From an uncultured Bacilli bacterium (lineage in GTDB: Bacteria > Bacillota_I > Bacilli_A > RF39 > UBA660): a stretch of 64,000 nt of DNA. The notes under the pieces are model-generated. The model worked only from the letters and a program-made list of their open reading frames with translations, made no database searches and had not been told where the DNA came from. Where the stretch lies: positions 1-64,000 of the forward strand of contig CALVRC010000007.1 of assembly GCA_944358445.1 (NCBI GenBank), given 5' to 3'. The translations under genes were made by a program, and so were the position numbers. Positions 1 to 64,000 of this stretch are shown piece after piece. Each line of letters starts with the position of its first letter. Position 1 is the stretch's first letter.

Positions 1-99
1 TATTTTTTCATATTTATCCCTCATCAAATTATACTCTTTTGATTAAAAAATATTCCAAAAAAAGAAAAAATATTATATAATTATTTAGAGGTGATAATC

Positions 100-189
100 G
101 TGAATCCTAAAGTTCAAAAAATTGCAGTATGGATTATGCTTATTGGTATAATTGCATTCTTTATAGCTGGTTTATTTGTTTATGTATAA
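100..189 (+). CDS. Prli42/DUF4044-like membrane mini-protein (29 aa)
   Basis: A 29-codon gene starts at GTG (100) behind an AGAGGTGAT ribosome site (87-95) and ends at TAA (187-189), just before a terminator. The product starts MNPKVQKIAVWIML, followed by one hydrophobic segment of about 20 residues. A basic, amphipathic start followed by one transmembrane helix is typical of the DUF4044 family, which includes the Listeria stressosome anchor Prli42. I recognise it from the pattern (K-x-Q-K-I-x-V-W-I-M-L), not from a search. A -10-like TATAAT (76-81) would place the transcript start almost at the ribosome site. A stressosome role here is only a family-level suggestion, since no stressosome gene is in view. 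Confidence 0.7.
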   Translation: MNPKVQKIAVWIMLIGIIAFFIAGLFVYV

Positions 190-190
190 A

Positions 191-222
191 AAGCGTTTAC
201 TTATAGTTTAAGTAGACGCTTT
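191..222. terminator. Bidirectional terminator
   Basis: The inverted repeat AAGCGTTTACTTA / TAAGTAGACGCTT has a 5-base loop and A and T runs on its two sides. It lies between the mini-protein gene and the convergent SGNH hydrolase gene. Confidence 0.8.
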
Positions 223-1102
223 AAAATTTTACACACTCATTAATAATATAATTTAAAATAATTTCATCAGTTTTCTTATCGTAATGTAATCCATCATATG
301 TTTCAAAATCCAATGAATTATAAGAATCACAATAATATAAATTATCAATTTCACTATCATCGATTTTTTTCTTCAAATAACTATTATATTTTTTAATGCT
401 TTTATTGCTTCTTTTATTATCAGTTATTTTTTTCTTAATAACTTTTTCATCCAATGGATTCACACTAAGTAAATAAAAATTAACATTTGGATATTCATTA
501 ATAAGTTTTTCATAAGCATTAAAGTAATCATCAGCTAAATCTTCTTCATTATAATCTTTCTTTAGCCAATTCAAATCATTAACTCCCATATTAATAACTA
601 CATTATATTTAAAATCATCATCAATAATTGTTTCAACTTTTTTAACAGCTGTATCTTCAAACCAATCTAGATGAGTGCTACTTTTTGCTACAAACTCCAT
701 ATTAAATGGTTTCTCTATTTCTTTATTATCATCAATAAGTTCCATCCTAGAATCTCCAACAACAATAATTTTATTTGCCTTTATTAAACTTGTATTAAAA
801 TTTAGATTTCTTAAAGTTTTAGAATATATATTCTCATGATATTTACTAGAACATCCATTAAATGATTTAGTATTTAAAATCCAAACAAACAAAAAAACAA
901 AAAAACCAGTAAATAAACCCAAAGACAAAATAGCTAAAAATCGTTTAAAATCATTATTTTTAAATTTTTGTAAAAATTCATCTTTTTGAACAAGAAAAAA
1001 CAAAACAATGAAAAATAGAATAACAAATAAACACAAAATATCAAAATACTTTGTGTGGGTGATATAAAATAAAAAATTGTCTTCACAAAATTTTAAAATC
1101 AT
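221..1102 (-). CDS. Membrane-anchored SGNH/GDSL hydrolase
   Basis: The 293-residue protein has two N-terminal hydrophobic segments (about residues 20-37 and 53-74) followed by an extracytoplasmic SGNH-type domain. Block I is VVGDSRMEL (nucleophile Ser), followed by a GVND block, and the catalytic Asp/His pair is in DGLHYD near the C-terminus. These are the marks of SGNH esterases, which add or remove acyl or acetyl groups on surface glycans. The ATG at 1102 has GGTGG four bases upstream. It faces spoIVB and is near the polysaccharide locus, so decoration of a surface polymer is the likely role, but the substrate cannot be read from sequence. Confidence 0.75.
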   Translation of the reverse strand: MILKFCEDNFLFYITHTKYFDILCLFVILFFIVLFFLVQKDEFLQKFKNNDFKRFLAILSLGLFTGFFVFLFVWILNTKSFNGCSSKYHENIYSKTLRNLNFNTSLIKANKIIVVGDSRMELIDDNKEIEKPFNMEFVAKSSTHLDWFEDTAVKKVETIIDDDFKYNVVINMGVNDLNWLKKDYNEEDLADDYFNAYEKLINEYPNVNFYLLSVNPLDEKVIKKKITDNKRSNKSIKKYNSYLKKKIDDSEIDNLYYCDSYNSLDFETYDGLHYDKKTDEIILNYIINECVKF

Positions 1103-1166
1103 AGAACCACCATAAATATATTACCACATTTACAAAATAAATAAAATATTTTCCATAAAATACTAC

Positions 1167-1195
1167 TTGTATTTTATTATCTTTATTCCATAATA
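1167..1195 (+). promoter_or_regulatory. Forespore-type (SigG/SigF-like) promoter of spoIVB
   Basis: The -10-like CATAATA at 1189-1195 matches the SigG -10 pattern (CATnnTA). It is preceded after 17 bases by TTGTA, a partial match to the -35 pattern GyATA. The spoIVB start is 36 bases further on. SpoIVB is a forespore gene in Bacillus, and the same CATAATA occurs upstream of spoVAC in this window. Confidence 0.45.
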
Positions 1196-1230
1196 ATAAT
1201 GTAGTCTGATTTAAATTAGGAGATGATTCT

Positions 1231-2223
1231 TTGCTTATTAAAAAATTAAAAAAATCAATCTTCTTGCTTATACTTTTCCTTTTTATTATACCAATAAATG
1301 TATTTGCCTATTCAGATAAAATAATAGTTGGAGGGCAAAATATTGGTATAACCTTAAACTCAAAAGGTATTTTAATTGTTGGAACATATGAAGTAAAAAA
1401 AGCATCTCCTGCTAAAGAAGCTGGTTTAAAAACAGGAGACATTATCACAGAAATAAATGGTAATAAAGTTTCAACAATTGAAGAAATGGCAACTCAAATC
1501 AATAAAGTTCAAGATAACAAAATAAATATAAGTTATTTAAGAAATAACAAAGAAAAAGAAACCATTTTAAATTTATATAAAGATGAAAATAATATCTATA
1601 AAACTGGACTTTATGTTAAAGATAGCGTAACAGGTATTGGAACATTAACTTTTATTGATCCAAACACAAAAAAATTTGGAGCTTTAGGTCATGAAATTCA
1701 AGAACAAACAACAGGACAGATATTTGAAGTTGAAGATGGTACAATATTCACCTCTAAAGTAACTGGAGTCTTACCAAGCACTGATGGATCACCGGGTGAA
1801 AAAAAGGCCGAATATGATAAAACAAATACCACAGGTAATGTAGAAGAAAATACAACCCAGGGAATCTTTGGTGAATATACAGCTGAAATCAAGAATAATA
1901 AAACCTATAAAGTAGCTAAACCAAATGAAATAAAAAAAGGAAAAGCAAAAATTCTAACCGTTTTAAATGGTACCGAAGTAAAAGAATATGAAATAAATAT
2001 TACAAGCCTTAACAAGGAAAAACAAAAAAACAAAAATTTTATATTTGAAATAACTGACAAAAATCTATTAAATAAAACAAACGGAATTATTCAAGGAATG
2101 AGTGGTTCCCCTATTATTCAAGGAGACAAAATAATAGGTGCAGTAACTCATGTAGTAATTAATAATCCTCATAAAGGTTATGGTATCTTTATAACAAACA
2201 TGTTAGAAGAAGCAGAAAATTAA
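1231..2223 (+). CDS. spoIVB: SpoIVB sporulation signalling serine peptidase (family S55)
   Basis: The gene starts at TTG (1231) with TAGGAGA eight bases upstream and encodes 330 residues. Order: an N-terminal membrane/signal segment (about 8-26), a PDZ domain (about 55-115, with the usual AGLKTGDIITEING block), then the S55 peptidase domain. The catalytic His is in FGALGHEI and the Ser in GMSGSPII, and the family tail AVTHVVINNPHKGYGIF is present. In Bacillus SpoIVB is secreted from the forespore and cleaves SpoIVFA to trigger SigK activation in the mother cell. It is shorter than the Bacillus enzyme (about 425 residues), mostly in the region before the PDZ domain. It stands alone, with a forespore-like promoter and its own terminator. 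Confidence 0.95.
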   Translation: MLIKKLKKSIFLLILFLFIIPINVFAYSDKIIVGGQNIGITLNSKGILIVGTYEVKKASPAKEAGLKTGDIITEINGNKVSTIEEMATQINKVQDNKINISYLRNNKEKETILNLYKDENNIYKTGLYVKDSVTGIGTLTFIDPNTKKFGALGHEIQEQTTGQIFEVEDGTIFTSKVTGVLPSTDGSPGEKKAEYDKTNTTGNVEENTTQGIFGEYTAEIKNNKTYKVAKPNEIKKGKAKILTVLNGTEVKEYEINITSLNKEKQKNKNFIFEITDKNLLNKTNGIIQGMSGSPIIQGDKIIGAVTHVVINNPHKGYGIFITNMLEEAEN

Positions 2224-2250
2224 AAAGGTTATCTAAAATAACCTTTTTAT
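2224..2250. terminator. Terminator between spoIVB and the acyltransferase gene
   Basis: AAAAGGTTAT and ATAACCTTTT pair around a short loop and are followed by Ts. The A-rich left side lets it also serve the convergent minus-strand gene. Confidence 0.8.
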
Positions 2251-3353
2251 ATACCTTTAATATAATTTAAAACTTTGTCTCTACACCTTATATATATTTT
2301 TCTATTTTTAACAAAATTAAATACTTTTTGCCTTACAAATTCAATTATTATACAACCCACAAATATAATAACTACAGCAAATAGAATTTTAGGAATAATG
2401 GAATATGAAGTAATTAATTTATCATTATTAATATCCAACCAGTAATATAAATGAGCTCTTATAATTCGATTATCATGAACCAAATAAACACCAAAAACTA
2501 ATGAAGCAATAAAGTTAATTGTTTTACTTTTTATATTTAAAGTACTGAACCACAAAAAATAACAAATAGACATACATATTACAAAAGGTGCACTATATGT
2601 TTGAAATGATGTTTTAAATATACTACCTATTTTTGTTAACAAAGAATTATTAAAGCTTAAAGCTCCTAGCCCAAGCCAATAAACAACAAAATGCAGTAAA
2701 CTAAAACAAATAAATCCCAAAAGAAAAATAATTTGTAATTTGTTTTTTGAATAATTTTTAAAATGAAAATTTTCACTAATAGAGTATTTTTTTAAATAAG
2801 CCCCTATAAAATATAACATAATAAAATTAACTAATGTAAGTCCCCTATTAACAATCGATTCTTGATTTGTAATGAAAGGAATAAAACTAAAAAGAAACAA
2901 AAGTATAATAATGAGTCTTTTATGTTCTTTTTGATTCAAATTACTAATTAACCTATTTAAAAAAGGTGAGAGTAAATATAAACACAAATAACAAACGACA
3001 TACCAATATGCATTATAAAATGGTGATAAATAATTTACTAAATCCATTTTAGAAAAAGTCTCTAAACCTGTAAAAAAAGCAATTAAAACAATCACAATTT
3101 GATAAAACCAAGCCTGATTAAAGGATTTAAAAAACTTTTTCCAAGAAAAATCTTTATTATAATTAAAATAACCAGCAAGTAATACAAACGAATTAACATG
3201 TACTAAAATGAATGACATTACCAAAGTAAAAAATAAATGTAAAACGCCAGTAGTATTTTCCATTATTCCTCCATGTACTAAAATATGAGAAATAATAATA
3301 AATATCATTGATGAAATTCGCATAAGTTCAAAATTTGACTGTCTAACTTTCAT
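2247..3353 (-). CDS. Acyltransferase-3 family membrane protein
   Basis: A polytopic protein (368 residues from the chosen start) with about ten hydrophobic segments. The N-terminus, KVRQSNFELMRISSM, followed by a His in helix 1 (IISHIL), is the usual start of acyltransferase family 3 (OafA/YrhL/WecH group), which O-acylates sugars at the membrane. I chose the ATG at 3353 because AGGAG lies seven bases upstream. An in-frame ATG at 3398 overlaps the -10 box of a good promoter and has no ribosome site. It is the last gene of the minus-strand glycan region and probably modifies the polymer made by the genes upstream. Confidence 0.8.
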   Translation of the reverse strand: MKVRQSNFELMRISSMIFIIISHILVHGGIMENTTGVLHLFFTLVMSFILVHVNSFVLLAGYFNYNKDFSWKKFFKSFNQAWFYQIVIVLIAFFTGLETFSKMDLVNYLSPFYNAYWYVVCYLCLYLLSPFLNRLISNLNQKEHKRLIIILLFLFSFIPFITNQESIVNRGLTLVNFIMLYFIGAYLKKYSISENFHFKNYSKNKLQIIFLLGFICFSLLHFVVYWLGLGALSFNNSLLTKIGSIFKTSFQTYSAPFVICMSICYFLWFSTLNIKSKTINFIASLVFGVYLVHDNRIIRAHLYYWLDINNDKLITSYSIIPKILFAVVIIFVGCIIIEFVRQKVFNFVKNRKIYIRCRDKVLNYIKGI

Positions 3354-3396
3354 ATGAAGACTCCTAACTAAAGTTGCCCATTTATTCTTTATAACC

Positions 3397-3426
3397 ATTA
3401 TATAATAAAGAAAAAATCAAAGTCAA
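3397..3426 (-). promoter_or_regulatory. SigA-type promoter of the acyltransferase gene
   Basis: Reading the minus strand, TTGACT (3421-3426), 18 bases, then TATAAT (3397-3402). It lies 45 bases before the ATG at 3353, so the acyltransferase is transcribed separately from the glycan genes upstream. Confidence 0.65.
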
Positions 3427-3552
3427 TAAAAAAATTTATAGTTTTTTAAGCATAATTATTAATTGGATTCATAAATATAATTATAAAAATTACACAAAAA
3501 TAATATTATCTTTTTTGCGACATTCTCAACACCAAAACATCACACATATAAT

Positions 3553-4398
3553 TTAAAAATAAATAGAACTAAAAACAAAAATAATATACAAAGCCCCTAA
3601 AACTAATAAAACCTTATCATGAGTAATTACTTCAATAGGATCACCAAAATTATCATCCTCTACATCCATACAGTATTTAAGTAAAATAACAATCACTAAA
3701 ATAATAGAATATTTGAAAAATTCATTATTAAATGCACTAACAGCCCATAATGAATAAAAAACTATAGTTAAAGCTAAAAACATATACATATTTTTATCCA
3801 AAAAATCCTTATTATAACTTCTTAAAACCTTACGAGAATTACTACCATTTTTTATAAGTTCATTTCTTCTTTTTCCCAAAGCCATATAAAAAGAGATAGA
3901 GAGTATTGTTAAAAATAACCAATTAGAAATTTCAATACCAAGCCCTACTCCACCATAAGTTACTCTAAGAACAAATCCCAAAGCCAGTATTGTAATATCA
4001 ACTAGTGGAATATTTTTTAATCCAAAACTATATCCTAAATTAATAATAAAATAAAGCAATAAGATTAACGAACTAAAATCAAATAAAAGATTAGCAAAAT
4101 ATAACAAACCAGTAATTAATAAAACCAGTATAATAATAGTAATAATAGCTTCCTTTTTAGAAATCTTACCACTCGCAAGTGGTCTATTTTTCTTTATAGG
4201 ATGTTTTCTATCACTTTCTATATCATTAATGTCATTAATAACATAAATAATACTGCTAGTAAAAGAAAAAGCAAAAAACATTATTATCACTTTAAATAAA
4301 ACATTAGAATCAAATAGCATACCACTAAAAATAGCCGGTAAAAAAACTAAAAAATTTTTCAAATAATGCTTTACTCTAATTAACTTTAAATATTCCAT
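3553..4398 (-). CDS. UbiA-family prenyltransferase, decaprenyl-phosphate phosphoribosyltransferase-like
   Basis: The 281-residue integral membrane protein (about eight or nine helices) belongs to the UbiA superfamily. The first Asp-rich motif reads YVINDINDIESDRKHP, followed by KNRPLASGKISKKEA. That HPxKKNRPLASG extension is characteristic of the subgroup that moves phosphoribose onto polyprenyl phosphate (the Rv3806c/DPPR synthase type). The ATG at 4398 has an AGAGAG site nine bases upstream; a TTG at 4407 is too close to it. In the surface-glycan context it would supply a polyprenyl-phosphate pentose donor. No phosphatase or epimerase partner is nearby, so the final sugar is unknown. Confidence 0.75.
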   Translation of the reverse strand: MEYLKLIRVKHYLKNFLVFLPAIFSGMLFDSNVLFKVIIMFFAFSFTSSIIYVINDINDIESDRKHPIKKNRPLASGKISKKEAIITIIILVLLITGLLYFANLLFDFSSLILLLYFIINLGYSFGLKNIPLVDITILALGFVLRVTYGGVGLGIEISNWLFLTILSISFYMALGKRRNELIKNGSNSRKVLRSYNKDFLDKNMYMFLALTIVFYSLWAVSAFNNEFFKYSIILVIVILLKYCMDVEDDNFGDPIEVITHDKVLLVLGALYIIFVFSSIYF

Positions 4399-4532
4399 AA
4401 TATCCAACTCTCTTTAAAGACAAATCATTTACTAAGAAAAATAATAACAAATATTAATTATAACAAAATAGTGGTAATAAATTTTATAACATCAAATACA
4501 ACACTGCCTTTCATTAAACTTCATAATTTAAT

Positions 4533-6245
4533 CTAATTATGGTTAAATTTTCTCTTTATATATTTATTTTTATATATTAAATATATAAAAATAAATAAAA
4601 CAGAACTGAAAGAAATAAAATTACATATCTTATCTAATTTAGTGCCAGTATAATTAACAATTAATGTTCCACTTTCAGCCAATGTCACTTCTATTAATCC
4701 ATTTTTGTTTTCCTTATAATCAATTTCTTTATGTTTATTATTAACAATAAAGTCAATATGATAACCTAAATAATATATTCTAGGCAATTCCAAAACAACC
4801 TCATCAGATTTTAATTCAATTTGAGCCTTTAAATACGGAACTTCATTAGCAATTAATTTAATATTAGCCTTACCCTTAGTAACCAAAATATCAGTACCTC
4901 TATTTTTTAGATAATTTTCGTTTTTTTTGGCATTTACAGGTAAATATTCATGTTGAGCCCCCATTCCCCACTCATCCATATCTGAAGGAAGATTTGGTGG
5001 AGCTAAATTTGCAGTTGGAATAGAATATATCCCAATTAACATAAGCAAAATTACACTAACAAAAGTTACAATTTTTTGTTGTGACTTAGGAAAAGCTAAA
5101 ATAATAAAACCAGCAATCACACTAAATCCCAAAATAACAAACGACAAAAGTCTCCATGGAAATTGAATCATTTGTAAAATACTTGGCATCTTATCCCACG
5201 GAAATATTGAAGATATTAAAATTATAAATATCAAACAAGTAAATAATAAAAATTTAATAAATGATTTCATATTCTTATTGGTAAATATTTTGTTATAATT
5301 AAATAATACATATAAAACAAAACAAATCATCACTATATTAAATCCGTAATGCATAAAATGTTTGCTATCAGTTCCTATAGACAAAAATTTATTAAAAAAC
5401 AAAGTTTCTGTTTGAATTGGGAAATCATTTATCATAGCTCCATCTTGAAAAACCACATAATCACCAAGAATTTTGTGTTCTAACATAGGTACATAAAAAG
5501 AACTAGCAATTAATAAAATTAATAAGCTGGATATAATTAAAGGAATAATACATTCTTTCGTTAAAACTTTTTTAAAATTAAATATTAAAAACAATATAAC
5601 AACAAACATGAAATATACTGCCATTACTAAATGAGAAAACATTAACCCAAGATATCCAATAATAAAATAAAGGAAAAATTTGTCTTTATTACCATATACC
5701 AATTCATATAAACCATTTAAAATAAGAGGCATAAAAATAAAAGTAAAAATTTCTGCAAATGCACATCTAACATAAATATCAGACAAAAAGTAAGGTGCAC
5801 ACATATAAGAAATTGCACTAATAAGACCAACATTCTTGTTGTTAGATATTTTTTTTACTAAAAAATACATCGTTAAACCGGAGAAAAATAAAACCATCAT
5901 CTTAACAAATTCCATTGTTTGTGGCAAATTAAGACCTATTATCTTCGTGAAAATAAAAGTATAAGCTGTAAATAAATGAGATAATATTGGATAAAAAATA
6001 TAAGTCCCATACCCTAGTCCAAACCCAGCAATATTAGTAATTTTAGAAAACGCAAAATCAAATAATGTTGGAGTTATATTGTTATCCAAAGATAAAATAT
6101 TAGCAATATGGAATGGATAATCATTACCCCAAGCAATTTTTTCAAATAAAGTAAAACTCATTAAAAAGAAAGAAACACCTAAAATTATAAAAATTTGAAC
6201 ATTATTTTTTAAAAAACCTTTTAAATTTATCAAAAAATTAGACAT
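4533..6245 (-). CDS. Polytopic GT-C-like membrane protein (PTPS-related family)
   Basis: About 570 residues with more than ten hydrophobic segments. After the first helix an acidic first-loop motif GNDYPFHIANI appears, as in lipid-linked-sugar-dependent GT-C transferases. The last 150 residues form a non-membrane domain (containing LPRIYYLGY), then a final helix. This layout matches the membrane family annotated as 6-pyruvoyl-tetrahydropterin synthase-related, which despite its name resembles glycosyltransferases or glycan translocation proteins. The ATG at 6245 is chosen for its GTAGGG site; an upstream in-frame TTG has none. It is probably cotranscribed with the GT2 gene upstream. Confidence 0.6.
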   Translation of the reverse strand: MSNFLINLKGFLKNNVQIFIILGVSFFLMSFTLFEKIAWGNDYPFHIANILSLDNNITPTLFDFAFSKITNIAGFGLGYGTYIFYPILSHLFTAYTFIFTKIIGLNLPQTMEFVKMMVLFFSGLTMYFLVKKISNNKNVGLISAISYMCAPYFLSDIYVRCAFAEIFTFIFMPLILNGLYELVYGNKDKFFLYFIIGYLGLMFSHLVMAVYFMFVVILFLIFNFKKVLTKECIIPLIISSLLILLIASSFYVPMLEHKILGDYVVFQDGAMINDFPIQTETLFFNKFLSIGTDSKHFMHYGFNIVMICFVLYVLFNYNKIFTNKNMKSFIKFLLFTCLIFIILISSIFPWDKMPSILQMIQFPWRLLSFVILGFSVIAGFIILAFPKSQQKIVTFVSVILLMLIGIYSIPTANLAPPNLPSDMDEWGMGAQHEYLPVNAKKNENYLKNRGTDILVTKGKANIKLIANEVPYLKAQIELKSDEVVLELPRIYYLGYHIDFIVNNKHKEIDYKENKNGLIEVTLAESGTLIVNYTGTKLDKICNFISFSSVLFIFIYLIYKNKYIKRKFNHN

Positions 6246-6302
6246 TACAATCCCTACTTTCAAAATAACATATTTTTCAAAAAACTATAAAAAAATTCCA
6301 TA

Positions 6303-7265
6303 TTATATTTTTCTATTTTCAATTAAATAAACAACATTAGCCAAAAATTTATTAAAATATTTCAAATATATATTCTTAAAACTCAATTGATTTATATATT
6401 TATTTTTTTTATAATTTGGAAATTTCTCCTTAACATTTTTCATAACTATATTTGTGGCTTTCACATATTGATTTTTATCAAAAATAGTAGCTCTTTTAAT
6501 AAAGGTTGCATAATTATAGCGAACATAACAATATTCAATCTCATCTTTATATTCATTGTAAATTCCATTCTTTTTATAGTAATCAACCAAACTGTTAAAA
6601 TTAGTAATATAATCATAAAGTTTTTGGCCATAACTATTTGATTCAGAATCAGGCCTTTGATAATAATAATAATATGTATTATTCACATAACCGATAGTAT
6701 TAATCGCAGGCATAACACGATATAAATACTCAACGTCTTCTGCAAATACCCCTTCAGTAAAAAATATTTGTTTTACTTTATTATATTTATAAATTTTATT
6801 CCATAAAACAGGATACATACGAATCATATATTTTTTTTTCTCTTGTAAAGAAAGTATATCACTATTTAAATCATGTATACCCTCCCAAGTTTTATTACCA
6901 TCAGTATACCTAAAATCGCATTCTACAATATCAAAATTTTTATCTTTTGCTTTATTATATAATGCTTCATACATATTTTCGGTTACAAAATCATCACTAT
7001 CTAAAAACCCGATATATTCTCCTCTAGCTTTTAATATACCAGAATTTCTTGCTCCCCCAGGTCCAGAATTAGTTTGATCAATTACAATAACTCTATTATC
7101 TTTTTTTTCATATTCTCTCAAAATTTCTAAAGATTTATCCTTAGAACCATCATTGACAAATATAAATTCAATATCCTTAAAAGTTTGATTTAATAAACTA
7201 TTAATTGTTTTTTCAATATGTTTTTCAGCATTATAAACTGGAATAACAACACTAACCTTGACCAT
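6303..7265 (-). CDS. GT2 family glycosyltransferase
   Basis: The protein (320 residues) starts VKVSVVIPVYNAEKHIEKT, the classic GT-A nucleotide-binding start, with FVNDGSKD and the metal-binding DxD in FLDSDD. The C-terminal half is variable and should choose the acceptor; it has no clear membrane helix, so it works at the cytoplasmic face. The ATG at 7265 has GAGGAG seven bases upstream. It overlaps the end of the polymerase gene by 14 bases, so the two are translationally coupled. Sugar donor unknown. Confidence 0.88.
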   Translation of the reverse strand: MVKVSVVIPVYNAEKHIEKTINSLLNQTFKDIEFIFVNDGSKDKSLEILREYEKKDNRVIVIDQTNSGPGGARNSGILKARGEYIGFLDSDDFVTENMYEALYNKAKDKNFDIVECDFRYTDGNKTWEGIHDLNSDILSLQEKKKYMIRMYPVLWNKIYKYNKVKQIFFTEGVFAEDVEYLYRVMPAINTIGYVNNTYYYYYQRPDSESNSYGQKLYDYITNFNSLVDYYKKNGIYNEYKDEIEYCYVRYNYATFIKRATIFDKNQYVKATNIVMKNVKEKFPNYKKNKYINQLSFKNIYLKYFNKFLANVVYLIENRKI

Positions 7266-8718
7266 ATTCACTCTCCTCTTTACATTCACATAAAATATAT
7301 CCACCAATAAATCCTAAATAAAGAGAAATAATAAGTTCATCAACAATATGACCACTAAAATATGAAACTCCAAGAGGCAAAACAAGCATAACCAAAATAG
7401 TGGCTGTAAATAAATCAAATTTTTTATTCTTAACATACTTAAATAAACCATATACAGCAATTAAAACATAAGGAAGAAGCAATAAAATAATTCCTAATAT
7501 TCCAATTGTATAAAAATGAACCACAAAATCTTTTTCCAAATACAAATAAGCATTAATAAATCTACTATAACCTAAACCAAATAAACTACGTGGAAAATTT
7601 TCATAGGTTTTTCCAACATCATAAGTAATTAAAGTTTGAGCATTTCTATTTCCAACCCTTTTAGTTGGAGCAACATCATCTAAAACATATTTCCAAAAAT
7701 CTTTATGATCTTTATATGGATATATTTCTTTATAATATTCCTCATTCATACCTATATAACCAAGCATTTTTATTGTTGGTACATCTTCATCACGCATTTT
7801 TTGAAGCTCTTCTTCACTGCTTTCATGATGATCTATATTAGCACTAACAATAGGAGCATTAAATGTTAAAAATATTCCAAATATCATTATTAAAAAGATT
7901 ATTAAAAATTTTTTCCATTCAAACTTTATATTTTTAATAATTAATGCAAAGAACAAAGATAAAATTATCATCATAATAAAAATTAAAAGCCAACCATAAG
8001 ATGCCACTCTTGTTCCAAGCATAATCATAGAAATAACAAGTAAAATTATAATTATAATTCTAGGTTTAGTTATCTTTTCGAATAAAGAATATACACAAAT
8101 AGGTAGTAAAATAAACATAAGGCCACTAATTTGATTAGCCGAATTAAACCATCCTTTACTAGCTAAATCTTGAGATCCATACTTATTGCTAAAAAACCAA
8201 TCAAATATATTTCCCTTTATAGTTCCTCCACCATATGAAGCTAAAGAAATCTCTAAAATATTAGAGCAAACAATAATTCCTGAAGTAATTAACCCTACTA
8301 TTAAAAATAATTTTATAAATTCATCTTTAGTAGGCTTTAAAAGATAAGTTAAATAAATAACTGCTATAGGAAGAAGCATTCTAATAATATAAAATAGTTC
8401 TGTAATAATGCTATAAGCAAATGTTGGATACCCACTATTATCAACTCCTGATGTAATCAAATAATGCAAAATAGTATAAATAATTATCAGTCCACCATAA
8501 ATATATATAATTTTCCTATTTTTCTTATTTTCCTTATTAAAAAATAAAATACAAAATAGAAAAGCAATAATAAGCATTCTAATAATAGTAGTTGGCGAAA
8601 AATGAAAAAAATTAATAATTTCATCAGTATATAGTAAATAACAATCTAATATAGGTTGTACAATTAAAAACACCAATAAAATCTTTTTCAAAAATGTATT
8701 ATCTTTTAACTTATTCAT
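7252..8718 (-). CDS. O-antigen ligase/polymerase-like membrane protein (Wzy candidate)
   Basis: The 488-residue protein has about twelve hydrophobic segments and one long extracytoplasmic loop (about residues 295-390) between the late helices, as in the O-antigen ligase/Wzy polymerase superfamily. The segment GWFNSANQISGLMFILLP fits the family block around helix 5 or 6. The start has AGGAGG nine bases upstream and overlaps the preceding GT4 gene by 8 bases. With the flippase at 22067-23593 it suggests a Wzx/Wzy-type pathway, in which lipid-linked repeat units are flipped and polymerised outside. Confidence 0.7.
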   Translation of the reverse strand: MNKLKDNTFLKKILLVFLIVQPILDCYLLYTDEIINFFHFSPTTIIRMLIIAFLFCILFFNKENKKNRKIIYIYGGLIIIYTILHYLITSGVDNSGYPTFAYSIITELFYIIRMLLPIAVIYLTYLLKPTKDEFIKLFLIVGLITSGIIVCSNILEISLASYGGGTIKGNIFDWFFSNKYGSQDLASKGWFNSANQISGLMFILLPICVYSLFEKITKPRIIIIILLVISMIMLGTRVASYGWLLIFIMMIILSLFFALIIKNIKFEWKKFLIIFLIMIFGIFLTFNAPIVSANIDHHESSEEELQKMRDEDVPTIKMLGYIGMNEEYYKEIYPYKDHKDFWKYVLDDVAPTKRVGNRNAQTLITYDVGKTYENFPRSLFGLGYSRFINAYLYLEKDFVVHFYTIGILGIILLLLPYVLIAVYGLFKYVKNKKFDLFTATILVMLVLPLGVSYFSGHIVDELIISLYLGFIGGYILCECKEESEYGQG

Positions 8719-9874
8719 CTGTCATACCTCCTAAAATTTCTTTGATTTTTATTATTATATTATCTATATTATAATTATAGTGTTTCAAATTTCTTTTATA
8801 ATTTACAAGTAAATTTTTATTATTAATTATTTTTTTTATACCATCATATAATCCATCTACACTATTATTAACAATCATGCCATTTGCATTATTTTGAATC
8901 AAATCAAAAGTCGCAGCATTATCAGTAGCAAGTACAGGTATACCCAATGCTTGAGCCTCTACAATAACTAATCCAAATGGTTCATAGCGTGAAGATAAAA
9001 TGAATAAATCCGCACCTTTAGCATATTTATAAGGATTATCTTTTTCGCCTTCAAACGAAATATTTATTTTCTCATTTAAAGCTCTTTCTTTTAATTCATT
9101 ATACATAGGACCATCACCATATATTGTTAAATAAATATTTTTATCAAGGCCTTCATTTTTAAGTTTTACAAATACTTCAATTAATCTATCATATCCTTTT
9201 TGTGAATGTATACGGCCAAAAGAAACCATGTTAATAACATCTTTATTATAATCGACACAACCATCACCAGCCAATTTTCTTATTTTATCTACATTAACAA
9301 TATTAGGAACCACTGTCACTTTATTTTCAAGATGATAAATTTCATTAAAGGCTTTCTTTACACCAACTGAAACAGCAATAATTTGATCAAATTGCGGTAA
9401 AATTTTTTTAAATAGTTTATCATATTTTTGGTTTGGATTAGTTTTTACATATTCATAATGAAGCCAATGCATTTTTTTCAAACTATCACCAAAAGCAGTA
9501 AAAATAGCCGTAAAACCATCTTTAAAAGCTATTTCAATATCATATTTTTTATTTAATATTTTTTTTCTTTCTTTTATTATTCTTTTTTTTATAAAACCTG
9601 TCTTCATTTCAAAAACAAGACGAATTTTAGAAAAAATTAAGCCTAGTTTCTTTGTTTTTAAAACCTCTTTAACAGGTAAATCTACAGTATTAAAAAATTT
9701 AGTACCGTATATAACATTTGTATTTATATTTTTAAGTCTATTTCCATTATTATGCAAAACTAAAATGTCAGTATCATAATCAGAAAAAACACCTAAATTA
9801 AGCATATCTTCTAATAATATAGAAACGCCACCCATCTTTCTTTCATCAACAACTATTAATAAACTTTTTTTCAT
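8711..9874 (-). CDS. GT4 family glycosyltransferase (GT-B fold)
   Basis: The 387-residue protein starts with a Rossmann strand and a glycine-rich DERKMGGVS loop. The C-terminal half has the GT4 signature: FGRIHSQKGYDRLIEVF and then LSSRYEPFGLVIVEAQALG, with the E-x7-E nucleotide-sugar site. It has no membrane segment, so it is cytoplasmic or peripheral. GTGGTGA precedes the ATG. It is coupled to the polymerase gene downstream. The sugar it transfers cannot be inferred. Confidence 0.9.
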   Translation of the reverse strand: MKKSLLIVVDERKMGGVSILLEDMLNLGVFSDYDTDILVLHNNGNRLKNINTNVIYGTKFFNTVDLPVKEVLKTKKLGLIFSKIRLVFEMKTGFIKKRIIKERKKILNKKYDIEIAFKDGFTAIFTAFGDSLKKMHWLHYEYVKTNPNQKYDKLFKKILPQFDQIIAVSVGVKKAFNEIYHLENKVTVVPNIVNVDKIRKLAGDGCVDYNKDVINMVSFGRIHSQKGYDRLIEVFVKLKNEGLDKNIYLTIYGDGPMYNELKERALNEKINISFEGEKDNPYKYAKGADLFILSSRYEPFGLVIVEAQALGIPVLATDNAATFDLIQNNANGMIVNNSVDGLYDGIKKIINNKNLLVNYKRNLKHYNYNIDNIIIKIKEILGGMTDE

Positions 9875-9884
9875 CTAATCACCA

Positions 9885-10841
9885 CTAATTAACTTTTAAA
9901 ATCTTCTTCAAAAAATTTAATCTTTTCTTATAAATTAAATTACAAACAATTTTATACTTAAAACCCATTTTTTTATAATATTTATTTTTAGACCAATTAG
10001 GAAATTTTTCTTTCATTATTTCACAAACTCTATTTATAGAAGGTAAACCTTCTTCATATGGTAAAAACCTTAAAGAAGCAGCATGTAGTAAATGTTCAAT
10101 ATATAAATATTCTAATTCATCTTTATATTTATCAAAAGCATCTTTTTTTATAAATATATTTGTTAAATTATTAAGTGAATCAAAAATATCATTTAACTTA
10201 TCAGTATAAGTTTTTTGATGCATAATAGATCCTTCTCTTACTAAATAATAATATAAATAATCATCTATAAAAGAAATATTTTTAGCATACAAACAAAAGG
10301 CAGGGACTTCAGCTATATCCTCATAATGATGCCCTTCCAAAAAAGCAAGTTCAGGGTGTAATAAAATGTCTTTTTTTATAAATTTGCAACAAGCAGATGG
10401 ATTATTTAAAATATATCTCTTAAACACATCAACATCAAAAATTCCATTATTTATTTTTACATTTCTACCAGCAATAACATTCAACATTTTACATATAACA
10501 ATATCACTACCCTCTTTCAAAGCAGTTTTATACATTATTTTAAGCATATCCTTACTAATCCAGTCATCCGAATCAACATATAAAATATATTCACCATTAG
10601 CATATTTCAAACCATAATTTCTAGCACTTGAAAGGCCTCCATTTTCTTTTTTCAAAGGTTTAATGATATTAGGGTATTTTTTTTGATATTCATCAATAAT
10701 GTCTTGCGAATTATCAGGAGAACCATCATTTACTACAATAACCTCATAATCATCAAAAGTTTGATTAACTAAACTATCTAAACATTTAGGAAGTAAATCC
10801 TCAACATTGTAAACAGGTACAATAACACTAATTTTCGTCAT
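9885..10841 (-). CDS. GT2 family glycosyltransferase
   Basis: A GT-A domain starts TKISVIVPVYNVEDLLPKC, with NDGSPDNS and the DxD in YVDSDD, and a C-terminal helical part of about 150 residues rich in Tyr and Lys. I chose the ATG at 10841 because GGAGG lies five bases upstream. An in-frame ATG 15 bases earlier overlaps the end of the Stealth gene and precedes that site. It resembles the GT2 genes at 6303 and 14412 and probably arose by duplication inside the locus. Confidence 0.88.
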   Translation of the reverse strand: MTKISVIVPVYNVEDLLPKCLDSLVNQTFDDYEVIVVNDGSPDNSQDIIDEYQKKYPNIIKPLKKENGGLSSARNYGLKYANGEYILYVDSDDWISKDMLKIMYKTALKEGSDIVICKMLNVIAGRNVKINNGIFDVDVFKRYILNNPSACCKFIKKDILLHPELAFLEGHHYEDIAEVPAFCLYAKNISFIDDYLYYYLVREGSIMHQKTYTDKLNDIFDSLNNLTNIFIKKDAFDKYKDELEYLYIEHLLHAASLRFLPYEEGLPSINRVCEIMKEKFPNWSKNKYYKKMGFKYKIVCNLIYKKRLNFLKKILKVN

Positions 10842-10852
10842 AACATCCTCCA

Positions 10853-11857
10853 TCATTTTTCAAAACTAGATTTATCTGGTAATATTTTATTAAGATGTTC
10901 AGCAAGTTCTTTAGTTACTTTATCATAATTAATAGACAAATCACTATCATTAATACATATTTCTTCTACTTTTTGATTATCGATAACATCAAAAAGTTCA
11001 GTATTATCATTACTTAAATTAAAGAACCTTCCAATTTTTTTAATAGATTTTGGTTCAAAGTTTCCAGTATAAATCTGCCATAATTGAAATACATATTGAT
11101 TAACATCTATCATCCTTCTAAACTTTGAATAAGCAGTTTTTTCTAAAACGTCATGTTCTTTTTCCCAAACTTCTTCAAAAATACTTTTCAAAAAAGGCGC
11201 TGACATATGTGGATAATCAAACCCTGCCATATATGGCCATTTATAAAGTAATAAAAATCTTATATTTCTTTTTCCATATTTTAAATTAAAACACTTAGAA
11301 AAATTCTTCTTAATAACCTCCCTTTTATTAAAATGTCTACAAATAAGCATTTTATCATTTAATAAAATGTGTTCAAAAAGAGGGTCAGTGTCTTTATCAC
11401 AATAATGTATATTATCACGCCATACATCACAAGGTAATCCATTTTTAAAATAGAAATTTTTCTTCAATGGTTTTAATATAAACATATCATCATTAAAATA
11501 CACAAAGCTATCTGCCAAACCTTTAATTCTATGTAAATGAATTTCTATAGCATCAGAATTAAAAACCGGTAAATACTTTTGAGGAATAAAATCTTCATGC
11601 TTAACAACATTTAACTTAGGATTATCGGTATTAAGCCAAGAAGGAACATGACCCCAAGTAACAAAATGAATTTTATTTACCCAAGGAGCAAACTTTTCTA
11701 CACCTCTAAACCAATATTTTAAAACACCCATATCTCTATATCTATTAATAGCATTACTAGTATCTATTTTCTTTTCCAAATATTTATTTTTTTCTTCAAG
11801 CCAAGCAGGATCACTTCCATCAACCCACATTATTACAAAATCTATTTTTTCATTCAT
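10853..11857 (-). CDS. Stealth-family sugar phosphotransferase
   Basis: The 334 residues show the Stealth conserved regions in order: CR1 as IDFVIMWVDGSDPAW (residues 5-19), CR2 from RYRDMGVLKYWFRGV through FNSDAIE and FVYFNDDMF (about 39-127), and CR3 around DYPHMSAPFLKSIFEEVW (about 215-232), with a weaker CR4. Stealth proteins transfer hexose-1-phosphate from a nucleotide sugar to a glycan, making phosphodiester-linked capsules. This implies that the polymer made here contains sugar-phosphate links. AGGTGG precedes the ATG. Confidence 0.9.
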   Translation of the reverse strand: MNEKIDFVIMWVDGSDPAWLEEKNKYLEKKIDTSNAINRYRDMGVLKYWFRGVEKFAPWVNKIHFVTWGHVPSWLNTDNPKLNVVKHEDFIPQKYLPVFNSDAIEIHLHRIKGLADSFVYFNDDMFILKPLKKNFYFKNGLPCDVWRDNIHYCDKDTDPLFEHILLNDKMLICRHFNKREVIKKNFSKCFNLKYGKRNIRFLLLYKWPYMAGFDYPHMSAPFLKSIFEEVWEKEHDVLEKTAYSKFRRMIDVNQYVFQLWQIYTGNFEPKSIKKIGRFFNLSNDNTELFDVIDNQKVEEICINDSDLSINYDKVTKELAEHLNKILPDKSSFEK

Positions 11858-11868
11858 CTAAACACCAC

Positions 11869-13359
11869 CTAAAATACATCGTATAAGAACTTTTCAAATT
11901 TATGATCAACTATTTTAACATTTTTATCTTCTGGAATACCATAATATTTTTTAAATACTTTAGTATGATATTCGCCCCAAGGACCTCTTGTCCAAATATA
12001 ATATATAAACTGATCATAAACCTCAATTGTATCTATATTTTTATCTTTTAATTGTTTTTCTATATAAACATCTCTATCTTTTTGCATAATAAATATTAAA
12101 ACAAACATAACAATAAAATATATAATAATTAAAATCAAAAATACATACACACTTTTATTTAAATTAAAATTATCTTTTATAAGTCTAAGTGATACAATTA
12201 AAAATATAAACTCTGATAAAATAGCTGTTCTCTCACCCCATGTTGGAGATACAAGCATAGAACCAATAGCAACCCCACCAACCAAAGTCAAAAATATCAA
12301 AAACATTTTTTCTTTATCATCTTGCACTAAATAAATAATAGAATAGAAAAATAAGACTACAAATAAAATCCAATAAAATATAAAATACCAATTATCTACT
12401 CCGAAAGCACCCCACATAGATGCAATTTTATTAGCATCTATACCATTAAAATCCAAAGGAAACATTAAGTATAAATTTTGGATAACACCTAAAATTGGAA
12501 TAATCAAAAATAATATAATATAACGTGTCTTAATATTTTTCTTTTTCAAAACAATCAAAATAGCCAAAGACATCATAACTAATACAATTATATTTCTAGT
12601 AATAGCATAACCGATTAAATAAGGTATATTAGAAAAAATTCTTCCAAATATATTCATACTATAAAATTCAGTTTCAGTATTTACTCTATTTGCCGTTCCA
12701 GGAGAAATAAGCATTAAAACCAAAGCCACTACTGAAACAACAGATAAAATACCAAATTTAACAAGTTCTTTTTTATCTTCTTTCCTATGTAATATTAACC
12801 ATAAAATATTGCCAAATACAAATGCAAGACCAATATTTTCAACAAACATTGGTGTAATAGTATTTATAAATAATAAAATTAAAAATTCAATATTTCCAAA
12901 TTTAAATTCTTTCTTTTGATATAAATAGTAAAAATAAGCTAATACAATAGAAGCAGGATATAAATATGTAATACTACCAGCAATCCAAGTATATGTCTGC
13001 GAAATACTATTAACATTTAATAAAAGCAAAAATATAAATGGCATAATATATATAGCCTTATTTTGAACTTTACCAATAATTTTATTAGCTATATAAACAA
13101 TTAATGTTAATAGTCCAGAAGTTACAACCACAAATAAGACTTTATAATATGTAAACAAATAAATAAAAATTCTACTAATAAATCGACCTTCCCATGAAAA
13201 ATACATACCTTTTGCGGCCGACAATATCATTCTTAATCCTTGAGCCCCAACAGGATAATTACCCCAATCATCACCATTTATTGGCGCTAGCGAAAGAATG
13301 ACAAGAAAAAATATAAAACATATTAAATATAAATAATTATTTTTAATTTTCTCAACCAT
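11869..13359 (-). CDS. Polytopic GT-C-like membrane protein (DUF6056-like)
   Basis: The 496-residue protein has about eleven hydrophobic segments. An acidic motif INGDDWGNY follows the first helix, where GT-C enzymes keep their catalytic Asp pair, and a short soluble tail of about 60 residues ends the protein. The pattern matches the DUF6056 group of bacterial membrane glycosyltransferase-like proteins. It lies between pssE and the Stealth gene, probably in one transcript. The expected role is to transfer a sugar from polyprenyl phosphate to the polymer outside the membrane; this is inference. Confidence 0.65.
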   Translation of the reverse strand: MVEKIKNNYLYLICFIFFLVILSLAPINGDDWGNYPVGAQGLRMILSAAKGMYFSWEGRFISRIFIYLFTYYKVLFVVVTSGLLTLIVYIANKIIGKVQNKAIYIMPFIFLLLLNVNSISQTYTWIAGSITYLYPASIVLAYFYYLYQKKEFKFGNIEFLILLFINTITPMFVENIGLAFVFGNILWLILHRKEDKKELVKFGILSVVSVVALVLMLISPGTANRVNTETEFYSMNIFGRIFSNIPYLIGYAITRNIIVLVMMSLAILIVLKKKNIKTRYIILFLIIPILGVIQNLYLMFPLDFNGIDANKIASMWGAFGVDNWYFIFYWILFVVLFFYSIIYLVQDDKEKMFLIFLTLVGGVAIGSMLVSPTWGERTAILSEFIFLIVSLRLIKDNFNLNKSVYVFLILIIIYFIVMFVLIFIMQKDRDVYIEKQLKDKNIDTIEVYDQFIYYIWTRGPWGEYHTKVFKKYYGIPEDKNVKIVDHKFEKFLYDVF

Positions 13360-13376
13360 AATTCACATCCATTCTA

Positions 13377-13856
13377 TCAATTATTATCTATATACTCTTT
13401 TAATTTACTAATCAGTAAATCATTATTATTTACCCATTTTTTAGGTTCAAAATTCTTAGCCTTTTCATAAACCTCTTTAAAATCATCTGTTTCAAGTAAC
13501 CTTAAAATATATCCTTTTTCATAAAAGTTATTAACAATCTGTAACTGATGATCATTTGTATGTTCCTTATATTTAGCAAGTCTAGGTACAGCAATAATTT
13601 TTTTATTTGCTTTCAAAGCAGACAAAATATTTCCTACTCCACCATGTGTAATAAATAAGGAACATTCATTAATATACTTATTAAAATCATCTATACTTAC
13701 ATAATCAAATATCTGCATATTATCGCTTTTATATTTAGTATAACCAGCTTGTACAATAACTTCTTCAGTTATAACATTATTTTCTATATTTTCATCAATA
13801 ATTTTCAAAAGTCTTTCAAAACTTTTATCTTGTGTTCCAAGTGCAACAAAAATCAT
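13377..13856 (-). CDS. pssE: PssE-type glycosyltransferase catalytic subunit (Alg13-like)
   Basis: At 159 residues it matches the C-terminal half of GT28 enzymes. It starts MIFVALGTQDKSFERLL and carries FITHGGVGNILSAL and RLAKYKEHTNDHQLQIV, the UDP-sugar-binding motifs of the Alg13/PssE/EpsF group. Such proteins work only with a separate membrane partner of Alg14/PssD type, which is the next gene upstream with 9 bases between them. Together they add the second sugar to the lipid-linked unit at the inner membrane face. AGGAGG precedes the ATG. Confidence 0.9.
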   Translation of the reverse strand: MIFVALGTQDKSFERLLKIIDENIENNVITEEVIVQAGYTKYKSDNMQIFDYVSIDDFNKYINECSLFITHGGVGNILSALKANKKIIAVPRLAKYKEHTNDHQLQIVNNFYEKGYILRLLETDDFKEVYEKAKNFEPKKWVNNNDLLISKLKEYIDNN

Positions 13857-13865
13857 AAATACCTC

Positions 13866-14351
13866 CTAAAAAACACTACCCCAATATTTAGCATTAGGAT
13901 AAAGCTCTAACATATCTTCCCACTGAACTAAAAATAAATCAGCAAACTTATATACAAGCTTTCCGGTAATTGTCTTGGTATTTATATTAGCAAATGTCTC
14001 AATAAAAATTATTTTACTGCCAAATAACTTACCAATACAGCACATAGGCCCAGCTATATGAGCTCCAGTAGTTACAATATATTTTGGCCTAAATTTAATA
14101 TAATTAAACAGCTCAATCCAACAGTTAAAAAATAGTTTAAATAAATAGGTAAACTTATGATCTTTAGTACCATATATTACAAAACTAACTTTTTTCTTAT
14201 ATTTATCCTTCAATGAAAGATTAGAAGGCGTTTTTTCAGTAATAATACGATAATCATAATAATCAAAAAGTGGTCTAAGTTGCATTAATTCAGATAAATG
14301 TCCCCCGGTACTCGCGATAAACAAAACTTTTTTCTTTTTCTCCTTTGCCAT
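13866..14351 (-). CDS. pssD: PssD-type glycosyltransferase membrane subunit (Alg14-like)
   Basis: The 161-residue protein has the Alg14/PssD features: a glycine-rich start FIASTGGHLSEL, IVTTGAHIAGPMCCIGK in the middle and LVQWEDMLELYPNA at the end. It lacks the N-terminal membrane helix of eukaryotic Alg14 but keeps a hydrophobic segment near residue 75-90. It recruits the PssE catalytic subunit encoded 9 bases downstream. Start ATG with AAGGAGG. The UDP-sugar is not defined by sequence. Confidence 0.9.
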   Translation of the reverse strand: MAKEKKKKVLFIASTGGHLSELMQLRPLFDYYDYRIITEKTPSNLSLKDKYKKKVSFVIYGTKDHKFTYLFKLFFNCWIELFNYIKFRPKYIVTTGAHIAGPMCCIGKLFGSKIIFIETFANINTKTITGKLVYKFADLFLVQWEDMLELYPNAKYWGSVF

Positions 14352-14411
14352 ATATCCTCCTTGTTATTATAATTATACATTATTTTCCCTATTAAGCCAA
14401 TGATAAAAATA

Positions 14412-15395
14412 TTATTTTTTAAATAGTAAATATAACCTAATATAAAAATTAAATAAATGCATTCTTTTGTTTTTTAAAAGATTAATAAATATTTTCCATT
14501 TTTTTGAAATAGGTTCTTTTAAAACTTCCACATAATATTCATAATTCGCTGTAGCAATTCTCTTCAAAGCATTAAAATATTCTTTTTTAGAAAGTTTTTT
14601 ACGGTAATCTAAAATATAACTAAGTTGCAGATTCAAAAAGCGTTGTTCAAGTAAAGAGGATAAATTCATATTATTGCTATCTTTTAATAACTTCAAAATT
14701 TTATAACGTAAATTTGCAATTGAAGATAAATTTCTAATGGAACTTTCAATATTTTTAGTTACACTATTTTCATTGACACAATAATTATAATAAGGATTAG
14801 AAATAACTTTAACATTTTTAATCTTTAAACAATATTCAAGCAAAAACATAACATCTTCTTGATAAAATAATTCTTCATCAAATAATATATTATTATCCTT
14901 AATAACCTTTAATTTAAAAAGATAATTCCATAAATGTCCCTCTGTTTTGTTTGAAACTAAATATTCTAAAAGCTTCTTACTATCAAAAGTTAAATCAACT
15001 AAAGCCAAAACATCATCGGTATTTTTCTTTTCTATCTTTTCTTCACCATCAACTACATAATGACCAAATCTAAGCAAATCATTTTCATCATATTCATTTA
15101 TCAAAGCTTCAAATGCATCTTTTTCTAAATAATCATCCGCATCGCAAAAATAAACATATTCACCGGTTGCTAAAGAAAGGCCAGTATTCCTGGCCTTTGA
15201 AACACCTTCATTTTTTTTATTCACTAAAACTATATTTGAATATTTTTTCAAAATGTTTTCTGTATTATCAGTACTTCCATCATTAACAACAATTATTTCT
15301 ACATTACTATAAGTCTGATTAAATACTGAATCAATACATCTTTGAATATATTTTTCGCCATTATAAACAGGTATAATAACAGATATTTTAGGCAT
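14412..15395 (-). CDS. GT2 family glycosyltransferase
   Basis: The 327-residue GT-A enzyme begins KISVIIPVYNGEKYIQRC and has VNDGSTDNTE and a DxD-equivalent FCDADDYLEKDAF. The C-terminal part is helical and basic, with a hydrophobic end (FNFYIRLYLLFKK) that may bind the membrane. TAGGAGTGGTGAT precedes the ATG. It lies 17 bases downstream of the GH25 gene and 60 bases upstream of pssD, so it is probably in the same transcript. Substrate unknown. Confidence 0.88.
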   Translation of the reverse strand: MPKISVIIPVYNGEKYIQRCIDSVFNQTYSNVEIIVVNDGSTDNTENILKKYSNIVLVNKKNEGVSKARNTGLSLATGEYVYFCDADDYLEKDAFEALINEYDENDLLRFGHYVVDGEEKIEKKNTDDVLALVDLTFDSKKLLEYLVSNKTEGHLWNYLFKLKVIKDNNILFDEELFYQEDVMFLLEYCLKIKNVKVISNPYYNYCVNENSVTKNIESSIRNLSSIANLRYKILKLLKDSNNMNLSSLLEQRFLNLQLSYILDYRKKLSKKEYFNALKRIATANYEYYVEVLKEPISKKWKIFINLLKNKRMHLFNFYIRLYLLFKK

Positions 15396-15412
15396 ATCAC
15401 CACTCCTATATT

Positions 15413-17944
15413 TTAATCAAAAATATCATATCCTAAATCCAAATCAACATTACCAGTTATACCAGCCAATTTACCATCTGATGCAAACTGCCAATATTTA
15501 AATGGAGTTAAATTATAAGTTGGTTTTTGTGTTTTTGCATAATTAAAAGTCGGACTAGGTACAGGTAACCACTCAGCTAACCAAATCTCATATTTCTTAG
15601 CAAGTTCTTGAGTATTTAAATAATTAGTTAACCACGTTTTATTTGCATATATTCCGCAGCTATAACCATTAGATTCAATCTCTGAACAGAAAGTATCGGA
15701 AACAGCAGTTAACTTATCTTTACCAGCATTAACCACACTATTATCTTCCATGTCTATGAATACCTTAGTACCAAGATTAGGAGAATAATTATTTTTTTCA
15801 ATTTCATCAATCAATCTAAGCATATGTCTAGCTTCATTTTGAGCACTATGGTCACTATCATCTATTTCACTAGCATACGAATATAAATATAAACCATATG
15901 GAATATTAAACCTTTCACAAGCAGCAACATTATTTAAAAATTGTCTATCATCTTGTTCAGTCCAATTACCACCATATCCTGCTCTAATAATAACAAATCC
16001 TACGCCAGAATTAGAAACATTCGCCCAATCTATTATATTTTGGTGATGTGAAACATCAATACCCGTATAAACCTTTTGACTAGTATTTTTTATTATTTTA
16101 AAAGCTTGCGAATTAGAATTATTATTTTCATATAATTGAATATTAGTGCCATTGGCCACATTTCCACCTTGAACATCTAAATTAAGTCCATTCGCTTTAT
16201 TAACGATAGAAATATATCCGTCTGAAGTATATTTAAGTCCCCATTTTTGAGTATTGGCTCCTGTATATTTAGAAAGCATAACATTAATTTGATTTTTAAT
16301 ATCACCACTTGCTGCTGTTAAAGCCGTTTCTGGATTCATAGAACTAGTAATATAATAATAACCATCATCTAACTTATGTAAATACCAAATTTGCGCAACT
16401 GAATTATTATTGTTATAAAGCCAAACATTCGTGCCATTAGCTTTTTTTGCCCCATTAACATCTACAACTTTATTTAAATCAAGCTTACTAGATATTGTAT
16501 AATAGCCCTCTTCATAAATATGACTTATTACATCTTTATCATTAATTTTTGTTTCAGTTAATTTAAACTTCTGAGAATTGGTTTCATTTCCAGTATATGT
16601 TTGAATTTTAGTACCATCAGCACTTTTTCCACTAGTAACGTCCATATACTTATTACTATGTTTTGCAATCAAATAATAATATCCATCACCAGCATCTTTT
16701 ATATACCATTTTTGTGCATCACTCTTATTAGATGTATATAACTGCACTTTAGTACCATTTGTAGTACCTCCGCTTTTTACATCTAACACATAATTACCAG
16801 AAATTCCTGACTTTATAACATAATAACCATCTTGTAAATATTCTATATACCATTTTTGTGAATTAATATCTAAATCAGTTCTTAAATCAGATTCAATTCC
16901 ATTAAATGTAAGATTAGAATTTACTGTAACAACTTTTTTCTCGTCTAAAGCGCTATTTAAAGTATAATAACCATCACTAATTTGTGACACAGAAACTTTA
17001 TTAAAAATAAATTTTTGGGCATCAGTACCATTTCCATGATAAAGTTGAATTACCCCATCCTTAGAAAGCTTTCCATCTTTAACATCCACATACATTTTAT
17101 CAATATAAGAAATTATATTATAATACCCATCATTTTCATATATAATCCATTTTTGAGCATTACTATTATTTGTTTTATATAATTGAATTTTAGCACCATT
17201 GCTAGACTTACCACCTTTAACATCTAAAGAAAGTCTTTCATCTTCATAAGATGTAATACTATAATAACCATCACCTAAATATTTAACTCTCCAAAGTTGA
17301 TTCCACTCATCAGTTTTATTATTTAAAATAATACCAGCTTCACTAGAAGCATTACCTTTAGTATCAAAAAAAACATTATTGTTGACTAAACTTGTAATAG
17401 AATAAACTCCATCCTCTAATGACTGCTTTCCCTCGATATCTTCGATAAATTTAAACTTTTGAGCATTACTTTTATTCCCTTTGTACATTTGAATATTAGT
17501 TCCATTTGCAGATTTACCACCAGCTACATCAACATATAAACCATTACGTTTAGAAATAATATAATAATATCCATCACCAGCATCATTAAAATACCATTTT
17601 TGAGAATCAGAACCATTAGAATTATATATTTGAACATTTGTTCCATTAACTAATTTACCACCTGCCACATCAAGTGATTTAGTATTATCAAGCATTGTTG
17701 TAATTTCATAATAGCCATCATCCAATTGTTTTACATACCATCTTTGAGCATTACTTCCATTAGATTGATACAATTGAACATTAGTACCATTACTAGTTTG
17801 CCCGCCAGCAACATCTAAAGTTTTATTAGCAATCGCACTTTGAATCGTATATACACCTTCTTTTATAGTAGCTGCACTAACATCAAAGCTAAACATAAAA
17901 AATGAAACTAAAAACATCACACCATAAATAAACTTTCTCTCCAT
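15413..17944 (-). CDS. Secreted GH25 lysozyme with 12 ricin-type repeats (four beta-trefoils)
   Basis: A signal peptide (about residues 1-25) is followed by twelve repeats of about 47 residues, each with a DGYY-type start, a DVxGG block, NGTxxQLY and a final QxW or QxF. Repeats 3, 6, 9 and 12 end in QxF, the others in QxW or a variant, so the array folds as four trefoils. From about residue 630 a GH25 domain follows, with GIDVSHHQ, RAGYG and FIDMEDN carrying the catalytic acids. GH25 enzymes cut muramic acid-N-acetylglucosamine bonds. The lectin array should hold the enzyme on a surface glycan, perhaps the one made by its neighbours. ATG at 17944 with AGGAGG. Confidence 0.92.
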   Translation of the reverse strand: MERKFIYGVMFLVSFFMFSFDVSAATIKEGVYTIQSAIANKTLDVAGGQTSNGTNVQLYQSNGSNAQRWYVKQLDDGYYEITTMLDNTKSLDVAGGKLVNGTNVQIYNSNGSDSQKWYFNDAGDGYYYIISKRNGLYVDVAGGKSANGTNIQMYKGNKSNAQKFKFIEDIEGKQSLEDGVYSITSLVNNNVFFDTKGNASSEAGIILNNKTDEWNQLWRVKYLGDGYYSITSYEDERLSLDVKGGKSSNGAKIQLYKTNNSNAQKWIIYENDGYYNIISYIDKMYVDVKDGKLSKDGVIQLYHGNGTDAQKFIFNKVSVSQISDGYYTLNSALDEKKVVTVNSNLTFNGIESDLRTDLDINSQKWYIEYLQDGYYVIKSGISGNYVLDVKSGGTTNGTKVQLYTSNKSDAQKWYIKDAGDGYYYLIAKHSNKYMDVTSGKSADGTKIQTYTGNETNSQKFKLTETKINDKDVISHIYEEGYYTISSKLDLNKVVDVNGAKKANGTNVWLYNNNNSVAQIWYLHKLDDGYYYITSSMNPETALTAASGDIKNQINVMLSKYTGANTQKWGLKYTSDGYISIVNKANGLNLDVQGGNVANGTNIQLYENNNSNSQAFKIIKNTSQKVYTGIDVSHHQNIIDWANVSNSGVGFVIIRAGYGGNWTEQDDRQFLNNVAACERFNIPYGLYLYSYASEIDDSDHSAQNEARHMLRLIDEIEKNNYSPNLGTKVFIDMEDNSVVNAGKDKLTAVSDTFCSEIESNGYSCGIYANKTWLTNYLNTQELAKKYEIWLAEWLPVPSPTFNYAKTQKPTYNLTPFKYWQFASDGKLAGITGNVDLDLGYDIFD

Positions 17945-18098
17945 CAATTATCCTCCTAATCTACAAACATATTATATCAAATATTTTCATCACTCACAAG
18001 AAAATGATAAAATACAAATTCAGCACTATACAATATATCAATGTGAAATAAATGTGTTATAATAAAATAAAGATTAATTAGAAAGGATAAAGATACAC

Positions 18099-19775
18099 AT
18101 GATAAACAAAATACTTAATAATTTTTATAATGTTGCATTACTATTCATATTAATGTTTGCCACCTCACTTGTTCTAACATCAACACTATTCTTAATTAAT
18201 ATTCCAATTTCAATATTACATTTACCTATAAGTTTAATTTTAGCAACAATTGAATTAAAATTTATTAGAAATGAAAACATTAAAAATGTTATTTTATCAT
18301 TACTCACATTTATAATAGTGTTTTCAATCTCCTGCCTACTATGTGGTCATGTATATGATGATTCAGCCGATGGTAATGGATATCATAAATTTGCTATAGG
18401 ATTACTTAAAAACGGATGGAATCCAATATATGATTCACAAGAAGAAATCATAGAAAAGATAAATTTAGATGCTGAAGAAAATACTTGGGCAGAACATTAT
18501 CCAAAAGCAACATGGATTTATGGCGCGAATGTCTACAAATTAACAAACAATATTGAAACAGCTAAATCATTTAACTTAATGGCTGTATTTACCCTATTTT
18601 TTATAATTACATATCTAATCAATAAATTTTATCAAAAAAAATTAATAGCTATAATGCTCGCTATTGGAGCATGTACGTTCCCAATAATTTGGCAGCAAAT
18701 TTTTTGTCTATACCTCGATGGATTTATGGGGATTATTCTTCTATTACTAATTATATATTTCTATTTATTTATCAAAGATGACCAAAATAAAGAATACTTT
18801 TTAATGAGTGCCTCCCTGATAATTATAATTAGTAATATAAAATATACAGGTTTATTCTATGCTGGTATTTTCTGCCTCGGATATTACATATACTACTTAA
18901 TAAAAAAAATAAAAAACAAAGATTATAAACCATTAATAAAAACAACAATCTCTTTTATAATAGTTTTGATTATTTCTTTACTGATTGTAGGCAGTAACTC
19001 ATATGTAAAAAATTTAATTACTAAAGGTAATCCACTATATCCAATTATTGGTAAAGACAAAGTTGATATTATAACTCCTCAACAACCTAAATTATTTGCA
19101 GGTAAATCACCAATCGAAAAAAACTTCTATTCAATATTTAGTTATACAGCTAACTACGCCACAACTTTTAATGAAGGAACTCCAAAATTAAAAATACCAT
19201 TTACAAGTAATATGAACAGTGAATTACTCTCTATAGTAGAAGACACTAGAGTTGGTGGATTTGGTATTTATTTCAGTGGGATCCTTATCATTTCAATTAT
19301 AGTCATAATTGTATATATAATTTTTAAAATTAAAAACAAAGAGTACGAAAAATTAATTTTTATAGGAATACCTTTTATAATAACAATATTATTAATCTTT
19401 TTCTTTGGTGAAAGTTGGTGGGCCAGATATTCACCTCAAACATATTTTATAGTTTTAATGGCACTATTTATTTTACTAACATCACAAAACAAAAAATTAT
19501 ACGCACTAGCAAGCATTTTATTACTTCTATGTGCTTTCAATTCAGCTCTTATTTTTAAACAAATGGTCAAAACTAAAATTCCAGTTAGCGGACAAACAAG
19601 AATGAACTTAGAAAAACTAGAAAACCAAACAATCACACTTAAAAAAGGTGGATTTACTGGAGTACAATTTAATTTAATAGACCATAATATAAAATTTAAA
19701 ACAAAAGAAAAAGTAAAAAATGAAACTCCACTTTATATAGGAAGAAATTATTATGAATCAAAAGAAAACGTCTAG
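18099..19775 (+). CDS. Polytopic GT39/GT-C-like glycosyltransferase
   Basis: One of the few plus-strand genes in the glycan locus. The 558-residue protein has about twelve hydrophobic segments. An acidic loop (DDSADGNGYHKF) follows the third helix and precedes HYPKATW, the usual layout of ArnT/PMT-like enzymes that take a sugar from polyprenyl phosphate. A short soluble tail ends it. It has its own extended -10 promoter (TGTGTTATAAT, near 18054-18064) and shares a terminator with the convergent gene downstream. Sugar and acceptor are unknown. Confidence 0.65.
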   Translation: MINKILNNFYNVALLFILMFATSLVLTSTLFLINIPISILHLPISLILATIELKFIRNENIKNVILSLLTFIIVFSISCLLCGHVYDDSADGNGYHKFAIGLLKNGWNPIYDSQEEIIEKINLDAEENTWAEHYPKATWIYGANVYKLTNNIETAKSFNLMAVFTLFFIITYLINKFYQKKLIAIMLAIGACTFPIIWQQIFCLYLDGFMGIILLLLIIYFYLFIKDDQNKEYFLMSASLIIIISNIKYTGLFYAGIFCLGYYIYYLIKKIKNKDYKPLIKTTISFIIVLIISLLIVGSNSYVKNLITKGNPLYPIIGKDKVDIITPQQPKLFAGKSPIEKNFYSIFSYTANYATTFNEGTPKLKIPFTSNMNSELLSIVEDTRVGGFGIYFSGILIISIIVIIVYIIFKIKNKEYEKLIFIGIPFIITILLIFFFGESWWARYSPQTYFIVLMALFILLTSQNKKLYALASILLLLCAFNSALIFKQMVKTKIPVSGQTRMNLEKLENQTITLKKGGFTGVQFNLIDHNIKFKTKEKVKNETPLYIGRNYYESKENV

Positions 19776-19797
19776 GTTAGCACAAACTAGACGTTAT
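19765..19797. terminator. Hairpin between convergent glycosyltransferase genes
   Basis: AACGTCTAG and CTAGACGTT form a perfect 9-bp stem with an 11-base loop. The left arm ends on the stop codon of the plus-strand gene. The following T-run is weak. Confidence 0.6.
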
Positions 19798-21305
19798 TTA
19801 TCTTTTCTTTCATAAACTGTATATGAATCTTCAAAAACTAATTCATAATTATTATCTTTTAAAAATTTTGACCACTTTTCAGCTAGATCTGGATATTCGT
19901 CTAAAGGCTGTCCATCAACAATAATCTTCGGCTTATTTTTTTTCAAATCAGCAAAATACTCTTTTTCAATTTTCTCTGACATTGCAATAATTGAAAATTG
20001 ATATGAATATTTTGAAACAGAACTACGTTTAGTAAAATTATAAATAACATTGTTATTACCCCAAACAGATATCTTATCATCTTCATCGGTATTAGCCTTA
20101 ACATATTCTATAGTTCTATTAGTATATGGTTCATCTTTATCAACAATATCAACTATACTATTAAAAAGTAATTTAGACCAAGTTGGAGCCACAAATACTG
20201 TAATTAAAATAACCACAATCATTGTCATAAATTCATCCTTTAATTTTATTTTGTTAAAATAAACAAATAAAAGAGAAATTGGATATATAAGCATTGGAAG
20301 TAAAGTCATCGCATAATGATTATACATTCTACCAGACATCGAAATTAATACAACAGTTAAAAACATATATATCAAATAACCAACATTAAAATAAAAGTTT
20401 TCTTTGTTTTTTATCTGTAAATAAATTTTACTGCAAATAACAACAAAAGAAAAAATAATTATAGGCGTTGTAAAAAACTCAGAAAAAACATCCATTATAA
20501 AAGATATTTTTCTATCTGTCGCATACATCATATTAAATAAAATATAATCATCTATAAAAGCCTTAAACGCACTATTTAAAACAAGATAAATAATCATTGG
20601 AATTATTACGATTAATAATCCTGTAAAAAAGGATATAAAAAACTTTAGTAATTCTAAATAATATTTTTTCAAAATACAATATATTAAAACCATTAAACAA
20701 AATACAATCCAAATAGAAATCATATTAGGTCTCAAAAATAATACGCATCCCATACAAATGCCATTAATAAAAACTAAAATGTTAAAAAATTTAAAATTAA
20801 CCTTAGATTTATAATTATCTCCCCTACTCATATATTTATAAGGATTTTTAAAAAAATCAATAAATATATACAAAGCTATCATTTGAAAAGGAAGTGCATA
20901 TTCTTCAGTAAAATTACCACCTTCAAAATAATCATAAATAGGCGCTAAAGCAATTAAAACTATAAGCATAGAAATAGGTTTCGATGCAAACTTACGTGCT
21001 ATTTTATATGCAAAAAGTACAGTAATAAACATAAATATAAATTCAATAAACCACACACCTCTATGTGGTGAAATTATATAACCTATATAATTTATAAAAT
21101 AAATTAATAATCCTTTATGATCAAACATATCCAAATATGGAATTTGACCCTCAGCCATTTGCCATCCAATATACTTAAAAACACTAGAATCTATCCAAGA
21201 AGCAGCATTAAAAGTAAAAATATCTAGAGGACTTAACATACATATCAAAAATGTAATAAATAATAAACAAAATAGAACTAGTATGTTATTGCGGTTTATC
21301 CTCAT
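19794..21305 (-). CDS. Polytopic GT39/GT-C-like glycosyltransferase
   Basis: The 503-residue protein has about twelve hydrophobic segments. After helix 1 the loop WIDSSVFKYIG and then YLDMFDHKGLLIY give the acidic and HKG motifs of the GT39/ArnT-like superfamily. The C-terminal 100 residues are soluble. Its ATG overlaps the TAA of the GT2 gene upstream by one base, so it is translationally coupled to a DPM1-like enzyme. That pairing (one makes polyprenyl-phosphate sugar, the other uses it) is a common arrangement. Confidence 0.68.
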   Translation of the reverse strand: MRINRNNILVLFCLLFITFLICMLSPLDIFTFNAASWIDSSVFKYIGWQMAEGQIPYLDMFDHKGLLIYFINYIGYIISPHRGVWFIEFIFMFITVLFAYKIARKFASKPISMLIVLIALAPIYDYFEGGNFTEEYALPFQMIALYIFIDFFKNPYKYMSRGDNYKSKVNFKFFNILVFINGICMGCVLFLRPNMISIWIVFCLMVLIYCILKKYYLELLKFFISFFTGLLIVIIPMIIYLVLNSAFKAFIDDYILFNMMYATDRKISFIMDVFSEFFTTPIIIFSFVVICSKIYLQIKNKENFYFNVGYLIYMFLTVVLISMSGRMYNHYAMTLLPMLIYPISLLFVYFNKIKLKDEFMTMIVVILITVFVAPTWSKLLFNSIVDIVDKDEPYTNRTIEYVKANTDEDDKISVWGNNNVIYNFTKRSSVSKYSYQFSIIAMSEKIEKEYFADLKKNKPKIIVDGQPLDEYPDLAEKWSKFLKDNNYELVFEDSYTVYERKDK

Positions 21306-22036
21306 TATAAACCCGCCTCTTTAAAACTATTATTAATATTTTTAAAATCCTTTAATGCCTTCTTACCAATACCACTAATTTTCTTTAAATTAATTGAATT
21401 TACTCCACCCTGTCTAGGTCTAAAAGTAACCGGAAGATATTTTACCTTATAATTCTTTTTCTGATAAACAACTGATAAAACAACATTAGATAAATTAAAA
21501 TCTTCAGGAATCAAACTCATACAATCTTCAAGAGAAGATTTATTCATCAATCTAAAAGGAGTATTCGCATCAACAACACTTTCTTTAAATGCTACTTTAA
21601 TAACAAGCTTTAATACTTTTGTTACAAACACTCTTGAAATTCCATCTTCTCTCTTATTACGGTGACCAATAACCATGTCATAATCCTTTCTTAATTTCCA
21701 AAAATTTTTAAACTCACTTGGCAATGTTTGACCATCAGAATCAGTTTGAAAAATATAATCAGCTCCATTATCAAGTGCATATTTATACCCATATAATACA
21801 GTTGATCCATGACCAGAATTTTCCTTATCCACAACTTCTAGTAAAGGTCTACTTTTCTTTAGCTCTTTTACCACCTTTGAAGTATTATCCTTACTGCCAT
21901 CATTCAAAATAACTAATTTTGATTTTTTTGAACCATATTTTTCTACTACAGGATACCAACCATTAATGACATCAGTAATATTTTCTTCTTCATTATAAGC
22001 TGGTATAACAATATATAAACAATCTTTTCTTTTCAT
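21305..22036 (-). CDS. GT2 polyprenyl-phosphate sugar synthase-like (DPM1 type)
   Basis: The 243-residue GT-A enzyme has IVIPAYNEEENI, NDGSKDNT, the metal site FQTDSDGQT and the later RMTP-like region DANTPFRLMN, as in dolichyl-phosphate mannose synthases without membrane helices. It should load a sugar on polyprenyl phosphate on the cytoplasmic side. The stop overlaps the start of the GT-C gene downstream. ATG at 22036 with a GAGGGAAAA site. Confidence 0.85.
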   Translation of the reverse strand: MKRKDCLYIVIPAYNEEENITDVINGWYPVVEKYGSKKSKLVILNDGSKDNTSKVVKELKKSRPLLEVVDKENSGHGSTVLYGYKYALDNGADYIFQTDSDGQTLPSEFKNFWKLRKDYDMVIGHRNKREDGISRVFVTKVLKLVIKVAFKESVVDANTPFRLMNKSSLEDCMSLIPEDFNLSNVVLSVVYQKKNYKVKYLPVTFRPRQGGVNSINLKKISGIGKKALKDFKNINNSFKEAGL

Positions 22037-22066
22037 ACTAATTTTCCCTCACCATCAAATATAATA

Positions 22067-23593
22067 TTAACTCTTTTTCTTCTTTTTAAAAAAACTACTC
22101 AATAACCATTTAAAATAGTTATATTCATCAGTTTTTCTAAATAAAATCCAAAAAATCAAATTAACAACGATTAAAACAAAGATACCATTTACAATAAATT
22201 GTAATAATGGATTTCCAACACTTACTAAACTAGTTAAACCATAAGTAGCACCTAACATAACCATCATTATCACAAATAATTTAAGTTGTTCTAATATAAA
22301 ATCCATATATTTTCTTTTAAATAACTTAGTATATACATACTTTGGATAACTATATAAAAATAGTAATAATGAACTAATAACTCCAGCCATAAATACACCG
22401 GCAATTCCAAAGAAATGAACACATATAATAGCGCATACTAAATTAATAATAGATTCTAAAACCGGAATTCTTCTATCTTCGTAAAAAATTCCTGCAGCTT
22501 CCTTAAACAAATTAATAGTTTTACGCATACCTTGAACATAAAAATAAACAGCAAGCCAAATAACAGCATATACTGGCAATAAATATTTTTCTCCAATCCA
22601 CCAAGTAATAAAAGGTTGTAATACTGCAAAAAGTCCAACTGAACATAAAGCATAAATCCAGAAATTAAATAACGTTAACTTCTCATATACAACATAACTC
22701 TTCTCTTCATCTTCATTAACAAGTAAATTACCAACGCTTGATACAATTGAATAAAATATTTGTGAAAGTAAAATAGAAATAGAATTAAAAATTAAATAAT
22801 AATTATTATAAATACCCGCATCTTTTAATCCACGAATAGTTGAAATTACAATATAAGAAGTACTTCCTACAATAAAACCTCCAATTTTATGAAAAAATAA
22901 GCCTTTCACTTTAGTAAATATATCTGTTTGAATTTCCTTACTAAGCTTCTCATAATTTTTACTATTAATATAAGGATACTTCTTATTTGCAATCAAAGTA
23001 ATTATTAGGTTTTCTAAAACTCTAAATATAATTCTAGATACCAAATATAATATATAGTTCTTAGTTATAAATAACAAGCCAATTTCAAATAGATTCATGA
23101 AAATTAAATAACCCATATGAACAAGGTTAACTATATAATTCTCTTGATTTGCCATTAAAATAGACCGTTTATAAGAAAGTAAATATGAAAATACTGTATC
23201 AATCAAAGCTAAAAAATAAAGCAAATACATACTTTCTTGAATTGAATTTTCTCCAACAAAAAGTGGTACAAACGGAAGAACTATCAGTCCAAGTACAAAT
23301 ATTACAGCTGCTAAAATACGGTAACATTTTCTATAAAAATACATCAAAGATATAATTTGATCCTTGTTATCTTCTGCAATCGGTTTATATAAATTATAAA
23401 CAATCGCACTACCAATACCAAGTTCTACAATACTAAGCATTGACATTATATTAGTAAAAAGTCCATTAGCTCCAGAATATTCTAAACCCAAACATTCCAA
23501 AAAAACTTTTTGTGTAATAAATCCTAAAACCATGCCAACAGCACTTGCTAAGGTTGCCACAATAGCATTTATAATAGATTTTTTTGTTCGCAT
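22067..23593 (-). CDS. Polysaccharide flippase (Wzx, PST/MOP superfamily)
   Basis: The 508-residue protein has about fourteen hydrophobic segments and begins KKSIINAIVATLASAVGMVLG, as in the PST family. The arrangement of conserved glycines and charges fits Wzx flippases, which move undecaprenyl-diphosphate repeat units to the outer face. It ends in a basic KKKKKS tail. GAGGTGATG precedes the ATG. Its promoter contains a perfect 13-bp dyad. Together with the Wzy candidate it supports a Wzx/Wzy pathway; no Wzz-type chain regulator is in view. Confidence 0.88.
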   Translation of the reverse strand: MRTKKSIINAIVATLASAVGMVLGFITQKVFLECLGLEYSGANGLFTNIMSMLSIVELGIGSAIVYNLYKPIAEDNKDQIISLMYFYRKCYRILAAVIFVLGLIVLPFVPLFVGENSIQESMYLLYFLALIDTVFSYLLSYKRSILMANQENYIVNLVHMGYLIFMNLFEIGLLFITKNYILYLVSRIIFRVLENLIITLIANKKYPYINSKNYEKLSKEIQTDIFTKVKGLFFHKIGGFIVGSTSYIVISTIRGLKDAGIYNNYYLIFNSISILLSQIFYSIVSSVGNLLVNEDEEKSYVVYEKLTLFNFWIYALCSVGLFAVLQPFITWWIGEKYLLPVYAVIWLAVYFYVQGMRKTINLFKEAAGIFYEDRRIPVLESIINLVCAIICVHFFGIAGVFMAGVISSLLLFLYSYPKYVYTKLFKRKYMDFILEQLKLFVIMMVMLGATYGLTSLVSVGNPLLQFIVNGIFVLIVVNLIFWILFRKTDEYNYFKWLLSSFFKKKKKS

Positions 23594-23626
23594 AACATCA
23601 CCTCTAGCTTAAAATAAACCATAAAA

Positions 23627-23662
23627 ATTATAACACAATTGATATTCTTTATCAATTGTGTT
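23627..23662 (-). promoter_or_regulatory. Promoter of the flippase gene inside a 13-bp perfect dyad
   Basis: On the minus strand TTGATA (23650-23655), 17 bases, TATAAT (23627-23632), with TGT just before the -10. The sequence AACACAATTGATA (23632-23644) and its exact complement (23650-23662) flank a 5-base centre and span the -35 and spacer. It could be an operator, or a weak terminator for the GtrB-like gene upstream. Confidence 0.55.
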
Positions 23663-23675
23663 AATAAAAGCACTA

Positions 23676-24614
23676 TTAATCTATTTTATCTTTTTCAGTT
23701 TCAGCTACAATATAAATTGGTCTTTTCTTTACTTCCAAATATGTTTTTGATAAGTATTGACCCATGATTCCAAGGCATAGTAATTGAACACCACCTATGA
23801 AAAACATAATACAAACCATACTTGGCCATCCACTTGTTGGATCACCAAACATAAGTGTTCTTACAATTATAAAAATTATTATAATAAAAGCTACAAAACA
23901 AAATAATATTCCCATAACTGAAGCTATTGAAAGTGGTACAGTAGAAAAAGCTACAATACTTTCTAAAGAGTACAAAAACAATTTCCAAAAAGACCACTTT
24001 GTCTCGCCTGCTGCTCTTTCAACATTTTCATATTCAAGCCATTTTGTTCTATACCCTACCCAAGAAAAAATACCTTTAGAAAATCTATTATATTCTTTTA
24101 AAGATAATACTGAATTAACCATTTGTTTAGTCATTAATCTAAAATCTCTTGCACCATCAACTATTTCTGTTTTAGAAATTTTATTTATAATCTTATAATA
24201 AAGTCTCGCAAAAAAGCTTCTGATTACCGGTTCTCCCTTACGAGTTACTCTTCTAGTAGCCACACTGTCATACTCTTTAGATTCCAAAATCTCATACATT
24301 TCTTTCAGAAGCGCTGGGGGATCTTGTAAATCCGCATCCATAATAGCCACATAATCACCTGTTGATGCTTCAAGCCCAGCATACATTGCTGCTTCTTTTC
24401 CAAAATTACGTGAAAAAGAAACATATCTTACATCATCGTTTTTAGATAATTCTCTCATTAGTTCCAATGTTTTATCTTTAGAACCATCATTGACAAAAAT
24501 AATTTCGAATGTTACATTGTTAAAATCCTTTTTAATTTTTTGAATTTCTGCATAAAATATTTTAATTACTTCCTGTTCATTATAACAAGGAACAACCAAT
24601 GATATTTTTTTCAT
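23676..24614 (-). CDS. GtrB-like polyprenyl-phosphate glycosyltransferase
   Basis: The 312-residue protein joins a GT-A domain (LVVPCYNEQEVI, FVNDGSKDKT, IMDADLQDPP, later SFSRNFGKEAAMY) to two C-terminal membrane helices (about 232-258 and 268-290). This is the layout of bactoprenol glucosyltransferase GtrB/YkcC. It puts a hexose on undecaprenyl phosphate for a GT-C enzyme; four GT-C-like proteins are encoded in the same locus. TTGGAGG precedes the ATG. It has its own promoter and is first in the minus-strand locus. Confidence 0.9.
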   Translation of the reverse strand: MKKISLVVPCYNEQEVIKIFYAEIQKIKKDFNNVTFEIIFVNDGSKDKTLELMRELSKNDDVRYVSFSRNFGKEAAMYAGLEASTGDYVAIMDADLQDPPALLKEMYEILESKEYDSVATRRVTRKGEPVIRSFFARLYYKIINKISKTEIVDGARDFRLMTKQMVNSVLSLKEYNRFSKGIFSWVGYRTKWLEYENVERAAGETKWSFWKLFLYSLESIVAFSTVPLSIASVMGILFCFVAFIIIIFIIVRTLMFGDPTSGWPSMVCIMFFIGGVQLLCLGIMGQYLSKTYLEVKKRPIYIVAETEKDKID

Positions 24615-24645
24615 AGTTTACCTCCAAATTAAATCTTACAAAATA

Positions 24646-24674
24646 AGTATAACAGAATGGAAAAATATATACAA
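24646..24674 (-). promoter_or_regulatory. SigA-type promoter of the GtrB-like gene
   Basis: Minus strand: TTGTAT (24669-24674), 17 bases, TATACT (24646-24651). A TGT triplet precedes the -10. Confidence 0.6.
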
Positions 24675-24782
24675 TAGTTCTTTAAATCATATTTTTCAAT
24701 AATTATTTTTTAATAATTATATATTTTTATTCATAATATCATATATGTGTTATAATGAAATAACCAGAAAGGAAATGATATT

Positions 24783-25430
24783 ATGAACAATTTATATTTC
24801 AAAGGATTATCTACTGATAATCAAGAGTTAGACAAAATTAGAAGTACGTTTAAAGAAAATGATTTAAGATTTACAAATGTATTTTATAGTTACGAAGGTC
24901 TACCTCTTTTTTCAAAAGAAAAATTAAATGCAGCTATTGATGATGAGGTTAGAAGAAGCAACCCTATAGGCCAAGATGTAAACATTATTTGTCACTCTAT
25001 GGGATGTAATTTAGGAATATTAAATGCAGAAAAATCTTCTAAAATTAAAAAAGTAATTTTAATTTCACCAGAATTTGGAGAATATTCTAAAAAAGAAAAA
25101 AGAATAATTGGAGAAACAAAAACTCATCCTTCTATACAAAGACCTTTTGGAGAAAAAAGTAAAAAAATTAGTAGAGAAACCGCTAAATCTATCATTTTAT
25201 TTAATAGAACCAAACCATGGGCTACATTAGCTCTTGAAAGAATTAATGTTCCAATTTTAATTATTTATTCTAAAGATGATATTTTTATACCAGTGGAATA
25301 TCTTCACCGCTTAGCCAATAGAAAAAATAATGTAAAAATTGAAGTTATTAATTCAAAACTACACAATCCATTAACAAGCATTAATAATAGAAATAAAACT
25401 ATGAGTTTAATTAAAAATCATTTAAACTAA
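24783..25430 (+). CDS. Small alpha/beta hydrolase
   Basis: The 215-residue protein has the alpha/beta hydrolase core: nucleophile elbow CHSMGCN (G-x-S-x-G with Cys in the first place), VILISPEFGEY after it, an acid candidate in IYSKDDIFIPV and a His near the end (SKLHNPL). Lacking a signal peptide, it is cytoplasmic. It could be an esterase or thioesterase. It starts at ATG with GAAAGGAAATG and an extended -10 promoter (TGTGTTATAAT) upstream. It reads away from the glycan locus and toward the PASTA gene. Substrate unknown. Confidence 0.75.
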   Translation: MNNLYFKGLSTDNQELDKIRSTFKENDLRFTNVFYSYEGLPLFSKEKLNAAIDDEVRRSNPIGQDVNIICHSMGCNLGILNAEKSSKIKKVILISPEFGEYSKKEKRIIGETKTHPSIQRPFGEKSKKISRETAKSIILFNRTKPWATLALERINVPILIIYSKDDIFIPVEYLHRLANRKNNVKIEVINSKLHNPLTSINNRNKTMSLIKNHLN

Positions 25431-25545
25431 GAATGCGTTTTGCCTTCTTTTTTCTTTTGTAAAGTATAAGTAAAATAAAAATCAAAAACACTTTATAATA
25501 TATTATTTATTTACCTTTTAATGTATAATTATTATAGGTGATAAC

Positions 25546-27597
25546 ATGGAAAATAAAGATTTTAATAATACATCATATACTTCTAGAACCGAAAGAAAAA
25601 AGTTTGAAGAAGAATTAAAAAATAAACAATTAGAAAAAGAAAAAGACCTTGAAGAAAAAAGAAAAGAATTAAAAAATATTTTATTTGATGAAGACAAAAA
25701 CGTATATAAAAAACAAAGGAAAACAAAAAATGAAAACATCACAAATGAAATAAAAAAACCAAAAGCAGCTAATATATTTTTATCAATTACCTACGTGGCA
25801 GCTATTGCCCTATTCGTTTTCCTAATATTAGACTCTACAAATAGAATTGACCAAATATACCAAATAATAAACGCTTTTTTAATCTTAATGATTGTTACTT
25901 CATTCTTAGTAAGTTTTAAAAAATCATTCTTCAAAAATAAATCTCTCGCAACAGCTATAACTTCCATATTAGTTATAGGAACCATAGCTTTCAATGGCTT
26001 ATACATGACAGATGTATTAACGCTTCCAACACAAAGTTACTTACCTGACTTTGAAAGTAAAAATTTAACCAAAGCCATTAACTGGACTGAAGAGAATAAT
26101 GTTAAAACAAATCAAAATTTTGAATATAGTGATACTACTCAAAAATATAGTGTAATAAGTCAAAGTAAAAAACCAGAAACTTTAACTAAAAATATTGACA
26201 ATGTTGAATTTGTTGTCTCAAATGGTCCAGATTATAATAAAGATGTAATTCTAGCTGATATGACAGGATGGAATGTCGATGATGTTTTAAATTTTATTAA
26301 TGAAAATTTCTTAAATAGTGTTACTATTAACTTTGAAGAAAATACAAGCGTTAAAAAAGATACAATAATATCACAAAATAAAACTGGAACAATAAAAAGA
26401 AATGATCCAATTATATTTACAGTATCTTTAGGAGATAAAGCTGCTCTATCCCCTATTAAATTAAAAGATTTAAAAAACGAAAGTTTATTAAATGCCGAAG
26501 TTTATTTAGGCCGTAATGGAATTTTATATGAATTAAAATATGAATTTTCAGACAATATAGAAAAAGATCATGTAATCAGTAGCACCCCTAAAAAAGGAAC
26601 AACTGTAAATCCAGATGAAACAGTTACTTTAACAATTTCTAAAGGTAAAGAAATAAAAGTTCCCGATTTAAAAAATAAAACAATGGCTTATGTTACAAAA
26701 TGGATGGTTGAAAATAATTTACAAATCAATTATTCAGATAAATATGATAACGAAATTAAATCTGGCCGTGTAATTGAAAGTAATTATAAAAAAGGAGATA
26801 TAATTGAAGAAGGAACAACTGTTGATGTTATCTTCTCTAAAGGTCCACTTGTTATGAAAAAATTCGATAATATAAATGATTTTAAAAGTTGGGCTGATAC
26901 AAATGGTATCAAATATGAAATAAAAGAAGAATTTAATAATGAATTTGAAAAAGATCAAATTATTAAAACTTCTATTGAAGAAGGAGCAAATATTAATTTA
27001 GAAGAAACCATTACAGTATACGTTTCTAAAGGAACTGCTGTAACTGTTCCAAACTTTAATGGAATGACTAAATCTGAAGCTAAAAAAGAATGCGATAATT
27101 TAGGTATTAACTGTACATTCAAAGAAGAATATTCTACAAAATCATCAGGAAAAGTTATTAATCAAAGCATTGCAGAAGGAACACAAATTTCAAAAGGAGA
27201 TACAATTACTATAACTATTGCTACCGATAAAAAGACAAATAGCAATTCAAATAAAACATCAAGCTCTAGTTCATCTTCTAACTCATCAAGCAATAGTTCA
27301 TCAAACAATTCTGGTTCATCAGGTGGAAGTTCAGGTGGAAATACAACTACAAATCAATGTAAAGCTTCTAATTACAATATAAGCATAAGACCACTAAACG
27401 ATATATTTAATAATGCTGAAAATTATGCTGATGCAGTAAAAAAACTAGAGAAATATTTTGCTGATAAATATCCTGGTATAAAAGTAGTTCCAGTTCCTGA
27501 TTCAACTTCAGGTGCAAGTTCTGGATCATATGTTGATGGATTTAAGGGTGGAAATGTTTCTTGCCCAGGAAGTGTTGAATTCATAATAGCAAAATAA
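25546..27597 (+). CDS. Membrane PASTA-repeat protein without kinase domain
   Basis: The 683 residues are arranged as a charged, coiled-coil-like cytoplasmic segment (1-75, Glu/Lys-rich), three membrane helices (about 77-98, 105-125, 137-155), about six PASTA-like repeats of 65 residues (160-560), a Ser/Asn/Gly linker (565-610) and a C-terminal domain with two cysteines. PASTA repeats bind peptidoglycan or lipid II. Normally they follow a PknB-type kinase or lie in a penicillin-binding protein, but no kinase motif exists here, so this is a sensor or scaffold. ATG at 25546 behind AGGTGAT; a TATAAT lies seven bases before that site. Confidence 0.85.
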   Translation: MENKDFNNTSYTSRTERKKFEEELKNKQLEKEKDLEEKRKELKNILFDEDKNVYKKQRKTKNENITNEIKKPKAANIFLSITYVAAIALFVFLILDSTNRIDQIYQIINAFLILMIVTSFLVSFKKSFFKNKSLATAITSILVIGTIAFNGLYMTDVLTLPTQSYLPDFESKNLTKAINWTEENNVKTNQNFEYSDTTQKYSVISQSKKPETLTKNIDNVEFVVSNGPDYNKDVILADMTGWNVDDVLNFINENFLNSVTINFEENTSVKKDTIISQNKTGTIKRNDPIIFTVSLGDKAALSPIKLKDLKNESLLNAEVYLGRNGILYELKYEFSDNIEKDHVISSTPKKGTTVNPDETVTLTISKGKEIKVPDLKNKTMAYVTKWMVENNLQINYSDKYDNEIKSGRVIESNYKKGDIIEEGTTVDVIFSKGPLVMKKFDNINDFKSWADTNGIKYEIKEEFNNEFEKDQIIKTSIEEGANINLEETITVYVSKGTAVTVPNFNGMTKSEAKKECDNLGINCTFKEEYSTKSSGKVINQSIAEGTQISKGDTITITIATDKKTNSNSNKTSSSSSSSNSSSNSSSNNSGSSGGSSGGNTTTNQCKASNYNISIRPLNDIFNNAENYADAVKKLEKYFADKYPGIKVVPVPDSTSGASSGSYVDGFKGGNVSCPGSVEFIIAK

Positions 27598-27608
27598 TGC
27601 TTAACTAA

Positions 27609-27637
27609 TTGACACAAAAAAAAATAAGTGATAAAAT
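27609..27637 (+). promoter_or_regulatory. Strong SigA promoter of small RNA candidate A
   Basis: TTGACA (27609-27614), 17 bases, TAAAAT (27632-27637). The -35 is a full consensus match. It begins 12 bases after the PASTA stop codon, and the only thing downstream on this strand before convergent genes is a 60-base structured segment. Confidence 0.7.
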
Positions 27638-27643
27638 GTAAAA

Positions 27644-27704
27644 GAAAAAGAGAGATTCCACAAAATATGGAAGCTGAGTGCTTGCGTATGGGCTCTCTTT
27701 TTTC
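27644..27704 (+). ncRNA. Small RNA candidate A (about 60 nt), or elaborate terminator
   Basis: Starting at the predicted transcription start, AAGAGAG (27648-27654) pairs with CTCTCTT (27693-27699) and ends in six Ts. Inside is a hairpin TTCCA/TGGAA and a 20-base segment starting GCTGAGTGCTTG. A plain terminator needs no promoter of its own, so a small RNA gene is plausible. The symmetrical flanks also let it terminate the convergent gene on the minus strand. I recognise no known RNA family. Confidence 0.4.
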
Positions 27705-27710
27705 GTACAT

Positions 27711-28337
27711 TTAACTTACTAACCACACATAATCATAATCAAAACTTTCAGCAATAAAGTCAGCATAACTATAGTAATTATATCCATTTAAATCATAATT
27801 CCAAATACTTGTATCGTCAATTAAATCTTTAGCAATAATACTCTTTTGTGAATAATCAAATTGAAATAATATAACTGAAACAACATATAGAATATTTGAA
27901 TTATGTTTTTCTTTTACAGTAATATATGCTTTATAACAATAATTATTCATTTTTAAAGGAGCAACAAAATGATGATAGCCCTTCTCTGTTACACTTTGTC
28001 TTTTATCTTTCATTGGTATTAAAGTATCAATATAAATGGCATTATTGAACAAACAATCTAAATATACTGCTGCATTTAAATTATCAATATATCTCTTGTT
28101 AAAAAAATTAAATTTAGATTTTGGAAAAATAATCTTATTAACTGTTTCTTTAGTTATTTTAGCACATATTCCAGTAGCATTATTAACAATTATTCCTCTA
28201 TTTAAATTTAGGGTATTTCTAACGGTAGTTCTTAATAAATTTAAGTCTTGATATGTACTAACTTTTATATAATTATTATTTTCTATAATATTAATTTTTG
28301 TATTTAAATTAATATATTTATTTCTTAAATATTTCAT
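27711..28337 (-). CDS. BECR-fold nuclease-like protein (PBECR/polyvalent-domain type)
   Basis: The chosen ATG (28337) has AGGTGATG upstream and gives 208 residues; an in-frame upstream start would add a hydrophobic stretch without a ribosome site. The middle shows the pattern RGIIVNNATGICAKIT, AAVYLDCLFNNAIYIDT and YHHFVAPLKMNNYCYKAYI then ITVKE. This resembles the phage barnase-EndoU-colicin-RelE-like (PBECR) domains found at the ends of phage and mobile-element proteins. Here it stands alone beside wall genes, with no recognisable antitoxin. Family placement is from memory of the pattern and is uncertain. Confidence 0.4.
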   Translation of the reverse strand: MKYLRNKYINLNTKINIIENNNYIKVSTYQDLNLLRTTVRNTLNLNRGIIVNNATGICAKITKETVNKIIFPKSKFNFFNKRYIDNLNAAVYLDCLFNNAIYIDTLIPMKDKRQSVTEKGYHHFVAPLKMNNYCYKAYITVKEKHNSNILYVVSVILFQFDYSQKSIIAKDLIDDTSIWNYDLNGYNYYSYADFIAESFDYDYVWLVS

Positions 28338-28396
28338 TATTACATCACCTATATACAAAATAACAAAGATGAAATATAATGCAATTAATTTATTTA

Positions 28397-28441
28397 AAAA
28401 CAATCGTATTAACTAACTACTAGTTCAACACGATTGTTTTC
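28397..28441. terminator. Terminator overlapping the autolysin stop codon
   Basis: AAAACAATCGT and ACGATTGTTTT pair across a loop of about 22 bases. The right arm (plus-strand view) codes the last residues of the autolysin. A T-run follows on the minus strand. Confidence 0.65.
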
Positions 28442-31400
28442 TTTTGTATTGACAACTAACTTATAATTTTTACCATCAATTGAAGTTTGTGCTTCGTTAA
28501 TGGCATTAAACATATCGACAACATATCCATAATCTTCAACATTTCCAACTTTAGTATCAATAATGATAGCATATGTACCTTTTTCTAATTGAGAGACATC
28601 AATTTGACCATTATACCAAGCATATTCTTTAGATAAATTATCTAAAGATGTAATACTATAACTTCCTTGATTGGTACTATCTATATCAGTGAAAATTAAA
28701 TCAAAGGTTTTAACATTTTCTAAATATACTTTTCTATCAATGTTTGATTTATTACTATAGTCAACTCCATAATTATAAGAAGTTCCAATTAATTTCAAAC
28801 AATTACCCTCAAAACTCATATCATCATAATCATTTATCATATTACGATATGTAGGAGACTCACTAGTTGAAATAAGTCCTCCATCTCTAATACTAAGTTC
28901 AACAGCTTTAGTTTTTTTCTTTAAATTGACATAAAAATTATATCCTTTTTTATTATCTTCACTTCTTTTATCAATTGAACTATTTAATATATTAGAAAAT
29001 AAAGTTTCGGAATAATAATCCGTACCCTCACTTCTCATGTACAAATCATAATCTCCTTGAGGAATTCCTGATAAATCAATTTCTCCTTTGAACCACGCGC
29101 CACGATAATCATAACCATTTTCTTCGCCCAAATCATATGGCAAATCATTTGTCCATCGATCAACATTTACATTATATTTTTCATTAGTGCTTTTGTTTTC
29201 TAATACCAATTGAAATTTCAAATAATCATCAATTCCATTTTTTGCACCCAACTGTATCAAATAACCACTAATCTCATATTTTTTAGAATTATCATTCCAT
29301 TTTATTCCATCTAAATAAAATTCTCCTTCTTTTTCTTCCAATACTTTTTCACTAACAGTAACCGTAATTGTTTTAGTAACAGTTTGTTCATATGAATCAG
29401 TTACTGAATAAGTTACTTTATATTGACCAAGTTCATTTGTTTTTACTTCATTTAAATCAACATTAATTTTAGTAATTGTTCCATCTTCAGGATCATAAGC
29501 TGTAACACCATCTAATGGGTCAAACTCACTATTCAAATAAACAGTCTTATCAGAAACATTAATTACTGGAAGCTGATTTACAATAACTTTAACAGTTATA
29601 GTTTTTTCGGTCTTTTGACCATTTTTATCAGTAACTATATAAGTAACCTTATAATCCCCTACCTCATCAGTTTTAACTTCACCTTTATATTCAATTTTTT
29701 CAATAGGTCCATCCTCAGCGTCACTAGCTGTAACGCCTTCTAAAGGATCAAAATCACTATTTAAATAAATTTCTTTATCTGATACATTAATAACTGGCTT
29801 TTCATTAGGAATAACAGTTACATTAATAGTTTTACTTACTTCTTTACCTTTAGAATCTTTTACCTTATAAGTAACCTCATAAGTATCAGCAACATCTGTA
29901 TTAACTGTCTGTTCATAAGTAATATCATCAGTTAAATCTGTTCCATCATATGCCTTAGCACTTACACCATCCATATAATCAAACTCTTCGAATTGTTTAA
30001 CTTCCTTATCTTCAGCAGTAATTATAGGAAGCTCAGCAGATATAACTTTAACAGTAATTGTTTTACTAACATGGAAATTACTATTATCTGAAACAGTATA
30101 AGTAACATGATATGTTCCTTCTTTTTCCGGTTTAACATCACTTTCATATGTAATTTTACCTGTTAAATTACCATTTTCTGCATCACTTGCACTAACACCT
30201 TCTAAAGGATTAAAATTATCTCCTTCTTTAATAGTCTTATCAGAAGCACTAATTACAGGTTGATTATTAGATACATAAATCTCTTCAGTTGGAACATATC
30301 CATAAAGTAAATTATCCTCAGCAGGTAAATCAGTATAAATTTTATAAAACTCAACACCATTTAAACCAACAACTTTATCCACGACATTAACAGATAAATC
30401 ATTAACTTTTTCATTACTATTTGGATTTTTCAAAGTATAAACATGAGCCTCATCAGTTCTTTCTGGTTTATCAAATACCCAAGGTCTGCCAACATTACTA
30501 TCCTTCTTAACAACACCAATTGTACTTGAATTAAAATCCTTACCTCCATAATCCAAATCATTAGTAAATGAATTACCTGCCTGCTTTTCGCCCCAATATG
30601 GATCAGTAGCATATTTTACATTACGCCCACTAGCTTTATTACCATAATGACTTCCATAATAATACTTACCTGTTGCAAGTGAATAATTTGTACCAGTTTT
30701 TTTAGCATAATCCATAATAGAATCCCTAGGACTATCATAAGAATAAGCACAATCATAAGCACAGCTATCAGCAGCACCATAACCAAATAAATTATTCTTA
30801 TCCATAGCAATTTTACTAGTACCATTCGCACTTTCGTTCATTGCCGTTCCAAACATCATTAAAGCATTTTGGCCATAAGTAGCTTCAGCTTCTTTAAAAT
30901 ATTTACCAGTTCCAAACATCTTAGAAGTTGATGCATTATAACCTTTATTAGAAATAATTTCATCAAAATCCTCTGCAGTATAACCAGTAACAGAATGACT
31001 AGACAAATATAAATAATAAGCATAATGAGGACTATCATAATTAATGCTATGAGTATAAACACCACTTCTATAATCATCAAGCATCGTCATAATATCCGCA
31101 TAAAAATAATTACCATCAAAACTATAATACCTTACATCCTTAGCTAAATAAGAAGGTGCAGTACCTAAATTAGTAAAAGTATCACCATATCCAGACCCAT
31201 TATAATAAGTAAAATGATGAATTAAATTTCCCGTAGGCCCATAGTGATTATAATAAGTTCCAAGTCCATTAGTACCAGTAAGTTCTGTCACACTATCAGT
31301 TTTAGCAATCCAAGCTTCAGAACCATTATAACTAATTTTATACCAAGTATATCCATCCGCATTTCTAGTTTCTGTATAACTAAAATTAGAAGTTGTCTTA

Positions 31401-31936
31401 ACCTGAGTTATAACTGTACCTTTTAATGAAGGAGTTTTTCTAATTCTGATTCCAAGACCGCCAGGAACATTAATCATATTTCCATTAACACCCATTAAAG
31501 AAATAGGGGTTACCACTCCATTAGTAACTTCAGTCCAGCCAATATAACCGCTTATCATAACCTTAACTCTACCATTTTCACTATATCCAAGTAAAGCCGC
31601 ATCTGTTCCATATGAACCATGAATAGAAGTATAAGTAGAGCCAGTTGCAGAAGTATATAAATTATATGTTTTTCCAGGTTTAAATTTAAAAATTCCATAT
31701 TTACTATCTACAGGCACACCATCTCTATAAATTGTTGCGACACTATTTGCAGTAGAGTTTTGGGCATTCATAGCATTTAAAGCCGCACTATAACTATTAT
31801 AACTTCCTATAACCTTATTTCCAGTTTGATTAGCAACCATTTCAACCGTATAATTAGATGCTGCCTCAACTTCATAAGAAGGCACAAGATTAAACATTAA
31901 AAATAAAATAAAAGTAAATTGTAAAAGTTTTTTCAT
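28409..31936 (-). CDS. Modular autolysin: SH3b, GH73-type glucosaminidase, Ig-like repeats
   Basis: The 1175 residues begin with a signal peptide (1-25), then a region with an SH3b-like domain (about 160-215, IRIRKTPSLKG and GYTWYKI). A glucosaminidase domain follows (about 320-470) with MNESANGTSKIAMDKNNLFG, the GH73/LytB block holding the catalytic Glu. Four Ig-like DUF5011-type repeats follow (about 560-880, each with ASDxxxGxIT and YxVTYxVxD blocks), then a C-terminal region with two related modules. It should cleave N-acetylglucosamine bonds in peptidoglycan, perhaps at septa. No sortase motif is present, so binding is probably through SH3b and C-terminal domains. Confidence 0.88.
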   Translation of the reverse strand: MKKLLQFTFILFLMFNLVPSYEVEAASNYTVEMVANQTGNKVIGSYNSYSAALNAMNAQNSTANSVATIYRDGVPVDSKYGIFKFKPGKTYNLYTSATGSTYTSIHGSYGTDAALLGYSENGRVKVMISGYIGWTEVTNGVVTPISLMGVNGNMINVPGGLGIRIRKTPSLKGTVITQVKTTSNFSYTETRNADGYTWYKISYNGSEAWIAKTDSVTELTGTNGLGTYYNHYGPTGNLIHHFTYYNGSGYGDTFTNLGTAPSYLAKDVRYYSFDGNYFYADIMTMLDDYRSGVYTHSINYDSPHYAYYLYLSSHSVTGYTAEDFDEIISNKGYNASTSKMFGTGKYFKEAEATYGQNALMMFGTAMNESANGTSKIAMDKNNLFGYGAADSCAYDCAYSYDSPRDSIMDYAKKTGTNYSLATGKYYYGSHYGNKASGRNVKYATDPYWGEKQAGNSFTNDLDYGGKDFNSSTIGVVKKDSNVGRPWVFDKPERTDEAHVYTLKNPNSNEKVNDLSVNVVDKVVGLNGVEFYKIYTDLPAEDNLLYGYVPTEEIYVSNNQPVISASDKTIKEGDNFNPLEGVSASDAENGNLTGKITYESDVKPEKEGTYHVTYTVSDNSNFHVSKTITVKVISAELPIITAEDKEVKQFEEFDYMDGVSAKAYDGTDLTDDITYEQTVNTDVADTYEVTYKVKDSKGKEVSKTINVTVIPNEKPVINVSDKEIYLNSDFDPLEGVTASDAEDGPIEKIEYKGEVKTDEVGDYKVTYIVTDKNGQKTEKTITVKVIVNQLPVINVSDKTVYLNSEFDPLDGVTAYDPEDGTITKINVDLNEVKTNELGQYKVTYSVTDSYEQTVTKTITVTVSEKVLEEKEGEFYLDGIKWNDNSKKYEISGYLIQLGAKNGIDDYLKFQLVLENKSTNEKYNVNVDRWTNDLPYDLGEENGYDYRGAWFKGEIDLSGIPQGDYDLYMRSEGTDYYSETLFSNILNSSIDKRSEDNKKGYNFYVNLKKKTKAVELSIRDGGLISTSESPTYRNMINDYDDMSFEGNCLKLIGTSYNYGVDYSNKSNIDRKVYLENVKTFDLIFTDIDSTNQGSYSITSLDNLSKEYAWYNGQIDVSQLEKGTYAIIIDTKVGNVEDYGYVVDMFNAINEAQTSIDGKNYKLVVNTKENNRVELVVS

Positions 31937-32029
31937 ATGCTCAAGCCCCCTTAATTATCCTATAAATATTATATCAAAGAATATATATATTGTATATAAT
32001 TGAAACATTCAAACTAGACATTATTTGAC

Positions 32030-32064
32030 AAAAAAACCATAAATTTAAAATAACTTATGGTTTT
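32030..32064 (-). terminator. Terminator downstream of small RNA B
   Basis: On the minus strand AAACCATAA and TTATGGTTT form a 9-bp stem followed by seven Ts. It insulates the autolysin gene from the small RNA promoter upstream. The autolysin has its own TGATATAAT-type extended -10 near 31970. Confidence 0.75.
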
Positions 32065-32084
32065 AAAACAATACAACTTATAAG

Positions 32085-32170
32085 AAAAAAAGAGTTAGCC
32101 CAAACACTAGAAAAATTAATTATCTAACGCTAGGGAAAAAAGCGACCTAACTCAGCAAAATCTCTTTTGC
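32085..32170 (-). ncRNA. Small RNA candidate B (about 86 nt)
   Basis: Read on the minus strand, the predicted start (7 bases after the -10) falls exactly on the first base of the hairpin GCAAAA-GAGA-UUUUGC (32170-32155). Then GAGUUAG (32153-32147) pairs with CUAACUC (32098-32092) and is followed by seven Us. Inside, CCCUAGCGUUAGA pairs at 12 of 13 positions with UCUAGUGUUUGGG, leaving a one-sided bulge GUCGCUUUUUU. Promoter, 5' hairpin, long stem and terminator make a complete RNA gene with no coding potential. It shares GCUGAGU and a GGGCU-CUC-U-run ending with candidate A. Family unknown. Confidence 0.6.
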
Positions 32171-32176
32171 ACCCTC

Positions 32177-32205
32177 ATCATAAAATAAATTTAATGAATT
32201 GTCAA
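32177..32205 (-). promoter_or_regulatory. Strong SigA promoter of small RNA B
   Basis: Minus strand: TTGACA (32200-32205), 17 bases, TATGAT (32177-32182). Confidence 0.75.
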
Positions 32206-32243
32206 TAAATTTAAAAACAAAACAAACAAATGTGTAAAATATT

Positions 32244-32272
32244 TTACATTAAAACCATTTTTATGATAAAAT
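32244..32272 (+). promoter_or_regulatory. Promoter of the CDP-alcohol phosphatidyltransferase gene
   Basis: TTACAT (32244-32249), 17 bases, TAAAAT (32267-32272), giving a leader of about 17 bases before the ATG at 32296. Confidence 0.55.
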
Positions 32273-32295
32273 ATTAAACAAATTGGAGTGATAAA

Positions 32296-33120
32296 ATGAG
32301 CACAATCAAAAATACAACCCAAAAATTTGCCAAAGGATTATTTAACCCAGATAACAAACTATCATTAATACCTAACTGGCTATCATTTTCAAGGGTAATT
32401 GGTGGTTTAGCTATACCAATTATGACATATACTGGCACCCCCTTACCTGTTCTATTTGGAACAATAAGTTTTCTAGCCATCTCCGATTTCTTAGATGGAA
32501 AAGCAGCTAGAATAATTGCTAAAGAAGAAACAGAAGAAGGAGCCATGTTAGATGCCGTTTCAGACAAAATTTTTTCTCTTTTACTAATTATAGGCATCAT
32601 TCCTATGTTACCAGTTTTTGCCATAAATGGAATACTAGAAAGCGCCATAGCTTTAATAAATGCTAAATTATTATCTAAAGGTGGTCATCCAAAAAGTAAT
32701 TTACTAGGTAAAGCTAAAATATGGCCACTATCAATCGCTTTAATATTAGGTTACCTTGCCCTAGCTATTCAAAATTTAAACATTGCTGGAATAACCAATG
32801 AAACCTTATTAGCAATAAGTACTGCTTTAAGCATTGGAACAATCCCTCTTCAAAGCATAAATATTAAACAGTACCTAGATGAATACAAAAAACAAACAAA
32901 AAATAAAGAAGAAGAAAATATTGAAAAAGAAACTTCAAAACAAAATACAAGCAAAAAAAATAAAGCATTAACAAACAAAAAAACTAAAACTTCAAAATTA
33001 AAACTTTCTAAAGAAAATCACATGGCGATGATTTATGAATTAAATCAAGATGAAAAAGATAAACAAATAGAAGAAACTAAAGAAACAGGAAAACAATATA
33101 CTAAAAGAAACAAGCACTAA
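32296..33120 (+). CDS. CDP-alcohol phosphatidyltransferase (PgsA-like)
   Basis: The 274-residue protein has about five membrane helices in its first 200 residues and the CDP-alcohol motif SDFLDGKAAR...G...D...D. Between AR and G there are nine residues (IIAKEETEE) rather than the usual eight. The final Asp pair is GAMLDAVSD. Family members make phosphatidylglycerol phosphate or cardiolipin at the inner membrane. The last 75 residues are a Lys/Glu/Thr-rich tail not needed for the family reaction. GGAG lies seven bases before the ATG. The exact alcohol substrate is not certain. Confidence 0.8.
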   Translation: MSTIKNTTQKFAKGLFNPDNKLSLIPNWLSFSRVIGGLAIPIMTYTGTPLPVLFGTISFLAISDFLDGKAARIIAKEETEEGAMLDAVSDKIFSLLLIIGIIPMLPVFAINGILESAIALINAKLLSKGGHPKSNLLGKAKIWPLSIALILGYLALAIQNLNIAGITNETLLAISTALSIGTIPLQSINIKQYLDEYKKQTKNKEEENIEKETSKQNTSKKNKALTNKKTKTSKLKLSKENHMAMIYELNQDEKDKQIEETKETGKQYTKRNKH

Positions 33121-33136
33121 CACTTGTTTCTTTTAT
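33107..33136. terminator. Bidirectional terminator
   Basis: GAAACAAG and CTTGTTTC pair around an 8-base loop and are followed by TTTTAT. It lies at the end of the phosphatidyltransferase gene, facing the rhomboid gene. Confidence 0.7.
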
Positions 33137-34275
33137 AATCCTCTAACAAACACCATATATCCTATAAATCCAATAAAAATCAAGTACATAATAGCTCCAT
33201 TAATCATTTCAAATTTACTAGATTTATATTTAACACCAACAGCCATACAAGACAAAATTCCTCCAACTAAACCACCAATATGTGCCCAATTATCAATTCC
33301 ACTCACCGTAAAACCAATAAATAAATTAATAACAATAAGTGGAATAATTTGTGATTTAACTACACTATCCAAATACACTCTATAGTGATATCCAAAATAA
33401 AGTAAAGCTCCCATTAAGCCAAATATTGCACCAGAAGCACCAACACTAAAATTATTACTAAAGAATATTGAAAGCATTGAACCACCTAAGCCTGAAAGTA
33501 AATAAACTGCCAAATACTTCCATTTTCCTAAAAAGCTTTCAAGCTGCATACCTATTACATACAAAGCATACATATTAAAAAGTAAATGTAATAAATTAGC
33601 ATGTAAAAATATACCAGTAAAAAGTCTATAATATTGATTTAACTCTACAATATAAAATCTATTTACCGCAAACATTTGTAAAATGCTATCATTAAATAAA
33701 CTTAAAATATAAATAACAACATTTATAGCAATTAAAGCATAAGTAATAACTGGTTTTTTAGGTCTAAATACATCCTCATTCATCTTCGCATCTCCTTCAT
33801 TTTTTTTATTTATATCACTAGTAATTTTCATAAAAAGTTCTAAACCCTTCTCCTTAAAATCCATATCATTGGTAATATCTGGAAATGCTGAAGTAACAAA
33901 TCTATATTTATTTAAATCATCCGCATCATGAATATTAGCAAATTTAATATTAGGAGTATCCTCAAATTCAGATATATCAACATTATCCCCTAAATTAACA
34001 AATATACTAAGGGCATTAATTTTAAAAGACAATGTTTTTTTCTTAATAGTTTTAAGCAAACTTTCAGTTTTAAATATATCAAATTTAAATTGTTCATTAT
34101 TATGAATATAACCTGAAACAATCCTAATAATCTTATAATCATCATCTAAATTCTCAAGCCATATTTCATCTTTCACACCCCTAATAATTACTGGATTATA
34201 TCCTCTTTCAGTAATAAAATAGTGTAAAAGTTTCATAACTAATTCTTCTTTTTTATCAATAACTATTTCGTTCAT
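33133..34275 (-). CDS. Rhomboid intramembrane protease (GluP/YqgP-like)
   Basis: A cytoplasmic N-terminal domain of about 170 residues is joined to six or seven membrane helices. The protease core is clear: LLFNMYALY in helix 2, SVGASGAIFGLMGAL with the catalytic Ser, and NWAHIGGLVGG with the catalytic His. Bacillus YqgP has the same two-part layout and handles membrane protein quality control. I chose the ATG at 34275 because AGGTGATGAT precedes it; an in-frame start at 34317 lies inside rluD. It follows rluD closely, so the two are probably cotranscribed. Confidence 0.9.
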   Translation of the reverse strand: MNEIVIDKKEELVMKLLHYFITERGYNPVIIRGVKDEIWLENLDDDYKIIRIVSGYIHNNEQFKFDIFKTESLLKTIKKKTLSFKINALSIFVNLGDNVDISEFEDTPNIKFANIHDADDLNKYRFVTSAFPDITNDMDFKEKGLELFMKITSDINKKNEGDAKMNEDVFRPKKPVITYALIAINVVIYILSLFNDSILQMFAVNRFYIVELNQYYRLFTGIFLHANLLHLLFNMYALYVIGMQLESFLGKWKYLAVYLLSGLGGSMLSIFFSNNFSVGASGAIFGLMGALLYFGYHYRVYLDSVVKSQIIPLIVINLFIGFTVSGIDNWAHIGGLVGGILSCMAVGVKYKSSKFEMINGAIMYLIFIGFIGYMVFVRGL

Positions 34276-34283
34276 ATCATCAC

Positions 34284-35159
34284 CTACTCGAATTTTTTCA
34301 AAATATTCAAAAAACACTCTGGAAGTTCACTATCAAACTGCATATATTTTAAAGTTTTAGGATGAATAAATCCCAATTCCTTAGCATGCAAACATTGGCC
34401 ACTATCATCAAATAATTTCCTATTACCATAAACAGGATCATTTACTAAAGGATGTCCAATATAATCCATATGCACTCTAATTTGATGTGTTCTTCCCGTT
34501 TCTAATTTAAGTTCAATTAAAGTCGCCTTATCATATCTTTTTAAAACCCTAAAATGAGTAATAGCCTCTTTACCATCAGCGCGAACTGCCATTTTTTTAC
34601 GGTCATGTGTACTTCTTCCAATTGGTGCATCTATCTCCCCCGTATCATTTTTTATTACGCCCCATACTAAAGCAACATATTTTCTATAAGTCTTCTTTGA
34701 AGCTAGTTCTTTAGCCAAAACTTCATGAGCTTTATTATTTTTAGCAATCATAAGTAAACCAGTTGTATAAGCATCAATTCTATGAACAATACCAGGTCTT
34801 ACATCACCATTTAAATCACTTAATTTAGTATGATATAATAGTCCGTTTACTAAAGTACCACTATGATTTCCAGCCCCAGGATGTACAACAACTCCATTAG
34901 CCTTATTAACTACAATTACATCATCGTCTTCATAAACAATATCCAAATTCATTTTCTCTGGTTTAAGTTCATCTTCTATAACATGACTAACTATAACCTT
35001 ATCATTTTCTTTTAGTAAAAAACCAGGTTTTACTTCTTTTCCATTTACTAAAACCTCATGTGCCTTAATCATTTTAGTAACCTGACTACGGCTAACTTCC
35101 AAAATAGAAGATAAATAGTTATCTAATCTTATATCACTTTGTTTTACTTGATACTCCAT
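34284..35159 (-). CDS. rluD: RluD-type 23S rRNA pseudouridine synthase
   Basis: An N-terminal S4 RNA-binding domain (DNYLSSILEVSRSQVTKMI) is followed by the RluA-family catalytic domain with GIVHRIDAYTTGLLM, where the Asp of HRID is the nucleophile, and RTHQIRVHMDYIGHPLVND near the end. The product is 291 residues, normal for the family. It isomerises uridines in 23S rRNA; RluD sites in helix 69 are the likely target, although the Firmicute YlyB group is close. ATG at 35159 with AAAGGTG. It overlaps the lspA end by 26 bases, the common lspA-rluD pair. Confidence 0.92.
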   Translation of the reverse strand: MEYQVKQSDIRLDNYLSSILEVSRSQVTKMIKAHEVLVNGKEVKPGFLLKENDKVIVSHVIEDELKPEKMNLDIVYEDDDVIVVNKANGVVVHPGAGNHSGTLVNGLLYHTKLSDLNGDVRPGIVHRIDAYTTGLLMIAKNNKAHEVLAKELASKKTYRKYVALVWGVIKNDTGEIDAPIGRSTHDRKKMAVRADGKEAITHFRVLKRYDKATLIELKLETGRTHQIRVHMDYIGHPLVNDPVYGNRKLFDDSGQCLHAKELGFIHPKTLKYMQFDSELPECFLNILKKFE

Positions 35160-35607
35160 CTTTATCACCTTTTATCACCTGAATTGCAATCAAAATCATT
35201 GAAACAACAATTGCGATATCAGCCAAATTAAATATTGGAAAATTATAGCCAAATATATTAAAATCCAAATAATCAATCACCTGCATATGTACTACTCTAT
35301 CAACTAAATTTCCCATAATTCCACCAACTAATAAACCATATGAAACTTGTTCAAATATAGTTAACTTCTTTCCTTTAATAAAAAAGAAATAAATTATATT
35401 CAAAACAGCTAAAGAAATTACTATTAATAAAATAGTATTTGAACTTAAAATACTAAAAGCAGCCCCAGTATTCCCAACTAAAGTAATATTAAAAAAACCA
35501 TTAATAACACTAATAGACTGCCCATAATTCATGAAAAACAATAATAAATTTTTAACAATTTGATCTAGTAATAAAGTTCCAAAAGCAAATCCATATAGTT
35601 TTTTCAT
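35134..35607 (-). CDS. lspA: Lipoprotein signal peptidase LspA
   Basis: The 157-residue protein has four membrane helices and the family blocks VGNTGAAFS, GGIMGNLVDRVVH and FPIFNLADIAI, with the two catalytic Asp residues in NLVDR and NLAD. It cleaves prolipoprotein signal peptides after diacylglyceryl addition. It overlaps rluD. Confidence 0.95.
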   Translation of the reverse strand: MKKLYGFAFGTLLLDQIVKNLLLFFMNYGQSISVINGFFNITLVGNTGAAFSILSSNTILLIVISLAVLNIIYFFFIKGKKLTIFEQVSYGLLVGGIMGNLVDRVVHMQVIDYLDFNIFGYNFPIFNLADIAIVVSMILIAIQVIKGDKDGVSSKTK

Positions 35608-35696
35608 TTTATGTCACCACTAAATATTATATCAGAAAAATCATATTATTCAAAATAATAAAAATATGATAAAATAGTCTAAAAGGAAGTGAAAAT

Positions 35697-36197
35697 ATGA
35701 AAAATGAAAAAAGAAAAGATTATCTATCTTGGGATGAATATTTTATAGCAATCACTGAACTAAGTGCAATGCGTAGTAAAGATCCTTCCACAAGAGTTGG
35801 AGCCTGCATAGTTAGTAATGATAATAGAATTTTATCCATAGGTTATAATGGAGCCCCAAATGGTTTTGATGATGATGAATTTCCATGGAACCGTGAAGGA
35901 AAAAATTTAGAAACAAAATATCCTTATGTCTGTCATGCTGAATTAAACGCCATACTAAATTATAGAGGTTATAAAAAAGATTTAGAAAATTCTAAAATAT
36001 ATGTTGACTTATTTCCTTGTAACGAATGTGCAAAAATGATTATTCAATCAGGAATAAAAGAAGTTATTTACTTAAATGACAAATATGCAGATAGTGAAAA
36101 TAACATTGCATCACGCACCTTATTTGATAAATGTAATGTAAAATATCACAAAATAAAAATGAATAAAGAAATAATATTAAATATAAAAAACAACTAA
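35697..36197 (+). CDS. comEB: dCMP deaminase, ComEB-type
   Basis: The 166-residue protein has the zinc deaminase motifs CHAELNAIL (His/Glu) and PCNECAKMI (two Cys), and the start [15 protein letters not shown] seen in deoxycytidylate deaminases. It converts dCMP to dUMP for thymidylate synthesis. It has a TAAAAT -10 (35670-35675) and AAAAGGAAGTG before the ATG, so the leader is only about 15 bases. Confidence 0.93.
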
Positions 36198-36229
36198 AAG
36201 CTATTAAGAATAATCTTAATAGCTTTTAA
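36197..36229. terminator. Bidirectional terminator between comEB and trxA
   Basis: AAAAGCTATTAAGA and TCTTAATAGCTTTT form a near-perfect palindrome at the end of both convergent genes. Confidence 0.85.
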
Positions 36230-36522
36230 CTTTGAATAAATTTTAAAATCTCGTCACTTGTCATATAACCAATATGCATAACATAAGTACCATCTTTTTT
36301 AAAATAAACAAGCGTTGGAACACTCATAACTCCAAATCTTTTACAAAGTTCCAAATTTTCATCAATATCAATTTTCATAATTTGAACTTTATCCTTAATT
36401 TCCTCTAACTCTAGAGTAAGCATCTTGCAAGGACCACACCATGTCGCAAAAAAATCAACAAGCACGTCTCCTTTGCTAGTAATCTCCTCAAAGTTTTCTG
36501 AATTTCCTATAATAATTTCCAT
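36226..36522 (-). CDS. trxA: Thioredoxin-like protein
   Basis: At 98 residues it is a compact thioredoxin fold with active site FFATWCGPCKML and the cis-Pro block MSVPTLVYF. It lacks a signal peptide, so it acts as a cytoplasmic disulfide reductase. The start has GGGAGG upstream. It follows cvpA by two bases, an operon. Confidence 0.92.
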   Translation of the reverse strand: MEIIIGNSENFEEITSKGDVLVDFFATWCGPCKMLTLELEEIKDKVQIMKIDIDENLELCKRFGVMSVPTLVYFKKDGTYVMHIGYMTSDEILKFIQS

Positions 36523-36524
36523 AA

Positions 36525-37244
36525 TTATTCCTCCCTATATTTATTTAAAACTGTTTCAATTCCCTCAATCTTTATTTTACCACTATCGTCAAGTTTTTCA
36601 ACAGTATCTACCATTACAACTTTGTATTTTAAGAATAAATCTAATGTTTCTAAATTAAATTCATTACTATTTTCAGTTTCAGTATACTTATCGCTCAAAC
36701 CTTTAAATTCATCTAAAACGGCAAGAGTTGATTCTGCCACATTAGATAAAATAGGCGTGTTTTTAAGAATTGGTTCACGGTAAGTTGAATCTTTAATAAA
36801 TCCAACATCTAAAAAGTTTGGCATTGAAAGAATATATAAAACAAAAAATACAATAATATAGTTTTCAATCAAACCTACAATAGCGCCCAAAATCTTAGAA
36901 GGAAGTCCTAAAACAATAGTAAATTTTAAAAGCGTCTCCAAAATACCCGTTGCCATAAGTAAAGCCTTAAGTCCTATCATCAAAAGACTAAACACTAATA
37001 TAAAAGCAATAATCTCATATACTGCAATATTTAAAACAGTAACGCCTTTTATAATTCCTCCAAAACTAAAAAATGGACAAAAACTCATTAAAAACTCACT
37101 AATTGGATTTTTCAAAAAATAAGCAATAATTACAACTAAAATTACACCAACAAAATTAACTAAACTACTAGTAAAGCCTCGTTTAAAACCAACGACACCT
37201 CCAATTAATATAAAAATTATAATTAATAAATCTATAATATTCAT
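36525..37244 (-). CDS. cvpA: CvpA family membrane protein
   Basis: The 239 residues start IIDLLIIIFILIGGVVGFKRG and have four or five membrane helices, followed by a soluble tail of about 90 residues. This is the CvpA/colicin V production family (Bacillus YshB-like), whose molecular role is poorly defined. It is upstream of and cotranscribed with the thioredoxin gene. Two overlapping TATAAT boxes precede it. Confidence 0.8.
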   Translation of the reverse strand: MNIIDLLIIIFILIGGVVGFKRGFTSSLVNFVGVILVVIIAYFLKNPISEFLMSFCPFFSFGGIIKGVTVLNIAVYEIIAFILVFSLLMIGLKALLMATGILETLLKFTIVLGLPSKILGAIVGLIENYIIVFFVLYILSMPNFLDVGFIKDSTYREPILKNTPILSNVAESTLAVLDEFKGLSDKYTETENSNEFNLETLDLFLKYKVVMVDTVEKLDDSGKIKIEGIETVLNKYREE

Positions 37245-37300
37245 TTTTATTCACCCTATAATAATTATATTATATCTAAAAACAAAAAGTAAAGCATTTA

Positions 37301-37329
37301 TTGTGATGAAATAAGAAATATGTTAAAAT
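37301..37329 (+). promoter_or_regulatory. Promoter of rnhC with an ultra-short leader
   Basis: TTGTGA (37301-37306), 17 bases, TAAAAT (37324-37329). The transcript start would be at 37336, the first base of the AGGTGAT ribosome site of rnhC, only 10 bases before the ATG. Confidence 0.6.
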
Positions 37330-37345
37330 GTGTATAGGTGATAAA

Positions 37346-38302
37346 ATGAAAAAAGAACCCGTAAAAACAATTACATTAAAAGTAAGTAAAAATACAATGG
37401 AAAAAATGAACGAATACTTTGAAGAAAAAAAACGTATAAAAACACCACCATATGCTGTTTTTCAAGCTGATGAAGCAGATACTGTTGTTACTTTATATGA
37501 ATCAGGTAAAGCCGTTTTTCAAGGTATAAGTGCAGATATAGATGCAAACCTTTGGTCTCAAATGGAAAAAAATTTAAATCCAAGTAAAAAAATTGATATG
37601 AAAGTTGCTAGTAATGAGAAAAAAAAAGAAACTAAAAAAAATTCTAAGGTCTACTATGCAAACACTATTGGCTCAGATGAAGTTGGAACAGGAGATTACT
37701 TTGGACCTATTATTGTAACAGCCTCATATGTTACTAAAGAAAATATACCATTTTTAGAAAGTTTAGGCGTTAAAGATTCTAAAAAATTAACCGATGAACA
37801 AATTTTAAAAATAACTCCTCAAATTATTAAAAAAATTCCATACTATACGATGACTCTTTCCAACACTGAATATAACCAAAGACATAATAAATACAACATG
37901 AATGCCATGAAAGCTATTTTACACAATAAAGTTTTAATAGAAATGACAAAACAATACAAACAATATGATTATATAGTTGTTGATCAATTTGCTGAAAAAT
38001 ATGTTTATTATAATTATTTAAAACAAATGCCTAATGTTCAAAGAAATATTACTTTTATTACTAAAGCCGAAGACCAATGCTTATCCGTTGCTTGTTCAGC
38101 CATCATCAGTAGGTATATCTTTATTAAAGAAATTGATAAACTTTCTAAAAAATATAATTACACACTACCTAAAGGCGCTGGACCAATAGTCGATGAAGTC
38201 GGTGCTAAATTAGTAAAAGAACACGGCATTAATATTTTAAATGAAATAGCAAAAACCAATTTTAAAAACACTGAAAAAATCAAAGAATTAATCCAAAAAT
38301 AA
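37346..38302 (+). CDS. rnhC: Ribonuclease HIII
   Basis: The 318-residue protein (from ATG 37346, AGGTGATAAA upstream) has the N-terminal TBP-like substrate-binding domain (about 1-85) of RNase HIII, then the catalytic domain with IGSDEVGTGDYFGP, VKDSKKL and VVDQFAEKY. It removes RNA from RNA-DNA hybrids in low-GC Gram-positives. An in-frame ATG at 37328 overlaps the -10 box and is not used. Confidence 0.94.
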   Translation: MKKEPVKTITLKVSKNTMEKMNEYFEEKKRIKTPPYAVFQADEADTVVTLYESGKAVFQGISADIDANLWSQMEKNLNPSKKIDMKVASNEKKKETKKNSKVYYANTIGSDEVGTGDYFGPIIVTASYVTKENIPFLESLGVKDSKKLTDEQILKITPQIIKKIPYYTMTLSNTEYNQRHNKYNMNAMKAILHNKVLIEMTKQYKQYDYIVVDQFAEKYVYYNYLKQMPNVQRNITFITKAEDQCLSVACSAIISRYIFIKEIDKLSKKYNYTLPKGAGPIVDEVGAKLVKEHGINILNEIAKTNFKNTEKIKELIQK

Positions 38303-38337
38303 ATAGCCTAACATTAAAAGTTAGGCTATATTTTATA
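38303..38337. terminator. Bidirectional terminator
   Basis: ATAGCCTAAC and GTTAGGCTAT pair around a 7-base loop and end in TTTT. Located between rnhC and the sortase gene. Confidence 0.85.
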
Positions 38338-39007
38338 TAACTTTTCCAACGACAATCAATCTATTTTTCCATGAACCATTCGCACATGTACATAAAGAAA
38401 CTAATCTATCGTTTTCATTAATTTCAAAATTACTTTTAATAAGATTATTCTCCATTATCTTATCTATGTAATCATTAAAAACATCTAAAGTTTCAAAATT
38501 AATAGGTATTTTTTCTTTGGTTACATCTAATACATATACTCCAAAAATTTCTACTTCCATTTTTCTATCACTTACATAAATAGCATATTTTGAATGATTT
38601 TTATAAAAATCATCCGATTTATAATTTAATAAATCACTAAACATTGTACCATTATTAAAATTATGCCCATATATAATTGTATTTTGATCGTTAAATTCAT
38701 TATTTCTATAATCTATAAAAATAGATCCAATTTTATTACTATCACCATTAGGTAAATGTTTTAAATAATAATTATTATCTTCTCCCTGCATAATTGGATA
38801 AGATATATTAGTATTAGGAATTTCAATATACCCTATAGCTTCATCATACTCGTTTTTTAATTTGTCAATGTCAATTAAATTATTAGAAGGGAGAACATTT
38901 TTATAAAAGTTCTCCCCTTCTTGTTTGTCTAAATATTCTAAAGTAAATAAACTTAAAAATATTAGACAAATGATAAAACATAATACTACCAATACTTTTC
39001 TAAGCAC
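38333..39007 (-). CDS. srtB: Class B sortase
   Basis: The 224-residue membrane-anchored transpeptidase has an N-terminal helix (5-24) and the class B blocks GYIEIPNTNISYPIMQG, GSIFIDYRN and IIYGHNF (catalytic His), then SLCTCANGSWKNRLIVVG with the catalytic Cys and Arg. It starts at GTG (39007) and overlaps the adhesin gene by 8 bases, with no strong ribosome site, so it is coupled to the adhesin. Class B enzymes usually anchor NPQTN haem proteins or assemble pili. Here the only visible substrate has an LPxTG-like signal. Confidence 0.92.
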   Translation of the reverse strand: MLRKVLVVLCFIICLIFLSLFTLEYLDKQEGENFYKNVLPSNNLIDIDKLKNEYDEAIGYIEIPNTNISYPIMQGEDNNYYLKHLPNGDSNKIGSIFIDYRNNEFNDQNTIIYGHNFNNGTMFSDLLNYKSDDFYKNHSKYAIYVSDRKMEVEIFGVYVLDVTKEKIPINFETLDVFNDYIDKIMENNLIKSNFEINENDRLVSLCTCANGSWKNRLIVVGKVI

Positions 39008-42000
39008 GTACTTTTTTAACTAAACATATGCCAAGTATTCCAAAAGCTAAAGTTAAAATTCCATAAATGGAAGTATTATCACTACCACCAGTTTGTGGAA
39101 TATTAGATTTTTCATATTTCTTAAATATATCCTTATAATTCATAAATGAGGAAATATTTCCATCAAGTCCAATAATTCCATTACCATTAGTAATTTTAGT
39201 AGTATAACCGTCGCTATTAGCTTCAAGTTCAATAACCTCATAGCTTGCTCCTACAGGTAGTCCAGTAATAGTAATCGATTCACCATGCTTTAATCTAATT
39301 ATATCTCCAGATTTAATAGTTCCTGTTTTACTTCCAGTATAATTATATATACCTTCTAAAACATTACCATCTTTATCAAATAATATAACCTTAAAATTAA
39401 AGTATCTATCAGTCTCTCCACTATTACCACCGACCGTTTTATCAATCGTTAAACTTCCTTCATTTTTAGTATTAGTAAATACTACTTTATTTTCATCAAA
39501 ATCAATAGTACCTTTATCATTAGTTGCAGTTGTTTCATATCTATCACTATTAGCTTCTAATTCTATAACTTCATAATTAGTTTCTACTGGTAAACCATTA
39601 ATTATAATAGACTCTCCATGTTTTAATTTTACAGTATCTCCTGATTTAATGATACCTTTTTTAGAACCATTATAGAAAAACTCATTTTCTAAAGGATTTC
39701 CATTTTTATCAGTTAAAATAACTTTAAATGTAAATTCCTTATCTTTATCGCCCGCATTACCAGCCACAAATTTACTAATAGTCAAACTACTATCATCTAA
39801 AGTATTGGTAATTATCCAATTTTCCTCATCAATAGTAAAGGATTCATTATATTCATCTCGATAATGCTCTGGTACTGCTTCTTCTATTGTGTATTTATAA
39901 CGATTATGATTATCATCATATTTAACTAAACCTTCAAAAGAAGCCTGCCAATTATTACTACTACTCAAAGTAACTGATTTCTTTTGACCATTTTCTATAA
40001 CATATTCACCATTACGTTTCAAATATACTGTAATTGAATCTGGTCTTTTTGAATAATCATGATCTTCCCAAACTTTACTAATATTAATATCTAAAAATGA
40101 ATATTCATTACCAATTTCTACAGTTCCAATTTGCAATTGATCATATTTAGTTATTTCATAACCACCATCAACATAGTCTGGATAAGTTATATTATCATTG
40201 CCAGGAAATACAAAATAATATGGCACACTATTTATAATATAATCATTTAATGTTTCTGTTTCCACTAATTTATAAACACGGTCATAATTAAGACCTGTAA
40301 AATTAGCAAATCCATCTGAAGCTGTTGTTAAACTATTAACTAATGTTTCTTCACCAGTAAAATTAAATACCCCATCTTCTACTGTAAATTCTACTTCATA
40401 TAAATTAAATTTTACATTTGCAAGTGGTGCATTTGCATCTCCTTCTTTGTGTTTATAAACTCTAAGTGTTGCTGAATCGCTAGAAGATGATGCGTTACTT
40501 TCTAAAACCTCACCTTTAATAATCCATTCAGATTCAGTTTGATTTTCACCATATCCATCTAAATTAACTCTATTAAAGGCATTTTCATCATTAAGTTCAT
40601 CACCAGGAATTAAGGTTACAAGCGCTTGATATGTTATCGTTAAAGAAGTTTCATCTGGAACATTAATAATTAATACCCTATTTTCACTATCCCAAGTATA
40701 ACTATCACTATCTGCTGCTTCTCCATCAATGTTTAATGAACCTCTGACAAACTCAATTGCACTTCCCATTTGATCTTCTAATCTAAGTTTATTAGAAGTT
40801 GGTGAAATATCAGCTGCTCCTTCATTAACTTTAATTGTATATTCAACTAAAGGCGCTGTAGAAGTATTATAAACAGCAGTTTTACTTAATAAATTAGTAA
40901 CTTGCCCTGTGATAGAAGCTTCAACATCTGGATAAGTCTCATTATCAATTGTAATATTTGCTTTATTTGTATAAGTTTTTTGTTCACTAAATATATCGAT
41001 TAATCTAGTTTCGTAATAAATTGTCGCACTACCTTGATCTAGACTTGCCATATAATTATCCAAATTGAATATTAATTTATTATTATTTGGAATAACAGCA
41101 AGATCATAAGTATTATTATTAATAACAATCTTAGCAGAATTTTCAATGAATTCCATACCCTCTGGAATAACATCCGTAACAAAAGCATCCGTTACATTTT
41201 TAGGTAATCTGTCGATTGTAATTTCCCATCTAGCAATTCCAGTTTTACTAAAACTATCCTCAGATGTAGTTACTTTCTTTTGAATATAATTACTCTTCTT
41301 ATTGTAATTGTACTCAGCAGTATCTGACTTTTCCTCACCATTTACACTTACTGTCGCAGTATTTGTAAATTTTTGAGATTCGCTGTTATCAAATTCTGTT
41401 TGATAAGATATATCAAATATTTGTCCAGGATTAATTTTTCCAAAATCAATATTAAATCCATTATCAGTTATTTCAAGTTTATAATTTGTGGTTTCATCTA
41501 TTGTTTGGCCATTTACTTTAACTGAATCTTTTACTAAAGTAAGACCTGTACCTAAAACATCTTTAAAGATAGTATATTTTAAATTATTATCAATATTAGG
41601 AATAGTTACTCTTGTATTCCAATTAATAATGCCTTCTCTATCATCTGCACTAGAAACAGTTTTATCAATATTTACACCTGGAACAAGACCTACAGTAGCA
41701 TCTTTATCTACATGATCACTATCTCCAACATAAATAGTAGCTTTATTATATAACTGAGTAGCCCCAGTTGTTGTAGCTTTAGTTTTAAAAGTAATTCTAT
41801 AAGCTTTATTACCTGTAGAATCAGCAGTAAAAGTATAACCTTTTTCTAAATCAGAAACCGTTATTACTAACTCAGAATCATAATAGGTTGAACCATTATC
41901 ACTCTCTTCAACTTTGATGTTACCAGTAATTTCTTGATCGTCTGAAATAATATCCTCTAAAGTTACACCCTTTTCTCCAGGTTTTACAATGATAGTCCAT

Positions 42001-43100
42001 GTAACTGTATTATCACTAATGTTATAACTACCACTTTTACTTAAACTAGCTTTTTTAGTAGTAACTAATGCACTAGCTGAAATACCATTAGGTAATTCAT
42101 CGCTTTTAACACTAGCTGTATTTCTTAAATCATTATCAGTAGAGTTACTAATAAAACCTCCATCTAAAACATTAACTTGATAAGTTATAACTACCTCATC
42201 ACCTTTATTTAGTTTTTCTATTTCATAAACAAAATTTAATGATGAATTAATAGTAAGTTTAACTCCATCAGTCATTATAGAACCATTATTAGTAATTTTA
42301 AGTGAATTATTAATAAGTTCTAAATATTTACCCATTGTATCAGTAATCACTACATTTGTATTATCAGTTATAGATCTTACTACAACATTAAATTCATAAG
42401 TATCTGTATCAATTTTTGTAACTGATTTATTAATTCTTAAAGCACTAGTTGGATTAACATTAACTAAAATATGACCAACACCAGGTATATTTAAGTCAAT
42501 AATTCCTCCATCACCACTGTTATAAGAACTTTCGGTAATTTTACCTGATACATTTAATGCCCCTACAATATTACTTAATTTTACAAAGTTCTCATCAGTA
42601 TACTGAATCATTACTTCATTATTAGTTATGGTATAAACACCAACAGTTTGACCACTTTCATTTCTAACTGGTCCATTTTGCACATTTGTAAATTCAAAAC
42701 CTTTAGGTAATTGATATGTGAAAACATCATCTGTTGTCCACCTTTCAGTATTAGGCAAAGACCATTCTAAATGAACGTCAATCGCATCTCCATAATTAAC
42801 AGTTATATTTTCATCAAGTTCTTGACCATTAATGGCAAAATAACTATTTTCAGGAATTAGATAATCTGCTAAATCATGGTTTACTTCACGAGCAAATTGT
42901 GAAGTCATTAAGTTTTGTGTGCTAATCTGGTTGTTATTAAAATTTGTGCTAATCTGGTTGCCATTAAGAGCTGTACTAATACCGCTCTCATTTGAAGTCA
43001 TCTTTAAATCAGAGTTTTGATTAATACCTCCATTTAAAAAACAACTGACAAAAAGCACTAGTATAAAACATGCCACCCCTAGACAGTTTTTAAACCTCAT
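39000..43100 (-). CDS. Large wall-anchored adhesin with IPQTGG sorting signal
   Basis: The 1366-residue surface protein begins with a signal peptide (1-25) and a short repeated N-terminal segment with NQIST (three variants). A long series of beta-sandwich domains follows (about 90-880, collagen-adhesin/isopeptide type with NTATVxV-like strand ends), then SpaA/Cna-B domains (about 890-1115) and two DUF7601-like repeats (about 1120-1310, each with SLTI, FxFKVIL and KHGESI). The C-terminus is NIPQTGGSDN, a hydrophobic helix and a basic KKVRA tail, the sorting signal. It precedes srtB, its likely enzyme. AGGAGAGT precedes the ATG. Confidence 0.92.
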   Translation of the reverse strand: MRFKNCLGVACFILVLFVSCFLNGGINQNSDLKMTSNESGISTALNGNQISTNFNNNQISTQNLMTSQFAREVNHDLADYLIPENSYFAINGQELDENITVNYGDAIDVHLEWSLPNTERWTTDDVFTYQLPKGFEFTNVQNGPVRNESGQTVGVYTITNNEVMIQYTDENFVKLSNIVGALNVSGKITESSYNSGDGGIIDLNIPGVGHILVNVNPTSALRINKSVTKIDTDTYEFNVVVRSITDNTNVVITDTMGKYLELINNSLKITNNGSIMTDGVKLTINSSLNFVYEIEKLNKGDEVVITYQVNVLDGGFISNSTDNDLRNTASVKSDELPNGISASALVTTKKASLSKSGSYNISDNTVTWTIIVKPGEKGVTLEDIISDDQEITGNIKVEESDNGSTYYDSELVITVSDLEKGYTFTADSTGNKAYRITFKTKATTTGATQLYNKATIYVGDSDHVDKDATVGLVPGVNIDKTVSSADDREGIINWNTRVTIPNIDNNLKYTIFKDVLGTGLTLVKDSVKVNGQTIDETTNYKLEITDNGFNIDFGKINPGQIFDISYQTEFDNSESQKFTNTATVSVNGEEKSDTAEYNYNKKSNYIQKKVTTSEDSFSKTGIARWEITIDRLPKNVTDAFVTDVIPEGMEFIENSAKIVINNNTYDLAVIPNNNKLIFNLDNYMASLDQGSATIYYETRLIDIFSEQKTYTNKANITIDNETYPDVEASITGQVTNLLSKTAVYNTSTAPLVEYTIKVNEGAADISPTSNKLRLEDQMGSAIEFVRGSLNIDGEAADSDSYTWDSENRVLIINVPDETSLTITYQALVTLIPGDELNDENAFNRVNLDGYGENQTESEWIIKGEVLESNASSSSDSATLRVYKHKEGDANAPLANVKFNLYEVEFTVEDGVFNFTGEETLVNSLTTASDGFANFTGLNYDRVYKLVETETLNDYIINSVPYYFVFPGNDNITYPDYVDGGYEITKYDQLQIGTVEIGNEYSFLDINISKVWEDHDYSKRPDSITVYLKRNGEYVIENGQKKSVTLSSSNNWQASFEGLVKYDDNHNRYKYTIEEAVPEHYRDEYNESFTIDEENWIITNTLDDSSLTISKFVAGNAGDKDKEFTFKVILTDKNGNPLENEFFYNGSKKGIIKSGDTVKLKHGESIIINGLPVETNYEVIELEANSDRYETTATNDKGTIDFDENKVVFTNTKNEGSLTIDKTVGGNSGETDRYFNFKVILFDKDGNVLEGIYNYTGSKTGTIKSGDIIRLKHGESITITGLPVGASYEVIELEANSDGYTTKITNGNGIIGLDGNISSFMNYKDIFKKYEKSNIPQTGGSDNTSIYGILTLAFGILGICLVKKVRA

Positions 43101-43128
43101 ACTCTCCTCACTTTCTGTCGTGCCACTT

Positions 43129-43137
43129 ATTATATCA
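43129..43137 (-). promoter_or_regulatory. Extended -10 promoter of the adhesin-sortase operon
   Basis: On the minus strand TGA-TATAAT (43137-43129) makes an extended -10. No convincing -35 is seen. It lies about 30 bases before the adhesin ATG, so the operon is independent of the RNA gene upstream. Confidence 0.5.
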
Positions 43138-43354
43138 CAAATATGGCAATCAACCTACATAAAATTGTAAAAAATTTAACTTTTTTCATATTTTTAATGA
43201 TAAATATTAAAAATATAAACTTCTATTTAAATAATATAAAAATAATAGATCTATCATCTCTATATTATATGTGTAAAATAAATTAAATTTAACCATGCAA
43301 AACAAATGTTTAAATTTACTTAAAAAATATTTTAATAAAGCAAATTCCTAGTAT
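43138..43354. other. AT-rich spacer without gene
   Basis: Between the adhesin promoter and the RNA gene terminator I see no open frame with a ribosome site and no clear structure, only A/T runs. Confidence 0.5.
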
Positions 43355-43390
43355 GCAAAAAAGTCCTTTGAAAAAATTCAAAGGACTTTT
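43355..43390 (-). terminator. Terminator of the structured RNA gene
   Basis: AAGTCCTTTG and CAAAGGACTT pair perfectly (10 bp) with an 8-base loop, followed on the minus strand by a T-run. Confidence 0.85.
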
Positions 43391-43401
43391 ATATAAGCAA
43401 A

Positions 43402-43568
43402 GTCCAAAAGAGAAACCTTAACGAATTAAAAACCTGATCTCCCAGGTGGGCATCACATCATCAGCTTTAGGATCCTTTAATAAAATAAAGTATTCTACAC
43501 CACCAACGAATTAGATTCCCAATCGTTATACTTAGTAGGTTTTTCATAGCGGTATTCTTCTTTTAGAC
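43402..43568 (-). ncRNA. Stand-alone structured RNA, possibly 6S RNA
   Basis: On the minus strand GUCUAAAAGA (43568-43559) pairs fully with UCUUUUGGAC (43411-43402), closing a rod of about 167 bases. The start falls exactly seven bases after the -10. Inside, GAAAAACCU pairs with AGGUUUC, UAACGA with UCGUUA, then a large central bubble contains a small hairpin (CCUG...CAGG), and GGUGG/CCACC starts an apical arm. A long rod with closing stem, central bubble and 3'-side hairpin is the form of 6S RNA, and in Bacillus 6S-1 RNA lies near aspS, as here. I cannot align it, so the identity is tentative. The RNA gene itself is well supported. Confidence 0.6.
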
Positions 43569-43574
43569 AATTAA

Positions 43575-43603
43575 ATTATATCATATATATTTTAGTTTGA
43601 CTA
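43575..43603 (-). promoter_or_regulatory. Promoter of the structured RNA gene
   Basis: Minus strand: TAGTCA (43598-43603), 17 bases, TATAAT (43575-43580). Confidence 0.65.
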
Positions 43604-43635
43604 GTATCTTTACAAAAGTTAACAATATTTACCAT

Positions 43636-44434
43636 TTAGTATTTATCCAAAAAATTATACATTTTACCATCTTCAAAGTATGTTATAGCCTTATCTAATT
43701 TAACATTACTTAAAGATTTAAATATATTTCTATCTGCATCTACATAATATTCTTTCAAAGTTCTAACTAATTTTTTCATTTCATTTCGTTTTCCAATATT
43801 CTTTTTAGTAACACTACACGCACAATCTATAAATGAAAGTTCATTGTACTTAGCCCATTTTTTTATATCATCTTCTCGAACTAAATATAAAGGCCTAATA
43901 AGCTCCATACCCTCAAAATTATCACTCTTAAGTTTTGGCATCATTCCCGCATACATACCATTATATATTAAATTCATTAAAATAGTTTCTAAAACATCAT
44001 CAAAATGATGACCTAATGCTATTTTATTACACCCAAGTTCCTTAGCATAATTATACAAATATCCTCTTCGCATTTTAGCACATAAATAACAAGGATTTTT
44101 TTTCTTTACTAATAATTTTAAAAATAGGGCTTTCAAATATATGAGCATTTATATTCAAAATTTTTAAATTATCCTTAATTTTATCTAAAACCTCATCAGT
44201 ATACCCTGGATTCATGATAACATATTCTAAATCAAATTTAATCTTTCCATGTTTTTGAAGTTCTTCTAAACATTTAGCAAGCAAAAAAGAATCTTTACCA
44301 CCACTTATACAAACAGCTATCTTATCATTTTCACCAATCAAATCATAATTACTAACTGCTTTAACAAAATTATGCCATATAGATGGTCTAAATTTTTTAA
44401 TAATACTTCTTTCTACTTCTTGATATTTTTCCAT
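43636..44434 (-). pseudogene. TtcA-like tRNA thiolation PP-loop protein, frameshifted
   Basis: Two overlapping frames make one protein of about 265 residues. The first carries the PP-loop ISGGKDSFLLAK, and ends early at 44075. The second resumes at the cysteine motif PCYLCAKMRRG, then GHHFDDVLETILMNL and the terminal Cys pair region. Removing one A from the A8 run at 44097-44104 (minus-strand GAAAAAAAATCC) restores a continuous frame reading KEKNPCYLCA. TtcA thiolates cytidine 32 in tRNA with a [4Fe-4S] cluster. The break may be an assembly error, a real mutation, or be bypassed by slippage. It starts two bases after the stop of the AAA+ gene upstream. Confidence 0.75.
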
Positions 44435-44436
44435 AT

Positions 44437-45375
44437 CTATAATTTTAATAAAGAATTCTCTTTATAAACCTTAATCTTCCTTTTACTATCTATTCTAGAT
44501 ACATCTCTAACGGCATCATCTAAATCATGTAAACCAACTAAACTCTCACTGATATGTCCAGCCACTGAATTTATAAATTGCGGTGATGAAATATATTCTT
44601 CGCATAAATCATCACTATATGTTTGTAATTCTGATACTGGAGAACTTAAGGCTTTTTTAATATCCTCAAAACCAATCGCATCCATAAAAATTTTTTTATT
44701 AAATACTTTACTGCACTCTGGAGATAAAAAAGTCTTTTTTAATGCTTCCCTATATTGATCATAAAACATATTACTATCTACTTCTTCATCAGTAACTCCA
44801 CCATAAACATCTATTATATTGCTAATTACTTCACTAACTTCATCACTACTACATACCGAAGGATAAATTGCTTTATCTATATCATCAATTGTATATATAG
44901 GATTTGAAGTAAAACAATCTTCTAAACCATTATTATCAATCTCACCAATAAACATAGTACTTTTAACATCAATAACATGATTATTATAAGTAAAAGAACC
45001 AGCAGTAATTATAGAATTTAAAGTAGAAAAACCTCCATATAGAAAAACATCTTTCATATCATGAATCAAAACAATTCCTTGACATCCTTTTTGATTATTT
45101 TCAGCAAACAATCCCATAAAAGCATTATATAAAACCATAGGTTCTACTCCTTGTGGAGTAAAAAAACCTGACATTCCAACTACAGGTATACCCATTTTAC
45201 GAGCAGTTAATTCTACCATTGTAGTTTTTCCACTACCTAGTTCACCTATCAATAAAGCATTTTTAGGTCTATTTAATTTTCTATTTCTAGCTATAGTCCA
45301 AACAAGATCTTTTAAAGCCTTATCTTGATTACATAGCAAATCTCTCAATTCATTATATAATTCTTTTGTTTCCAT
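44437..45375 (-). CDS. ClpX-like AAA+ protein with altered Walker B, second of a pair
   Basis: The 312-residue protein has an AAA+ core: NQDKALKDLVWTI, Walker A GELGSGKT (44-51), a Walker B-like IVLIHDM (101-107) with His-Asp where ClpX has Asp-Glu, and a C-terminal helical subdomain ending GLHDLDDAV where ClpX has the sensor-2 GAR. Arginine-finger and sensor-2 Arg are not evident. Nucleotide binding is likely but hydrolysis may be slow or absent. It has no zinc-binding N-domain and no tripeptide loop for ClpP. CGGAGG precedes the ATG. It is a tandem paralogue of the next gene. Function unknown. Confidence 0.65.
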   Translation of the reverse strand: METKELYNELRDLLCNQDKALKDLVWTIARNRKLNRPKNALLIGELGSGKTTMVELTARKMGIPVVGMSGFFTPQGVEPMVLYNAFMGLFAENNQKGCQGIVLIHDMKDVFLYGGFSTLNSIITAGSFTYNNHVIDVKSTMFIGEIDNNGLEDCFTSNPIYTIDDIDKAIYPSVCSSDEVSEVISNIIDVYGGVTDEEVDSNMFYDQYREALKKTFLSPECSKVFNKKIFMDAIGFEDIKKALSSPVSELQTYSDDLCEEYISSPQFINSVAGHISESLVGLHDLDDAVRDVSRIDSKRKIKVYKENSLLKL

Positions 45376-45391
45376 AAATACCTCCGCGATT

Positions 45392-46336
45392 TTATTTCCT
45401 GCGAGAAATAAACAAAGAATCTTTTTTTAAAACTTTCTTATTTTTTTTAGCATCATTTATAAAGGTATTTTCAATAGCCGCTTCAGTCGCATGAAGCCCT
45501 TCTCCACTTTCTAAGATATATCCTGCAACCTTTTTTCTAAACACATCTGAATCGATATATTCATCTAATAAATCATCTTTATATAAATTCAAAGCAGAAA
45601 TTGGTGATGATAAAGCTTTAACTATTTCCTCAGTACCCATATCTTCCATATAAATCTTTCTTTTAAAAGTCTGCATACTATTAGAACTTAAAAAACGATT
45701 TCTAATTACATCTGAAATATATTTTTCAAAACCAACATTTGCTGATCTATTACCTTTTTCATCTTCAGTAATTCGGTTTGCCTTTGATAAATAACCTTTT
45801 ATAATATTTAAAGTTGGTGATACAAAATCATCATTATCTAAATCAGATAATCCTTGACTCCCTGCAAAAATATTACGAACATTATCAGTATCTATCTCAC
45901 CAATAAATATTACATCAGACGAATTAAAATAACCATATTCACCTAAATTCAAAATTCCAGAAGCTATCATTGCATTAAATTCTTGATTATGACCATAAAT
46001 AAAACTATCTTGAAAATCATGAAGTAATAAAATGCCTTCTCCATCATTATTACCATTCATATTCATTTGAATTAAACCATTAATAATTAAATCATAATTT
46101 ATTTCATTCGATGAAAAAGCATTATAAACTTCCCCCATCGGTATATCCATAAGTTCTGCCGTTTCCTTAATCATAGTTGTTTTTCCACTCCCACGATCAC
46201 CTATAAGTAATATATTTTCCTTAATACTATTTTCTCCATAAAAATTATTATATAATACCCATACTAATTTTTTTAAAGCTTCATCTTGAATGCATATATT
46301 TTCTTTAAGTAATTCATAAAACATTTGTCTATTCAT
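45392..46336 (-). CDS. ClpX-like AAA+ protein with altered Walker B, first of a pair
   Basis: The 314-residue paralogue of the following gene shares the layout: IQDEALKKLVWVL, Walker A GDRGSGKT (46-53), ILLLHDF (102-108) with the same His-Asp in Walker B, FIGEID at sensor 1, KALSSPISAL and GLHATEAAI in place of the sensor-2 motif. The shared changes in both copies argue for a conserved altered mechanism rather than decay. The ATG has only a weak site (TTGGAATG). It lies 34 bases downstream of aspS and 17 bases upstream of its partner; they probably form a hetero-oligomer. No partner protease or substrate is visible. Confidence 0.65.
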   Translation of the reverse strand: MNRQMFYELLKENICIQDEALKKLVWVLYNNFYGENSIKENILLIGDRGSGKTTMIKETAELMDIPMGEVYNAFSSNEINYDLIINGLIQMNMNGNNDGEGILLLHDFQDSFIYGHNQEFNAMIASGILNLGEYGYFNSSDVIFIGEIDTDNVRNIFAGSQGLSDLDNDDFVSPTLNIIKGYLSKANRITEDEKGNRSANVGFEKYISDVIRNRFLSSNSMQTFKRKIYMEDMGTEEIVKALSSPISALNLYKDDLLDEYIDSDVFRKKVAGYILESGEGLHATEAAIENTFINDAKKNKKVLKKDSLFISRRK

Positions 46337-46370
46337 AAAATCATTCCAATCATAAAGCCCCTTTTATATC

Positions 46371-48095
46371 TTAATCGTTTAATTTTATATGTAATTCTTC
46401 TAACTGTTTTTCTGTTACTTCGCTAGGTGCTTCAGTCATCAAACATGATGCACTAGTTGTTTTTGGAAAAGCAATTACATCACGAATATTTTCTGTCCCA
46501 CACAAAATCATAGTAAGTCTTTCTAAACCGATAGCAAGCCCACCATGCGGAGGACATCCATAATTTAAAGCATTTAACAAAAATCCAAATTTTGCTTCAG
46601 CCTCTTCTTTACTAAATCCAAGTTCATTTAAAACCTTTTCTTGATCATCTGGATTATATATTCTCAAACTTCCGCCACCAGCTTCATAGCCATTTATAAC
46701 TATATCATAAGCATATGCTTTAGCATTTTCCTTATCACTTAAACTATTAACATCCTTTGGTAAAGTAAACGGATGATGGCAAGATATATATCTACCTTCT
46801 TCCTCACTATATTCAAACATTGGAAAATCCGTTACCCAAGTTAATGCATACTTATCTTTATTAATTAAATCTAAATCTCTAGCTATTTTACACCTTAAAG
46901 CACCTAAAGATGTTTTTACCATTTTCTTATTACCAGCAATAATTAAAATTAAATCATTAGTCTTTAAATTTAATTTTTCTTTTAAAGCTTTATCAATTTC
47001 AGGTGTTATAAACTTAACAATACTACCAGTAAACTCATCATTATACTTAAGGAAAGCTAAAGCCTTAGCACCATATGTTTTAACATAATCAGTTAATTTA
47101 TCAATATCTTTTCTAGAATATTTATCAGCCACATTAAATACTAAAGCATTAATAATTCCGCCATCATTTATTATTGTTTTAAATAAACTAAAATCACTAT
47201 CTATAAAATTATCTGTAATATCAAAAATTGGGTTTTCAAATCTTAAATCAGGTTTATCTGAACCATATAAATTAATCGCCTCATCATAAGTCATCCTATC
47301 AATAGGTAATTTAATTTCAATATCTTTTACTTCTTTAAAAACATTATAAAGTAACCCCTCTGTAATACTCATGATTTCATCTTCTGACATAAAACTTGTT
47401 TCCATATCTATTTGAGTAAATTCTGGCTGTCTATCTGCACGTAAATCTTCATCCCTAAAACATCTAGCAATTTGATAATATTTTTCCATACCACTCATCA
47501 TAAGTATTTGTTTAAAAAGTTGTGGTGACTGTGGTAATGCATAAAAACACCCTTTATTCACTCTAGAAGGTACTAAGTAATCTCTTGCTCCTTCTGGAGT
47601 TGACTTACATAAAATTGGAGTTTCAATTTCCATAAATTCTAAAGAATTTAAATATTTTCTTGCACTTTGCATAATCTTATGTTTAATAAATAAATTATTC
47701 TTAAGTTCTTCTCTTCTTAAGTCTAAATAACGATATTTCAATCTAGTATCTTCTAAAGCTGTCATATTATTTAAATCAAATGGAAGCTCCGCCGACTTAT
47801 TTAAAATTTCTAGCTTTTGAACTTCAACTTCAACCTCACCAGTTTTCAAATTCCTATTAGCTTCTTTTCTTAAAACAACCTTACCACTAACTTTAATAAC
47901 ATATTCATTTTTAAGTGTACTAGCAACTTCATATACTTTACTATCTGGATTTACTACTAACTGAATTAGTCCACTTCTATCTCTTAAATCAATAAATATA
48001 AGTCCACCTAAATCTCTTTTTTTATTAACCCAGCCATAAAGTGTAACAACCTCATCAACATTTTTTTTATTTATACTAGTATTATTAATCTTCAT
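46371..48095 (-). CDS. aspS: Aspartyl-tRNA synthetase
   Basis: The 574-residue bacterial-type class II enzyme has an N-terminal OB-fold anticodon domain (LYGWVNKKRDLGGLIFIDLRD), motif 2 (FRDEDLRADRQPEFTQID) and motif 3 (GLAIGLERLTMIL), plus the bacterial GAD insertion. It charges tRNA-Asp. The ATG at 48095 follows AGGTGAGG and overlaps the hisS end by 11 bases, the classic hisS-aspS pair. Confidence 0.97.
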   Translation of the reverse strand: MKINNTSINKKNVDEVVTLYGWVNKKRDLGGLIFIDLRDRSGLIQLVVNPDSKVYEVASTLKNEYVIKVSGKVVLRKEANRNLKTGEVEVEVQKLEILNKSAELPFDLNNMTALEDTRLKYRYLDLRREELKNNLFIKHKIMQSARKYLNSLEFMEIETPILCKSTPEGARDYLVPSRVNKGCFYALPQSPQLFKQILMMSGMEKYYQIARCFRDEDLRADRQPEFTQIDMETSFMSEDEIMSITEGLLYNVFKEVKDIEIKLPIDRMTYDEAINLYGSDKPDLRFENPIFDITDNFIDSDFSLFKTIINDGGIINALVFNVADKYSRKDIDKLTDYVKTYGAKALAFLKYNDEFTGSIVKFITPEIDKALKEKLNLKTNDLILIIAGNKKMVKTSLGALRCKIARDLDLINKDKYALTWVTDFPMFEYSEEEGRYISCHHPFTLPKDVNSLSDKENAKAYAYDIVINGYEAGGGSLRIYNPDDQEKVLNELGFSKEEAEAKFGFLLNALNYGCPPHGGLAIGLERLTMILCGTENIRDVIAFPKTTSASCLMTEAPSEVTEKQLEELHIKLND

Positions 48096-49365
48096 GTTCC
48101 TCACCTAATTTTTCATCTAAAAATTCTATTATTTTATCTAATTTAACCTTATATTCTTCTTTTGTTTCATTATTCTTAACAGTTAATATTTTACTTTCCA
48201 CTTCTTCTTCACCGATTATAATAATATATCTAGCATTCACTTTATCAGCTTGTTTGAAATTACTTTTAAAACTCTTACCATTATAATCTATCTCAACATT
48301 AAAACCAGCAAGTCTTAAATCATTAGAAAGTGATAAAACATAAGGTTTTTGCTCATCTTCTGCACTAAATATATAAACATCTGGGCATATTATTTCTCTA
48401 ATATCTATATTTTCTGCATCTAAAGCCAAAAACAACCTTTCAAGTCCAACTGCAAATCCAACACCAGGTACACTAGGTCCACCAACAAATTCAACTAAAT
48501 GATCATATCTTCCACCAGCAGCTAAAGTATTTTGTGAGCCAAACCCTTCAATATCAGCTTGAACTTCAAACACAGTATGAGTGTAATAATCAAGCCCTCT
48601 AACAATACTTGGATTTACTTTATAATTTATACCCATCGCATCTAAATATTCTTTAACTTTATCAAAATGTATTCTACTTTCTTCATTCAAATAATCAGTC
48701 ATTTTAGGAGCATTTTTCATAATTTCATTTGAACTATCTACCTTACAGTCTAAAATACGTAATGGATTTTTTTCATATCTTCTCCTGCAATCATCACATA
48801 AATCATTCAAATTAGGTTTAAAATAATCAAGTAATGCTTTTCGATAATTTTCTCTAGATTCCTTATCTCCTAAAGTATTTATATTTACACTAACCCCTTT
48901 CAAACCTAAAATTTTAAATAAATTACAAACAATAACAATAACTTCCGCATCCATCATTGCATCAGAGCTACCAAAAGCTTCAAAACCAAACTGATAAAAC
49001 TCTCTATATCTGCCTGCTTGTGGTCTTTCATATCTAAACATAGGACCTAAATACCAAGCCTTTAAAGGTAAATTCTCCGCATATAATTTATTTTCGATAA
49101 AACATCTAACAATACCAGCAGTTCCTTCTGGTCTAAGTGTTAAATCTCTATTTCCTCTATCTTTAAAATCGTAAGTTTCTTTACTTACTATATCCGTTGT
49201 CTCGCCAACACCTCTATGAAAAAGTTCACTACTTTCAAATATTGGAGTTTCAAAATACTTCGCATTATATTTATCCATTAAAGCCTCTACTAACTTTCTA
49301 AAATAAAGATAAGTTAAAGCCTTATCACCATATATATCATAAGTTCCTTTTGGTTTTTGTAGCAT
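48085..49365 (-). CDS. hisS: Histidyl-tRNA synthetase
   Basis: The 426-residue class II enzyme has KGTYDIYGD at the start, motif 2 (FRYERPQAGRYREFYQFGFEAFG split across positions 110-132), the HisA block RGLDYYTHTVFE and motif 3 (GVGFAVGLERL). It is cotranscribed with aspS from a promoter just upstream. No T-box leader is present. Confidence 0.97.
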   Translation of the reverse strand: MLQKPKGTYDIYGDKALTYLYFRKLVEALMDKYNAKYFETPIFESSELFHRGVGETTDIVSKETYDFKDRGNRDLTLRPEGTAGIVRCFIENKLYAENLPLKAWYLGPMFRYERPQAGRYREFYQFGFEAFGSSDAMMDAEVIVIVCNLFKILGLKGVSVNINTLGDKESRENYRKALLDYFKPNLNDLCDDCRRRYEKNPLRILDCKVDSSNEIMKNAPKMTDYLNEESRIHFDKVKEYLDAMGINYKVNPSIVRGLDYYTHTVFEVQADIEGFGSQNTLAAGGRYDHLVEFVGGPSVPGVGFAVGLERLFLALDAENIDIREIICPDVYIFSAEDEQKPYVLSLSNDLRLAGFNVEIDYNGKSFKSNFKQADKVNARYIIIIGEEEVESKILTVKNNETKEEYKVKLDKIIEFLDEKLGEEHED

Positions 49366-49392
49366 AATAAAAACATCCTTTCCCTACATAAA

Positions 49393-49421
49393 ATTATATT
49401 GTTTTTTGATATAAAAGTCAA
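49393..49421 (-). promoter_or_regulatory. SigA promoter of hisS-aspS
   Basis: Minus strand: TTGACT (49416-49421), 17 bases, TATAAT (49393-49398). The leader to the hisS ATG is about 20 bases. Confidence 0.75.
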
Positions 49422-49444
49422 TGAAATAGCCAATATTAAAAGCA

Positions 49445-49463
49445 CTTGTAATTAATTTACAAG
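49445..49463 (-). terminator. Second hairpin after tuf
   Basis: CTTGTAA and TTACAAG pair around a 5-base centre, followed on the minus strand by a short T-rich stretch. A backup terminator for the str operon is likely. Confidence 0.5.
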
Positions 49464-49484
49464 CAACATTATATATTTAAAAAA

Positions 49485-49511
49485 TAAAAAGCCAGAGAAT
49501 AATTCTCTGAC
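49485..49511 (-). terminator. Terminator of tuf
   Basis: CAGAGAAT and ATTCTCTG pair with almost no loop, followed by GCTTTTTATTTTTT on the minus strand. Confidence 0.8.
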
Positions 49512-49525
49512 TAAATTAAACAATA

Positions 49526-50716
49526 TTATTCGATAACTTCTGAAACGTTACCAGCACCAACTGTTCTACCACCCTCACGGATAGAGAATTTAGTACCATT
49601 TTCAATAGCGATTGGTGCGATTAATTCTACTGTCATTTCAACATTGTCACCAGGCATTACCATTTCAACACCTTCAGGTAATTCAATAACACCAGTCACA
49701 TCAGTTGTACGGAAGTAGAATTGTGGACGATAGTTACTGAAGAATGGAGTATGTCTTCCACCTTCTTCTTTACTAAGTACATAAACTTGAGCTTTGAACT
49801 TAGTATGTGGAGTAACTGATCCTGGTTTAGCGATAACTTGACCACGTTCAACTTCATCACGGCTTACACCACGAAGTAATAAACCTGTGTTATCTCCTGC
49901 TTCAGTAAAGTCAAGTTGTTTTCTGAACATTTCAATACCAGTTACAACTGTTTTCTTAGTAGGTTTTAAACCAACGATTTCAACTTCTTCATTTAATTTT
50001 AATTCACCACGTTCAACACGTCCAGTAACAACTGTACCACGACCTGTAATAGTGAATACATCTTCAATTGGCATTAAGAATGGTTTATCATTGTCACGAA
50101 CTGGAGTTTCAATCCATGAATCAACAGCATCCATTAATTCACCAATTTTAGCTTCATAATCAGCATCTCCTTCAAGAGCTTTTAAAGCAGAACCTCTGAT
50201 AATTGGTGTATTGTCGCCATCATAACCATATTCAGTTAATAATTCACGAACTTCCATTTCAACTAAGTCTAATAATTCTTCATCATCTACCATATCACAT
50301 TTATTTAAGAATACAACCATACGAGGTACTCCAACTTGACGTGAAAGTAAGATGTGTTCACGAGTTTGTGCCATAGGTCCATCTGTAGCAGCAATAACTA
50401 AGATAGCACCATCCATTTGAGCAGCACCAGTGATCATGTTTTTAACATAGTCAGCGTGGCCTGGGCAGTCTACGTGTGCATAGTGTCTATTAGCTGTCTC
50501 ATATTCGATATGAGCAGTGTTAATAGTAATACCACGCTCTCTTTCTTCTGGAGCTTTATCGATATCAGCATATGCTTCGAATTTAGCCCAGCTAGGATTT
50601 TGATCTGATAAATATTTTGTAATAGCCGCAGTTAATGTTGTTTTACCATGGTCAACGTGTCCAATAGTACCAATATTAACATGTGGTTTTGAACGGTCAA
50701 ATTTTTCTTTTGCCAT
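49526..50716 (-). CDS. tuf: Elongation factor Tu
   Basis: The 396-residue GTPase shows [10 protein letters not shown] (G1), DCPGHADY (G3), NKCDMVDD (G4) and the family C-terminus. It delivers aminoacyl-tRNA to the ribosome. Codon use is visibly richer in GC than in neighbouring genes, as expected for a highly expressed protein. AGGAGG precedes the ATG, and it has its own promoter besides the operon. Confidence 0.99.
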
Positions 50717-50748
50717 ATTAATTTCCTCCTCTTTCTATTTCAATAAAC

Positions 50749-50777
50749 ATTGTAGCATGACTAAACTAAAATTTCAA
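50749..50777 (-). promoter_or_regulatory. Own promoter of tuf
   Basis: Minus strand: TTGAAA (50772-50777), 17 bases, TACAAT (50749-50754), in the 71-base gap after fusA. Confidence 0.6.
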
Positions 50778-50787
50778 CTATTTTTAT

Positions 50788-52860
50788 TTAGTTTCCGCCA
50801 TTTTTTTTGATAATATCTTCTGCAATATTCTTAGGTACTTCCTCATAATGATCAAACTTCATTGAGAAGTTACCTCTACCTTGTGTATTAGAACGCAAAC
50901 TTGTTACATAACCAAACATTTCTGAAAGTGGTACCATTGCATCGATGCTTAACGCATTACCACGTGAACTTTGACCCATTGGTCTACCACGTCTTGCAGT
51001 AATATCACCCATAACTGTTCCTAAGAACTCTTCTGGAACTGTTACTTCAACACTCATGATTGGTTCTAATATAACAGGATTACATTTATTTTTAGCTTCT
51101 TTTAAAGCTAAAGATGCCGCAACTTTAAATGCCATTTCAGATGAATCTACATCATGATAAGATCCATCATGTAAAGTAGCTTTAACATCAATTACTGGAT
51201 ATCCAGCTAAAATACCAGATTCCATAGCTTCTTGTAAGCCTTTATCTACTACTGGAATGTATTCTCTTGGAACTACACCTCCAACAATAGCATCAACAAA
51301 CTCATATCCTTTACCAGGATTAGGTTCAAATTCAACCCACACATGACCATATTGTCCACGGCCACCTGATTGTTTAATATATTTTCCTTCACAATCACCT
51401 TTTTGCTTAATTGTTTCTCTATAAGCAACTTGTGGATTACCAACATTAGCTTCAACGCCAAATTCTCTTTTCATTCTATCAATAATGATGTCTAAGTGTA
51501 ATTCACCAACACCAGCAATGATAGTTTGACCAGTTTCATGATCAGTTGTAGCTCTAAATGTTGGATCTTCTTCAGATAATTTTTGTAAAGCTAAAGCCAT
51601 CTTGTCTTGGTCATCTTTAGATTTTGGTTCAACAGCAAGTTCAATAACTGGTTCTGGGAATTCCATAGGAGCTAATATACAAGCATGTTTTTCATCACAT
51701 AAAGTATCACCTGTAGTTGTAGCTTTAAGACCAACTACTGCTGCAATATCTCCTGTATAAACATCTGTAATTTCTTGTCTGTGATTAGCATGCATTTGTA
51801 AGATACGTCCTACCCTTTCCTTCTTATCTTTATTAGAATTTAATACATATGAACCATTAGATAAATGACCAGAATAAACTCTGATGAAAGTTAAACGTCC
51901 AACAAATGGATCAGTCATAACTTTAAATGCTAAAGCTGAGAATGGTTCGTTATCACTAGGATGTCTTTTAATTTCATTACCATTCATATCAACACCTTCA
52001 ATTGCTTCAACATCTGTAGGTGCTGGTAAATAGTCAACAACAGCATCAAGTAATAATTTGATACCTTTGTTTCCAAGTGCAGTACCACACATTACAGGGA
52101 AGAATTTAACAGCTAAAGTTCCTTTTCTAATAGCCGCTTTAATTTCATCAACAGAAATTTCTTCTCCCTCTAAATATTTATTCATTAAATCATCATCAAA
52201 CTCTGCAACTGCCTCGATTAAGTCATTACGTTTTTCTTCAACTATATCTACTAAATCTGCAGGAATATCGATAATTTCAGGATTTTCTTCGGGCTTTCCA
52301 TCGTATTTATAAGCTGTTTTAGTTACTAAATCAACAACACCATTGAAATCACTTTCAGCTCCAATTGGCCATTCAATTGGTTTAGCATTAACACCTAAAC
52401 GCTCTTCAATACTCTTTAAACTAAATTCAAAATCTGCTCCCATTTTATCCATTTTATTGGCAAAAATCATTCTAGGAACATTGTATTCAGTTGCTTGTCT
52501 CCAAACTGTTTCAGTTTGTGGTTCAACACCAGCTTGTGCATCAATAAGCGCAACTGCACCATCAAGTACACGCAAACTTCTTTGAACCTCAACAGTAAAG
52601 TCAACGTGACCTGGAGTATCAATAATATTTAATCTATAGCCATTCCAATATGCAGTTGTTGCTGCAGATGTAATAGTAATACCACGTTCTTGTTCTTGTT
52701 CCATCCAGTCCATTTGAGATTCACCATCGTGTGTTTCACCAATTTTATGAATCTTATGAGTATGGAATAAAATTCTTTCAGTACATGTAGTCTTACCTGC
52801 ATCAATGTGGGCCATGATACCAATATTACGAGTTTTTTCTAAACTATATTCACGAGCCAT
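50788..52860 (-). CDS. fusA: Elongation factor G
   Basis: The 690-residue translocase has [15 protein letters not shown] (G1), DTPGHVDFT (G3) and [10 protein letters not shown] (G4) and the five-domain EF-G layout with the C-terminal RRGRPMG block. It moves tRNAs and mRNA on the ribosome. Third gene of the str operon; GAAAGGA precedes the ATG. Confidence 0.99.
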
Positions 52861-52881
52861 ATTTTATTTCCTTTCTTATAA

Positions 52882-53349
52882 TTACCATCTATAATGAGCA
52901 AATGCTTTATTAGCTTCTGCCATTCTGTGAGTTTCCTCACGTTTTTTAACCGCAGCTCCAACACCGTTAGAAGCATCGATTATTTCATTAGCTAAATTTT
53001 CAGCCATAGAATGTCCGCCTCTTAAACGAGCATATTGAACAAGCCAACGTAGTCCTAAAGCTTGAGCTCTATCAGGACGTACTTCGATAGGTACTGGATA
53101 GTTAGCTCCACCTACACGTCTTGTCTTAACTTCTAAAGCTGGTTTGATATTTTCTAAAGCTTTATTAAAAACTTCAGTTGGTTCACTGCCAGTTTTTTCT
53201 TTAACCATATCAAACGCATCATAAAGAATTGTTTGTGCAGTTCCTTTTTTACCATCTAACATAATTTGGTTAATTAATTTAGTAACAACCTTAGAATTGT
53301 AAATTGGATCTGGTAAAACATCTCTTTTAACAGCTCTTCTTTTACGCAT
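52882..53349 (-). CDS. rpsG: 30S ribosomal protein S7
   Basis: The 155-residue protein starts [19 protein letters not shown] and has the family end ([13 protein letters not shown] to AFAHYRW). It nucleates folding of the 16S 3' domain. AAGGAGG precedes the ATG. Confidence 0.99.
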
Positions 53350-53379
53350 AATAATCCTCCTTCCAAATTTATTTTAAAA

Positions 53380-53799
53380 TTATTTATTTCCTTTTGGTTT
53401 TTTAGCACCGTATTTAGAACGGCCTTGTCTTCTTGCATCAACTCCAGCAGTATCCATAGTACCACGAATAATGTGATAACGAACACCGATTAAGTCTTTA
53501 ACACGTCCACCACGAACAAGTACAACACTGTGTTCTTGTAAATTGTGTCCTTCTCCTGGAATATAAGTATCTACTTCTTTACCATTTGAAAGTCTAACAC
53601 GCGCATATTTTCTTAAAGCTGAGTTTGGTTTCTTTGGTGTTTTAGTTCCAACACGAGTACATACACCACGTTTTTGTGGAGAATTACTTACTGTCTCTTT
53701 TTTATCTTTGCTGTTGTATCCAATGTTTAAAACCGGTGATTTACTTTTTCTAGTTTTAGAACCTCTTCTTTTTCTAACAAGTTGATTAATAGTTGGCAT
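53380..53799 (-). CDS. rpsL: 30S ribosomal protein S12
   Basis: The 139-residue protein has the S12 core [11 protein letters not shown] and [18 protein letters not shown], including the decoding-site lysines that change in streptomycin resistance. One common Val is Tyr (RKYARVRL), near the decoding loop. First gene of the str operon, with AAAGGAGG before the ATG. Confidence 0.99.
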
Positions 53800-53896
53800 A
53801 ATTTAACCTCCTTTCATTACACATACCCAGGTGTTTCATTTTTCTTCTTAATTAAAGATTTACCCAAAGGTAAACCTAAAATTAAAATGCATAAAT

Positions 53897-53925
53897 AATA
53901 TACCATTTCATTATATGAATGTCAA
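53897..53925 (-). promoter_or_regulatory. SigA promoter of the str operon
   Basis: Minus strand: TTGACA (53920-53925), 17 bases, TATATT (53897-53902). A leader of about 90 bases follows, with a small hairpin (GGTTTACC...GGTAAATC) before the rpsL ribosome site, which might be a control point. Confidence 0.8.
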
Positions 53926-54089
53926 TAATTTTATTTCATTTTTTGGCAAAAACATTCCAATATATTTTATATATAAATATCCAATCTAACTAACTATGTA
54001 TTAATGCCATTCAACCCTATCCAAAATAAATCTAATAAAATTCCTGATATTTTTAATTGAATACTAAATGCCACATAGTCAGCTCTCTT

Positions 54090-54292
54090 TATGACTAATA
54101 TCATGCAAAGTCCTACAATAATATATTTTTTTAAGTACTATTAAATCTTTTTTTCATTCATTCCATTCAATTATCCTTAATATTTTGTATAGTACTTTGA
54201 GTAAAAAGACAAATTGTTGTCAATTTATTTATTGATTTTTTCTCATCACATATCTTTAATATTTTCTTAGACATCGCTTCACTTATTTTCAC
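54090..54292 (-). pseudogene. Decayed XRE-family (helix-turn-helix) repressor
   Basis: On the minus strand a GTG start (54292) with AAGGTGA upstream opens a frame of 41 codons ending at 54167: KISEAMSKKILKICDEKK, then SINKLTTICLFTQSTIQNI. This matches the start and recognition helix of small XRE regulators that begin KISxAxSxRI and have LTQSTVxxI. After the stop, other frames continue the family pattern (NGMNEKK, then LIVLKKI), so at least two frameshifts have broken it. The remainder to about 54050 is too worn to read. It is evidence of a lost regulator, perhaps of a mobile or defence element. Confidence 0.6.
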
Positions 54293-54485
54293 ATTGCTCA
54301 CCTTATGCTAATTTTAACAATACTAACCACATATCGTTTAACCACGTAAGGTTAAATAAAACAATTATATGAAAATTAATTATTTTTCAAACAGATTATC
54401 GACCCATATTATTTAAAATATTTTTAAATAAATTTATTTCATTAATTATAATTATTAAACCGTCATAATCTATATTGGTGATATA
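54293..54485. other. Intergenic region with tandem motif upstream of the repressor relic
   Basis: On the minus strand ACGTGGTTA and ATGTGGTTA recur 15 bases apart, preceded by TAACC (54341-54361 region). This may be the remains of an operator. The ribosome site GGTGATATA of the following plus-strand gene ends the region. Nothing else is apparent. Confidence 0.35.
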
Positions 54486-55211
54486 ATGACTCTTTTTTCT
54501 ATAAAACACTTAATACTAATTTTTATATTAATTTTATTTCCTATACTAATTGGTAATAAACTAAAAAAAAGTAAAACTACCCTATCTCATATTTTACTTT
54601 TTCTATTATCATTAGAAATATTTAAATTTTTATTTTTAACACTCACAAACAACTATCAAATAAATAAAGATTTGCCATTGCAACTGTGCTACTTATATCC
54701 TTTGAATGGTCTAATATATTTAAAAACAAAAAAAGAATTCCTTTTAAATTATTTAGGTGCTTTCGGAATATTATTTGGTGTAGCAGCTATATTTTTCACA
54801 AACCCACAAAATCTAAATTTTGATACAATATACTGTTACTTTTATCATTTCTTTTTATTAATATCAGGAACATATATAACAAAAAACTATAAAACTAATT
54901 TCTATTTTAAAAATATTTTTGTTATGTTTATGCAAATTATACCAGCATATATAGCTAACGCATTAATAAAAAATGGTTCTAATTATATTTTTTTAAATAC
55001 TTTTTTAGATCCATTTCATTATGAAAAATATGTTGATAATGTATCTGCTTTCAACATAAAATTATTTGGAATTTCAATCAACGACATTCTAATTTTCTTA
55101 ATTAATACGTTTGGGAAAACTATATATATTTTATTGCTTATTTTATTAATAATATCATTCAGTTCATTATTTCTATATATATTTAGTGATAAACATAAAT
55201 CAAAAATTTAA
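54486..55211 (+). CDS. YwaF/TIGR02206-like integral membrane protein
   Basis: The 241-residue protein has seven or eight hydrophobic segments. The segment DLPLQLCYLYPLNGLIY after helix 2 matches the L-P-L-x-L-C signature of the YwaF family, and HFFLLISGTY and AYIANALIKNGSNYIFL fit later blocks. The family is conserved in Firmicutes without a firm function. TTGGTGATATA precedes the ATG. It converges on the DUF1016 gene, overlapping by 4 bases at the stops. Confidence 0.7.
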   Translation: MTLFSIKHLILIFILILFPILIGNKLKKSKTTLSHILLFLLSLEIFKFLFLTLTNNYQINKDLPLQLCYLYPLNGLIYLKTKKEFLLNYLGAFGILFGVAAIFFTNPQNLNFDTIYCYFYHFFLLISGTYITKNYKTNFYFKNIFVMFMQIIPAYIANALIKNGSNYIFLNTFLDPFHYEKYVDNVSAFNIKLFGISINDILIFLINTFGKTIYILLLILLIISFSSLFLYIFSDKHKSKI

Positions 55212-56110
55212 ACGACTTTATAAGTTGTCGTAAAAATTCTGTCATCTGTACAGTATTCCATTACAAATCTATTCTCTTTTTTACATATAACCACGCCTAC
55301 TGTTTTATCATTAAATACTTCTTTAATATTCTTATCTACATAATTTATATATTTTGTAATTTGTCCAATATATTCTGCTTTAAACTCAGTCACTTTAAGT
55401 TCAATAACAACATAACAGTTATACTTCACGTTAAAAAGTAGAAAATCTATATAATTATATCTATCACCTATTTTAATTTTTACTTCACTGCCAATATAAG
55501 CAAAGCCAATGCCTAACTCTTTTAAAAAATCATCCATATTTTCTAAGATAGACTGGTGTAAGATATATTCAGTTAGTTTTTCATTTTTATTATTAACTTT
55601 TATCATTATTGGATTTTTAATTAAAGTAGTAGCTTTAGGTTCCTCTAATTCTTCTTTAAATCCAATTCTTTCATATTCATTTGATTTTATTCTTTCCCTA
55701 AGTTCTCTGACAGATAAATTTTGTTTATCTATTATATGAATATAATACTTCACTTCATTTATATCTTTAATTTTTAATAATTCTGTATAATGACTCCAAC
55801 TAACTTTGTATAATTGTTGCGACAGTGTCGCAACTTTTTGAGTTAATAAATAAAATTGTCTCATTCTACTAAGATTAGTATAAGTATATCCCTTACCAAG
55901 TTCTTTAGTTAATTTCTCAGAAAATTCTTTAATTAACTTATTCCCATATCTAGCCCTTTTCTCTCCACCTTGAGCTTTGACAATCAATCTACCCACTTCA
56001 AAATAAGCATTTAAATCACTTTTATTTTTAGAGTAGTCTTTGACCTTTTTATATACTTCGTTTTTTACTAATGTTTCTTTTATTTCATTATAGTAATTTA
56101 TTTTAATCAC
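55208..56110 (-). CDS. DUF1016/YhcG-type PDDEXK nuclease
   Basis: The 300-residue protein has the DUF1016 N-terminal domain (LNAYFEVGRLIVKAQ, RYGNKLIKEFS, YTNLSRMRQFY, SWSHYTELL) and a C-terminal PDDEXK domain with YIDFLLFN and VVIELKVTEFKAEY, giving Asp and Glu-x-Lys of the catalytic triad. Family members occur near restriction and other defence loci. The start is unusual: GTG at 56110 is directly next to its AGAGG site, and the codon at normal spacing is ATA. A 19-bp palindrome lies in the coding sequence (55816-55834). No methylase or partner is nearby. Confidence 0.85.
   Translation of the reverse strand: MIKINYYNEIKETLVKNEVYKKVKDYSKNKSDLNAYFEVGRLIVKAQGGEKRARYGNKLIKEFSEKLTKELGKGYTYTNLSRMRQFYLLTQKVATLSQQLYKVSWSHYTELLKIKDINEVKYYIHIIDKQNLSVRELRERIKSNEYERIGFKEELEEPKATTLIKNPIMIKVNNKNEKLTEYILHQSILENMDDFLKELGIGFAYIGSEVKIKIGDRYNYIDFLLFNVKYNCYVVIELKVTEFKAEYIGQITKYINYVDKNIKEVFNDKTVGVVICKKENRFVMEYCTDDRIFTTTYKVV
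55816..55834. repeat. 19-bp perfect palindrome inside the DUF1016 gene
   Basis: GTTGCGACA-G-TGTCGCAAC has 9-bp arms and is clearly richer in GC than the AT-rich surroundings. It codes VATLSQQ between the DUF1016 helices RQFYLL and SWSHY. Confidence 0.85.
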
Positions 56111-56162
56111 CTCTATTTATTAATATACAATGTTAAATTTAAAAATCCTTTTAAAATAACAA

Positions 56163-56192
56163 AAAACTATAGAATTTTAACTCTATAGTTTA
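56163..56192. terminator. Terminator after uvrA
   Basis: AACTATAGA and TCTATAGTT form a 9-bp stem with an 8-base loop; on the minus strand it ends in six Ts. Confidence 0.85.
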
Positions 56193-59003
56193 TTTCAAAT
56201 AAGGTTTTAAAAACTTTCCTGTATAACTATTAGGACATTCAGCAACTTCTTCAGGTGTTCCAGTAACAACAATGTTACCTCCACCATCTCCACCTTCTGG
56301 TCCTAAATCAATAATATAATCAGCTACTTTAATTACATCTAAATTGTGCTCAATAACTAAAACCGTATCACCATTATCAACAATCCTATTTAAAATAACA
56401 AGTAACTTTTTAATATCATCAGAATGTAAACCTGTAGTCGGTTCATCTAAAATAAATAAACTCTTACCAGTAGGTTTTTTCTGTAATTCTTTAGCCAGCT
56501 TAATTCTAGCCGCCTCACCACCAGAAAGCGTTGGCGCACTCTGGCCTAACTTAATATAAGAAAGTCCAACATCCGCAAGCATTTGTAATTTATTTTTAAT
56601 CTTTGGAACATTTTCAAAGAAACCTAAAGCCTCTTCAACCGTCATTTCCAAAACCTCATAAATATTTTTACCTTTATACTTTATTTGTAAAGTCTCACTA
56701 TTATAACGAGTACCATGACATACTTCACAAGGTACATAAACATCTGGTAAAAAGTGCATTTCAATTTTCTTAACACCATCACCCCAGCATGCTTCACATC
56801 TTCCACCTTTAACATTAAATGAAAATCTACCTTTATCATATCCCCTCATTTTTGCCTCTTTAGTTTCGGCAAAAACATCACGAATATCATCAAATACTGA
56901 AGTATAAGTTGCAGGATTACTACGTGGAGTTCTACCAATAGGAGCCTGTGAAATATCTACAACCTTATCAATATTCTCTAATCCTTTAACACTCTTATAA
57001 GCCCCAGGTTTCTCCTTAGATTTATATAAATTATTAGAAACAACTTTATATAAAATTTCATTAACTAAAGTGGATTTACCACTTCCAGAAACACCCGTTA
57101 CACATATAAACTTACCTAGTGGAAACTTAATCTTAATATTTTTCAAATTATTTTCCTTAGCCCCCACTATCTCCAAATATTTCTTATTACCTTTTCTTCT
57201 CTTACTAGGAACCTCAATCTTAAGCTCACCCGTTAAATACTTACCAGTTAAACTATTAGGATTAGCCATAACCTCTTTTGGTGTACCTTCAGCCACAACC
57301 TTACCACCATGAACTCCCGCAGCTGGACCAATATCCACTAAATAATCCGCTTGTAACATCGTATCAGTATCATGTTCAACAACAATCAAAGTATTACCTA
57401 AATCACGCATTTTAAGTAGTGAATTAATAAGCCTTTGATTATCTCTTTGATGAAGTCCAATAGAAGGCTCATCTAAAACATATAAAACACCAGTTAACTG
57501 CGAACCAATTTGAGTAGCCAATCTAATACGCTGTGCCTCGCCACCAGAAAGCGTCTTAGCTTCTCTATCTAAAGTCAAATATTCGAGTCCAACATTAATT
57601 AAAAATGAAAGTCTTGACTTAATTTCCTTTAAAATTAAATCAGATATTTCCTCTTGTTCCTTATTTAATTTCAAATCACTTAAAAATCCAAATAAATCTT
57701 TAATACTAAGCTTAGTAACTTCATAAATATTTTTACCACCAACAAGTACCGCCAAAACATCATCATTAAGTCTAGCACCATGACACTTTGGACACTTAAG
57801 CTCTGTCATATAATTTTCAATCCAAGTTCTAACCCAAGTACTTTTAGTCTCCATATAACGTCTTTCTAAATTAGTAATAATACCTTCAAAATAACCATTA
57901 GTTGTTCTTTTATTACCAGACTTAGAAGTGTAATTAAATGTAAGTAAATCAGATGAGCCATATAAAACAATATCTAATTCTTTTCTAGTTAATTCCTTAA
58001 CAGGTTTATCCATGTCAATACCATGATGACGGCATGCTGTCTCCAAGTTAGTATAAGTAATATTATTTTCATCATCTACATTAATTGCCGCAATCGCACC
58101 ATCATTAATACTCAAACTCTTATCAGGAATAATCAAATCCTCATCAATTTTATATTTAATTCCAAGTCCCTTACATTCTGGACAAGCACCCCAAGGAGCG
58201 TTAAATGAAAACATTCTAGGTTCTAAAGCGGGAAGTGAAAAATCACACTCAGGACAAGCATACGTCTCACTCATAAGCATCTTTTCACCATCAATAACAT
58301 CAATAAGCAACTTCCCATGACCTAATTTAGTTGCCACTTCCATACTCTCATAAAGCCTACTTCTAATTTCTGATTTTATTACTAATCTATCAACCACAAC
58401 TTCAATAGTATGTTTTTTATTTTTTTCTAACTCAATATCCTCAGATAAATCATACTCTTTATCATCAATAACTACCCTAACATATCCATCCTTACGTAAA
58501 GATAAAAGTAAATCCTTATGAGTTCCTTTCTCTAAAGCCACCACTGGTCCTAACACCCTAATTTTAGTTCTTTCAGGAAGTTTCATAACATCTGTACACA
58601 TCTCTTCAATACTTTGACTACTAATAGGTATATGATGTCTAGGACAATAAGGAACACCAATACGCGCAAATAAAAGTCTCAAATAATCATATATTTCTGT
58701 AACGGTTCCTACCGTACTACGTGGATTTTTATTAGTTGTTTTTTGATCAATACTAATTGCTGGTGAAAGTCCATCAATACTATCAACATCAGGCTTTTCA
58801 GAACCACCTAAAAACTGTCTAGCATAAGCACTTAAACTTTCAATATATCTTCTTTGTCCTTCTGCATAAATAGTATCAAAAGCCAAACTACTCTTACCAC
58901 TACCAGAAACACCTGTCATAACAATTAACTTATCTTTAGGTAATGTAATATTAATATTTTTTAAGTTGTTTTCTCTTGCACCCTTCACTACTATTTTGTC
59001 CAT
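56190..59003 (-). CDS. uvrA: Excinuclease ABC subunit A
   Basis: The 937-residue protein has two ABC ATPase modules: Walker A GVSGSGKSSLAFDTIYAEGQ (N-terminal) and GVSGSGKSTLVNEILY (C-terminal), two LSGGEAxRIxLA signatures and two zinc-binding CxxC pairs (CPEC..., CEACWGDG...CEVC). It recognises DNA damage and loads UvrB. I chose the ATG at 59003 because GGAG lies nine bases upstream and the family N-terminus MDKIVVKGARENNLKN starts there. It overlaps the preceding gene by 53 bases and probably shares its SOS-type promoter. Confidence 0.98.
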   Translation of the reverse strand: MDKIVVKGARENNLKNINITLPKDKLIVMTGVSGSGKSSLAFDTIYAEGQRRYIESLSAYARQFLGGSEKPDVDSIDGLSPAISIDQKTTNKNPRSTVGTVTEIYDYLRLLFARIGVPYCPRHHIPISSQSIEEMCTDVMKLPERTKIRVLGPVVALEKGTHKDLLLSLRKDGYVRVVIDDKEYDLSEDIELEKNKKHTIEVVVDRLVIKSEIRSRLYESMEVATKLGHGKLLIDVIDGEKMLMSETYACPECDFSLPALEPRMFSFNAPWGACPECKGLGIKYKIDEDLIIPDKSLSINDGAIAAINVDDENNITYTNLETACRHHGIDMDKPVKELTRKELDIVLYGSSDLLTFNYTSKSGNKRTTNGYFEGIITNLERRYMETKSTWVRTWIENYMTELKCPKCHGARLNDDVLAVLVGGKNIYEVTKLSIKDLFGFLSDLKLNKEQEEISDLILKEIKSRLSFLINVGLEYLTLDREAKTLSGGEAQRIRLATQIGSQLTGVLYVLDEPSIGLHQRDNQRLINSLLKMRDLGNTLIVVEHDTDTMLQADYLVDIGPAAGVHGGKVVAEGTPKEVMANPNSLTGKYLTGELKIEVPSKRRKGNKKYLEIVGAKENNLKNIKIKFPLGKFICVTGVSGSGKSTLVNEILYKVVSNNLYKSKEKPGAYKSVKGLENIDKVVDISQAPIGRTPRSNPATYTSVFDDIRDVFAETKEAKMRGYDKGRFSFNVKGGRCEACWGDGVKKIEMHFLPDVYVPCEVCHGTRYNSETLQIKYKGKNIYEVLEMTVEEALGFFENVPKIKNKLQMLADVGLSYIKLGQSAPTLSGGEAARIKLAKELQKKPTGKSLFILDEPTTGLHSDDIKKLLVILNRIVDNGDTVLVIEHNLDVIKVADYIIDLGPEGGDGGGNIVVTGTPEEVAECPNSYTGKFLKPYLK

Positions 59004-59409
59004 ACACTTCAACTCCTTCAAACAATTTAAGTTCATCTTCTGTCAAATTAAAGTCTCTAATAAACCTATTTTTTCTTTCGGCATAAGTATTAAGCATCAT
59101 ATTAATAATTTCTTCTCTAGAAATAACCCTAATAATACGCATATACTCACAAACATACATATCATAATATCCATAATATTCATCATCATATTTCTTCATA
59201 TTTCCAAACCCAATAACCTCTGTCATTATAGAATTATCAGAGTTAACATATCTATAACAATCCTCAATATGTGTACATAAATGAAAACCATTACCATTAT
59301 TACCCCATTTTATTTCTCCTAAAGCTTGATAAATTGTTCCAATCTCATACTTAGTACCATATCTATTTGTAAAATCTTCATTTAAAGCCTTATATCCAAT
59401 TATAAACAA
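58951..59409 (-). CDS. Small unknown protein, DUF7666-like, upstream of uvrA
   Basis: The 152-residue protein begins IIGYKALNEDFTNRYGTKYEIG and continues with GNGFHLCTHIEDCYRYV, a pattern shared by small phage and bacterial proteins of the DUF7666 group (YKxFNxDxTCRGxxYExG, GFHxCxxPxDCxxY). It is acidic with a helical end. Its 3' end overlaps uvrA by 53 bases in another frame, so they are transcribed together. Being first behind an SOS-like box suggests DNA-damage induction. No enzymatic motif is recognised. Confidence 0.6.
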   Translation of the reverse strand: MFIIGYKALNEDFTNRYGTKYEIGTIYQALGEIKWGNNGNGFHLCTHIEDCYRYVNSDNSIMTEVIGFGNMKKYDDEYYGYYDMYVCEYMRIIRVISREEIINMMLNTYAERKNRFIRDFNLTEDELKLFEGVEVYGQNSSEGCKRKQLKKY

Positions 59410-59471
59410 TATATCACATCCAAAACTAATTATATTATAACATCACTGTCAACATAATTTATCCAACAACA

Positions 59472-59500
59472 ATTCTACCAAACGAACAAAAGTTTGTCAA
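59472..59500 (-). promoter_or_regulatory. SOS-type promoter with LexA/DinR-like box
   Basis: Minus strand: TTGACA (59495-59500), 17 bases, TAGAAT (59472-59477). Within the spacer lies CGAAC-AAAA-GTTTG (59483-59496, plus-strand reading), close to the Gram-positive LexA box CGAACnnnnGTTCG with one arm mismatch. uvrA is a known SOS target in Bacillus. Confidence 0.65.
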
Positions 59501-59511
59501 TGATTCAATAT

Positions 59512-59534
59512 AAAAACATCTAGCAAAACTAGAT
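59512..59534 (-). terminator. Terminator after spoVAE
   Basis: ATCTAG and CTAGAT pair around a 5-base loop, followed by GTTTTTA on the minus strand. Confidence 0.75.
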
Positions 59535-59537
59535 ATC

Positions 59538-59888
59538 TTAATCTTTTGGTTCAAATATAAGAGACAAAAAGAATGAGAATATAATTGCCGCACTAATACC
59601 AGCAGCTGTTAAATCTAAAGTACCACTAAATAAACCTAAAACACCTTCTGTATTATACCCATGAATTGCCCCATGAGTTAAATTATGTCCAAAACTAGTA
59701 ATTGGAACTAAAGCTCCACCACCAGCCCATAAAATAATTTGATCATATATATTAAATATATCTAAAAATGCTCCAACCACAACAAAAATTACAGTAATAT
59801 GACCAGGAGTTAATTTAGTACAATCTAATATGATTTGTGCAATTGCACAAACAATACCAGCAAACAAAAAAGCATTTAAATATATCAT
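59538..59888 (-). CDS. spoVAE: Stage V sporulation protein AE (SpoVAE/AEb)
   Basis: At 116 residues with four hydrophobic segments it matches the membrane SpoVAE family (LFAGIVCAIAQIILDCTKLTPGH, then GGALVPITSFGH and HGAIHGY). With SpoVAC and SpoVAD it forms the forespore inner-membrane channel for dipicolinic acid. It overlaps spoVAD by 4 bases. Confidence 0.95.
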   Translation of the reverse strand: MIYLNAFLFAGIVCAIAQIILDCTKLTPGHITVIFVVVGAFLDIFNIYDQIILWAGGGALVPITSFGHNLTHGAIHGYNTEGVLGLFSGTLDLTAAGISAAIIFSFFLSLIFEPKD

Positions 59889-60874
59889 GATATTACCTCC
59901 AAACTAACCGCATGACTAATTCCAGGTATTGTAAGTTTATGATTAACCATTGTTGGACTCATTAAAGCTCCAGTAGCCGCAAGTAAAACTCTTTTATATT
60001 TTCCTTTTTTCATCTCATTAAAAATATAACTATATGTAACTAAAGGTGCACATGCTGGACCACTCGCTCCAGCGTAAACAGGTTGCGTTTCTAAATCATA
60101 AAGCATAACTCCCGTATCATTATATTTATCAAGCTTAATATTATATTCACTAAGCATATACTCCTTTAAAATCTCCTTGCCATATATTCCCAAATCACCA
60201 GTCAAAACTAAATCATAATAATCTATACTTCGTCCTGTATCTTTCAAATGTTTATAAATGGTATCAGCCACAGCTTTAGCCATCGCAGCACCCATATTAA
60301 AAACATCCTTACTCAAAGAATCTATAACAGCTCCAACAGTTCCGCTTTCTAATTTAATATTACTTTTTTCCTTAGAAAGTAAAGCACTAACTGCTCCAGT
60401 TGAAGTAAATGTTGTTGCTTTTGGTTTTGGTCCACCATATTCCACCGGATAACGATATTGCTTTTCAGCTGCCGTATTATGTGAAGAAGTAAAAGAAATC
60501 ACTCTATTTGCAAAACCACCTTCAAGTAAAACGCCACTTAAAATAAGTCCTAAAGTTGAATTACTACAAGCCGCATATACTCCAATAAAACTATTATTAA
60601 ATTTTTTCATAACATAATTAGAAGGCGCAATTTGATTAAGTAAATCACCACCTATAAATACATCTACACTATTCAAATCCAATTTTTTCTTACGAGTCAA
60701 AGTATTAATAGCTTCATAGATTAATTTTTCTTCTGCTTCCTCCCAATTCTTTTCTCCAAAATATAAATCTTTATGGCACAAATCAAAATATTTAGCTAGA
60801 GGACCTTCACTTTCATAAGGTCCTGTAATTGTAGCTGTTTCATTTATATAAACATCGTTAAATTTTAATGTCAT
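59885..60874 (-). CDS. spoVAD: Stage V sporulation protein AD
   Basis: The 329-residue protein has the thiolase-like fold of SpoVAD: VDVFIGGDLLNQI, YAACSNSTLGL, TSSHNTAAEKQYRYPVEYG, and DLVLTGDLGIYG. It binds dipicolinic acid on the outer face of the inner membrane for uptake into the spore. It overlaps spoVAC and spoVAE by 4 bases each, so the three are one translation-coupled unit. Confidence 0.97.
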   Translation of the reverse strand: MTLKFNDVYINETATITGPYESEGPLAKYFDLCHKDLYFGEKNWEEAEEKLIYEAINTLTRKKKLDLNSVDVFIGGDLLNQIAPSNYVMKKFNNSFIGVYAACSNSTLGLILSGVLLEGGFANRVISFTSSHNTAAEKQYRYPVEYGGPKPKATTFTSTGAVSALLSKEKSNIKLESGTVGAVIDSLSKDVFNMGAAMAKAVADTIYKHLKDTGRSIDYYDLVLTGDLGIYGKEILKEYMLSEYNIKLDKYNDTGVMLYDLETQPVYAGASGPACAPLVTYSYIFNEMKKGKYKRVLLAATGALMSPTMVNHKLTIPGISHAVSLEVIS

Positions 60875-61308
60875 ATTAAACCCACCACCATTCTGAGTAA
60901 ACTAAATACAAAACTACTAACTACTCCAAAAATAATAACTGCACCAGAAAGCTTAAGCATATTCATACCAATACCAGTAACTAATCCTTCCTTTCTAAAT
61001 TCTAGTGCCGCACTCATTGTCGCATGAGCAAAACCAGTAATTGGAATAATCAAACCACATTTACAAAAATTAACCCACTTATCAAAAAAGCCAAAAGAAG
61101 TAAACAAACAACTAAAAAATATTAAAGTAACAAGCATACACACTGTAGCTTCTTTAGTTGGGATATCAAACCATGAAGAATATCCATCTATTAAAAGTTG
61201 TCCAATAATACCCATTATTCCTCCTGTAATAAAAGAAATAAATGCATTCATAAAAATATTCTCCTTCGGACTATGTTTCTCCGTAATATCTTGATAACTT
61301 TTTTTCAT
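60871..61308 (-). CDS. spoVAC: Stage V sporulation protein AC
   Basis: The 145-residue membrane protein has four or five helices (NAFISFITGGIMGIIGQLL, then IIPITGFAHATMSAALEFRKEG) and matches SpoVAC, the mechanosensitive-like channel component for DPA release. It is first in the unit; TAGGAGGAAAATT precedes the ATG. spoVAA and spoVAB, which precede it in Bacillus, are absent. Confidence 0.97.
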   Translation of the reverse strand: MKKSYQDITEKHSPKENIFMNAFISFITGGIMGIIGQLLIDGYSSWFDIPTKEATVCMLVTLIFFSCLFTSFGFFDKWVNFCKCGLIIPITGFAHATMSAALEFRKEGLVTGIGMNMLKLSGAVIIFGVVSSFVFSLLRMVVGLI

Positions 61309-61327
61309 ATAATTTTCCTCCTAAAAC

Positions 61328-61357
61328 TATTATGAACAAAAGTATCTTTTTCTATAC
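61328..61357 (-). promoter_or_regulatory. SigG-type promoter of spoVAC-AD-AE
   Basis: Minus strand: GTATA (61353-61357), 18 bases, CATAATA (61328-61334), an excellent match to the SigG pattern (GyATA, CATnnTA). It starts right after the terminator of the prepilin-like gene, so the spoVA unit is transcribed by itself in the forespore. Confidence 0.75.
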
Positions 61358-61387
61358 AAAAAAAAACGCGCCTAACAAGCAGGCACG
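61358..61387 (-). terminator. GC-rich terminator at the end of the prepilin-like gene
   Basis: CGTGCCT and AGGCGCG pair (one G-U) and are followed by a run of nine Ts. The stem covers the last codons and the stop codon. Confidence 0.85.
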
Positions 61388-61776
61388 CTAGATGAATTCA
61401 CATATTCATATTTATATTTATTATTAGTAAAGGTAATGACAACTTTTCCATTAAAGTTTTCAAATTTTTCCTTTTCTTCTGTACTATTTTTTTTATACAT
61501 TGGATTTTCAATATCATCAGCATTAAGCAAACCATCTTTTTGAAGAGTATCAACACTTACACTACATCTACTACCATTTGTTTGATCTGGTAACTTTAAT
61601 GAATTTTTAGACATATATGTCCTCGCTGTATCTACAATAGTATTAATTTGCTCATCATAAGCCTTCTCCCTAGAAGAATTAATCGCACTATTAATAGTTG
61701 GAATTGCAATCATCGCAATCAGTCCTAAAATAACAATAACTCCTAAAAGTTCGACTAATGTAAAACCTTTTTTCAT
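61372..61776 (-). CDS. Type IV prepilin-like protein (ComGC-like) inside the sporulation cluster
   Basis: The ATG at 61776 follows AGGTGATAGGT. The 134-residue product starts KKGFTLVELLGVIVILGLIA, a class III signal: Gly at the cleavage site, Phe at +1, Glu at +5, then a 20-residue hydrophobic helix. The rest is a soluble head with Cys residues (SRCSV and the C-terminal C) that could form a disulfide. Such proteins build DNA-uptake or surface pseudopili and need a prepilin peptidase, not seen here. In Bacillus the spoIIA and spoVA operons adjoin without it; it lies between sigF and spoVAC and may be cotranscribed with sigF. Confidence 0.85.
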   Translation of the reverse strand: MKKGFTLVELLGVIVILGLIAMIAIPTINSAINSSREKAYDEQINTIVDTARTYMSKNSLKLPDQTNGSRCSVSVDTLQKDGLLNADDIENPMYKKNSTEEKEKFENFNGKVVITFTNNKYKYEYVNSSSVPAC

Positions 61777-61819
61777 ACCTATCACCTATTATTAATTATA
61801 AATGAGTGTTCTTTAGTTG

Positions 61820-62464
61820 TCAATTAAATGTTTTACGAAGTTTTGTTAAAACCTTATTTTCACTCCTAGAAACATGTGCTTGAGTAAGTCCTAAATTTGA
61901 AGCAACTTCACTTTGTGTCATATCTTCAAAATACCTTTGAAACATAATCGTTCTCTCAGGCTCGTCTAAAGATTCAAACTCTTCCTTTAAAAAGATTAAA
62001 TTATCATAATCTATATCATAGTTAGAAATAATATCATAAAGTGATAAATCATTTAAATAAGGTTCATCCAAACTAATACCATCCCCTTTATAATTAATGA
62101 GTATATTCAAATTTTCTAAAGGAATATTTAAATATTCACTAAGTTCTAGATTTGTAGGTTCTCTCATCAGTTCTTGTGATAAATATATTTTAGCTTTATC
62201 AAGTTTTCTTTTTGTTCTCATCATATCTCTACTTAACCTAACCGTATGATTTTCTCTAACATATTCAGAAATTCTTCCCAAAATATAAGGATAAGCAAAT
62301 GTCGTAAACTTAACACCTCTTGAATCATCATAATTCTTATAAGCTTCCATCATCCCAATGCATCCAGCTTGAAACAAATCATCAATATCATTATTTCCAA
62401 ATTTACAAGCAATACTATAAATTAAATTACTATTTTCTAAAATAACTTCTTTTAAAGGATCCAT
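61820..62464 (-). CDS. sigF: Sporulation sigma factor of SigF/SigG type
   Basis: The 214-residue sigma-70 factor has region 2 (DDLFQAGCIGMMEAYKNYD, KFTTFAYPYILGRISEYVREN), region 3 (VRLSRDMMRTKRKLDKAK) and region 4 (QRYFEDMTQSEVASNLGLTQAHVSRSENKVL). The N-terminus is about 40 residues shorter than Bacillus SigF. Its place after spoIIAA and before spoVA is that of sigF; SigG would be possible from sequence alone. The ATG has AGGAGG, which overlaps the stop of spoIIAA, so the two are coupled. Confidence 0.85.
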   Translation of the reverse strand: MDPLKEVILENSNLIYSIACKFGNNDIDDLFQAGCIGMMEAYKNYDDSRGVKFTTFAYPYILGRISEYVRENHTVRLSRDMMRTKRKLDKAKIYLSQELMREPTNLELSEYLNIPLENLNILINYKGDGISLDEPYLNDLSLYDIISNYDIDYDNLIFLKEEFESLDEPERTIMFQRYFEDMTQSEVASNLGLTQAHVSRSENKVLTKLRKTFN

Positions 62465-62474
62465 CTTTAACCTC

Positions 62475-62798
62475 CTAAATATTAATAAGATTTACCGCTG
62501 AAAGTTCATCACTAACAACATTAAAATGTTCAAAATCAAAGTCGAACTTATCTTTATTAATACAAATCATACTAGTACCTCCATATTTAGAAGAGATGTC
62601 ATAACATTTAATTAATGATTTAAAACCACTAATATCCATTCTATAAACATTTTCTAAATTAAAAACAACATTTTTAATTCCAACATTAATAAGAAACTCT
62701 AAAACATCATTTAATTTCTTACGAGTTTTAATAGTTAATTCTCCAAATAACCTTACAAAAAGTATTCCACACTTCGAGTCCATATCTATCTCTAACAT
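62475..62798 (-). CDS. spoIIAA: SpoIIAA-like anti-anti-sigma factor lacking the phospho-acceptor Ser
   Basis: The 107-residue STAS domain protein shows LFGELTIKTRKKLNDVL, NVVFNLENVYRMDISGFKSL and a C-terminal helix. In SpoIIAA and RsbV the phosphorylated Ser is the first residue after the Asp of M-D-S-S-G; here it is Ile (M-D-I-S-G), and only the second Ser remains. The next gene is sigF after 10 bases, so spoIIAB, normally between them, is missing from the operon. It begins behind GGTGATGAT. It should still fold as a sigma-control STAS domain, but the classical switch cannot work in the usual way. Confidence 0.8.
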   Translation of the reverse strand: MLEIDMDSKCGILFVRLFGELTIKTRKKLNDVLEFLINVGIKNVVFNLENVYRMDISGFKSLIKCYDISSKYGGTSMICINKDKFDFDFEHFNVVSDELSAVNLINI

Positions 62799-62836
62799 AT
62801 CATCACCAAATATACTTTAACACCTTTAAAAAGCGA

Positions 62837-62855
62837 ATTATATACCTTCGCCAAA
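62837..62855 (-). promoter_or_regulatory. Possible Spo0A box and -10 upstream of spoIIAA
   Basis: On the minus strand TTTGGCGAA (62855-62847) differs by one base from the Spo0A box TTTGTCGAA, followed by TATAAT (62842-62837). A canonical SigH promoter is not clear. Confidence 0.4.
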
Positions 62856-62873
62856 ACTAGTCATAAAAAGAAA

Positions 62874-62896
62874 AAATACGCCAAATTAACGTATTT
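62874..62896 (-). terminator. Terminator after ftsK/spoIIIE
   Basis: AAATACG and CGTATTT pair around a 9-base loop and are followed by Ts on the minus strand, directly after the stop codon. Confidence 0.75.
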
Positions 62897-64000
62897 TATT
62901 CATCTTTCTTTTCCAATTTAACAAGAACCTCACGCGGTTTAGCCCCATTAGGTGGCCCAACAATTCCCCGTTCTTCAAGCAAGTCAATACATCTAGCTGC
63001 TCTGTTATAACCAAGTCTAAATCTTCTTTGAAGTAAAGATGCACTAGCCTTACCTTGAGTTATAACAAACTCTCTAATTTCATTATATAAAGGCTCTTCA
63101 TAATCATCATCTTCCACCATTGCAGTAGCCCCTCTATCTTCATCAGCTACAGTTAATGAAGTATCGTACATAGCTTTTTGTTGTGATATTGTATAGTCAA
63201 CAACAGCTTTAATCTCATCATCACTTATAAAAGTTCCTTGAACACGTGTTGGAACACTTTCGCCTTGTGGTAAAAATAACATATCACCTTTACCAAGCAA
63301 CTTTTCCGCTCCACTCATATCTAGTATTGTTCTAGAATCAATACTAGAAGATACCGCAAATGATATACGAGATGGGATATTTGCCTTAACAACACCCGTA
63401 ATAACATCCGTACTAGGTCTTTGAGTTGCAACAATCAAATGAATACCAGCCGCTCTAGCCATTTGTGTTATTCTCATAATTGAATCTTCAACCTCTTTAG
63501 CTGCCACTAACATTAAATCAGCTAGCTCATCAATAATAACAACTATATAAGGAAGTCTATTAATTTTCTCGTTATCTGGTAAACTCTCATTCTTTTTATC
63601 AACATAAGCATTATATCCAGCAATATTCTTAGTCTTACTTCCCTCAAACAAATCATATCTATCTTCCATAATTTTAACTATTTTTTGTAAAACAATATTA
63701 GCTTTTTTAGGATCAGTAACAACCGGTGTAAGTAAATGCGGAACCCCATTATACATTGAAAGTTCAACCTTTTTAGGATCAACTAAAACTAACTTTACTT
63801 CATCAGGCTTTGTTCTCATTAAAAGAGATGTAATCATACTATTGATACATACAGATTTACCACTACCAGTAGAACCAGCTACAAGTAAATGTGGTGTTTT
63901 ATCAATCTCACACCAAACAGGATTACCCATAATACTTTTACCTAAAGCCACAAGTAACTTAGAATTATCCTTAGTTTTAGGAACTGCTTCCAAAATTTCT
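62896..64000 (-). CDS. FtsK/SpoIIIE DNA translocase, C-terminal part (runs off the window)
   Basis: At least 368 residues are visible; the 5' part lies beyond base 64000. The motor domain has Walker [16 protein letters not shown], Walker [14 protein letters not shown] and [17 protein letters not shown], then the gamma winged-helix domain ([33 protein letters not shown]) that reads DNA polarity sequences. It pumps chromosomal DNA through the division or forespore septum. Beside sporulation genes, SpoIIIE function is attractive, but FtsK and SpoIIIE cannot be told apart from this part. Confidence 0.95.

Follow-up and report, generated by a model that had tools for sequence, protein, structure and literature searches.

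How is a forespore sigma factor controlled in a bacterium whose spoIIA locus holds no gene for SpoIIAB? The SpoIIAB/SpoIIAA/SpoIIE partner switch is the standard textbook explanation of how daughter cells take different fates. It had been regarded as common to all endospore formers, and spoIIAA, spoIIAB and spoIIE were found in all spore-formers then analysed, including the streamlined Candidatus Arthromitus (Galperin 2012, PMC3533761). The locus considered here lies in a 64,000-nucleotide stretch of DNA from an uncultured Bacilli bacterium, referred to as the window, and an earlier sequence-only reading had proposed that the switch was replaced or simplified. The genome of the window (1.43 Mb in 40 contigs, 91% complete) was compared with 35 genomes of the same genus, giving a genus set of 36, and with an order set of 146 genomes (144 with a completeness of 90% or more) that spans one family and ~75 genera. 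This composition leads to the inference that the order sampled is most probably GTDB RF39. Those relatives that carry names are MAGs of uncultured Bacilli, several of which come from rumen, sheep ileum or, judged by the isolate name, rabbit, and to our knowledge the order has no cultured member.

Gene order and the search for the kinase and phosphatase

On the minus strand of the window, the genes run in the order ftsK/spoIIIE, spoIIAA, sigF, a prepilin-like gene, spoVAC, spoVAD and spoVAE, which matches the spoIIA-spoVA arrangement of Bacilli except that spoIIAB is missing. The ftsK/spoIIIE-type DNA translocase (62896-64000; NF007615 FtsK, 3.1e-108) lies directly upstream of spoIIAA with a frame that runs beyond the window end, and is a conserved upstream neighbour of spoIIAA in 20 genus loci; an inverted repeat followed by a T-run on the same strand (62873-62897) is a probable terminator between the two genes, recognized by eye and without a tool score. 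The claim that spoVA and spoIVB are kept holds, as profiles matched spoVAC (60871-61308; TIGR02838, 1.4e-44), spoVAD (59885-60874; NF006160, 406 bits) and spoVAE (59538-59888; TIGR02839, 140 bits) on the minus strand and spoIVB (1231-2223; TIGR02860, 346 bits) on the plus strand, the last three above cut-off. The prepilin-like gene between sigF and spoVAC (GFTLVE, 61372-61785; IV_pilin_GFxxxE above cut-off) is unexpected within a spoVA operon and is kept in 22 of 27 loci.

The coordinates confirm that only 10 nt (62465-62474, minus strand) separate spoIIAA (62475-62798) from sigF (61820-62464), and this junction, the usual place of spoIIAB, holds the sigF ribosome-binding site AGGAGG. In 7 of 7 class outgroup loci the two genes stand ~410-580 nt apart with spoIIAB between them. 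The direct junction recurs in 30 of 30 genus loci examined and likewise in all further order loci examined, and for this reason the adjacency is not an assembly accident. In 11 loci spoIIAA has a TAG stop codon with sigF in frame behind it, such that read-through would yield a SpoIIAA-SigF fusion (L006, L010, L011, L024, L054, L065, L068, L071, L090, L110 and L111); sigF is in frame with spoIIAA in 13 of 65 loci overall, two of them with a TAA stop, which is no excess over the one-third expected by chance.

Could spoIIAB simply lie elsewhere, as the sequence-only reading had allowed? No SpoIIAB profile match above cut-off was obtained in any of the 36 genus genomes or 146 order genomes, and 8 class outgroups retain full-length SpoIIAB at 157-186 bits. 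A GHKL-ATPase search of the window genome returned four weak matches, three of which lie in frames of 433-472 aa; these, together with a SpoIIAB-profile match on contig C4, were considered as SpoIIAB and rejected as sensor histidine kinases of 356-472 aa. The kinases so recognized are BceS-type, PhoR-type and AgrC-type proteins with an adjacent response regulator, as well as a KinD-like orphan on contig C12 (L124:855-2156, G000:C12, minus strand). The orphan is a transmembrane protein of 433 aa with an H-box and matches to KinD, AtoS and PhoR-type models, and its gene adjoins another prepilin-like gene and no response regulator. It is a candidate Spo0A kinase, a role more likely for it than that of a substitute for SpoIIAB.

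The phosphatase is likewise missing, and the genome search that had been proposed for SpoIIAB/RsbW-type genes and SpoIIE thus returned neither SpoIIAB nor a SpoIIE orthologue. No SpoIIE phosphatase domain scored above cut-off in the 36 genus genomes, where the single match was in G021 (E 0.005), and the domain is present in the SpoIIAB-bearing outgroups. Among the 146 order genomes no orthologue was found; the three matches comprise two weak ones, of which one attains the cut-off, and then barely, only if frame neighbours are included, plus a strong one in G163. The latter was rejected as a PP2C protein with its own GHKL domain beside a STAS-kinase fusion, which is a separate signalling pair. 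This locus (G163:C2, L127:246-3350), in which an RsbU-like PP2C with a GHKL domain comes after the STAS-plus-kinase fusion, is itself a compact partner-switch-like pair in one order genome. Fin was set aside as a replacement anti-sigma factor, with no anti-SigF Fin match above cut-off in 60 order genomes; for CsfB (Gin) the control of the search gave no match and no conclusion was drawn. As judged by these profile searches, the lineage has lost both the kinase and the phosphatase of the switch, and the loss state is ancestral to the order.

The surfaces of SpoIIAA and SigF

The spoIIAA frame encodes 107 aa with a STAS domain (Pfam, 3.6e-8) and scores 33.2 bits against NCBIfam spore_II_AA (TIGR02886), under the curated equivalog cut-off of 114.75, so that its orthology rests on fold and synteny. 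The AlphaFold model (pLDDT 92.7, pTM 0.86) has the SpoIIAA chains 1thn/1tid/1til/1th8 as its best PDB matches in Foldseek (1thn_B, TMq 0.86, E 1.2e-8), with RsbV and RsbS also among the matches. SigF (214 aa) matches the SigB/F/G profile at 1.5e-48 and spore_sigF (TIGR02885) at 152.8 bits and 1.3e-44, under the cut-off of 321.45; its best PDB chain is 1l0o_C, which we take to be the sigma factor co-crystallized with SpoIIAB, and a distinct SigG is also present in the genome. That both proteins fall far under their equivalog cut-offs is a sign of divergence. Over 19 loci, the divergence of SpoIIAA and SigF far outpaces that of the neighbouring proteins, with mean distances of 0.49 and 0.45 against 0.05 for FtsK and 0.14-0.29 for the SpoVA proteins.

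What remains of the phosphorylation site? Alignment on PDB SpoIIAA (aligned residues 2-82) places residues 54-58 of the window protein, M-D-I-S-G, on M-D-S-S-G, so the sequence-only reading was right that Ile occupies the phospho-acceptor position (D55-I56-S57-G58). When 65 distinct order sequences are set against 9 canonical ones, the residue at position 58 is D in 12, K in 10, S, E, N and M in 7 each, I in 5 and L in 4, with others in the remainder. Relatives with Ser at the acceptor position would have counted against the loss, and only these 7 of 65 have it; D-S-S-G survives in one of the 65, a relative (L010/L094) that retains it, and seven class outgroup loci read M/I-D-S-S-G. The suggestion that the second Ser is used instead is untenable as a general answer because Ser stands at position 59 in only 18 of 65 sequences and is missing from most relatives, neither position 58 nor 59 holds Ser or Thr in 40, and no Ser or Thr is invariant anywhere in the 65 proteins. 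Asp or Glu is the commonest phospho-site residue in the clade of the window, but a fixed phosphomimic was rejected as a general rule since elsewhere K, M, I, L and N are about as frequent at the position.

The change extends beyond the acceptor. E21, D23, F55, S58, S59, G62 and R67, which are invariant in canonical SpoIIAA, and H25 and G66, which are nearly so, are each found in fewer than 30% of the 65 order sequences; the fold and core residues L14, G20, D57, G60 and G76 are retained. S58 is the phospho-site, and R67 belongs to the interface with SpoIIAB as well as to that with SpoIIE (PMC11418112). As inferred from this alignment, with S58 and R67 as the positions of documented role, the SpoIIAB/SpoIIE-binding face of the order SpoIIAA is erased. 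Other residues have become invariant or nearly so in the order (G11, F14, R16, G40, N47 and E98 in window numbering), and dN/dS among the closest pairs is 0.06-0.24, by which measure SpoIIAA is under strong purifying selection. A protein that is selected and has acquired new invariant positions, without an acceptor or a binding face, would have a phosphorylation-independent job.

The SpoIIAA profile matches 107 of 146 order genomes and 58 of 75 genera. SpoIIR is present in 106 of the 107 SpoIIAA-positive genomes versus 29 of the 39 without a match (Fisher p=6e-6, kinship ignored), and although this p-value is optimistic because the genomes are related, the co-occurrence ties SpoIIAA to the output of SigF. 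In the 39 genomes SpoIIAA may be dispensable or may merely be too divergent to be matched.

E149 of SigF, which on the basis of the B. subtilis protein we take to be a contact of SpoIIAB, with E156 as its SigG equivalent, is found in 8 of 8 canonical SigF proteins versus 18 of 65 order sequences, and is retained in the SigF of the window. A SigG E156K mutant has been discussed together with SpoIIAB (PMC3174212). If E149 has that role, the alignment suggests that the SpoIIAB contact of SigF is relaxed in the order, and with the loss of the SpoIIAA face both proteins agree that SpoIIAB is gone. A shortened SigF N-terminus was also considered as an adaptation and rejected as not specific, given that outgroup SigFs with the canonical operon (L037, L040) begin at about the same point. 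Evidence for direct contact between the two proteins was not obtained: no confident docking resulted when the SpoIIAA-SigF read-through product from a relative was modelled with AlphaFold (pTM 0.40), and the distance-tree partial correlation of SpoIIAA with SigF (0.52) was no better than that of the unrelated pair SpoVAC-FtsK (0.63).

The promoter and the sporulation cascade

The most conserved feature upstream of spoIIAA is a Spo0A box, TTTGTCGAA, which is exact in 45 of 65 order loci and present with at most one mismatch in 64, as compared with 0.2% and 2%, respectively, in shuffled upstream DNA. It lies ~48-52 nt before the spoIIAA start in most loci; the window copy, TTTGGCGAA (62847-62855, minus strand), has one mismatch and stands at 48 nt. 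TGnTAAAGT follows exactly 27 nt after the box in most genus loci, and in the window its TAAAGT (62814-62819, minus strand) is a putative -10 element whose function is inferred. The 27-nt spacing would be compatible with a Spo0A-activated promoter.

The genes of the cascade are kept. The window genome has Spo0A, SigH, SigE with SpoIIGA, SigG, SigK, SpoIVB and SpoVAC-D-E, and its sixth sigma factor is probably SigA. Across the order, Spo0A is found in 138 of 146 genomes and SpoIIR in 135, with short or missing copies in a few; tandem genes with Spo0A output domains occur in two genomes (G191:C32:7111-8286 and G196:C17:267227-268414). That the lineage still sporulates is an inference predicted from this gene content, and RF39 was predicted to be spore-forming with markedly different regulation in an earlier survey (Field et al. 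2024, PMC10868615).

Proposed control of SigF without the partner switch

How, then, might SigF be controlled? Sequence alone shows what was lost, that spoIIAA and sigF are linked, that SpoIIAA is under selection with its interface erased, and that a Spo0A box and the cascade genes are present. Our confidence that the partner switch was dismantled and SpoIIAA repurposed is high. The original proposal that the switch was replaced or simplified is supported to this extent by the loss of kinase, phosphatase and acceptor, while what replaced it is still inferred. Without kinase, phosphatase, acceptor or interface the dephosphorylation step cannot operate, and a SpoIIAA that is retained, selected and linked to sigF must act otherwise. 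We hypothesize that SpoIIAB and SpoIIE were lost in the common ancestor of the order and that spoIIAA and sigF stayed together under the Spo0A-box promoter. Phosphorylated Spo0A would turn on spoIIAA-sigF in the predivisional cell, and the two proteins would be made from one message in a fixed ratio. SpoIIAA, as the sole SpoIIA regulator left, would act on SigF as a simple anti-sigma factor or as a delivery or stability partner, with SigF inferred to be held inactive until the forespore. Release, whose trigger is likewise inferred, would follow a route other than dephosphorylation, such as dilution, proteolysis or septum or chromosome cues, and freed SigF would make SpoIIR, leading to SpoIIGA activation and SigE. 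We lean slightly towards this account as a whole, its proposed working included. Direct action on SigF is preferred, since the arrangement of the genes, the joint occurrence with spoIIR and the absence of an anti-sigma factor point to SigF; with no contact evidence it is put forward tentatively, as a preference given less than even odds. More doubtful again, if still possible, is the broadest form of the idea, in which a STAS anti-anti-sigma factor was turned, across the order, into a phosphorylation-independent direct sigma regulator after kinase and phosphatase loss, as a second solution to forespore-specific expression. We know of no STAS protein that acts directly on a sigma factor.

The main rival holds that SigF is governed only by its own synthesis, through Spo0A-driven transcription, translation and turnover, and that SpoIIAA serves another partner, e.g., a septum or chromosome protein, and leaves SigF alone. 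The near-invariant Spo0A box and -10-like element, the lack of any detected replacement anti-sigma factor, the undocked fusion model and the ftsK/spoIIIE neighbour conserved in the genus all speak for it. However, strict spoIIAA-sigF adjacency in very divergent species and the co-occurrence with SpoIIR suggest a SigF-linked role, and unrestrained SigF in the predivisional cell is expected, from B. subtilis, to be harmful; we regard synthesis-only control as unlikely without dismissing it. A surviving partner switch, run in trans by another GHKL-type ATPase such as the C12 orphan, is improbable. The SpoIIAB profile does match weakly many GHKL kinases of similar length across the genus, and the C12 kinase has no neighbouring response regulator, but its H-box and transmembrane character fit a Spo0A kinase better, and the order SpoIIAA offers neither a conserved Ser/Thr acceptor nor the residues that would face SpoIIAB.

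Decay of the locus in a lineage that no longer sporulates properly seems just as improbable. In its favour, genomes are small, many sporulation genes are lost in related orders (PMC10868615), Spo0A and SpoIIR are short or missing in the few genomes noted above, and in a classifier study the sporulation probability of the RF39 MAGs came out at 0% (PMC12536801). All predicted sporulators of that study carry spoIIAB, however, so we infer that the classifier may penalize RF39 by construction, and drift would leave unexplained the low dN/dS of SpoIIAA, the conserved promoter and the intact SigE/F/G/H/K, SpoIIGA, SpoIIR, SpoIVB and SpoVA. That SpoIIAB is present and was missed, through excess divergence or in genomes as incomplete and fragmented as that of the window, is scarcely credible and already contradicted, both by its absence from an order set of nearly complete genomes when outgroup copies score so highly and by the parallel decay of its binding faces on SpoIIAA and SigF. 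The reading that we retain is a dismantled switch with a repurposed SpoIIAA, across the order.

Part of this picture is already on record: one line of a gene-content survey states that RF39 lacks spoIIAB and spoIIE or has them in reduced form (Field, Bowerman and Hugenholtz 2024, PMC10868615). SpoIIAA is unmentioned in its main text, no paper was found in the open-access literature on an erased SpoIIAA, a relaxed SigF contact, the adjacency or the promoter, and the erased SpoIIAA, the SigF change and the promoter appear to be new. An order of dozens of genera with SigF, SpoIIR, SigE, SigG and SigK but no switch must reach forespore specificity otherwise. It isolates the minimal requirements and lets a simpler form of asymmetric differentiation be studied in a natural setting. 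It also cautions that predictors of sporulation may be wrong about an entire order of uncultured bacteria common in the gut if they depend on spoIIAB.

Among known systems, Fin and CsfB (Gin) are small non-kinase inhibitors of Bacillus forespore sigma factors that are not homologous to SpoIIAA. The RsbV-RsbW-SigB and RsbS switches have the STAS fold in common with the order protein, but there it is phosphorylated by a GHKL kinase, whereas the order SpoIIAA has neither kinase nor conserved acceptor. Beyond the RF39 gene set of PMC10868615, the present analysis reports that spoIIAA and sigF are adjacent, that SpoIIAA has lost its phospho-site and interface and is under selection, that SigF has changed, and that a Spo0A-box promoter precedes the pair. 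The order locus differs from the SpoIIAA-SpoIIAB-SigF/SpoIIE switch of Bacillus and Clostridia in being without SpoIIAB, SpoIIE, the phospho-acceptor Ser and the binding face, and it shares with that system an operon in which a SpoIIAA orthologue is encoded together with sigF and ahead of the spoVA genes, control by Spo0A, and SpoIIR, SpoIIGA, SigE, SigG and SigK downstream.
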